Source of the DNA: Vicinamibacteria bacterium
Lineage (GTDB): Bacteria > Acidobacteriota > Vicinamibacteria > Fen-336
Direction of reading: 5' to 3'
DNA: 35,052 nucleotides
Assembly (NCBI GenBank): GCA_025923995.1
Contig: JAICEW010000022.1
Coordinates: 1 to 35,052 of the forward strand
Below the pieces are notes generated by a model. The model searched no databases. It was not told the origin of the DNA and saw only the letters and a program-made list of their open reading frames with translations. The position numbers and the translations under genes were made by a program. Positions 1 through 35,052 of the stretch are shown in pieces (position 1 is the first letter of the stretch; the number at the start of each line of letters is the position of its first letter).

Positions 1-456
1 GACGCGCACGGACTCGTGCACGAGCGCGCCCTGCCACCGTCCCCGGCGCCGGTCGTACAGGCGCAGCTGCGGGTCGGGGTACCAGTCTGTGGCGCGGATG
101 AACCGGCCGAGGTAGTGCGCCGCGCGGGGGATGCGGTAGCCGTCGTGCTCGAAGCCGCCTTCGCGCAGCGACTGGATCTCGTCACGCAGCGCGGGCGTCA
201 CCCGCTCGTCGGCGTCCACCGCCAGCACCCAGTCGTGGCGCGCGTGGTCCGACGCGTAGTTGCGCTGGCCCACGTAGCCGGGCCAGGGCGCGTTCACCAG
301 CACCCGGGCCCCCGCCGCCTCCGCCACGGAGCGGGTGCGGTCGCTGGAGCCGCCGTCCACGAGCAGCACCTCGTCGCAGAAGGCCACGCTGCTCAGCGCG
401 TCGGGCAGACGCTCCTCCTCGTCCTTGGCGATGATCACGGCCGAGATGGGCGGCAC
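1..456 (-). CDS. Family 2 glycosyltransferase, LPS-core type (C-terminus cut by window edge)
   Basis: This is an inverting GT-A glycosyltransferase, probably adding a sugar to lipopolysaccharide or another surface glycan at the cytoplasmic face of the inner membrane. Read on the minus strand, the first 152 codons give the classic family 2 start ISAVIIAKDEE, followed by VDGGSSDRT (nucleotide-sugar aspartate) and AVDADE (metal-binding DxD-like motif). Further on, WYPDPQLRLY and VHES resemble the WaaE/KdtX-like subgroup. The frame runs off base 1, so the C-terminal part is missing. I chose GTG at 456 because the conserved beta strand begins five residues later. An in-frame ATG at 519 is also possible but would add 21 unlike residues and overlap the pyrE start. 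A TATACT hexamer sits just upstream of the GTG, so the mRNA may be nearly leaderless. It is divergent from pyrE. Family assignment is firm; the acceptor is unknown. Confidence 0.85.
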   Translation of the reverse strand, partial: MPPISAVIIAKDEEERLPDALSSVAFCDEVLLVDGGSSDRTRSVAEAAGARVLVNAPWPGYVGQRNYASDHARHDWVLAVDADERVTPALRDEIQSLREGGFEHDGYRIPRAAHYLGRFIRATDWYPDPQLRLYDRRRGRWQGALVHESVRV

Positions 457-463
457 CGGGATG

Positions 464-505
464 AAGTATAGGCGCTCGGTGCGACATCGCGTGGTGATGG
501 ATAAT
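464..505. promoter_or_regulatory. Candidate divergent -10 elements for glycosyltransferase and pyrE
   Basis: On the minus strand TATACT (469 to 464) lies 7 bases before the GTG of the glycosyltransferase. On the plus strand GATAAT (500-505) lies 12 bases before the pyrE ATG at 518. Neither gene has a clear Shine-Dalgarno sequence, which would fit short-leader or leaderless transcripts. No good -35 hexamer is visible for either, so this is a prediction from -10 similarity and spacing only. Confidence 0.35.
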
Positions 506-517
506 GCGCGGCGGACC

Positions 518-1096
518 ATGACCGAAGACCTCCTGCCGCTGTTCAAGGAGCGGGGCGCGCTGCTGGAAGGGCACTTCCTGCTCTCGTCGGGGCTCCACTC
601 GCCGCGCTACGTGCAGTGCGCGCGCGTCCTCATGGACCCCCCGCTCGCGACACGGCTGGGCGCCGCGCTGGCCGAGGCGCTGCGGCCCGCGCTGCCGACC
701 GCGCCGGGCGTCGTGGTCGCGCCCGCGCTGGGCGGGGTGCTGGTCGCGCACGAGGTCGCGCGCGCCTTCGGCGTGCGGGGGCTGTTCACCGAGCGCCAGG
801 ACGGAGCGATGACGCTGCGGCGCGGGTTCGCGCTCGCGCCGGGAGAGGGCGTGGTGGTCGTCGAGGACGCGATCACGACGGGCGGCTCGACGCGCGAGGT
901 GATGGACGCGGTGCGCGCGCTGGGCGCCCGCGTGGAGGCGGTCGGCTGCCTGATCGACCGCAGCGGCGGCGTGGACCTGGGCGTGCCGCTGCGCAGCCTG
1001 GTGCGCCTCGACGTGCCGACGTATCCCGCGGAGTCCTGCCCGCTGTGCGCGTCCGGGTCGACCGCAGTGAAGCCCGGCTCGCGCGGCGTGCGCTGA
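518..1096 (+). CDS. pyrE: Orotate phosphoribosyltransferase
   Basis: Joins orotate to PRPP to form orotidine 5'-monophosphate, the fifth step of de novo pyrimidine synthesis, in the cytoplasm. The 192-residue protein matches the short bacterial PyrE form. It has an N-terminal LLSSGLHSPRY segment and the PRPP-binding signature VVVVEDAITTGGS followed by REVMDAV. ATG 518 is chosen because the family N-terminus begins there (MTEDLLPLFKERGAL). An in-frame ATG at 497 would add only seven unlike residues. No strong ribosome site precedes it. It is the first gene of the plus-strand run, and the next gene truA starts 8 bases after its stop, so the two are probably co-transcribed. A second pyrimidine gene, the salvage enzyme upp, lies far downstream in a different unit. 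Confidence 0.95.
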   Translation: MTEDLLPLFKERGALLEGHFLLSSGLHSPRYVQCARVLMDPPLATRLGAALAEALRPALPTAPGVVVAPALGGVLVAHEVARAFGVRGLFTERQDGAMTLRRGFALAPGEGVVVVEDAITTGGSTREVMDAVRALGARVEAVGCLIDRSGGVDLGVPLRSLVRLDVPTYPAESCPLCASGSTAVKPGSRGVR

Positions 1097-1104
1097 GGGC
1101 GTCC

Positions 1105-1881
1105 TTGCCCGCGTACCGCCTGACCCTCGCGTACGACGGCACCGACTTCGAGGGCTGGCAGGCGCAGGAGCGGCCGGAGGCCCCGCCCGTCCGCACCGTG
1201 CAGGGCGAGCTGGAGGCGGCGCTGCGGCGCCTGGCCGGTGACACGCCCGTCCGGGTCGCCGGCGCGGGACGGACGGACGCGGGCGTCCACGCGCTGGGGC
1301 AGGTGGCCTCGTTCGAGCTGCCCCGCGCCTACGAGCCGCCGGCGCTCCAGCGCGCGCTGAACGGGCTGCTGCCCGCCGACGTGCGCGTGCTGGAGGCGGC
1401 CGAGGCGCCCCCCGGGTTCCACGCGCGCAAGAGCGCGCTCTCCAAGCTCTACCGCTACGAGCTCGACACCGGGCCCGTGCAGCTCCCGACGCGCCGGCGG
1501 CATGCGGGCCACGTCCCCTGGACGCTGGACGCGGAGGCGGTCGCGGAGACGGCCGCGCTCTTCGTGGGACGCCACGACTTCGCCTCGCTCGCCTCCGCGG
1601 GAGGCTCCGCGCGCACGACCGTCCGCACCATCACGCGCTCCCACGTCGCGTTCCTGGGCGCGACCCTGAGCTACGAGGTGGAAGCGAGCGGCTTCCTGCG
1701 CAAGATGGTGCGCAGCATCGTGGGCGCGCTGATCGACGTGGGGCGGGGCGCGCTCGGCCCCCAGGACGTGGGGCGCGCGCTCGCGGCCCGTGACCGCCGG
1801 GCCTGGCCCGGGCCCGCGCCCGCCTGCGGCCTCACGCTGGTCCGCGTGGACTACGCGCCCGCGGACGCGATGCTAGAATAG
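1105..1881 (+). CDS. truA: tRNA pseudouridine(38-40) synthase
   Basis: Converts uridines 38-40 in the tRNA anticodon arm to pseudouridine. The 258-residue protein has the TruA start YRLTLAYDGTDFEGWQAQ, the catalytic-aspartate motif GAGRTDAGVHALGQ, the KLYRYEL strand and a C-terminal SGFLRKMVRSIVGAL segment, so it is full length. The only sensible start is TTG at 1105, preceded by GAGGG six bases upstream. No ATG or GTG lies in frame between the pyrE stop and the first conserved strand. It sits between pyrE and uppS. Confidence 0.95.
   Translation: MPAYRLTLAYDGTDFEGWQAQERPEAPPVRTVQGELEAALRRLAGDTPVRVAGAGRTDAGVHALGQVASFELPRAYEPPALQRALNGLLPADVRVLEAAEAPPGFHARKSALSKLYRYELDTGPVQLPTRRRHAGHVPWTLDAEAVAETAALFVGRHDFASLASAGGSARTTVRTITRSHVAFLGATLSYEVEASGFLRKMVRSIVGALIDVGRGALGPQDVGRALAARDRRAWPGPAPACGLTLVRVDYAPADAMLE
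1871..1879 (+). promoter_or_regulatory. Possible extended -10 element before uppS
   Basis: TGCTAGAAT overlaps the last codons of truA, 22 bases before the uppS ATG. It matches the TGnTATAAT extended -10 form seen upstream of other genes in this window. It lies in coding sequence and has no clear -35, so it may be chance. If real, it would give uppS-cdsA their own transcript. Confidence 0.25.
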
Positions 1882-1900
1882 CCCTCCCGAGCCACAGCGC

Positions 1901-2689
1901 ATGTCACTCCAGGATCTGCTCGCGGTCGTCCCCTCGGGTTCCGAGGAGCAGGCGCTCGTGCGAGCGATCGACTGGACGCGCCTGCCGCGCCACGTCGCGA
2001 TCATCATGGACGGCAACGGACGCTGGGCGAAGCTGCGCCACAAGCGCCGCGTCGAGGGTCACCGCGCCGGGATCGCGTCCGTCCGCGACGTGGTCGAGAC
2101 CTCGGCCCGCCTGGGCCTGCAGGTGCTGACGCTGTACGCGTTCTCGGTCGAGAACTGGAAGCGGCCCAAGACCGAGGTGTCGACGCTGATGGCGCTGCTC
2201 AAGCGCTACCTGCGCATCGAGCTGGACACGCTGCTGCGCAACAACATCCGCTTCCGCGTCATCGGGCGGATGGACGAGCTGCCGATCGACGTGCAGAAGG
2301 AGCTGCAGCGGGGGATGGACCGCACCGCGCACGCGACGGGGCTGCTGTTCAACATCGCCCTCAACTACGGCGGGCGCGCGGAGATCACGGACGCCGTGCG
2401 GCGGCTGGCCACGGACCTGCTCGCCAACGGGCGCGACGCCGGCCACATCGACGAGGCCATGCTCTCGTCGTACCTCTACACGGCCGGCCAGCCCGACCCG
2501 GACCTGCTCATCCGCACCAGCGGCGAGCTGCGCATCTCGAACTTCCTGCTCTGGCAGATCGCGTACGCGGAGATCTGGGTGACCGAGGTGCTCTGGCCCG
2601 ACTTCCGCCGCCGGCACCTGCTGCAGGCCATCGCCGACTACCAGAAGCGCGAGCGCCGCTACGGGGGGATCGCCCCGCCCACCGCGTGA
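1901..2689 (+). CDS. uppS: Undecaprenyl (di-trans,poly-cis) diphosphate synthase
   Basis: Extends farnesyl diphosphate with isopentenyl units in cis to make undecaprenyl diphosphate, the lipid carrier for peptidoglycan and surface glycans. The 262-residue protein has the catalytic motif IMDGNGRWAK (Asp37), then GHRAG, YAFSVENWKRP, NIALNYGGRAEI and the C-terminal RTSGELRISNFLLWQ segment that binds diphosphate and magnesium. It carries an N-terminal extension of about 30 residues before the conserved core. ATG 1901 gives the full core and follows truA by 19 bases. The stop overlaps the start of cdsA (GTGA). The uppS-cdsA-dxr-rseP order is a widely conserved bacterial cluster. Confidence 0.96.
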   Translation: MSLQDLLAVVPSGSEEQALVRAIDWTRLPRHVAIIMDGNGRWAKLRHKRRVEGHRAGIASVRDVVETSARLGLQVLTLYAFSVENWKRPKTEVSTLMALLKRYLRIELDTLLRNNIRFRVIGRMDELPIDVQKELQRGMDRTAHATGLLFNIALNYGGRAEITDAVRRLATDLLANGRDAGHIDEAMLSSYLYTAGQPDPDLLIRTSGELRISNFLLWQIAYAEIWVTEVLWPDFRRRHLLQAIADYQKRERRYGGIAPPTA

Positions 2690-3552
2690 GCGAAGGCGGA
2701 GCGCCGGCCGCCCGCTCCGAGCTCGCCCGACGCATCGGGACGGCCGTCGTCGCCCTGCCTCTGCTGCTCGCGGGGATGCTGTGGGCGCCGGCCTGGGTCG
2801 GGTTCGCGATCGTCACGGTCGCGGTCGCTCTGGGTGCCTGGGAGTTCGATGGGCTGCTGCGGGCGCGCGGACTGAAGGGCTTTCGCATCGTTGGCGCGCT
2901 GGTGCTGGCGTGGCTGTACATGCGTCTCGCGCGTGGGGCGTGGGAGGATCTGCTGCCCATCGCACTGGGCTGCTGGCTGGAGCTGTCGCTCTGGCCGCTC
3001 GTCGCGCTCCTCGTCCTGAGCGCGCTCCTGTTCCGCGCCGGCGACTTCGCGAGCGAGGTCCCGGCGGCGGGGCTCACGCTGCTCGGCGCGGTGTACCTGG
3101 GTGGCCTGGGAGGGTCGATCGCTGCCCTGCGTGTGATGGGGCCGGATTCGATCGGCCCCTGGCGCATCGGCCTGCTCCTCGCGATCGTGATGGCTTCCGA
3201 CACGGCCGCCTATTTCGTGGGCCGTGCCCTGGGGCGCCGCAAGCTGGCGCCCGCCATCTCGCCCGGCAAGACCGTCGAGGGGGCCGTCGGGGGAGTCGTG
3301 GGCGGGGTGCTCGGCGCCTGGGCGGTCAGCGCGGCCGGGCTCGGCCTGCCCGTGTGGCACGTGGTGGTCCTGGGTGTCCTGGTCACGCTGTTCGCGATCG
3401 TGGGGGACCTGCTGGAGAGCCTCCTGAAGCGGTGGGCCGGGGTGAAGGACTCGGGCCGGCTGTTCCCGGGCCACGGGGGCATGCTGGACCGGCTCGACAG
3501 CTTGCTGTTCGGCGCGGCCGTCCTGTACTATTACTTCAGCTTGTACGGCTGA
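2686..3552 (+). CDS. cdsA: Phosphatidate cytidylyltransferase
   Basis: Makes CDP-diacylglycerol from CTP and phosphatidic acid, the branch point for membrane phospholipids, in the inner membrane. The 288-residue protein is mostly hydrophobic, with about eight predicted membrane segments. It has the CdsA signature region: ASDTAAYFVGRALGRRKLAP, then SPGKTVEG, and C-terminal VKDSGRLFPGHGGMLDRLDS. The GTG start at 2686 overlaps the uppS stop by four bases (GTGA), which suggests translational coupling. A GC-rich hairpin follows the stop. Confidence 0.95.
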   Translation: MSEGGAPAARSELARRIGTAVVALPLLLAGMLWAPAWVGFAIVTVAVALGAWEFDGLLRARGLKGFRIVGALVLAWLYMRLARGAWEDLLPIALGCWLELSLWPLVALLVLSALLFRAGDFASEVPAAGLTLLGAVYLGGLGGSIAALRVMGPDSIGPWRIGLLLAIVMASDTAAYFVGRALGRRKLAPAISPGKTVEGAVGGVVGGVLGAWAVSAAGLGLPVWHVVVLGVLVTLFAIVGDLLESLLKRWAGVKDSGRLFPGHGGMLDRLDSLLFGAAVLYYYFSLYG

Positions 3553-3554
3553 CC

Positions 3555-3576
3555 ACGGCCCCTCGACCGGGGCCGT
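3555..3576 (+). terminator. Hairpin between cdsA and dxr
   Basis: ACGGCCCC (3555-3562) and GGGGCCGT (3569-3576) form a perfect 8-bp stem with a 6-base loop, three bases after the cdsA stop. It is followed by TCGTACTTAT, not a run of T, so it is at best a weak or Rho-assisted terminator, or an RNA-stability element between cdsA and dxr. Confidence 0.45.
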
Positions 3577-3613
3577 TCGTACTTATGGGCCATCGAGGTT
3601 CAAGACCCCCCGC

Positions 3614-4786
3614 ATGAAAGGCCTCGCCATCCTCGGCAGCACCGGATCGGTGGGCACGAACGTGCTCCGCGTGGTGGATGCCTTCCCGGACCGCCTGCGC
3701 GTGGTGGCGCTCGCGGCCGGCTCGAACGTGGAGCGCCTGGCGGAGCAGGTGGCCCGGTACCGCCCGCAGGCGGTGTCCGTCTCGACGCCCGAGGCCCGCG
3801 ACGCGCTGGCCCGCCTCGTGGATCTCTCGGGCGTGAAGGTGGGCGTGGGGCGGGACGGCGCGGTGGCGGTCGCGACGCACGCGGACGCTTCGATGGTGGT
3901 CGCCGCCGCGGTGGGTGCGGTCGGGCTCGTCCCGACCTACCGCGCGCTGGAGGCCGGCAAGGACGTGGCGCTCGCGAACAAGGAGACGCTGGTGATGGCG
4001 GGCGAGCTGATGGTCGCGGAGTCGCGCGCCCACGGCGGCCGGCTGCTGCCCATCGACAGCGAGCACTGCGCGCTCCACCAGTGCCTGGACGGGCGGCGCC
4101 CGGACGAGGTGCGGCGGCTGGTCCTGACCGCCTCGGGCGGGCCGTTCCGCACGCGCGCCCGCGACACCTTCGCGTCCATCACGCCGGAGGAGGCGCTGTG
4201 CCATCCGACGTGGTCGATGGGCCGCAAGATCACGATCGACTCGGCCACGCTCATGAACAAGGGCCTCGAGGTGATCGAGGCGCGCTGGCTGTTCGGCCTG
4301 CCGACCGAGCGGGTGAGCGTGCTCATCCACCCGCAGTCGGTGGTGCACTCGATGGTCGAGTTCGTGGACGGCACGGTGCTGGCCCAGCTGGGTGTCACCG
4401 ACATGCGCCTGCCCATCCAGTACGCGCTGTCGCACCCGGAGCGCTGGGAGGCGGCCATCCCGGGGATGGACTTCACGCGCGCGCTCTCGCTCGACTTCGA
4501 CGTGCCGGACCACGACCGCTTCCCGTGCCTCGGCCTCGCCTACCAGGCGCTGGCCGGAGGCGGCTGCCTGCCGGCCGTCCTCAACGCCGCCAACGAGGAA
4601 GCGGTGGGGGCGTTCCTCGAGGGGCGCATCCCGTTCACAGCCATTCCCGAGCAGGTCGCGGAGACGCTCTCCGCGCGGCCCCCGGCCGCGCTGGGCGCGC
4701 TCGACGACGTGCTCGACGCCGACGCCTGGGCCCGCGACCACACGCGGGCGGGGCTGGCTCGGCGGTCCGCCCGGGTGGGCGTGTAG
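3614..4786 (+). CDS. dxr: 1-deoxy-D-xylulose 5-phosphate reductoisomerase
   Basis: Converts 1-deoxy-D-xylulose 5-phosphate to 2-C-methylerythritol 4-phosphate with NADPH, the committed step of the MEP route to isoprenoids. The 390-residue protein is full length. It shows the NADPH-binding GSTGSVGTNVLRVV near the N-terminus, ANKETLVMAGELM, the metal-binding PIDSEHCALHQCL, SGGPFR, and the substrate-loop region HPTWSMGRKITIDSATLMNKG with GLEVIEA. The ATG at 3614 directly precedes the Rossmann strand. It supplies isopentenyl units for UppS two genes upstream, and rseP starts six bases after its stop. Confidence 0.97.
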   Translation: MKGLAILGSTGSVGTNVLRVVDAFPDRLRVVALAAGSNVERLAEQVARYRPQAVSVSTPEARDALARLVDLSGVKVGVGRDGAVAVATHADASMVVAAAVGAVGLVPTYRALEAGKDVALANKETLVMAGELMVAESRAHGGRLLPIDSEHCALHQCLDGRRPDEVRRLVLTASGGPFRTRARDTFASITPEEALCHPTWSMGRKITIDSATLMNKGLEVIEARWLFGLPTERVSVLIHPQSVVHSMVEFVDGTVLAQLGVTDMRLPIQYALSHPERWEAAIPGMDFTRALSLDFDVPDHDRFPCLGLAYQALAGGGCLPAVLNAANEEAVGAFLEGRIPFTAIPEQVAETLSARPPAALGALDDVLDADAWARDHTRAGLARRSARVGV

Positions 4787-4792
4787 GAGCCC

Positions 4793-6136
4793 ATGAACTT
4801 CCTGTACAGCATCGGTCCGTTCATCCTCGTGCTCGGGATCATCATCTTCGTGCACGAGTTCGGCCACTTCATCACCGCCAAGGCGTTCGGGATGCGCGTC
4901 TTCATCTTCTCGTTCGGCTTCGGGAAGCGGCTCATCGGCTTCAAGCGGGGCGACACGGACTACCGGCTGTCGCTCATCCCCCTCGGCGGGTACGTGAAGC
5001 TGGAGGGCGAGCCCGAGGACCACCTCTCCGAGGACGTGAGCGCGCTGGGCGACGGGAAGGACTTCACCGCGCGGCCGCGCTGGCAGAAGTTCCTCGTCTA
5101 CCTGGCCGGGCCCCTCATGAACGCCGTGCTCACGATCGCCGTCTTCACCGGGCTGTTCCGCGCGGGCTCGGGCGAGGTGGACGCGACCTACATGTCGGCC
5201 CCCGTGATCGGCGCCGTCGAGGCCGACTCGCCCGCGGCCAGGGCCGGCGTCCAGCCCGGCGACGAGATCGTCTCGGTGGACGGCAAGCGCATCGCGGCCT
5301 GGGAGGACGCGATGCTCGCCATCCTGATCCGTCCCGACGCGGACATCCAGCTCGGCGTCCGCCGCAACGGCGCCGAGCAGACGCTTCCGGTGCGCTCGAC
5401 CGCGCGTCCGCACGCGGAGGACACCTCCGGCAAGGAGCTGGTCGGGCACATCGGCGTCACGCCCGTGCTGCTGGTGAAGCCGATCCCCGGCGAGCCGGCC
5501 ATGGAAGCCGGCGTGCGGCCGGGGGACCAGCTCCTGAAGGTGGACGACCGCCCGATCGGATCGTTCGCCGACCTGGTCGAGGTCGTGAGCGCCTCGCAGG
5601 GCAAGAGCCTGCGGCTGCAGCTGCGGCGGGACGGCCAGACGCTCGAGATCCCGGTGACTCCGCGCCAGAAGGCCGAAGGGCCGCGCATCGGCCTGGGCCC
5701 GCACACGATCTTCAAGCAGTACGACCTGCGGGGCGCGTTCGCCGAGGCCTGCCGCACCACCTGGCTGCAGACCAAGCTCACGCTCGAGGTGGTGAAGCGC
5801 CTGCTGACCGCGCGGCTGTCGCCCAAGACCATGATGGGCCCGCTGGGGATCGGCAAGAAGGCCGGCGAGGAGGCGCAGCGCGGCCTGGCCGCCTTCCTCC
5901 AGCTGATCGCGATGATCAGCCTCCAGGTGGGCATCCTCAACCTGTTCCCGCTGGCGCCGCTGGACGGCGGCCACCTGGCCATCATCGGCCTCGAGGGACT
6001 GATCCGCCGCGACCTCAGCCTCGACATGAAGGCGCGCATCGCGAACGCGGGCGCCCTGGTCCTGCTGGGTCTGATCGTGGTGGTGCTGTACTCGGACCTC
6101 AGCAAGACGAGCGCGCTGTCGAAGTACCTCCCGTAG
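4793..6136 (+). CDS. rseP: Site-2 membrane metalloprotease RseP with two PDZ domains
   Basis: Intramembrane zinc protease. In Gram-negative bacteria the family cuts anti-sigma factors such as RseA, and also signal-peptide remnants, after a first periplasmic cut. In the 447-residue protein the zinc motif HEFGH is at residues 21-25 in the first membrane helix. Two PDZ domains follow (about 130-200, with AGVQPGDEIVSVDG, and about 215-285, with AGVRPGDQLLKVDD). The C-terminal membrane part has NLFPLAPLDGGHL, which carries the third zinc ligand. It follows dxr in the conserved order. The substrate here is not known; no rseA/sigma-E pair lies in the window. Confidence 0.95.
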   Translation: MNFLYSIGPFILVLGIIIFVHEFGHFITAKAFGMRVFIFSFGFGKRLIGFKRGDTDYRLSLIPLGGYVKLEGEPEDHLSEDVSALGDGKDFTARPRWQKFLVYLAGPLMNAVLTIAVFTGLFRAGSGEVDATYMSAPVIGAVEADSPAARAGVQPGDEIVSVDGKRIAAWEDAMLAILIRPDADIQLGVRRNGAEQTLPVRSTARPHAEDTSGKELVGHIGVTPVLLVKPIPGEPAMEAGVRPGDQLLKVDDRPIGSFADLVEVVSASQGKSLRLQLRRDGQTLEIPVTPRQKAEGPRIGLGPHTIFKQYDLRGAFAEACRTTWLQTKLTLEVVKRLLTARLSPKTMMGPLGIGKKAGEEAQRGLAAFLQLIAMISLQVGILNLFPLAPLDGGHLAIIGLEGLIRRDLSLDMKARIANAGALVLLGLIVVVLYSDLSKTSALSKYLP

Positions 6137-6144
6137 GAGGAGCC

Positions 6145-6624
6145 ACGGACGAGCTGGGCGTTCGGCTCCTGGACGTCGACGACGCCGAGCCCTGCGCGCG
6201 GATGATGTCCGCCTCCGAGCCCTGGCTCACGCTGGGGCGCTCGTTCGAGAAGTCGCTCGAGATCGTGCGCCACCCGGCCAAGGAGGTCTGGGTGGTGCCG
6301 GGGACCGACGGCCCCTGCGCATTCGTGATCCTCGACATGCACGGCGCGTTCACGGGCTACGTGCAGACGATCTGCGTTCGGCCCGACGAGCGCGGGCGGG
6401 GCCTGGGCACGCGCCTGCTCGGCTGGGCCGAGGCGCGCATCTTCCGCGAGAGCCCGAACGTGTTCCTCTGCGTCTCGTCCTTCAACCCCGGCGCCCTCCG
6501 GCTCTACGAGCGGCTGGGTTATGCGGTGGTGGGCACGCTCGACGACTACATCGTGCGCGGGCACGCCGAGGTGCTGATGCGCAAGACGCGCGGGCCCTGG
6601 CGGGAGTTCGCTACTCGATCGTGA
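6145..6624 (+). CDS. GNAT-family N-acetyltransferase (start codon uncertain)
   Basis: Transfers an acetyl group from acetyl-CoA, perhaps to a protein N-terminus like RimI; the substrate is not shown by the sequence. The GNAT core is clear: a beta strand with VQTICVRPDE, the acetyl-CoA pyrophosphate loop RGRGLGTRLL, and a C-terminal NPGALRLYERLGYAVVG segment. The start is odd. The fold's first strand (VRLLDVDDAEPC) begins right after the rseP stop and a strong AGGAGGAG ribosome site, but the first in-frame ATG is at 6202, inside the first helix. ACG at 6145 is 4 bases after AGGAGG, and CTG at 6154 is the other option. I give the ACG-based extent, about 159 residues. Its 3' end overlaps the convergent carboxypeptidase gene by 14 bases. 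Confidence 0.8.
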   Translation, partial: TDELGVRLLDVDDAEPCARMMSASEPWLTLGRSFEKSLEIVRHPAKEVWVVPGTDGPCAFVILDMHGAFTGYVQTICVRPDERGRGLGTRLLGWAEARIFRESPNVFLCVSSFNPGALRLYERLGYAVVGTLDDYIVRGHAEVLMRKTRGPWREFATRS

Positions 6625-8278
6625 AGGTCTGGAGCTCGACCGGGATCTGGACGTCCACGAACGCGGCGCTCACGGGGCCCCAGTTGCCCGCGGCGTCGCG
6701 CGCCCGCACGAACAGCAGGTGCCGGCCGACCGACCAGCCCGCGGTGGAGAGCACCGCCTGCACGGGCTCGACCGGCTCGTCGAACCCGCCGTCGCTCGCC
6801 GTCATCGGCAGCGGCACCGCGCCGGGCGACCAGGGCGGCGTGTCGAGGTAGGCCTCGGCCGCGGCCACGGTCTGCGTGGGCTCGACGCCGTTGGTGTTGT
6901 TGAAGCGCGTGTCGTCTGCCGTCGCGGTGAGCGTGAGCGGCTGGCCCACGGTCACGGTGGCCGGCTGCGCGAGGACGGAGTGCGCCTCGGGCCCCGCCGG
7001 CAGCTCGAAGGGGCGGCGCACCACGCGCGCGGCGTAGAGCAGCGCCTGGAGGTTGGTCGGATAGATGGTGTTCTCGAACGTCGCGCAGCTCTGGAAGAAG
7101 GTGGTGCCCAGCTCGAACGTGAAGGAGGCGACGCCCCGGTCGCCGTACGCGAACTCGCGCGTGGTGCCGTCGGTCACGTAGAGTTGGATGGACTGCTGGG
7201 GCGTGTGGTTGTTGAAGAACGCGAACTTTCGGCCCAGCGTCTGCAGCGCGGTCCCGTTGGGCGCCGGGGCGGCGGTCCAGCCCCACGGCCACATGACCAG
7301 CATGCCGGAGCTGTGGATGTCGATGAACAGGCCCGGCGTGTCGGAGGGCTGCGGGTCCGTGATGCCGCCGATCCAGCCGGTGGGCCACAGGGCGTCCGCG
7401 TAGCTCCGCGCCGCCTGCGTCTCCGGCTCCGAGGCGGGGGACGCGCCTCGGAAGGTCTCGGCGCAGGGGGAGGCGCTGGAGCCACCGCAGCAGCCCCACT
7501 GGAACGGGTAGTTCCGGTTCAGGTCCGCCCCCCGGTCCGCGCTCGCCGCCCCGCAGTAGCTCCCGTTGGTGTTCTTGCGCCAGAGGAGCCCCGTCTCGGC
7601 GTGCTTGCGGCCGTCGGGGTTGGCCTGCAGCATGAGGTGGATCTCGTGATGGTCGAGGATCCACGTCACGTCGGCGTCCGTGCCGTAGCGGCTCACCAGG
7701 TGCTCCGCGAACCGCGTCATGAGCTCGGCGGTCGTGTACTCCCGCGCGTGGATGGCCGAGGTCGCGAAGAACGCGGGCTTGGGGCCCGGCGACGCGGACG
7801 AGGTGAGGCGGAGGACCATCATGTCGTAGCCCGGCAGCCCGCCCGGGGCGGTCTTCTCCCACGAGTCGCCGGCGTCGATCCACGACGCGAGCTCCGGGTG
7901 AGCCAGCACCAACGCCTGCGCCGAGGCGAACGTCTCCTCCACCGTGCGGTAGCAAGGAAAGCCGGGGATGGCTTCGACCTGCCCGGGCAGCGGGACCCGG
8001 GGCCGCGTGTAGTCCGCGGTCAGCGCGGCGTCGACGGTCGGCACGAAGCCCAGCTCGACCAGCCGCCGCCAGCCGCTGCGGTCGACGTCGACCACGACCA
8101 CTTTCCGCGCGTGGTCCACCTCCCAGGGCTCGATCTCCGCGGCCAGGCGGTCGACCTGCGCGCGCTCCAGGAACGTCGCGCGGACGATCCACGGGCCGTC
8201 CCCGGAGGGCGGCTCGGCGGCGCCGGCGAGCGGGCCGGCCGCGAGGAGGGCGCACAGCGGGAGAAGACGCAGACGCAT
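6611..8278 (-). CDS. Secreted M14 zinc carboxypeptidase
   Basis: Metallocarboxypeptidase that removes C-terminal residues from peptides outside the cytoplasm. The 555-residue precursor has a signal peptide (about 1-21) and an N-terminal pro-like domain (about 28-95). The M14 catalytic domain has the zinc motif HARE (His177, Glu180), substrate-binding NPDGR and LNRNYPF, the third zinc ligand in DIHSSGM (His322) and the catalytic glutamate in FTFELGTTFF (Glu389). A C-terminal Ig-like domain (about 415-555) contains the phrase RARDAAGNWGP typical of fibronectin-like modules. This is closest in plan to carboxypeptidase T-type enzymes. ATG 8278 follows GGAGGT at good spacing. It is probably a separate transcript from the upstream methyltransferase, given the 68-base gap and a TAGACT -10 candidate. 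Confidence 0.92.
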   Translation of the reverse strand: MRLRLLPLCALLAAGPLAGAAEPPSGDGPWIVRATFLERAQVDRLAAEIEPWEVDHARKVVVVDVDRSGWRRLVELGFVPTVDAALTADYTRPRVPLPGQVEAIPGFPCYRTVEETFASAQALVLAHPELASWIDAGDSWEKTAPGGLPGYDMMVLRLTSSASPGPKPAFFATSAIHAREYTTAELMTRFAEHLVSRYGTDADVTWILDHHEIHLMLQANPDGRKHAETGLLWRKNTNGSYCGAASADRGADLNRNYPFQWGCCGGSSASPCAETFRGASPASEPETQAARSYADALWPTGWIGGITDPQPSDTPGLFIDIHSSGMLVMWPWGWTAAPAPNGTALQTLGRKFAFFNNHTPQQSIQLYVTDGTTREFAYGDRGVASFTFELGTTFFQSCATFENTIYPTNLQALLYAARVVRRPFELPAGPEAHSVLAQPATVTVGQPLTLTATADDTRFNNTNGVEPTQTVAAAEAYLDTPPWSPGAVPLPMTASDGGFDEPVEPVQAVLSTAGWSVGRHLLFVRARDAAGNWGPVSAAFVDVQIPVELQTFTIE

Positions 8279-8317
8279 GCGGTCGACCTCCGTGGTCAGC
8301 GGGACAGGAACGCGGGA

Positions 8318-8323
8318 AGTCTA
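8318..8323 (-). promoter_or_regulatory. Candidate -10 element for the M14 carboxypeptidase
   Basis: On the minus strand TAGACT lies about 40 bases before the ATG, which would give a leader of about 30 bases containing the GGAGGT ribosome site. No convincing -35 is visible. This is a weak assignment resting on position and similarity to TATAAT. Confidence 0.3.
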
Positions 8324-8346
8324 GCGCACCTCCCGACCGCCGGGCC

Positions 8347-9072
8347 TCAGCGCGGCCGCAGGACCACGAAGTACTGGTGCGGGAGGAACGTCTCCTCGGA
8401 GGCGACCGCGAGCCCCGCGGCCGCGGCGTCGCGCAGGAAGTCCTCCCGGGCGATGCGATGGCCCAGCGGCGGCCCCACCGGCGTCGCGCGCTTGTGGTAG
8501 TCGACGTTGGCGATGCGCCCGCCCGGCTTCAGGACCCGCTGCAGCCGGCGCAGGTAGGCGGGACCGTCGGGGAAGTGGTGATACGTGTCGACGATCAGCA
8601 CGATGTCGCAGGCGGCGCGCGGCAGCAGCGGGTCGTCCGGCCGCGCCAGCACCGGCGTCACGTTGGCCACGCCCGCCGCCGCCAGCCGCTGGCCCAGCAG
8701 CGCCAGCAGCCGGGGCTCCACGTCCACCCCGAACACGCGGCCCTCGTCGCCGACCGCGCGTGCCAGCCGGAGCGTGAAGTAACCGGGCCCGGAGCCGACG
8801 TCACACGCGGTCTGGCCCGGCTTCAGGCCCAGCGCCGCCACGACCTGGTCGGGCTTCTGCCAGGCGGCGCGGTCGGGGGACTCGAGGTGCGCCGCGTACG
8901 CGTCGAGGTCGGCCGGGTTGCCGTGCGCGCCGCCCGGGTGCTCGTGGGGCGCGTGCTGTCCGTGGGGCGCGTGGCGGGGGGGAGCGTCCTGGAGCGAGGT
9001 GGCTGCGGCCGTGCCGGCCAGCGAGGCCAGCACGACCGCCGCCAGCGGGCGGCCTACTTGCGCGGCGCCCAC
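8347..9072 (-). CDS. Exported class I SAM-dependent methyltransferase
   Basis: The 241-residue protein has a Rossmann methyltransferase core. Motif I is DVGSGPGYFT (residues 91-100), the acidic end of strand 2 is GVDVEP, a post-motif region has DIVLIVDTYHHF, and LKPGGRIANVDYH follows. It starts with an N-terminal hydrophobic segment (about 9-25, PLAAVVLASLAGTAAA) that looks like a signal peptide. A His/Pro-rich linker (about 31-50) and a short WQKPDQVV helix precede the fold. A secreted SAM enzyme is puzzling because SAM is cytoplasmic, yet I recall similar signal-bearing methyltransferases as widespread conserved proteins of unknown role. The GTG at 9072 overlaps the end of the TPR gene by 19 bases, so translation is probably coupled. 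Substrate unknown. Confidence 0.85.
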   Translation of the reverse strand: MGAAQVGRPLAAVVLASLAGTAAATSLQDAPPRHAPHGQHAPHEHPGGAHGNPADLDAYAAHLESPDRAAWQKPDQVVAALGLKPGQTACDVGSGPGYFTLRLARAVGDEGRVFGVDVEPRLLALLGQRLAAAGVANVTPVLARPDDPLLPRAACDIVLIVDTYHHFPDGPAYLRRLQRVLKPGGRIANVDYHKRATPVGPPLGHRIAREDFLRDAAAAGLAVASEETFLPHQYFVVLRPR

Positions 9073-9407
9073 ACCGGCTTGAAGTTGGGGTCGAGCTCGT
9101 ACGCCTTGTCGAAGAGCTCGGCCGCCTGCTGCTTCTCGGGATGGAACGGCCGCTTGGGCTCGGCGATCTTGTAGACCGTGTACGCGAGGTAGAACGTCGC
9201 CGCCGCGTCGTTCGGGTTGGCGTCGACGGCCGCCTGGAAGTGCTTCTTGGCGGCGGCGAACCGCTTGCGCTTGAACAGCGCGAGGCCCTCGTCGATCTCC
9301 GACTGGCTGGCGACGGCGCTGGCCGCGGGCGGCTCGGGAGGCGGCGCGGCCGGATCCTGCATTCCAGGAGCGAGCGCGGCTGCGAAGACAAGTGCGGGGA
9401 GCATCAT
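9054..9407 (-). CDS. Small exported TPR-repeat protein
   Basis: A 117-residue protein with a signal peptide (about 1-16), a Pro/Ala-rich linker and roughly two tetratricopeptide repeats (about 36-115, with the pattern EGLALFKRKRFAAAKKHFQ and later AAELFDKAYELDPNF). TPRs are protein-protein binding scaffolds, so it probably acts in the periplasm as an adaptor; the partner is not known. ATG 9407 is preceded by a strong AGGAGGAG. The overlap with the exported methyltransferase gene suggests the two proteins are made together and may work together. Confidence 0.8.
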   Translation of the reverse strand: MMLPALVFAAALAPGMQDPAAPPPEPPAASAVASQSEIDEGLALFKRKRFAAAKKHFQAAVDANPNDAAATFYLAYTVYKIAEPKRPFHPEKQQAAELFDKAYELDPNFKPVWAPRK

Positions 9408-9420
9408 GAGATCTCCTCCT

Positions 9421-9443
9421 GGCCCGCGCGGGATGCGCGGGCC
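9421..9443 (-). other. GC hairpin abutting the TPR ribosome site
   Basis: GGCCCGCGC (9421-9429) and GCGCGGGCC (9435-9443) form a perfect 9-bp stem with a 5-base loop. On the minus strand it lies 50 bases after the propeller-protein stop and directly before the AGGAGGAG of the TPR gene. There is no T-run, so it could be a partial terminator, an RNA 3'-end stabiliser or a translational control element. Confidence 0.5.
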
Positions 9444-9492
9444 GCGTACGTCGTCGTGCGGTCCCTTGGCAGTGCCCCGGCAGGAACGCCGG

Positions 9493-11430
9493 TCACTCCG
9501 AGGATCCTCCGGCGGCGCGTGCCGCCGCCGGCTGGTGGAGCAGGTGCAGGCCGCCGCTGGGCGTGGCGGCGAAGACGCGCTCCGGCGCGCGCGGATCGAC
9601 AGCCAGCGACCACACCCGCTCGGTCACCAGCCCGTCCACGGAGATCCGCCGCCAGGTCTCGCCGCCGTCCGAGCTGCGGAAGACGCCGCCCGTCCCGAAG
9701 TCGCTCGCGTAGAGCGTGGTGCCCCGAGCGTCGGTGGCGAGCCCCGTGATGTCGGTGAAGGGCACGCCGCCCGGGTGCCGCGCCCAGTTCACGCCGCGGT
9801 CGAGCGTCCGGAACAGGCCGCGGGAGGTGGCGGTGAACGCCACGTGGTCGTCGCTGGGCAGGAAGATCAGGCGGTGCGGGTCGGCCCCGTCGAGCATGCC
9901 GCCCGCCGATGTCCACGACACGCCGCGGTCGACGCTGCGGTAGAAGCCGATCGCGGTCGCCGCCAGCACCAGGTTCGCATCGCGCGGCGAGACCGCGACC
10001 ACGGACGCCGGGCCCGGCACGTTGACGGCCGTGCGCTGCCAGGTGCGGCCCGCGTCCGCGGAGCGCAGGATGCCCTTCGAGGACGCGAGCAGCCACTCCT
10101 GCGGCGACACCACCGCGATGTCGTTCACGCGCGGGTGCGCCTCGACGCGGCCCACGATCGTGGGCAGCCGCGTCCAGGCCCCGGACGACCGCGTCCAGGC
10201 GAACACCCCGTCGTCCGTACCGGCCAGTACGCCCGCGGCGTGCGTCGCGAGCGAGAGCACCTCGCGGCCCTCCAGGCCCTCGGCCAGCCGCGTCCAGGGC
10301 CCGCGCGCGTCGGGGGCCACCAGCACGCCGCCGTGCCGCCGGTCGCCCCAGATCCCGGCCAGGATGCGTCCGGCCTCGGCGTCGAACGCCAGCCGCGAGA
10401 CGAAGCGTTCGGAGAACCCCTCGTTCGACGCGAAGAAGGTGCGCGCCCCGTCCTCGCTGCGCAGCACGCCCAGGCCGTCGGCGCCCAGCAGGATCACGCC
10501 GGTGGGCAGCGCCAGCACCGCGTTCAGCACGACGTCCTTGCGCGTGGCCTGCTGCCACGTGCCGCCGCCGTCGCGCGAGAGCCAGAGCCCCTCGGTGGTG
10601 CCGGCCAGCAGCAGCTGCGCGTCGGTCGGGGACTGCGCGAACGCGCGCGTGCGGCGGCTGCTGGAGGGGATGCCGCGGATCTTCGTCCAGCGCGCCGCCG
10701 CGTCGACCGACTTGTAGATGCCGCTGCACGCGGTCGCGTAGACGACGGGCGGACGCTGGCGATCGATCGTGATCGTCATGATGTCCGAGTCGTCGATGAG
10801 GCCCTTGGAGATCGGGTACCAGGTGCGCCCGCCGTCGCGGCTCTTCCAGGGCAGGTGCCAGGTGCCGGCGTAGATGGTGTCGGCCGCGCCGGGGTCGAAC
10901 GCCACCGAGCCCACGTTCTTGAGGTCGACGTGGCCCTCGGGGCTGATGCGCTTCCACGTCCGTCCGGCGTCGCCGGAGCGGAAGATGCCGGTCAGCGTGC
11001 CCGCGACCAGCACGTTGGGCGCGGAGGGCGCCTGCGCCAGCGCGCGCACGGCCTGGCCCTCGATGCCCTTGAGCATCGTGAACGTCTCGCCGCCGTCCGT
11101 GCTGCGCGCGACGCCGCCGCCGTCGTTGGTCTCGACCGTCCAGTACCCGACGTAGAGCCCGCCGCCCGGATCGACCACGATGTCGTCCAGGCTCTGCCCG
11201 CGCAGCGGGAACCCGGGCGTGAGCCGCCGCCAGCGCCGGCCGGCGTCCTCCGACCGGTAGAGCACGCCGTCCGCCGTGCCCAGGTAGATGCGCGACGGAT
11301 CGCGCGGATCCGCCGCCAGGGACCTCACGTCACCGCCGGGAGGGCCGACGGGCACCCAGGACTCGGCCCCGGCGGGTGCCGTCAGGGCCGACGCGCCGAG
11401 GGCGAGCGCGCCGATCAGGAAGAGCTTCAT
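9493..11430 (-). CDS. Secreted Asp-box (BNR/Ycf48-like) beta-propeller protein
   Basis: A 645-residue exported protein with a signal peptide (about 1-23, ending ALTAPAGAES) and then a long series of beta-propeller blades. Each blade carries Asp-box-like turns such as S-DAGRTWKR, S-DGGRTWYP, S-DGGGTWQQ, S-ADAGRTWQR and S-SDGGETWRR. The blades run nearly to the C-terminus, enough for two propellers. Such proteins are often annotated as photosystem II assembly factor (Ycf48)-like or sialidase-like. I see no sialidase RIP or catalytic residues and there is no photosynthesis here, so a binding or scaffold role is more likely than an enzyme. ATG 11430 gives the signal peptide. It is flanked by the OmpA-gene terminator upstream. 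Confidence 0.85.
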   Translation of the reverse strand: MKLFLIGALALGASALTAPAGAESWVPVGPPGGDVRSLAADPRDPSRIYLGTADGVLYRSEDAGRRWRRLTPGFPLRGQSLDDIVVDPGGGLYVGYWTVETNDGGGVARSTDGGETFTMLKGIEGQAVRALAQAPSAPNVLVAGTLTGIFRSGDAGRTWKRISPEGHVDLKNVGSVAFDPGAADTIYAGTWHLPWKSRDGGRTWYPISKGLIDDSDIMTITIDRQRPPVVYATACSGIYKSVDAAARWTKIRGIPSSSRRTRAFAQSPTDAQLLLAGTTEGLWLSRDGGGTWQQATRKDVVLNAVLALPTGVILLGADGLGVLRSEDGARTFFASNEGFSERFVSRLAFDAEAGRILAGIWGDRRHGGVLVAPDARGPWTRLAEGLEGREVLSLATHAAGVLAGTDDGVFAWTRSSGAWTRLPTIVGRVEAHPRVNDIAVVSPQEWLLASSKGILRSADAGRTWQRTAVNVPGPASVVAVSPRDANLVLAATAIGFYRSVDRGVSWTSAGGMLDGADPHRLIFLPSDDHVAFTATSRGLFRTLDRGVNWARHPGGVPFTDITGLATDARGTTLYASDFGTGGVFRSSDGGETWRRISVDGLVTERVWSLAVDPRAPERVFAATPSGGLHLLHQPAAARAAGGSSE

Positions 11431-11453
11431 CGTTTCGGTCGTCTCGATGGTCA

Positions 11454-11462
11454 ACTGTAGCA
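11454..11462 (-). promoter_or_regulatory. Extended -10 candidate for the propeller gene
   Basis: On the minus strand TGCTACAGT lies 23 bases before the ATG at 11430 and overlaps the end of the upstream terminator's T-run. It matches the TGnTATAAT extended -10 form. Extended -10 promoters can work without a -35, and none is visible. Confidence 0.45.
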
Positions 11463-11500
11463 AAAACGAAGGGGCGTGGTCCCCATGGGGGCCACGCCCC
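11462..11500 (-). terminator. Rho-independent terminator after the OmpA-family gene
   Basis: On the minus strand a stem GGGGCGTGG/CCACGCCCC (11492-11500 with 11471-11479), extended by an inner CCCC/GGGG, is followed by TTCGTTTTTG. This is the best intrinsic terminator in the window. It ends the BON-OmpA unit, 68 bases after the OmpA-family stop. Confidence 0.88.
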
Positions 11501-11567
11501 GACGACACCGAATGACCAGGGTGGGGGAACGGGGCCCGGAAACCCGGTCCTCGTCCCCCCGGACCCC

Positions 11568-13229
11568 CTAGTCTTCGGGAGCGGTCGCGCCCTCGGGCAC
11601 GAAGATCACGTCCACGCGACGGTTGCGCGCGCGAGCCGCCGCCGTCGTGCCGGTGTCGAGCGGCCGCGTGGCGCCCGCGCTGCGGACGGACACGCGCGAG
11701 TCCTCGACCCCACGCTCGCGGACGAGGTAGCGCTTGGCCGCCTCGGCGCGCGTACGCGCGATGACCTCGGGGCGCCGCTCGCCCTTGTCGGCATGGCCGA
11801 TGATCACGACCGTGCTGCGCGGATCCTGGCGCAGGCGGCTGGCCACGTCGTCCAGGCAGGCCTTGTCCACGTTGTTCAGGCGGTCGCGGTTGGGCGGGAA
11901 GCCGCCGGACGTGCAGGTCGTGGTGGTGGCCGGCGCCTTGGGACCGGCGACGCTCACCGGGCAGTTGGCCGAGCCGATGCCGCCGCGCCCGTCGGAGACG
12001 CGCACGGTGATCGTCGAGGAAGCGCCCGCGGTCATGCCCGCGCTGTTGAAGGTCACGGCCGGGCCGGAGCCGGACACGCTGCCCGCGGTCGCGCTCCACT
12101 CGTACGTGAGCGGGTCGCCGTCAGGATCGGAGGCCGTCGCGCGGACGCCCGTGCTCTCGCCCGGCAGCAGGTTCGAGCGCTCGACCGAGCAGGACACCGT
12201 CGGGTTGCCGTTGGACGGCGGCGGTGGCGGCGGCGGCGGCGTGTACACCTCGCGGCAGGCGGCGCCGGGGTGGTAGCCGATCGAGATGTGGCGGCCGGTC
12301 CAGCTGGCCGACCCCGAGTTGAGGCCGCGGTCGTTGAAGTTCAGGTTCCAGGAGATCGCCGGACGGATGAAGAAGCCGGGCTTGAACCAGATCACCGGTC
12401 CCACGACCAGGTCCAGCGGGTTGGTCTGCTCGAAGGCGTCGTCGCCGCTGTAGTTGGTCCCCATCAGCTCGGCCTGCAGCTGGATCCAGTAGCAGGCAGG
12501 GATGTTGAGGCCGAGGGCCCACTTGAACGCGTTGCCGATGTCCACCTCGTCGGGGTCGCTGTTGACCTGGTAGCCGATCGAGCCGTGGATGTCCGCCTTC
12601 TCCGAGAGCGACTTCGAGATGATGAGGTCCGCGCCGAAAGAGGTCTTGCCGGTTCCCAGGCCCTTCGCCTCGTCCGCGGTGGGCAGCTTCGCGAACCCGC
12701 GGACGGCCAGGCCCACGCCGTCACCGTGGTAGTCGTCGAGGAACTTGTACTTGAGGCCCAGCTTGATGTCGCCGACGCCCGTCTCCCAGGGCGTGGCCAC
12801 GAAGGGATAGTCGTTCACGAAGCCGGCCTGGAAGAGCGCGTCGGCGTCGATGCGGTTCTGCAGCCCGAAGTTGCCGAAGATCTCCAGCTTGTCCGTGGCG
12901 CCGTAGCCGAGCGAGAGCCCGTGGATCGAGATGTCCTCGTCCTTCGGGTCGCGATCCAGGTTGTCGCGGAAGAGGCTGAAGGAGAACTTCCCTTTCGGAA
13001 GGGTGTAGGCGATGGGCATGTGGAACAGGCCCGTCGTGCCCTCGTAGCTGGGCGCAAACGGGTGGACTTCCCATTCCTTCCCGTCGATGGTGGCCGTCCA
13101 GGTCTTCACTTCCTCGCGGGTTACGGTCGCGTGCCCGCTGTCGGCGGGAGCGCTCTCCTGGGCCGGAGCCGTCGCGGCCAGCGAGAGCACGCCGGCGACG
13201 ACGAGCGCGGCCGTCGTTCTACGTGTCAT
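11568..13229 (-). CDS. Outer-membrane barrel protein with PKD-like and OmpA peptidoglycan-binding domains
   Basis: The 553-residue precursor has a signal peptide (about 1-24). A long beta-barrel region follows (about 50-325) with alternating aromatic strands such as FSFSLFRDNLD, GLSLGYGATDKLEIFG and SFGADLIISKSL. After a run of eight prolines (about 331-338) comes a PKD-like beta-sandwich (about 343-430, with ASDPDGDPLTYEWSA). The C-terminal OmpA domain (about 445-550) has VVIIGHADKGE and the diagnostic ARNRRVDVIF. The barrel is longer than the 8-stranded OmpA barrel, so it may be a larger pore or transporter-like barrel tethered to peptidoglycan. ATG 13229 is preceded by AAGGAGGA. It follows the BON gene by 45 bases and ends at a strong terminator. 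Confidence 0.88.
   Translation of the reverse strand: MTRRTTAALVVAGVLSLAATAPAQESAPADSGHATVTREEVKTWTATIDGKEWEVHPFAPSYEGTTGLFHMPIAYTLPKGKFSFSLFRDNLDRDPKDEDISIHGLSLGYGATDKLEIFGNFGLQNRIDADALFQAGFVNDYPFVATPWETGVGDIKLGLKYKFLDDYHGDGVGLAVRGFAKLPTADEAKGLGTGKTSFGADLIISKSLSEKADIHGSIGYQVNSDPDEVDIGNAFKWALGLNIPACYWIQLQAELMGTNYSGDDAFEQTNPLDLVVGPVIWFKPGFFIRPAISWNLNFNDRGLNSGSASWTGRHISIGYHPGAACREVYTPPPPPPPPSNGNPTVSCSVERSNLLPGESTGVRATASDPDGDPLTYEWSATAGSVSGSGPAVTFNSAGMTAGASSTITVRVSDGRGGIGSANCPVSVAGPKAPATTTTCTSGGFPPNRDRLNNVDKACLDDVASRLRQDPRSTVVIIGHADKGERRPEVIARTRAEAAKRYLVRERGVEDSRVSVRSAGATRPLDTGTTAAARARNRRVDVIFVPEGATAPED
12216..12240. repeat. GGC-type triplet run coding for polyproline
   Basis: A near-perfect GGC repeat (one GGT interruption), read on the minus strand as eight prolines, forms the linker between the barrel and the periplasmic domains of the OmpA-family protein. 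Triplet slippage here would change linker length without a frameshift. Confidence 0.7.
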
Positions 13230-13266
13230 GGAACGTCCTCCTTGTTCGCGAGCTGCTTGCATTCAG

Positions 13267-13287
13267 ACTATAGCTCAAAGTGTAGCA
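13267..13287 (-). promoter_or_regulatory. Two overlapping -10 candidates before the OmpA-family gene
   Basis: On the minus strand TGCTACACT (13287 to 13279) and AGCTATAGT (13275 to 13267) overlap the stop of the BON gene. The second would start RNA about 30 bases before the ATG at 13229. They suggest the OmpA-family gene can be transcribed apart from BON. No good -35 is seen. Confidence 0.4.
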
Positions 13288-14144
13288 GGGGGTCGGGATT
13301 CGATTTGTATCTGGTTGTCGACCGGCACGCCCGCCGCGTCCCGGGCCAGCAGCCCGGCCAGGTCCTTCTCCGCGGCGGTCTTGACCTGCCCGCGCGCGAC
13401 CAGGCGGTCGCCCTCCACGACGACGCTCAGCGCGTACGGCGACAGGGAACTGTTGCCGCGCAGGGCGGCCTGGGCCGCTCCCGCGCGCGCCCCGGGGTCC
13501 GCCGCCGCGGGCGATGCGGCCGGCGCGCCGGAAACCGACATGCGGTCGGTCACTCCCTGCACGCCGGTCGTCTGCTGCGCGATGCCCAGCGCGAGCTGCT
13601 TCTGGTTGGGCGTCGCGACCTGGCCGGACAGCGTGACGTCGCGCTTGAACGCGTCGACCTTGATGTCCGTGCCCTTGAGGTCCTTGTTGAGCGAGAACGC
13701 GAGGTTCACCTTCGCGACCAGCGCCTTGTCGTCGAAGTTCTCGCCCACCGTGCGCTCCCCGCCGGGAGCGGGAGCGGCGGCCTGCGCGTTCACGCGCAGC
13801 TGGTTGTCCACGCGCGCCACGTCGGGGACCGCCGCCGCCACCTGGTTGGCGAGCGTCTTCAAGTCCTCACGCGGGACCTCGCCCTTGAGCGTCACGACGC
13901 CGTTCGAGTCGGCGTCGACGTCGAAGTCGTACGGCTGGAGGTCGCGGTTGAGCTCGAGGGCGGCCTTGACGGAGCCTTGCAGCTTGGTGCCCTTGAGCTT
14001 GTCGCCGACCTCGCCGAGCTTCTCCTTCACCTCCCCCAGCGCGACGGGGACGTCAGGGACCTTGGCCGTCGCGCCGGGACGCAGGTACATGAAGGCCAGG
14101 ACCAGAAGGCCCACCACGACGATCAGCAGCAGCAACCGCCTCAT
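13275..14144 (-). CDS. Membrane-anchored triple-BON-domain protein
   Basis: A 289-residue protein with one N-terminal membrane helix (about 4-21) that also serves as a signal anchor, then three BON-like domains. These are at about 56-118 (ending with GEVPREDLKTLAN and VARVDNQLRV), 139-204 (TLSGQVATPNQKQLAL) and a weaker one at about 222-282 (LVARGQVKTAAEKDLAGLL). BON domains bind membranes or other envelope components, as in OsmY. Together with the OmpA-family gene downstream it suggests an envelope-stability role. ATG 14144 is preceded by GGAGG. The promoter is probably the palindromic region shared with the divergent gene. Confidence 0.87.
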   Translation of the reverse strand: MRRLLLLIVVVGLLVLAFMYLRPGATAKVPDVPVALGEVKEKLGEVGDKLKGTKLQGSVKAALELNRDLQPYDFDVDADSNGVVTLKGEVPREDLKTLANQVAAAVPDVARVDNQLRVNAQAAAPAPGGERTVGENFDDKALVAKVNLAFSLNKDLKGTDIKVDAFKRDVTLSGQVATPNQKQLALGIAQQTTGVQGVTDRMSVSGAPAASPAAADPGARAGAAQAALRGNSSLSPYALSVVVEGDRLVARGQVKTAAEKDLAGLLARDAAGVPVDNQIQIESRPPATL

Positions 14145-14261
14145 CCGACCTCCAGATTCACGACGGGAAAGGACCGGGCCGACCCCGGCTGCGGAGTCCT
14201 GTGCAACTTCCGTGCGCGGCTTAACACGGCTTTGCAGCGTTTCATGAGGTGTCCATTCGGT

Positions 14262-14277
14262 CAGATTGTACAATCTG
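14262..14277. promoter_or_regulatory. Perfect 16-bp palindrome with -10-like hexamers on both strands
   Basis: CAGATTGTACAATCTG is a perfect palindrome in the 270-base gap between the BON gene and the divergent thioredoxin-like gene. It contains TACAAT on the plus strand (14269-14274) and the same hexamer on the minus strand (14270 to 14265). It could be a two-way promoter core, a dimeric-repressor operator, or both. The rest of the gap shows no other supported feature. Confidence 0.5.
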
Positions 14278-14414
14278 CATCCTTCGCGGAGCTGAAGCCG
14301 TTGGAAAGAATGTCCTGCCCGTCCCGCCCGCCGCTCGCCGGCGGTGAAGCCGACCCGGATTCGGGGGTTGCGGCGACCCTGCACGGTGAGGCGATCGCGG
14401 ACCGGCCGACGCCG

Positions 14415-16322
14415 ATGAGGCTGACCCCTCGGCGCTCGCCGATCCTCGCCGCCGCGATCGTGGTGGCGGCTCGCGCGGCGGTGCTGGACGCCGCTCCGGA
14501 AGAGCCGCGCGGCTGGTCCGCGGCGACCCTGGAGGAGGCCCGACGGTCCGACCGTCCCGTGCTCCTGCTGCTGAACGATCCCGGCTGTGCGCCCTGCCTG
14601 GCCGCCGAGGCCCGCGCGCGTGCGGACGTGGACGTCTCCGCGCGCATCGCGCGCGAGTTCGTCTGGGCGCGCGCGGACATCGCGGCCCGACCCGACCTGG
14701 CCGACGCGTTCGGCCTCGCCGTGCGCGAGCTGGGCGGCGGTGAAGGCCAGCCGCTTCTCGCCGCGGTGACCCCCGACGGTCGCCCCTTCCTCGGCCGCGC
14801 GGGGCTCGCCGCGCTCGATCCCGCCGCGTTCGACCGCTTCGCGGCCGAGGCGGTCGGGGGGTACCGCGTCGCACGGTCGGGCCTCGACACCCGGGCCGCC
14901 GCCGTGGCGGAGACGCTGCGCGCGGCGCAGACGCCGGCGCCGGCGGTCCGCCCGTTCGGCCCGGACGCGGTCGAGGCCGCGGTCCGCGCCGTCGTGGGAT
15001 GGTCGGAGCTGGGCCGCGCCGACGGACCGCTGCCGCACGCGGCCCTCGGGTTCCTGCTGGCCGAGCACGAGCGCGCCCGCCGGCCCGAGCTCCTGAAGCT
15101 GGCGGCGGCCACGCTCGACCTGCGCCTGGCGCGCCCGTCGGGCGCGGCGTCCTCGACCGCCGAGGAGGCGCTGCGCCTCGCGACGTGGACGCGCGCGTTC
15201 GCGGCCGCGGGCACCGCGACCTACCGGGCCGAGGCGGCGCGCTCCGCCGACCGGCTCCTGGCCGCCCGCGACTCGGAAGGCCTGTTCCCCGCGCGGGCGG
15301 ACGATCCGCGGCCCGTCGCGCAGGCGAACGGCCTCGCCATCGGAGCGCTCGCGCTGTCCGCCCGCACTCTGGGCCGCGAGGGGGATCGCGACGCGGCGGC
15401 GCGTGCCGCCGGAGCGGTCGCCGCGCGGTTCGGTGCGCCGACGGCGCTCGCGCGCCTGGCAGGCGGGACCGCGGGCAGCGCGTTCCTCGACGACTACGCC
15501 GCGCTGCTCGACGGGCTGCTGGAGCTGTACGAGACGACCGACGACGTCCGCTGGCGCGGTGAGGCGCAGGCCGTGGCCGACGCCGCGACCGCCCGCTTCC
15601 TGGACGTGACCGCGGGAGGCTTCTTCCTGACGGACTCCGCGCACGATCCGCTGCCGGTGCGCCTCAAGCACGCGTTCGACGGCGCGCTTCCCTCCGCGAA
15701 CGGCACGATGGCACGTGCGCTCCTGCGCCTGGCCCTCGCCACCGGCGACCCGCGCTATGCCGACCTGGCCCGTCGTACGGTCGAGGCCTTCCTGGGCGAC
15801 CTCCAGCGCGCGCCGCGCGGGCTGCTCACGCTCGCGGAGGGCGCGGGTGTGTTGATCGGCCGTGCTCCCGCCTCGACAGGCCCCGCCTGGACGGCTCCCG
15901 CCCGCGAGACGCGCGGCGGTGTCACCCTGGAGGCCCGCGCCCCCGCATCCGTGCGCGCGGGCGAGACCTTCGAGCTGTCGCTGGCCCTCACGGCCGCGCC
16001 CGGGACGTTCGTGGTCGCGCGCTCCGGCGGCGCGCTCGACCTCGCGAGCCTCGGCATCAGCGTGCCGCTCGAAGGCGCGCGCCAGGTCCAGCCGCGCCTT
16101 CCCGACCCGAGCCCGCGCCGGTTCGGCTGGAGCCGCGATCCGATCGACGTCTACGAGGGTGCGGCCACGGTGCCGATCCGCGTCACCCTGCCGCGCGACA
16201 TCCCTCCTTCCGAGCGCCCCCTCCGCCTGCGCGTGCTCTTCCAGGCCTGCACCGAGTCCCGCTGCGAGAAGCCCGAGAGCGTCACGCTGTCGACCCTCAT
16301 CCGGATCGAGCCTCCACGCTGA
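14415..16322 (+). CDS. Exported DUF255-like protein: thioredoxin-like + alpha/alpha-barrel + DsbD-alpha-like domain
   Basis: A 635-residue protein. The N-terminus has basic residues and a hydrophobic stretch (about 1-27) that look like a signal peptide. A thioredoxin-like domain follows (about 33-145) with active site CAPC (Cys58, Cys61) in a context resembling the DUF255/YyaL family (RPVLLLLNDPGCAPC). The middle is helical (about 160-500), with repeats such as DDYAALLDGLLELYETT and a family-like FFLTDSAHDPLPVRLKHAFDGALPS. The C-terminus (about 510-635) resembles the DsbD N-terminal domain and has the cysteine pair Cys612/Cys617 before EKP. A role in periplasmic thiol-disulfide exchange is likely but not proven. 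ATG 14415 is chosen for the signal peptide; ATG 14311 is an in-frame alternative. Its 3' end overlaps the HNH gene by 26 bases. Confidence 0.8.
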   Translation: MRLTPRRSPILAAAIVVAARAAVLDAAPEEPRGWSAATLEEARRSDRPVLLLLNDPGCAPCLAAEARARADVDVSARIAREFVWARADIAARPDLADAFGLAVRELGGGEGQPLLAAVTPDGRPFLGRAGLAALDPAAFDRFAAEAVGGYRVARSGLDTRAAAVAETLRAAQTPAPAVRPFGPDAVEAAVRAVVGWSELGRADGPLPHAALGFLLAEHERARRPELLKLAAATLDLRLARPSGAASSTAEEALRLATWTRAFAAAGTATYRAEAARSADRLLAARDSEGLFPARADDPRPVAQANGLAIGALALSARTLGREGDRDAAARAAGAVAARFGAPTALARLAGGTAGSAFLDDYAALLDGLLELYETTDDVRWRGEAQAVADAATARFLDVTAGGFFLTDSAHDPLPVRLKHAFDGALPSANGTMARALLRLALATGDPRYADLARRTVEAFLGDLQRAPRGLLTLAEGAGVLIGRAPASTGPAWTAPARETRGGVTLEARAPASVRAGETFELSLALTAAPGTFVVARSGGALDLASLGISVPLEGARQVQPRLPDPSPRRFGWSRDPIDVYEGAATVPIRVTLPRDIPPSERPLRLRVLFQACTESRCEKPESVTLSTLIRIEPPR

Positions 16323-17367
16323 CGTAGGGCGCGCTCGATTCCTGCACCCGGCTCACGTCCCGCAGCGGGCCGTAGAACAGCCCCGCCTCGTAGGCGTTGT
16401 GCGCCCGGCAGCGCAGCTCGACGTTCTCGATCGTCGCCTCGCCTCCGACCGCGAACGGCCGCAGGTGATGGAACTCGAGGAAGGCACGGCCGGAGCACCG
16501 GCGTCCTCCCCGCGCCACGAAGGCGCATTGCCCTCCGTCACGCAGCCAGACGGCCCGCTTCACGCGCGCGGGGATGTGACGCGAGCCCGCCGAGGGGGCG
16601 CGACCGGTTCTCTCGTCGGAGACCCGACTCCGCGCGAGGTCGTCGAGCAATGCGGTCAGCGCCCGGTCGATGATCGCGGCCACGTCGCCCGACGGGACCG
16701 CGTGGCTGAGCTGCTCCTGTGCACGACGCAGCTTCGCCCGCGTCTCGGCGGTCGCGGTGAAGCGGATCTCGTAGCGGTCCGGCGCGAGCGGAGCCACGAC
16801 CGCGCGGCGCAGGGAGGCCGTCGGCATTGCCTGGATCGCGCCGGGCGTCGGCGACGGAACAGGTGGGCCAGCTTCAGCGGGCGTCGTGACGGGAGGTTCG
16901 GCCGATGCCTCGGCGGTGGGTGTTCGCGCGGGCACCTTCCGTATCGACGCCGCGATGTCCGGGCGCGGGAACCGATGCGCGATCAGCTCCTCGATGTCCC
17001 CCTTCTTCTTGTGGGCCACGGCGTCCAGCAGCTCGCGATGGTTCTCCTCCGTGAGGTGCGACGAGAGGAGACGGACGCTCGTGAGGTTGAGCGCGCCGGA
17101 CTCGAGCCGCTCGAGGACCATTGGGAAGCGCCTTGCCACACGCGCCGCCACGATGCGGTTGCCCGCTTCTCCCTCGGACAGCTGGAGCACCTCGCAGCAG
17201 TACGCGAAGAGCGAGGGGAACCCGGCTCCCAGGTGGAGACTCCTGGCGTCGAGCTCGGCGATGTGCGCGACGAAGCGAGCGGTCGCATCACGCTGCAGGT
17301 GCGCCAGGCGAGCCACCTCGGCGAGCAGGACGGTATCGGAGAGGTGCGCGGGAATGCAGATCCTCAT
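16297..17367 (-). CDS. HNH endonuclease domain protein
   Basis: The 356-residue protein has a helical N-terminal domain (about 1-140) resembling the DUF222-type region common in HNH proteins of G+C-rich bacteria. A Pro/Ala-rich linker (about 145-185) and a second helical region (about 195-250) follow. The C-terminal HNH nuclease has RDGGQCAF (Cys281), FLEFHHLRPFAVGGEAT (His300-His301), the IENVELRCRAHN segment with His323 and Asn324, and Cys291/Cys320 that may bind zinc. It presumably cuts DNA; the target and role are unknown. No partner methylase or integrase is next to it, so it is not clearly a restriction system or mobile element. It starts at ATG 17367 and is convergent with the thioredoxin-like gene. 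Confidence 0.85.
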   Translation of the reverse strand: MRICIPAHLSDTVLLAEVARLAHLQRDATARFVAHIAELDARSLHLGAGFPSLFAYCCEVLQLSEGEAGNRIVAARVARRFPMVLERLESGALNLTSVRLLSSHLTEENHRELLDAVAHKKKGDIEELIAHRFPRPDIAASIRKVPARTPTAEASAEPPVTTPAEAGPPVPSPTPGAIQAMPTASLRRAVVAPLAPDRYEIRFTATAETRAKLRRAQEQLSHAVPSGDVAAIIDRALTALLDDLARSRVSDERTGRAPSAGSRHIPARVKRAVWLRDGGQCAFVARGGRRCSGRAFLEFHHLRPFAVGGEATIENVELRCRAHNAYEAGLFYGPLRDVSRVQESSAPYVSVEARSG

Positions 17368-17475
17368 GGCCCGGCGATTGTCGACGCGCCCCTGACCAGG
17401 GAAGGTCCGATCGACGAAGAAAAAACGAAATCGACTTCGGAGGAGAACGGCGCTCGAAGCCTGCGCGCGCGGGCA

Positions 17476-17499
17476 TCAACATGTTCTGGAACATGTTGA
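17476..17499. promoter_or_regulatory. 24-bp perfect inverted repeat upstream of the HNH gene
   Basis: Arms TCAACATGTTC and GAACATGTTGA (11 bp each) flank a 2-base centre. Each arm also contains the 8-bp palindrome AACATGTT, so the site is two identical palindromes 12 bp apart. It lies in the 224-base gap between the HNH start and the DUF507 stop. This looks like an operator for a dimer or pair of dimers. The lack of a T-run argues against a terminator. Nothing else is supported in this gap. Confidence 0.55.
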
Positions 17500-17591
17500 C
17501 AACGATCGGCTCAAGTCCGGCGGAGGGGGGCGAGGGACAGCGCGCTAACTGGGACGAGTCCGCGCAAGGACCGATGTGAAGCTGGACGACC

Positions 17592-17876
17592 CTACGGCAT
17601 CACCTTCCGGTGCTTCGCCGACTCCTCCTCGTAGTACTTCCGGTAGAGGACCTCCCATTCGTCCGAGCCCTCCACGATCGCGCGCTTCTGCGTCTCGATC
17701 TTCTTGCGCACCAGCGCGTCGATGGCCTCGTCCGCCTTCATCTCGGACTCGATGAGGCGGAAGATCTCGCCGCGGATCGCCTGCGGATCCTCGAAGAACT
17801 CGACTTCCTCGTCGTGGTTCAGGTGGTTCAGCACCAGGTGGGAGAGGTGCATGCACTTCTCGCGGGAGAGCTTCAT
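17592..17876 (-). CDS. DUF507 family protein (second of pair)
   Basis: A 94-residue, highly charged, probably all-helical cytoplasmic protein of the DUF507 family. It begins MKLSREKCMHLSHLV, has IRGEIFRLIESEMKADEAIDALVRKKI in two pieces, and ends with VLYRKYYEEE. The function of the family is not established. It lies 19 bases downstream of a paralogous DUF507 gene and has the same length, so the two proteins may form a heteromer. It ends the minus-strand unit that begins at 18174. Confidence 0.88.
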   Translation of the reverse strand: MKLSREKCMHLSHLVLNHLNHDEEVEFFEDPQAIRGEIFRLIESEMKADEAIDALVRKKIETQKRAIVEGSDEWEVLYRKYYEEESAKHRKVMP

Positions 17877-17895
17877 CGGGTGGCCTGGCGCGCGC

Positions 17896-18174
17896 TCATA
17901 GGATGATGCCCTTCTCCTTCGCCATCTTGCGCTTCACCATCTTGAACATCTCGGTGTAGGTGATGTTCGACCGCTGCATCTCGGAGGAGTGCTGGACCAG
18001 CACCTCGCGCACCTCCTCGTTGAGCTTGTCCTCGCGCATCAGCTCCTCGGTGATCACGCGGCCGATGCCCTCGGCCAGGCGCGCCTCCGAGTCGACCTCG
18101 ATGCGGTGCATCCCCACCAGCGTCTTGACGATCTTGCGCGAGATGAAGTCCACTTCGTCCGACGTGAGCCGCAT
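17896..18174 (-). CDS. DUF507 family protein (first of pair)
   Basis: A 92-residue charged helical protein, MRLTSDEVDFISRKIVKTL at its start, VITEELMREDKLNEEVREVL in the middle and a basic C-terminal MVKRKMAKEKG. It is a DUF507 member, and tandem DUF507 genes are known in several phyla with unknown function. ATG 18174 is the only good start. It lies about 10 bases after an extended -10 TGCTATAAT, so the leader is very short. It is divergent from upp. Confidence 0.88.
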   Translation of the reverse strand: MRLTSDEVDFISRKIVKTLVGMHRIEVDSEARLAEGIGRVITEELMREDKLNEEVREVLVQHSSEMQRSNITYTEMFKMVKRKMAKEKGIIL

Positions 18175-18183
18175 GATCCGCAG

Positions 18184-18192
18184 ATTATAGCA
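18184..18192 (-). promoter_or_regulatory. Consensus extended -10 promoter for the DUF507 pair
   Basis: On the minus strand TGCTATAAT matches the sigma-70 extended -10 consensus TGnTATAAT exactly. The ATG is 9 bases after its end, so the transcript would be leaderless or nearly so. No -35 match is visible, as expected for an extended -10 promoter. Confidence 0.65.
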
Positions 18193-18215
18193 AAGCGTCC
18201 GCGCGCGGCCGGCCG

Positions 18216-18224
18216 TGCTATCCT
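18216..18224 (+). promoter_or_regulatory. Extended -10 candidate for upp
   Basis: TGCTATCCT lies 16 bases before the upp ATG and 23 bases from the divergent DUF507 -10 element, giving a compact back-to-back promoter pair. ACCGGAG just before the ATG could serve as the ribosome site. Confidence 0.45.
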
Positions 18225-18240
18225 CCCGCGCGAACCGGAG

Positions 18241-18861
18241 ATGCCCCTCACCGTCGTCGAGCACCCGCTGGTGGACGACGCGCTGGCGCGCCTGCGCGAG
18301 CGCACCACGCCCTGCGACGAGTTCCGCCGCCTCGCCCGGCGCGTGAGCGTCCTGCTGGCGGCCGAGGCGACCCGCGACCTGCCCACGATCGAGCGCGAGA
18401 TCGAGACCCCGCTCGAGCGCACGCGGGTCCGCCGGGTGGGGCCGCGCGTCGTGGCCGTTCCCGTGCTGCGCGCCGGGCTGGGGATGCTGGACGCGTTCCT
18501 GGAGCTGCTGCCCCAGGCCGAGGTGGGCTACTTCGGCCTGGAGCGCAACGAGGAGACCGCGGTCGCCCGCCGCTACTACGAGAAGGTCCCGCGCGACCTC
18601 GCGAGCGCGGTCGTCTTCCTCCTCGATCCCATGCTGGCCACGGGCGGCTCCGCGGCCATGGCCGTCGACGGCCTGCGCGGCCTGGGCGCGCGCGGCGTGC
18701 GCCTGCTGTCGATCGTGTCCGCCCCCGAAGGCGTGGCCCACCTGGAGCAGGCGGCTCCCGACGCTCACGTGTTCACGGCCGCGCTCGACCGGGAGCTCAA
18801 CGACCGGAAGTACATCCTGCCCGGGCTGGGCGATTTCGGCGATCGCCTGTTCGGCACCTAG
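18241..18861 (+). CDS. upp: Uracil phosphoribosyltransferase
   Basis: Salvages uracil by joining it to PRPP to give UMP, in the cytoplasm. The 206-residue protein is full length for the family. It has VVEHPLVDDALARLRE at the N-terminus, VPVLRAGLGMLD (phosphate binding), GYFGLERNEET, the PRPP loop LLDPMLATGGSA, and the C-terminal uracil-binding LNDRKYILPGLGDFGDR. ATG 18241 begins the family core and has ACCGGAG upstream. It is followed after 18 bases by the propeller-GGDEF gene, an unusual neighbour. No uracil permease is present in the window. Confidence 0.95.
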   Translation: MPLTVVEHPLVDDALARLRERTTPCDEFRRLARRVSVLLAAEATRDLPTIEREIETPLERTRVRRVGPRVVAVPVLRAGLGMLDAFLELLPQAEVGYFGLERNEETAVARRYYEKVPRDLASAVVFLLDPMLATGGSAAMAVDGLRGLGARGVRLLSIVSAPEGVAHLEQAAPDAHVFTAALDRELNDRKYILPGLGDFGDRLFGT

Positions 18862-18879
18862 GAGCGCGCCAGGCGTGGG

Positions 18880-21800
18880 GTGAACGCCTCGGCGCGCGCG
18901 TTGTGGCTCACGGTGCTGGCGTGCAGCCTGGCCGGGGCTCCGGCCCGGGCCTCGTCGCCGGGCCGGCTCGCCTTCCGCGTACTCAATGAGGACCACGGCC
19001 TCGGGAACCTGACGGTCGAGGCGCTGCTGCAGGACCGGGTCGGCTTCCTCTGGGTGGGCACGCAGAACGGCCTCTACCGCTTCGACGGGCGGACCTTCGT
19101 GGCCTACGGCCGCGACGCGGGCTTCAAGAGCACGCGCGTCTTCGCGCTCCACGAGTCGGCCGACGGGACGCTGTACGTGGGCACGCGCGCGGGCCTCTCC
19201 CGGCGCGAGGGCGGGAGCTTCCGGCACGTCACCTCTGCCGACGGTCTGCCCGAGGCGCCGGTGGCGGGCATTGCCTCGGACGCCGGCCACGTCTACGTCG
19301 CGAGCCAGGCGGGCCTGTTCGTCGGGGACGGGCGCGCCTTCCGGATCGAGGCCACGCCGCCCGGTGCGTCCGGTCCCGCCTCGGCCGTGTTCGCGGAGGG
19401 CGGCCACGTGTACGCGGCCTACGAAGGCCTGTTGTTCGAGCGGGACGCGGAAGGGTGGAGGGACGTCGGCACCGACGCCGGGCTGCCCGCCACCGAGCGC
19501 ATCGACCGCGTGGTCAGCGATGCGCAGGGACGGCTGTTCGTGCGCACCGCGCGCAGCCTCTGGATGCGTGCGGCTCCGAGCGGGTTCTTCGTGGCCCTGC
19601 ACGACGGCCTGCCCCCGGCCGCGACCTCGGGCCGGCTGGAGCGCGACGGACGTGGAGACATGCTGCTGCCGACGTCGCGTGGCATCGCGCGCCGCGCGGG
19701 CGACTCGTGGGACATGCTCGGTCGCCGCGAGGGCCTGCCAGCCGACGTGGCGCTCTGCGCGCTCGTGGACCGCGAGGGCTCGCTCTGGGTCGGCCTGGGC
19801 GGCGTGGGGCTGGCCCAGCGCCTCGGCCGCGGCGACTTCGCGAGCTGGGGCATCGCCGACGGGCTCTCGCACGAGCTCGTGTGGGCCATCGCGCGCGACC
19901 GGGCGACGGAAGCGATGTGGGTGGGCACGCAGGAAGGGCTGAACCGGCTCGACCTGAACACCGGCGCCATGCGGACCTGGCGCGAGCGCGAGGGGCTGGG
20001 CGGCGACCTCGTGTACGCCGTCGCGGCCGCGCCGGACGGCGGCGTCTGGGCGGGGTCGTGGCCCGGTGGCGTCACGCGGCTCACGCGCGAGGGAACGGTC
20101 GCGCACCGGTACTCCGCCGCCGGCCTGACTCCCGACACGTTCGAGGTGATCGCGCTGCACCTGCGGGCCGACGGGGAGCTCTGGGCCGGCGCCAGCCGCG
20201 GGGCTTTCCGGCTGGCGGCGGGGAAGGACTCGTTCGAGCCGGCGGGGCTGCCGGGCGGACCGGCCCGCGACAGCGTGTTCGCGTTCGCGGAGGGCGCGCG
20301 GGGCGAGCTGTTCGGCGTCGGACGCGGAGGCCTGCAGCGTTTGACCGGCGGGGCGCCCCGGCGCTTCACGCGGGCGGACGGCCTGACGGACGACTTCGTC
20401 GCGTCCATCGTCCGCCTTCCCGACGAGACCTTCGTGATCGGGTACCGCGAGGCCCTGGGCGTGGCCCGCGTCCGGGTCCACCCCGATCGCCTGGAGTTCC
20501 TGCCCATCGAGCCCGCCGGCGCGATGACGTCGGACATGGTCCAGTTCGTCGGACGCGACTCGGCCGGCCAGCTCTGGGTGGGCGGCGACCGCGGGCTCGA
20601 CGTCTTCGCCGCCGACGGCAGCCGGCGACGCCGGTTCGGCCGCGCCGACGGCCTGCCCACGGAGGACATGGACCAGAACGCCTTCTTCGCGGACGCCGAC
20701 GGCGTGGTCTGGCTCGGCACCAGCCGCGGGCTCGTGCGCTACCGGCCGAGCGAGCCGCTGGGCAACGGGACGCCGCCCAGCGTGGTCCTCACCGAGATCG
20801 CGACGCCCCGGCGCGCGCTGGCCGCGAGCGAGCAGCCCTCGCTCGCGCGCGACGAGCGCACCCTCACCGTCTCGTGGTCGGGCCTCACGTTCCGCGATCC
20901 CAACGCCGTGCGGTACCGCTATCGCCTGGTGGGGCTGGAGGACGAGTTCATCGAGACCGCGCAGACCGGCGCGCGCTATCCGGGCCTGGCCGCCGGCCGT
21001 TACCGCTTCGAGGTGGTGGCGGTGGGAGCCGACGGCTCGGTCTCCCCGGTCCCGGCGGCCTTCGCGTTCTCGGTGATGCCGCCCTGGTGGGAGACCATCT
21101 GGGCCCGCATGGCGATCGTGGGGCTCGTGCTGGCCGCGGGCGCGGCCCTCATCGCCCTGCGCACGCGCGCCCTCGCCGCCGACCGCAGGCGTCTCGAGGA
21201 CGCCGTGATCGCGCGCAACGGGGAGCTGGCGCGAACCAACGCCGAGCTGGCGGACGTCAACAAGCAGCTCCAGGAAGCCTCGGTGCGCGACCCCCTCACG
21301 CACCTCCACAACAGACGCTACCTCACCGAAGTGGTGGCCGAGAACGTGAAGCGCGTCCTGCGCGCGTACGCGGGCTCGGAGCGAGGCGCGACCGCCCGCA
21401 ACCAGGACCTCGTGTTCTTCCTGGTCGACGTGGACCACTTCAAGGAGGTCAACGACCGGCACGGCCATCCCGTCGGCGACCGGCTGCTGGTCGCGCTCGC
21501 GCGCCGCCTGGAGTCCGTCGTGCGCGACTCGGACCTGGTGGTGCGCTGGGGCGGGGAGGAGTTCCTGGTGGTCGCGCGCGAGAGCGACCGTGGCGAGGCG
21601 GAGCCCGTGGCGCAGCGCATCCTGGAGGCGGTGGGTGGCGCGCCCTTCGAGCTGGGCGACGGGGTGGTCCTCGCCCGCACCTGCTCGATCGGATGGGCGG
21701 CGCTGCCGTGGATCCGCGACGAGCCGGGGGCGGTGTCGTGGGAGGAGACGCTGGTGCTGGTGGACCGGGCGCTCTACCTCGCGAAGCGCTCCGGCCGCAA

Positions 21801-21954
21801 CCAGGCGATCGGCGTGATGCCGAGCGAGCACGCGGCGCCCGACGTCGAGTCGCGCTGGTGGCGCGAGCCCTTCGACCGGCTCGAGGGCCGGCTGCGCACC
21901 GCCCGCATCGCCGGACCGCACGCCCGCCCGGCGGGCGAGGGAGCCACGACTTGA
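18880..21954 (+). CDS. Membrane-bound periplasmic-propeller diguanylate cyclase
   Basis: A 1024-residue one-component sensor that probably makes cyclic di-GMP in response to a periplasmic signal. Order: signal peptide (about 1-24); two-component-regulator propeller repeats (about 30-610) with blades such as FLWVGTQNGLYRFDG, TLYVGTRAGLSRREG and AMWVGTQEGLNRLDL; a Y_Y_Y-type beta domain (about 655-735); one membrane helix (744-763); a short coiled coil (about 765-800); and a GGDEF domain from SVRDPLTHLHNRRYL. The active site GGEEF is at 891-895 and is intact. An RxxD inhibitory site (RDSD) lies five residues before it, so product feedback is expected. The GTG start at 18880 gives the signal peptide. 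The stop overlaps the next gene's TTG. Confidence 0.92.
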   Translation: MNASARALWLTVLACSLAGAPARASSPGRLAFRVLNEDHGLGNLTVEALLQDRVGFLWVGTQNGLYRFDGRTFVAYGRDAGFKSTRVFALHESADGTLYVGTRAGLSRREGGSFRHVTSADGLPEAPVAGIASDAGHVYVASQAGLFVGDGRAFRIEATPPGASGPASAVFAEGGHVYAAYEGLLFERDAEGWRDVGTDAGLPATERIDRVVSDAQGRLFVRTARSLWMRAAPSGFFVALHDGLPPAATSGRLERDGRGDMLLPTSRGIARRAGDSWDMLGRREGLPADVALCALVDREGSLWVGLGGVGLAQRLGRGDFASWGIADGLSHELVWAIARDRATEAMWVGTQEGLNRLDLNTGAMRTWREREGLGGDLVYAVAAAPDGGVWAGSWPGGVTRLTREGTVAHRYSAAGLTPDTFEVIALHLRADGELWAGASRGAFRLAAGKDSFEPAGLPGGPARDSVFAFAEGARGELFGVGRGGLQRLTGGAPRRFTRADGLTDDFVASIVRLPDETFVIGYREALGVARVRVHPDRLEFLPIEPAGAMTSDMVQFVGRDSAGQLWVGGDRGLDVFAADGSRRRRFGRADGLPTEDMDQNAFFADADGVVWLGTSRGLVRYRPSEPLGNGTPPSVVLTEIATPRRALAASEQPSLARDERTLTVSWSGLTFRDPNAVRYRYRLVGLEDEFIETAQTGARYPGLAAGRYRFEVVAVGADGSVSPVPAAFAFSVMPPWWETIWARMAIVGLVLAAGAALIALRTRALAADRRRLEDAVIARNGELARTNAELADVNKQLQEASVRDPLTHLHNRRYLTEVVAENVKRVLRAYAGSERGATARNQDLVFFLVDVDHFKEVNDRHGHPVGDRLLVALARRLESVVRDSDLVVRWGGEEFLVVARESDRGEAEPVAQRILEAVGGAPFELGDGVVLARTCSIGWAALPWIRDEPGAVSWEETLVLVDRALYLAKRSGRNQAIGVMPSEHAAPDVESRWWREPFDRLEGRLRTARIAGPHARPAGEGATT

Positions 21955-22649
21955 GGAACGTCTACGAGAAGCATCCCCAGATCGACAGCTACCGCAAGTC
22001 CGCCGACTATCCCGACATCCGCGAGCCGTTCTTCTGGGAGGTCTTCCATCGAGCGAAGGCGTACTCCCTCCTCTCGATCGAGGCGTTCTACAGCCTCTAT
22101 TCCTCGGTCGAGCACATCGGGCGCGCCGGCCTGCCGGGGGACTTCGTCGAGTGCGGCGTCTTCCTGGGCGGCTCGGTCCTGGCGGCGTCGGAGTTCGCCG
22201 CGCGGCACGGGATCCGCGACCGGACGTTCCACCTCTACGACACCTTCGAGGGGTTCCCGCTCGAGATCCCGCCGGAGACGGACCTGCACGGGGCCACCGT
22301 CCCGTTCCCGCAATTCGAGAACTTCGCCGCGGTGGCGAGGTCGGTGGTGGAGCAGTCCGCCTATCCCCGGCACCTGTTCCACTGGATCGAGGGCGACGTG
22401 CGCGAGACCGTCGCCCGGCACGTGCCGGAACGGATCGCGCTGCTGCGCCTCGACACGGACGACTACGCCTCGACCAGGGCGGAGCTCGAGGTGCTGTATC
22501 CGCGGCTCGTCCCGGGGGGCGTGCTCATCGTCGACGACTACGGGTACTTCCTGGGCGCGCGCAAGGCGACCGACGAGTTCTTCGCGGACAAGCCGCGGCC
22601 CTGTCTCCATCGCATCAACTTCGGCACCCGGGTCGGGCTGAAGCCCTGA
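21951..22649 (+). CDS. TylF/MycF-type O-methyltransferase family protein
   Basis: A 232-residue SAM-dependent methyltransferase of the macrocin-O-methyltransferase (TylF) family. Motif I region GDFVECGVFLGGS begins the Rossmann fold. HLYDTFEGFP is the typical TylF-family signature, and LLRLDTDDYAST followed by LVPGGVLIVDDYG carries the metal-binding aspartates. In genomes this family often modifies sugars of surface glycans; the substrate here is unknown. TTG 21951 overlaps the preceding TGA (TTGA) and has GAGGGAG upstream, so coupling with the diguanylate cyclase is likely. The respiratory promoter follows within 10 bases of its stop. Confidence 0.85.
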   Translation: MRNVYEKHPQIDSYRKSADYPDIREPFFWEVFHRAKAYSLLSIEAFYSLYSSVEHIGRAGLPGDFVECGVFLGGSVLAASEFAARHGIRDRTFHLYDTFEGFPLEIPPETDLHGATVPFPQFENFAAVARSVVEQSAYPRHLFHWIEGDVRETVARHVPERIALLRLDTDDYASTRAELEVLYPRLVPGGVLIVDDYGYFLGARKATDEFFADKPRPCLHRINFGTRVGLKP

Positions 22650-22656
22650 AAGCGCC

Positions 22657-22686
22657 TTGACGCTCGCGCGGGGGCTGACGTATTCT
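22657..22686 (+). promoter_or_regulatory. Sigma-70 promoter of the respiratory cluster
   Basis: TTGACG (22657-22662) and TATTCT (22681-22686) are separated by 18 bases, the best two-box sigma-70 promoter in the window. Transcription would start near 22693, about 16 bases before the actA ATG. The leader has no clear Shine-Dalgarno. Confidence 0.65.
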
Positions 22687-22708
22687 CCCCCGCCACTCGT
22701 ACGCAAAC

Positions 22709-23352
22709 ATGCAGATCTTCCATCACAGCACCAACACCCTTGCGAAGGTCAGCATCTTCGGAGCGCTCTTTGCGGCCGCCGGCGGGCTGTGGCTGGTCCT
22801 CGAGGTGAACCGCTCCTCCTACGTGACGCAGGCCGGCGTCGCGCGCATCCAGCCGGTGCAGTTCAGCCACCAGCACCACGTCGGCGGCATGGGCCTCGAC
22901 TGCCGCTACTGCCACACGTCCGTGGAGACGGCGGCCGCGGCCGGCATCCCGCCCACGCAGACCTGCATGAACTGCCACTCGCAGATCTGGAGCACGAGCC
23001 CGGAGCTGGAGCCCGTCCGCGAGAGCTTCCGCAGCGGCAAGTCGCTCGAGTGGGTGCGCGTCCATGACCTCCCCGAGTTCGCGTACTTCAACCACAGCGC
23101 GCACGTGAACAAGGGCATGGGCTGCACGACCTGCCACGGGCGCATCGACCGCATGCCGCTCGTGTGGCAGGAGGCGTCGCTGCAGATGGAGTGGTGCCTG
23201 ACCTGCCACCGCGCGCCCGAGAAGTTCGTGCGGCCGCAGGCGGAGGTCTTCAACGCGGCCTACGAGCCGCCCGCGGACCAGCTGGAGCTGGGAAGGAAGC
23301 TGGTGCAGGAATACGGACTCAAGCCGCGCACGAGCTGCTCGACGTGCCACCG

Positions 23353-23356
<4 letters not shown>
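22709..23356 (+). CDS. actA: Alternative complex III subunit ActA, pentaheme cytochrome c
   Basis: Periplasmic electron-transfer subunit of alternative complex III (quinol:cytochrome c/HiPIP oxidoreductase). The 215-residue protein has one N-terminal membrane helix (about 12-32) and five CxxCH heme c sites: CRYCH (65-69), CMNCH (86-90), CTTCH (139-143), CLTCH (163-167) and CSTCH (210-214). This is the number reported for ActA of characterised complexes. Many additional histidines (FSHQHHVGG, FNHSAHVNKG) supply distal ligands. It is first in the operon after the promoter. Its stop overlaps the actB start (ATGA). Confidence 0.95.
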
Positions 23357-26373
<3,017 letters not shown>

Positions 26374-26377
26374 CGCC

Positions 26378-27769
26378 ATGGCCGAGCACGCCCCGAGCGC
26401 CAAGCGCATCCAGAGCGAGACGGACGCGCTCATCGCGCCCGGCCACACGCTGGCCAGCATCACCGAGAAGATCGCGAGCCTCGCGCTCAAGCGGCGCACG
26501 CCGCTGGGCTGGTTCGTGGGCTTCGGGATCTCGTTCCTGCTGCTGCAGGCGCTGCTCTACACGCTGGCCGTGCTGCTGTTCAAGGGCGTGGGCGTGTGGG
26601 GCATCAACGTCCCGGTCGGCTGGGGCTTCGACATCATCAACCTGGTGTGGTGGATCGGCATCGGCCACGCCGGGACGCTGATCTCCGCCATCCTGCTGCT
26701 GCTGCGCCAGGACTGGCGCACCTCGATCAACCGCTTCGCCGAGGCCATGACGCTGTTCGCGGTGGCCTGCGCCGTCATCTTCCCTGTCTTCCACACCGGC
26801 CGCCCCTGGCTGGCCGCCTACTGGCTGTTCCCGTACCCCAACACGATGGGCCTGTGGCCCAACTTCCGCAGTCCGCTCATCTGGGACGTGTTCGCCATCA
26901 GCACCTACGGCACCGTGTCGGCGCTGTTCTGGTACGTGGGCCTCATCCCCGACATGGCCACGCTGCGCGACCGCGCGAAGAGCAAGGCCTGGAAGATCGT
27001 GTACGGCATGGCGGCCATGGGCTGGCGCGGGTCCGCCAGGCACTGGCACAACTACGAGAGCGCGTACCTGCTGCTGGCGGGCCTGGCCACGCCGCTGGTC
27101 ATCTCCGTCCACACGGTCGTGTCGCTCGACTTCGCGGCCGGCGTGATCCCGGGCTGGCACGCGACCATCTTCCCGCCCTACTTCGTGGCGGGCGCCATCT
27201 ACGCCGGCTTCGCGATGGTGCTGACGCTCTCGATCCCGTTGCGCAAGGCCTACGGGCTCGAGGACTTCATCACCATGAAGCACCTCGAGAACATGGCCAA
27301 GGTCATGCTCGCCACCGGCCTCATCGTGGCCTACGGCTACACGATGGAGGCCTTCATGGCCTGGTACAGCGGCAACCCGTACGAGAAGTTCATGATGGCG
27401 AACCGCATGGGCGGCCCCTACGCGGTCTTCTACTGGCTGCTCATCCTCTGCAACGTGCTGGCGCCGAACCTGCTCTGGATCAAGAACCTGCGCACGAACA
27501 CGACGTTCCTGTTCCTGATCTCGCTGGTGGTGGGCGTGGGCATGTGGCTGGAGCGGTTCGTCATCATCCCCGTGAGCCTGCACCGCGACTTCCTGCCGTC
27601 CTCGTGGGGCTCGTACGCGGGCACGCGCTACGACTGGTCGGCCTTCCTGGGCACCATCGGCCTGTTCCTGACGCTCTTCTTCCTCTTCATCCGCTTCATG
27701 CCCGTCATCTCCATCTTCGAGATGCGGACCATCCTGCCCGAGGGCGAGGGCGGGGAGCCGAAGTCGTGA
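26378..27769 (+). CDS. actC: Alternative complex III subunit ActC, NrfD/PsrC-like quinol-binding membrane protein
   Basis: A 463-residue polytopic membrane protein with about ten helices, of the NrfD/PsrC family. It binds quinol at the periplasmic side near ActB and is one candidate for coupling to proton movement. Features include a cytoplasmic N-terminal tail, IGHAGTLISAILLLLRQDWR, FHTGRPWLAAYW, and LMIVI-rich helices with a C-terminal FEMRTILPEGEGG. ATG 26378 follows the actB stop by four bases. The stop overlaps the GTG of actD. Confidence 0.95.
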   Translation: MAEHAPSAKRIQSETDALIAPGHTLASITEKIASLALKRRTPLGWFVGFGISFLLLQALLYTLAVLLFKGVGVWGINVPVGWGFDIINLVWWIGIGHAGTLISAILLLLRQDWRTSINRFAEAMTLFAVACAVIFPVFHTGRPWLAAYWLFPYPNTMGLWPNFRSPLIWDVFAISTYGTVSALFWYVGLIPDMATLRDRAKSKAWKIVYGMAAMGWRGSARHWHNYESAYLLLAGLATPLVISVHTVVSLDFAAGVIPGWHATIFPPYFVAGAIYAGFAMVLTLSIPLRKAYGLEDFITMKHLENMAKVMLATGLIVAYGYTMEAFMAWYSGNPYEKFMMANRMGGPYAVFYWLLILCNVLAPNLLWIKNLRTNTTFLFLISLVVGVGMWLERFVIIPVSLHRDFLPSSWGSYAGTRYDWSAFLGTIGLFLTLFFLFIRFMPVISIFEMRTILPEGEGGEPKS

Positions 27770-28320
27770 GGAGGCGCGGGACGGGCACGCCCGACATCCA
27801 CGGCGTGATGGCGGAGTTCAACACGCCGCACGACGTGGTGGAGGCCGCGCACCGGGTGCACGCGCAGGGCTATCGCAAGGTGGACGCGTACTCGCCGTAT
27901 CCCATCGAGGAGCTGTCGCACGCGCTGGGCTTCCACCACTCGCCGCTGCCGCTGCTGGTGCTGCTGGGCGGGATCTTCGGCCTGGTGGCGGTCTACGGCC
28001 TGCAGTACTGGAGCGCGGTGATCGAGTACCCCATGAACATCGGAGGGCGGCCGCTGCACAGCTGGCCGGCCTTCGTGGTGCCGACCTTCGACGGCACGAT
28101 CCTGTTCGCGTCGCTCACGGCGGTGCTGGGCGTGCTGGCCCTCAACGGCCTGCCCGAGCCCTACCACCCGGTCTTCAACGTGCCCACGTTCGCGCTGGCC
28201 TCCCGCGACAAGTTCTTCCTCTGCATCGAGGCGCGCGATCCCAAGTTCGACCGCGACAAGACGCGCGACCTCCTGCGCGCCCTGCCCGGCGTCGTGGACG
28301 TGGTCGAGGTGGAGCACTGA
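27766..28320 (+). CDS. actD: Alternative complex III subunit ActD (DUF3341)
   Basis: A 184-residue membrane protein with two helices (about 63-83 and 105-127). It has the DUF3341 layout: an N-terminal soluble segment with GVMAEFNTPHDVVEAAHRV and GYRKVDAYSPYPIEEL, the two helices, and a C-terminal FFLCIEARDPKFD segment. It is a structural subunit with no cofactor. The GTG at 27766 overlaps the actC stop (GTGA). A shorter start at ATG 27808 would remove the conserved strand before AEF, so the GTG is preferred. Confidence 0.92.
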   Translation: MRRRGTGTPDIHGVMAEFNTPHDVVEAAHRVHAQGYRKVDAYSPYPIEELSHALGFHHSPLPLLVLLGGIFGLVAVYGLQYWSAVIEYPMNIGGRPLHSWPAFVVPTFDGTILFASLTAVLGVLALNGLPEPYHPVFNVPTFALASRDKFFLCIEARDPKFDRDKTRDLLRALPGVVDVVEVEH

Positions 28321-28922
28321 TGCGAGGCCCGGTGCTCACGGCGGCCCTGTTGTCCGTTGCGTTCGCCATGGGCTGCCGGCAGGACATGCACGACCAGCCG
28401 AAGTACAAGCCCTACCGCGCGTCGGACTTCTGGGGCGACGGGCGGTCGGCGCGGCCGCTGCCGGAGGGCACGGTGGCGCGCGGGCACCTGCGCGAGGACA
28501 CGCACCTCTTCACCGGCAAGGTGAACGGGCAGCTGGCCGCGACGTTCCCGTTCGCGATCACGGAGAGCGTCCTGGCGCGCGGCCGCGAGCGCTACGGCAT
28601 CTACTGCACTCCGTGCCACGGCCTGGCCGGCTACGGCGACGGGATGGTGGTCGCACGCGGGTTCCGCCGCGCGGCGTCCTTCCACGTCGACCGGCTGCGC
28701 GAGGCCCCTCCGGGCTACTTCTACGACGCGATCGCGAACGGCTTCGGGGCCATGCCGAGCTACGCTGCCCAGATCCCGGTCGAGGACCGGTGGGCGATCG
28801 TGGCCTACGTGCGCGCCCTGCAGCTGAGCCAGCACGCGACGGTCTCGGACGTGCCGCCGGAGAAGCGCGGAGAGCTGGGCGCGCCGGCGCCGGCGCCGCC
28901 CGCGGCGGGAGGCCACCACTGA
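28320..28922 (+). CDS. actE: Alternative complex III subunit ActE, monoheme cytochrome c lipoprotein
   Basis: A 200-residue periplasmic cytochrome. The signal peptide ends in a lipobox FAMGC (Cys19), so it is lipid-anchored. The heme site is CTPCH (96-100), with the likely distal methionine in GFGAMPSY (Met145). ITESVLARGRERYGIYC is typical of the family. A Pro/Ala-rich C-terminal tail follows. It is the probable exit point for electrons to the oxidase. The ATG shares one base with the actD stop. Confidence 0.94.
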   Translation: MRGPVLTAALLSVAFAMGCRQDMHDQPKYKPYRASDFWGDGRSARPLPEGTVARGHLREDTHLFTGKVNGQLAATFPFAITESVLARGRERYGIYCTPCHGLAGYGDGMVVARGFRRAASFHVDRLREAPPGYFYDAIANGFGAMPSYAAQIPVEDRWAIVAYVRALQLSQHATVSDVPPEKRGELGAPAPAPPAAGGHH

Positions 28923-30118
28923 TGAAGGGCCTGCAGGCGCCGGCCGCGCTGGACGGGCTGCAGAAGGGAGCCCTGGGCGCGGGTGTCGCCGGCCTCCTCC
29001 TGTGCGCGCTCGGCTTCTTCACGAACGCGGAGCAGCTCTACCGTTCGTGGCTGTTCGGCTTCCTGTTCTGGACGGGCATCGCCATCGGCTGCCTGTCGAT
29101 CACGCTCATCCACAACCTGACGGGCGGGCTGTGGGGCCTCGTGATCCGGCGGCTGCTGGAGGCGGGGGCGCGCACGCTCCCCTGGATGGCCGTGCTGTTC
29201 CTGCCGGTCGCGTTCGGCCTCCCGCACATCTACCCCTGGGCGCGGGCGGACGTGGTGGCGGCGGACGCGCTGGTGCGGATGAAGACGGCGTACCTCAACG
29301 CGCCCTTCTTCCTGGCGCGGGCGGTCTTCTACTTCGGCGTGTGGTTCCTGCTCTCGCACATGCAGTCGCGCTGGTCGGACGAGCTGGACCGCGGCGTCAA
29401 CTACCTGAAGACTTCGCGGCGGCTGCGCGGGCTGGGCGGCGCGGGGCTGCTGCTGATGGGCCTCACCATCACCTTCTCGGCGGTCGACTGGGCGATGTCG
29501 ATCAACCCGCACTGGTTCTCGACCGTCTACGGCGTGCTGTTCATGGTCGGCCAGGCGCTCTCGGCGATGGCGTTCATCATCGTGTGCGTGGCCCGCTTCG
29601 GCGGCGAGGACCCGCTCTCCAGGGTGCTGCGCAAGGAGCAGGTGCACGACCTGGGCAAGCTGATGCTGGCCTTCGTGATGCTCTGGGCCTACATCAGCTT
29701 CACCCAGTTCCTGATCATCTGGGCCGGCAACCTGCCGGAAGAGATCCCGTTCTACATCCAGCGGCTGCAGGGCGGCTGGCAGTACCTGGCGCTCGGGCTC
29801 GTGCTCTTCCACTTCGCGCTGCCCTTCGCGGTGCTGCTCTCGCGCGACCTCAAGCGCAACGCACGCACGCTGGCGATGGTGGCCGCCCTGGTGCTCGCCA
29901 TCCGCGTGGTCGACCTGTACTGGCTGATCGCGCCCGACCTGGCGGGGCACCACGGTGCCGGCGCCCCGGGCCTGCACCCGCACTGGATGGACCTGGCCGC
30001 GCTGCTGGCCGTGGGCGGCGTGTGGCTGACGCTGTTCGTCCGCGAGCTGCGCGGGCGGCCGCTGCTGCCCGTGGGCGAGCCGGAGATCAAGGAGCTGCTG
30101 GAGGCGCGCGCGTCGTGA
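28922..30118 (+). CDS. actF: Alternative complex III subunit ActF, second NrfD-like quinone-site membrane subunit
   Basis: A 398-residue polytopic membrane protein with about ten helices, distantly related to ActC (NrfD-like fold). Conserved segments include FGFLFWTGIAIGCL, LPHIYPWA, FSAVDWAMSINPHWFST, and QFLIIWAGNLPEEIPFYI. It is usually annotated as quinol:cytochrome c oxidoreductase quinone-binding subunit 2, though in known structures the working quinol site is mainly in ActC. It shares one base with the actE stop and overlaps the next gene by four (GTGA). Confidence 0.93.
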   Translation: MKGLQAPAALDGLQKGALGAGVAGLLLCALGFFTNAEQLYRSWLFGFLFWTGIAIGCLSITLIHNLTGGLWGLVIRRLLEAGARTLPWMAVLFLPVAFGLPHIYPWARADVVAADALVRMKTAYLNAPFFLARAVFYFGVWFLLSHMQSRWSDELDRGVNYLKTSRRLRGLGGAGLLLMGLTITFSAVDWAMSINPHWFSTVYGVLFMVGQALSAMAFIIVCVARFGGEDPLSRVLRKEQVHDLGKLMLAFVMLWAYISFTQFLIIWAGNLPEEIPFYIQRLQGGWQYLALGLVLFHFALPFAVLLSRDLKRNARTLAMVAALVLAIRVVDLYWLIAPDLAGHHGAGAPGLHPHWMDLAALLAVGGVWLTLFVRELRGRPLLPVGEPEIKELLEARAS

Positions 30119-30570
30119 GCGAGCAGGGGCCGAAGATCCAGTACGAGCGGACGGACGCCGACCTCAAGGCGGTCACCAAGGTGGGCGTGGGGATCGCCGT
30201 GCTGGCGACCGTGGTCGCGCTGGCGCTGCTGCCGATCCTGAAGGGCATGGCGAGCCGGCAGTCCAGGGAGGACGCGCCGCCGGCGCCCATCGCCGGCTTC
30301 GATCCGGCGCGGCAGGCTCCCGAGCCTCGGCTGCAGGGCGAGCCTTTCGGCGACTGGCTGGCGCTCAAGGCGCGCCAGGAGGCCCAGCTCACGAGCTACG
30401 GCTGGGTGGACGAGGACAAGGGCGTCACGCGCATCCCGATCGACCGGGCCATGAAGATGGTGCTGGAGCGCGGCCTGCCCGCGCGCGCCGCGGGCGGCGA
30501 GGCCGCTCCCGCCGCGTCGCCGGCTCCCGCTTCTCCCGCACCTTCCCCCGCCCCTGGAGCCCACCGGTGA
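30115..30570 (+). CDS. Conserved small membrane-anchored protein of the respiratory cluster
   Basis: A 151-residue protein of unknown function. A charged N-terminal tail is followed by one membrane helix (about 22-42, VGVGIAVLATVVALALLPIL). A soluble segment has GEPFGDWLALKARQEAQL and then SYGWVDEDKGVTRIPIDRAM, and the C-terminus is rich in Ala and Pro. I recall similar YGWVD-x-RIPIDRAM segments in small proteins near oxidase genes of other bacteria, but no role is established. Position between actF and sco suggests an assembly factor or accessory subunit. GTG start overlaps the actF stop; its own stop overlaps the sco start. Confidence 0.8.
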   Translation: MSEQGPKIQYERTDADLKAVTKVGVGIAVLATVVALALLPILKGMASRQSREDAPPAPIAGFDPARQAPEPRLQGEPFGDWLALKARQEAQLTSYGWVDEDKGVTRIPIDRAMKMVLERGLPARAAGGEAAPAASPAPASPAPSPAPGAHR

Positions 30571-31385
30571 GCGCGCGCGTGGCCGCCGTGGTCGCGACGG
30601 CGCTCATGGCCGGGCCCGCGCTGGCCCAGGACCGGCCCGCGCCCCTGCGCGACGTGGGCTTCGACCAGAAGCTCGACCAGGTGGTGCCAGGCGACATCGC
30701 GCTGCGCGACGAGTCGGGGCGCGCCGTCCGGCTGCAGGACTACTACGGACGCAAGCCGCTCGTCGTCGCGCTCGTGTACTACGAGTGCCCGATGCTGTGC
30801 ACGATGACGCTGAACGGCCTGGTCAGCGCCATGAACGCGATCAGCTTCGACGCCGGCCAGGAGTTCGAGGTGGTGACGGTCAGCTTCGAGCCGCGCGAGA
30901 CGCCGGAGCTGGCCGCGGCCAAGAAGGCGGCCTACCTGAAGCGCTACGCGCGGCCGGGTGCGGAGGCCGGCTGGCACTTCCTGACCGGCGAGCCGGGCGA
31001 CATCGACCGGCTGACCCGCGCGCTCGGCTTCCGCTACGCGTGGGACGAGGAGCGCCGGCAGTATGCGCACCCCAGCGGCATCGTGGTGCTGACGCCCGAG
31101 GGCCGCATCGCGCGTTACCTCTTCGGCATCGAGTACGCGCCCAAGGACCTGCGCTTCGCGCTGGTCGAGGCCTCGCAGGGCCGGGTGGGCGGGCTGGTCG
31201 ACCAGGCGGTGCTCTACTGCTACCAGTACGACCCCATGACCGGGCGGTACGGCGCGGCGGTCATGCGCATCCTGCGCGTGGGCGCCGTCCTCACGCTCGG
31301 CGCCCTGGGCACCTTCATCTTCGTCATGTGGCGGCGGGAGCGGTCGGCGCACCGCGCTCCGGCCCCCGGGAGCGCGAGCGTTTAG
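30567..31385 (+). CDS. sco: SCO1/SenC-type copper chaperone
   Basis: Periplasmic thioredoxin-fold copper protein that loads the CuA site of cytochrome oxidase. The 272-residue protein has a signal peptide (about 1-20), the copper motif CPMLC (Cys74, Cys78), the distal ligand in QYAHPSGIVVL (His168), and a C-terminal membrane helix (about 237-255). The C-terminal anchor replaces the usual N-terminal one, so the mature protein would hang from its tail. GTG 30567 overlaps the preceding stop, and coxB follows after three bases. Confidence 0.93.
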   Translation: MSARVAAVVATALMAGPALAQDRPAPLRDVGFDQKLDQVVPGDIALRDESGRAVRLQDYYGRKPLVVALVYYECPMLCTMTLNGLVSAMNAISFDAGQEFEVVTVSFEPRETPELAAAKKAAYLKRYARPGAEAGWHFLTGEPGDIDRLTRALGFRYAWDEERRQYAHPSGIVVLTPEGRIARYLFGIEYAPKDLRFALVEASQGRVGGLVDQAVLYCYQYDPMTGRYGAAVMRILRVGAVLTLGALGTFIFVMWRRERSAHRAPAPGSASV

Positions 31386-31388
31386 CCC

Positions 31389-32381
31389 ATGTGGTCCGGT
31401 TTCCCCCTCTTCCCCGAGCAGGCCTCCACCCACGCGGGACGCGTCGACGCTCTCTACTTCTTCCTGATCGCGCTCACGGCGTTCTTCAGCCTGCTGATCG
31501 GCTTCATGGTGATCGGCTTCGCCATCCGCTACCGGCGCCGGTCGCCGGACGACCGGCCGCCGGCCATCTACGGCTCGCTCGCGCTGGAGCTGACCTGGAC
31601 GATCATCCCGCTGGGCATCGTGGCCGTCATCTTCTTCTGGAGCGCGGACGTCTACCTGAGCCTCAACCGCGTGCCCAAGGACGCGATCGAGGTGCACGTG
31701 GTGGGCAAGCGCTGGATGTGGAAGGTCCAGCACATCACCGGCCAGCGCGAGATCAACGAGCTGCACGTGCCGGTGGGCGTGCCGGTGAAGCTCACGCTCA
31801 CGTCCGAGGACGTCATCCACAGCTTCTTCATCCCCGCCTTCCGCGTGAAGAAGGACGCGCTGCCCGCGCGCTACACCACCGCCTGGTTCCAGGCCACCAA
31901 GCCGGGGCGCTACCACCTCTTCTGCGCCGAGTACTGCGGCACCCGCCACTCGAACATGATCGGGTCGATCGTCGTGATGGAGCCGGCCGCCTTCCAGGCC
32001 TGGCTGGCCGGCGGCGGGCCGGGCGTGTCGCTGGCCTCCGCGGGCGAGAAGCTCTTCCAGGACCTGGCCTGCGTGACCTGCCACAAGGCCGACTCGGGCG
32101 CGCGCGGGCCCGCGCTGGACGGCCTGTTCGGACGGCCGGTGGCGCTGGCCGACGGCGGCACCGTGACCGCTGACGAGACGTACATCCGCGAGTCGATCGT
32201 GGCGCCCTCGGCCAAGGTGGTGGCGGGGTACCAGCCGATCATGCCGACCTTCCAGGGGCTCGTGAGCGAGGAGCAGCTCCTCCAGCTGGTCGCCTACGTG
32301 CGCAGCCTCAAGGCCAAGGCCCCCGCCGCCGGGGCGCCTCCGGCGCCGCCCGTGGCCGCCGCACCCGGAGCACGCCCATGA
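31389..32381 (+). CDS. coxB: Cytochrome c oxidase subunit II with fused cytochrome c (caa3 type)
   Basis: A 330-residue subunit with two membrane helices (about 21-48 and 66-90), a periplasmic cupredoxin domain, and a C-terminal cytochrome c domain. The CuA ligands are present: His144 and the motif [12 protein letters not shown] with Cys179, Cys183, His187 and Met190. The heme site is CVTCH (228-232) and the likely distal ligand is Met285 in QPIMPTF. The fused cytochrome would take electrons directly from ActE or a related donor. The ATGA overlap with coxA suggests coupling. Confidence 0.96.
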
Positions 32382-34057
32382 CGCCGACGAAGCAGACCCC
32401 GCTCGACACGAAGGCCAAGCGCGACCTGGAGGCGGCGCCCCTCGTCGAGGCGCCCGATCCGGGGCGGCTCAACTACCTGAACGCCGACTACGGCTGGAAG
32501 TCGTGGCTGTTCACGACCGACCACAAGCGCATCGCGATCCTGTACCTGGTCAGCATCTCGGTCATGTTCTTCATCGGCGGGCTGATGGCGGTGGGCATCC
32601 GCCTGGAGCTGATCACGCCGCCGGGCGACCTGGTGCAGTCGGAGACCTACAACAAGATGTTCACGATGCACGGCATCGTGATGGTCTTCTTCTTCCTGAT
32701 CCCGTCCATACCCGCCGTGCTGGGGAACTTCCTGATCCCGATCATGATCGGGGCCAAGGACCTGGCCTTCCCGCGGCTCAACCTGGCCAGCTGGTACATC
32801 TACATGGTGGGCGGCGCCATCACCATGGGCGCGATGATCCACGGCGGCGTCGACACCGGCTGGACCTTCTACACGCCCTACAGCACGGCCTTCTCCAACT
32901 CCAACGTGATGCTGGCCGGCGTCGGCATCTTCATCGCCGGCTTCTCGTCCATCCTGACCGGCTTCAACTTCATCGTGACCATCCACAAGATGCGGGCGCC
33001 GGGGCTGACCTGGTTCCGCATGCCGCTGTTCGTGTGGGCGCACTACGCGACCAGCATCATCCAGGTGCTGGGCACGCCGGTGGTGGCGGTCACCATCCTG
33101 ATGGTGGCGGTGGAGCGCGCCTTCCACCTGGGCCTGTTCGACCCCACGCGCGGGGGCGACCCGGTGCTCTTCCAGCACCTGTTCTGGTTCTACTCGCACC
33201 CGGCCGTCTACATCATGATCCTGCCCTCCATGGGCGTGATCAGCGAGCTGGTGACCTGCTTCTCGCGCAAGCGCATCTTCGGGTACGAGGTGATCGCCAT
33301 GTCGTCGATGGCGATCGCGGTGGTCGGCTTCCTGGTCTGGGGCCACCACATGTTCGTGTCCGGCCAGTCCACCTACGCGGGCATGGTCTTCTCGGCCCTG
33401 TCGTTCCTGGTGGCCATCCCCTCCGCCATCAAGGTGTTCAACTGGACGGCCACGCTGTTCCGCGGGTCGATCTCCTACGACGCCCCGATGATCTACGCGG
33501 GCGGCTTCATCGGGCTGTTCACGATCGGCGGGCTGACCGGGCTGTTCCTGGCCGCGATGGGCCTGGACGTCCACGTGCACGACACCTACTTCGTGGTGGC
33601 GCACTTCCACTACATCATGGTGGGCGGCGCCATCATGGGCTATCTCGGCGGCCTGCACTTCTGGTGGCCCAAGATCACCGGCCGCATGTACAACGAGACC
33701 TGGGCGCGCGCGGCCGCGGTGATCGTGTTCACGGGCTTCCACCTCACGTTCTTCCCGCAGTTCATCCTGGGCTACCTGGGCATGCCGCGGCGCTACCACG
33801 GCTACCCGGAGGAGTTCCAGGTGCTGAACGTGATGTCCTCGGCGGGCGCGTCCATCCTGGGCCTGGGCTACCTGATCCCGGCGGTCTACCTGGCCTGGTC
33901 GATGCGCTACGGCAAGAAGGCGCCCAACAACCCGTGGGCCGCGCAGGGCCTGGAGTGGCAGACGGCGTCGCCGCCGTCGACCGCCAACTTCGACACGCCT
34001 CCCGTCGTCCCGGACGAGGCGTACCACTACGCGGCCTCGGAGGTGATCGTTGTCTGA
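32378..34057 (+). CDS. coxA: Cytochrome c oxidase subunit I, A2-type
   Basis: Catalytic subunit of 559 residues and twelve helices that reduces oxygen to water and pumps protons. Heme a ligands are His98 and His411, the heme a3 ligand is His409 (AHFHYIM), and CuB ligands are His274, His323 and His324 (WGHHMF). Tyr278 is the cross-linked tyrosine. The helix VI motif is YSHPAV rather than xGHPEV, so the usual D-channel glutamate is replaced in the way defined for A2-type oxidases. The K-channel Lys352 (AIKVFNW) and entrance Asp128 are kept. This agrees with the caa3-type subunit II. Confidence 0.97.
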
Positions 34058-34742
34058 GGCCGTGAGCCAGCACGAGCGCCTGCAGGCCGCGCACGCGGGG
34101 CCGCACCATCCCGCGCTCCAGCACCACTTCCCGGACCTCGACACCCAGAAGGAAGCGGCCACGCTGGGCATGTGGGTGTTCCTGGCCCAGGAGGTCCTGT
34201 TCTTCGGCGGGCTGTTCTGCGCCTACACCGTCTACCGGAACCTGTATTTCGCGGGCTTCTCGGAGGCCAGCCATCACCTGAGCTGGAAGATGGGCGGCGC
34301 CAACACCGCGGTGCTGATCGGCAGCAGCCTCACCATGGCGCTGGCCGTGCGCGCGGCCGCCCAGGGCAAGCGCAGCCTGATCGTGCTCTTCCTGATCCTG
34401 ACCATCCTGCTGGGCGGCGTGTTCCTGGGGGTGAAGGTCGTCGAGTACAAGGACAAGTTCGACACCCACCTGGTGCCGGGCCACGGCTTCCGCTGGGAGG
34501 GCCCCAACGCGCACCCGGCCGAGATCTTCTACTCGCTCTACTTCGCGATGACCGGCCTGCACGCACTGCACATGATCATCGGCATCCCGATCCTGGCCTG
34601 GATCGCGTGGATGGCGCAGCGCGGGCGGTACAGCCCCGAGTACCACTCGCCGGTGGAGATGGTCGGCCTGTACTGGCACTTCGTGGACATCGTGTGGATC
34701 TTCCTCTTCCCGCTGCTGTACCTGATCGGAGGGAAGCACTGA
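34050..34742 (+). CDS. coxC: Cytochrome c oxidase subunit III
   Basis: A 230-residue membrane protein with about five helices, the short subunit III type. It has the family phrases [18 protein letters not shown], the segment [15 protein letters not shown], and [20 protein letters not shown]. It stabilises the catalytic subunit and may supply oxygen or protons. The TTG start at 34050 overlaps coxA by eight bases and is supported by a near-perfect ribosome site GGAGGTGAT six bases upstream (34039-34047). The N-terminal tail is rich in His ([11 protein letters not shown]). Confidence 0.95.
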
Positions 34743-35052
34743 TGGCGCAGCACGGCCACGGCCACGACCCCCGCGCGCACGGGCACGGGCCCCACATCGT
34801 GCCCCTCCCGATCTACCTGGGCGTGTTCGCGGCGCTCATGGTGGGCACGGTGCTGACGGTGCTGGCGGCCCGCATGGACTTCGGCGTGATGAACACGCCC
34901 GTCGCGCTCGCGATCGCGTGCAGCAAGGCCGCGCTCGTCATCCTGTTCTTCATGCACGTGAAGTACAGCGAGCGCCTGGTGACGATGGTGGTGGTGGTCT
35001 CGATCGCCTTCCTGGCCATCCTGTTCCTCATCACGCTCTCCGACTACTGGAC
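34742..35052 (+). CDS. coxD: Cytochrome c oxidase subunit IV, prokaryotic type (3' end cut by window edge)
   Basis: The first 103 codons of a small oxidase subunit IV (caa3-type, COX4-like). It has a His/Gly-rich tail ([18 protein letters not shown]), then three hydrophobic helices with the family segments LPIYLGVFAALMVGTVLTVL and KAALVILFFMHVKYS, and ends at ITLSDYW at the window edge with no stop yet. The ATG shares one base with the coxC stop. The usual length is about 100-115 residues, so only the last residues are missing. Confidence 0.92.
   Translation, partial: MAQHGHGHDPRAHGHGPHIVPLPIYLGVFAALMVGTVLTVLAARMDFGVMNTPVALAIACSKAALVILFFMHVKYSERLVTMVVVVSIAFLAILFLITLSDYW

Follow-up and report, generated by a model that had tools for sequence, protein, structure and literature searches.

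Proteins of the DUF255 family (PF03190, named Thioredox_DsbH in Pfam) were found by genome searches in bacteria and archaea, and also occur in mammals. The family includes YyaL and SPATA20/SSP411 (human SPATA20), and a solved example is Bab1_2064 of Brucella abortus (7tkv). One study, in the passages that deal with PF03190 and PF02696, states that the bacterial proteins of both families are entirely unstudied and reports that the two families show a negative phyletic coupling (PMC6822775). In Leptospirillum, the relevant passage places yyaL close to trxB, its role being left unclear by the authors (PMC7084401). The Pfam name of PF03190 presumably alludes to chlamydial DsbH. This periplasmic thioredoxin-like protein was suggested to keep the periplasm reducing, and the passages describing it mention neither a toroid nor a DsbD-alpha tail, the comparison made here being by description only (PMC5193440).

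The other system to be considered is DsbD, which comprises an alpha domain (PF11412), a membrane domain (DsbD_TM), and a C-terminal thioredoxin (gamma) domain. In E. coli DsbD, the alpha domain hands electrons to thioredoxin-fold partners.

Here, we describe a gene of a Vicinamibacteria bacterium (Acidobacteriota) whose product shares features with both systems; the window refers to the whole stretch of 35,052 nucleotides analysed (contig JAICEW010000022.1). Like DUF255 proteins, the window protein has a thioredoxin fold followed by a helical toroid, and a C-terminal C-x4-C-x-x-P motif. Unlike ordinary members, it has a signal-like N-terminus, CAPC instead of CHWC, a DsbD-alpha domain replacing the ordinary tail, and a shortened toroid devoid of the PHFEKMLYDNA and DADSEGEEG motifs. 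With DsbD, it shares the alpha-like tail, but it is not a full DsbD transporter, because it has no DsbD_TM match in Pfam and lacks a thioredoxin at the C-terminus (C617 is followed by 18 residues); its thioredoxin domain is N-terminal and of the DUF255 type. According to the structural model, its toroid also has a fold in common with (alpha/alpha)6 glycosidases and AGE epimerases (Z 23.0-24.8).

Gene and domain architecture

The features of the gene, all on the forward strand, are as follows:

14415-16322 (+): whole gene, a DUF255-like / DsbD-alpha fusion of 635 residues plus stop, exported-looking
14415-14492 (+): export-signal-like segment, residues 1-26 (sequence, hydropathy, and model; end of the segment approximate)
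14508-14864 (+): thioredoxin-fold domain, PF03190, residues 32-150 (Pfam score, order of strands and helices, P113)
14586-14597 (+): CAPC motif, C58/C61, the family consensus being CHWC or CYWC (sequence)
14874-15863 (+): helical toroid of (alpha/alpha)6 type, residues 154-483, with a shortened N-half (model, VIA-align)
15900-16310 (+): DsbD-alpha-like beta-sandwich, residues 496-632 (PF11412 score, tail profile, all-beta model)
16248-16265 (+): cysteine pair of the tail, C612-TESR-C617, in a C-x4-C-x-x-P motif with proline P620 (C612-TESR-C617-EK-P620; sequence)

The codon-position GC of this ORF is 0.81/0.61/0.92. In two neighbouring genes, third-position values are 0.93 and 0.95, and second-position values (0.53 and 0.54) are below that of the window ORF. 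A chance ORF or an antisense artefact was ruled out, since codon-position GC, domains, and model agree.

The export-signal-like segment includes a 12-residue hydrophobic stretch, SPILAAAIVVAA (residues 8-19, mean hydropathy 2.32), and a helix was modelled at low pLDDT over residues 9-23. PF03190 matched residues 32-129 with 38.9 bits (cut-off 27), and the family-conserved thioredoxin proline is present (P113). The protein contains four cysteines, C58, C61, C612, and C617, and no others. Its CAPC motif departs from the CHWC or CYWC expected of PF03190 and found in 84 of the 87 other rows compared, the remaining three having CHYC, LQSL, or no aligned residues at this site.

An AlphaFold2 model was built from 35 aligned sequences (10 fused, 24 ordinary, and the window protein), with a mean pLDDT of 82.9 and a pTM of 0.74. 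From N- to C-terminus, it displays a thioredoxin fold (residues 49-150 approximately), modelled mostly at pLDDT 70-96 and with a thioredoxin-like order of strands and helices, the helical toroid (154-483), and the beta-sandwich (496-632). The best solved match is 7tkv_A (VIA-align Z 31.0, rmsd 3.5, 451 residues aligned); the other 49 rows of the VIA-align list (Z 23.0-24.8) are mostly GH76, GH88, GH105, and epimerase toroids. An earlier note, made from the sequence alone, had read this ORF as an exported protein with thioredoxin-like, helical-barrel, and DsbD-alpha-like parts. The three parts were borne out by Pfam, the model, and the tail profile described below, and the hydrophobic N-terminus suggests that the protein is exported.

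DsbD-alpha tails within the DUF255 family

On the window protein, PF11412 matched residues 510-623 with 20.4 bits and scored 24.5 bits in a second scan, neither value reaching the cut-off (25). When the window tail and those of 18 relatives were combined into one profile, it matched solved DsbD-alpha structures, 1l6p being the best (E 2.4e-9), together with 3pfu, 1jpe, 5nhi, 1jzd, and 1vrs; in the profile alignment with 1l6p, the only one read in this way, the cysteine pair of the tail aligns with the cysteines of the structure. Among eight fused relatives scanned, six passed the PF11412 cut-off (29.6-57.4 bits), and no match at E 0.01 was obtained for L151 and L152, the closest of the eight to the window protein. 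The L151 tail scored 80.7 bits with the tail profile, in the building of which the window tail was included. At the subfamily level, the DsbD-alpha assignment is secure, and the anticipated match of the C-terminal segment to PF11412 or a DsbD-like fold was obtained at the family level through the tail profile; for the window/L151 branch, the assignment is suggested by two sources, the alignment and this profile.

Relatives were sought with the window protein in 247 genomes of its phylum, and public genomes were scanned with a two-row alignment, 80 of the 451 confirmed loci being taken; a scan of genome contigs with the single protein returned no relative. The matches listed include fused relatives from Planctomycetota and from Candidatus Hebobacterum (Armatimonadota) as well as from the phylum of the window, with a weaker case in Kiritimatiellia (L115). 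The domain order and C-terminal pair of the window protein recur in fusions L036-L043, L044, L045, L049-L051, L061, L089, L093, and L112. A profile of the barrel end and the tail matched 344 of 396 genomes of the phylum, and position 338 or beyond of its 347 positions was reached by at least 37 matches in at least 35 of the 396, the window's genome included (rows counted by profile end position). A fusion unique to the window could thus be ruled out. The earlier note regarded a DsbD-alpha-like tail as absent from DUF255 proteins, which is true of most members collected here but not of the fused subfamily. A search of mostly open-access literature found no description of a DUF255-DsbD_N fusion, a weak negative.

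In L042, a single ORF combines DUF255, DsbD_N, DsbD_TM, and a C-terminal thioredoxin by Pfam; L043 and L040 align to it along its length, an alignment reading, as Pfam was run on L042 alone. These three proteins (L042:1757-5428 (-), L043:1596-5348 (+), and L040:1560-5240 (+)) are 1224-1251 residues long and have a full DsbD with DUF255 at the N-terminus.

Tail types were assigned in 132 ORFs: a DsbD-type tail was found in 21 and the ordinary motif in 95, which leaves 16 with neither. Contig ends or frames truncate some of these 16, and they include L115, which is fused by tblastn, was not called by the tail profile, and is without the last proline of C-x4-C-x-x-P, and L059, whose tail lies in a separate frame. 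This set omits 14 loci as repeats or unwanted (L004, L006, L007, L008, L124, L125, L126, L128, L132, L143, and L159-L162), ORFs without an SPYL-type anchor, including the fused L047, L152, L153, and L157, and repeats of the same C-terminus; the tail profile used was built with the window inside. Exported-looking DUF255 proteins with neither tail were also observed in planctomycetes (L053, L065, and L102; about 605-614 residues from the SPYL motif).

All four cysteine columns are invariant in the 35-row alignment, so that the conservation called for by the earlier note holds at this level, and all 21 DsbD-tailed relatives in the tree set have cysteine in the C612/C617 columns. An ordinary C-x4-C-x-x-P tail occurs in 95 of the 111 ORFs without a DsbD tail; this is the fair figure, the 66 of 66 obtained for ordinary tree rows being circular, as these rows were picked by the motif. 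The ordinary DUF255 protein of the window's own genome ends in YVCRNFACQAP, and the 7tkv sequence has CKGHVCLPP. Given the 95 of 111, a cysteine pair at each end is a trait of the DUF255 family and no peculiarity of the window protein. On the same count, a fusion-specific C-terminal pair was ruled out.

A signal-like N-terminus was scored in 17 of the 21 DsbD-tailed ORFs versus 9 of the 95 ordinary-tailed ones, and the four DsbD-tailed ORFs scored without signal include the mis-anchored L156. When a tree was built from the thioredoxin and barrel regions (87 rows), from which L156 is absent and 30 loci of the ordinary group were left out as near-copies or by thinning, tail type changed twice; with L151 or the window omitted, two and three changes were counted. 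On this tree, G187 groups with Bryobacteraceae at full support, from which the window's phylum was judged to be probably Acidobacteriota. The association between tail type and predicted export is striking, but it reflects very few independent events, given two or three switches of tail on the trees. A Fisher test of tail against signal was rejected as independent evidence for the same reason, the pair test having one or two pairs.

Gene neighbourhoods showed little recurrence: no Pfam family was found in more than 2 of 53 scanned ORFs (53 of the 75 neighbours of ten relatives; 25 of 63 families listed), and those found in two were beta-lactamase, secretin, secretin_N, and AAA_16. None of four neighbours of the window gene was found in the stretches around L151, L152, L153, or L039. 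Further along the window, we take 18880-21954 (+), by eye, to encode a propeller-type sensor protein with a GGDEF domain at its end, and 22709-26373 (+) presumably encodes a multihaem cytochrome together with subunits of iron-sulfur/molybdopterin type, similar to those of alternative complex III.

Divergence of the window copy and its nearest relatives

Conserved positions were defined as those kept in at least 90% of the 34 other aligned sequences, which also served as the comparison set. At the resulting 113 positions, the window protein has 41 kept, 42 changed, and 30 absent, whereas 109-113 are kept by ten fused relatives that were themselves among the defining sequences. Some of the 41 (L3, S8, P9, and L11) fall within the signal-like segment and could be kept by chance. 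Conservation is uneven along the protein. The thioredoxin region keeps 17 of 50 positions; in the barrel, the N-half retains 5 of 40, with 8 changed and 27 deleted, and the C-half 15 of 19; the tail retains all 4. The barrel motifs GGGFHRYStD..W..PHFEKMLYDNA and DADSEGEEG are not found in the window protein, which was therefore classed as a divergent DUF255 homologue and no typical member of the family. On these counts, the window copy is a degenerate relative of the DUF255-DsbD-alpha subfamily, and the earlier suggestion of a barrel acting on a sugar or metabolite is unsupported for this copy.

Close relatives are few: E values below 1e-40 were obtained in 2 of 192 other genomes of the window's class (G252 and G250), both of the same family as the window, and the strongest matches to relatives begin at window residue 249 or later. 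L151 is the nearest relative that is complete, with 41% identity across window residues 269-628. At the site of the N-terminal CxxC it reads LQSL, but it retains the C-terminal pair (CDRHEC), as does the contig-cut L152 (CDASEC). Given the LQSL of L151, a two-site relay is not conserved in the window/L151 branch. The branches of the window and L151 are 2.76 long each versus a median of 0.34, as might be seen under relaxed selection.

Redox context, proposed route, and alternatives

The window's genome encodes a DsbD-like protein. At E 0.001, DsbD_TM (PF02683) had one match in this genome, and the 708-residue frame that contains it also has a DsbD_N match of 81.5 bits. Besides the window protein, a second fusion of a thioredoxin fold to a C-terminal DsbD_N was identified in this genome. 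This ORF (L161:1423-2640 (-), G000:C441) has an AhpC-TSA redoxin and a C-terminal DsbD_N with YQVCSDTTCYPP. Its AhpC-TSA domain has an in-frame TGA at the redox site (W-TGA-PYC), which likely encodes selenocysteine, since the genome also has SelA (G000:C43). Another short paralogue of DUF255 type, the second in this genome and 503 residues long, was also observed (L002:1450-2958 (+), G000:C77), with a CHWC thioredoxin domain and a shortened barrel-like region; it has no C-terminal tail or cysteine pair.

The preferred reading, to which we give an even chance, is that the window protein is an exported DUF255 (Thioredox_DsbH) thiol-disulfide oxidoreductase in, or derived from, a DsbD-alpha-tailed subfamily, acting as a DsbD-fed two-site periplasmic reductase. 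In the intact subfamily, the alpha domain would most likely get electrons from a membrane transporter of DsbD/CcdA type, which in some relatives is fused on directly, and would pass them via the C-x4-C pair to the built-in thioredoxin domain; the latter may then reduce a putative client at or near the helical toroid. This route from DsbD to tail, thioredoxin site, and client is suggested by the DsbD of the genome, the L161 fusion, and the biology of E. coli DsbD. As both redox sites survive in the window copy and the N-half of its toroid is mostly stripped of conserved residues, this copy may be a reduced two-site periplasmic reductase fed by the genome's DsbD. A periplasmic thiol relay between the two cysteine pairs, as the earlier note had proposed, is plausible but unproven; that it would be self-contained is doubtful, since a DsbD-alpha-type tail would need an outside electron source and the genome has one DsbD-like frame. 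Counted in favour of the preferred reading were the domains and fold, the cysteine conservation in the family, the single-ORF combination in L042, the frequent signal-like N-termini of DsbD-tailed ORFs, and the DsbD-like frame and second DsbD_N fusion of the genome. Counted against it were the missing CxxC of L151, the PF11412 score of the window, the absence of PF11412 matches in L151 and L152, the long branches, the few changes of tail type, and the non-recurring neighbours.

Alternatively, only the DsbD-alpha tail may still work in the window/L151 branch, reducing separate periplasmic clients or buffering DsbD electrons, with the thioredoxin domain and the toroid as carriers in decay. That L151 has lost its CxxC favours this explanation for the branch, in which L151 and L152 both keep the C-terminal pair, and so do the conserved positions of the window copy, lost mainly from the thioredoxin region and the N-half of the barrel and kept in its C-half and tail, and the strongest matches, confined to residue 249 onwards. 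Yet the window retains CAPC and P113, has no cysteines outside the two pairs, and has a thioredoxin fold modelled for the most part at good pLDDT; overall, we consider this explanation rather unlikely. The very long branch, the many conserved positions lost, and the two genomes of the class with close matches could also indicate a gene in decay with no present function, which seems improbable given that the frame is open over 635 codons and GC-rich at its third positions, that the N-terminus is signal-like and all four cysteines are kept, and that the three-domain model is confident.

The toroid might instead be a carbohydrate-active or epimerase-like enzyme, regulated or stabilised by the two thiol pairs. 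After 7tkv, its nearest folds are mostly GH76, GH88, GH105, and 2-epimerases, and PHFEKMLYDNA and DADSEGEEG are conserved in intact family members. Among nine fused loci, with one neighbour each, L044 adjoins a sulfatase and a GH123-type protein (GH123 being from the wider scan of 53 ORFs), and L045 a heparinase-like protein. However, the N-half of the barrel has lost or altered 35 of its 40 conserved positions in the window protein, all its Pfam glycosidase matches are below cut-off, neighbours do not recur, and a toroid fold alone shows no function, so that such an enzyme would be a poor candidate here. Residues between the cysteines of a CxxC motif tune redox potential, and the CAPC of the window, versus CHWC or CYWC in the family, might point away from a reductase and towards a DsbA/DsbC-like oxidase or isomerase. 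This is very improbable: the DsbD-alpha tail and the full-DsbD fusion of L042 point to the reducing branch, and none of the six Pfam matches of the window protein is a DsbC-type domain.

Beyond the preferred reading of the window protein as a DsbD-fed reductase, a general scheme may be tentatively proposed, although we regard it as doubtful. DUF255 proteins would be thioredoxin-fold reductases with their own electron-input C-x4-C, served by thioredoxin in the cytoplasm; in exported members, the tail would be replaced by DsbD-alpha and served by DsbD. On this scheme, proteins of the DUF255-alpha-beta-gamma type would be DsbD transporters to which a client is tethered, whereas the window protein would be a stripped-down form with only the two redox ends. 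The subfamily is more interesting than the window protein itself, and the window copy offers a natural experiment in which the barrel is eroded and the cysteines remain. By linking DUF255 to DsbD-alpha and, in some proteins, to the whole of DsbD, the fusions point to a likely electron donor for DUF255 and to a second redox site, both of which are directly testable in vitro. This little-described subfamily thus suggests a way to test the role of DUF255.
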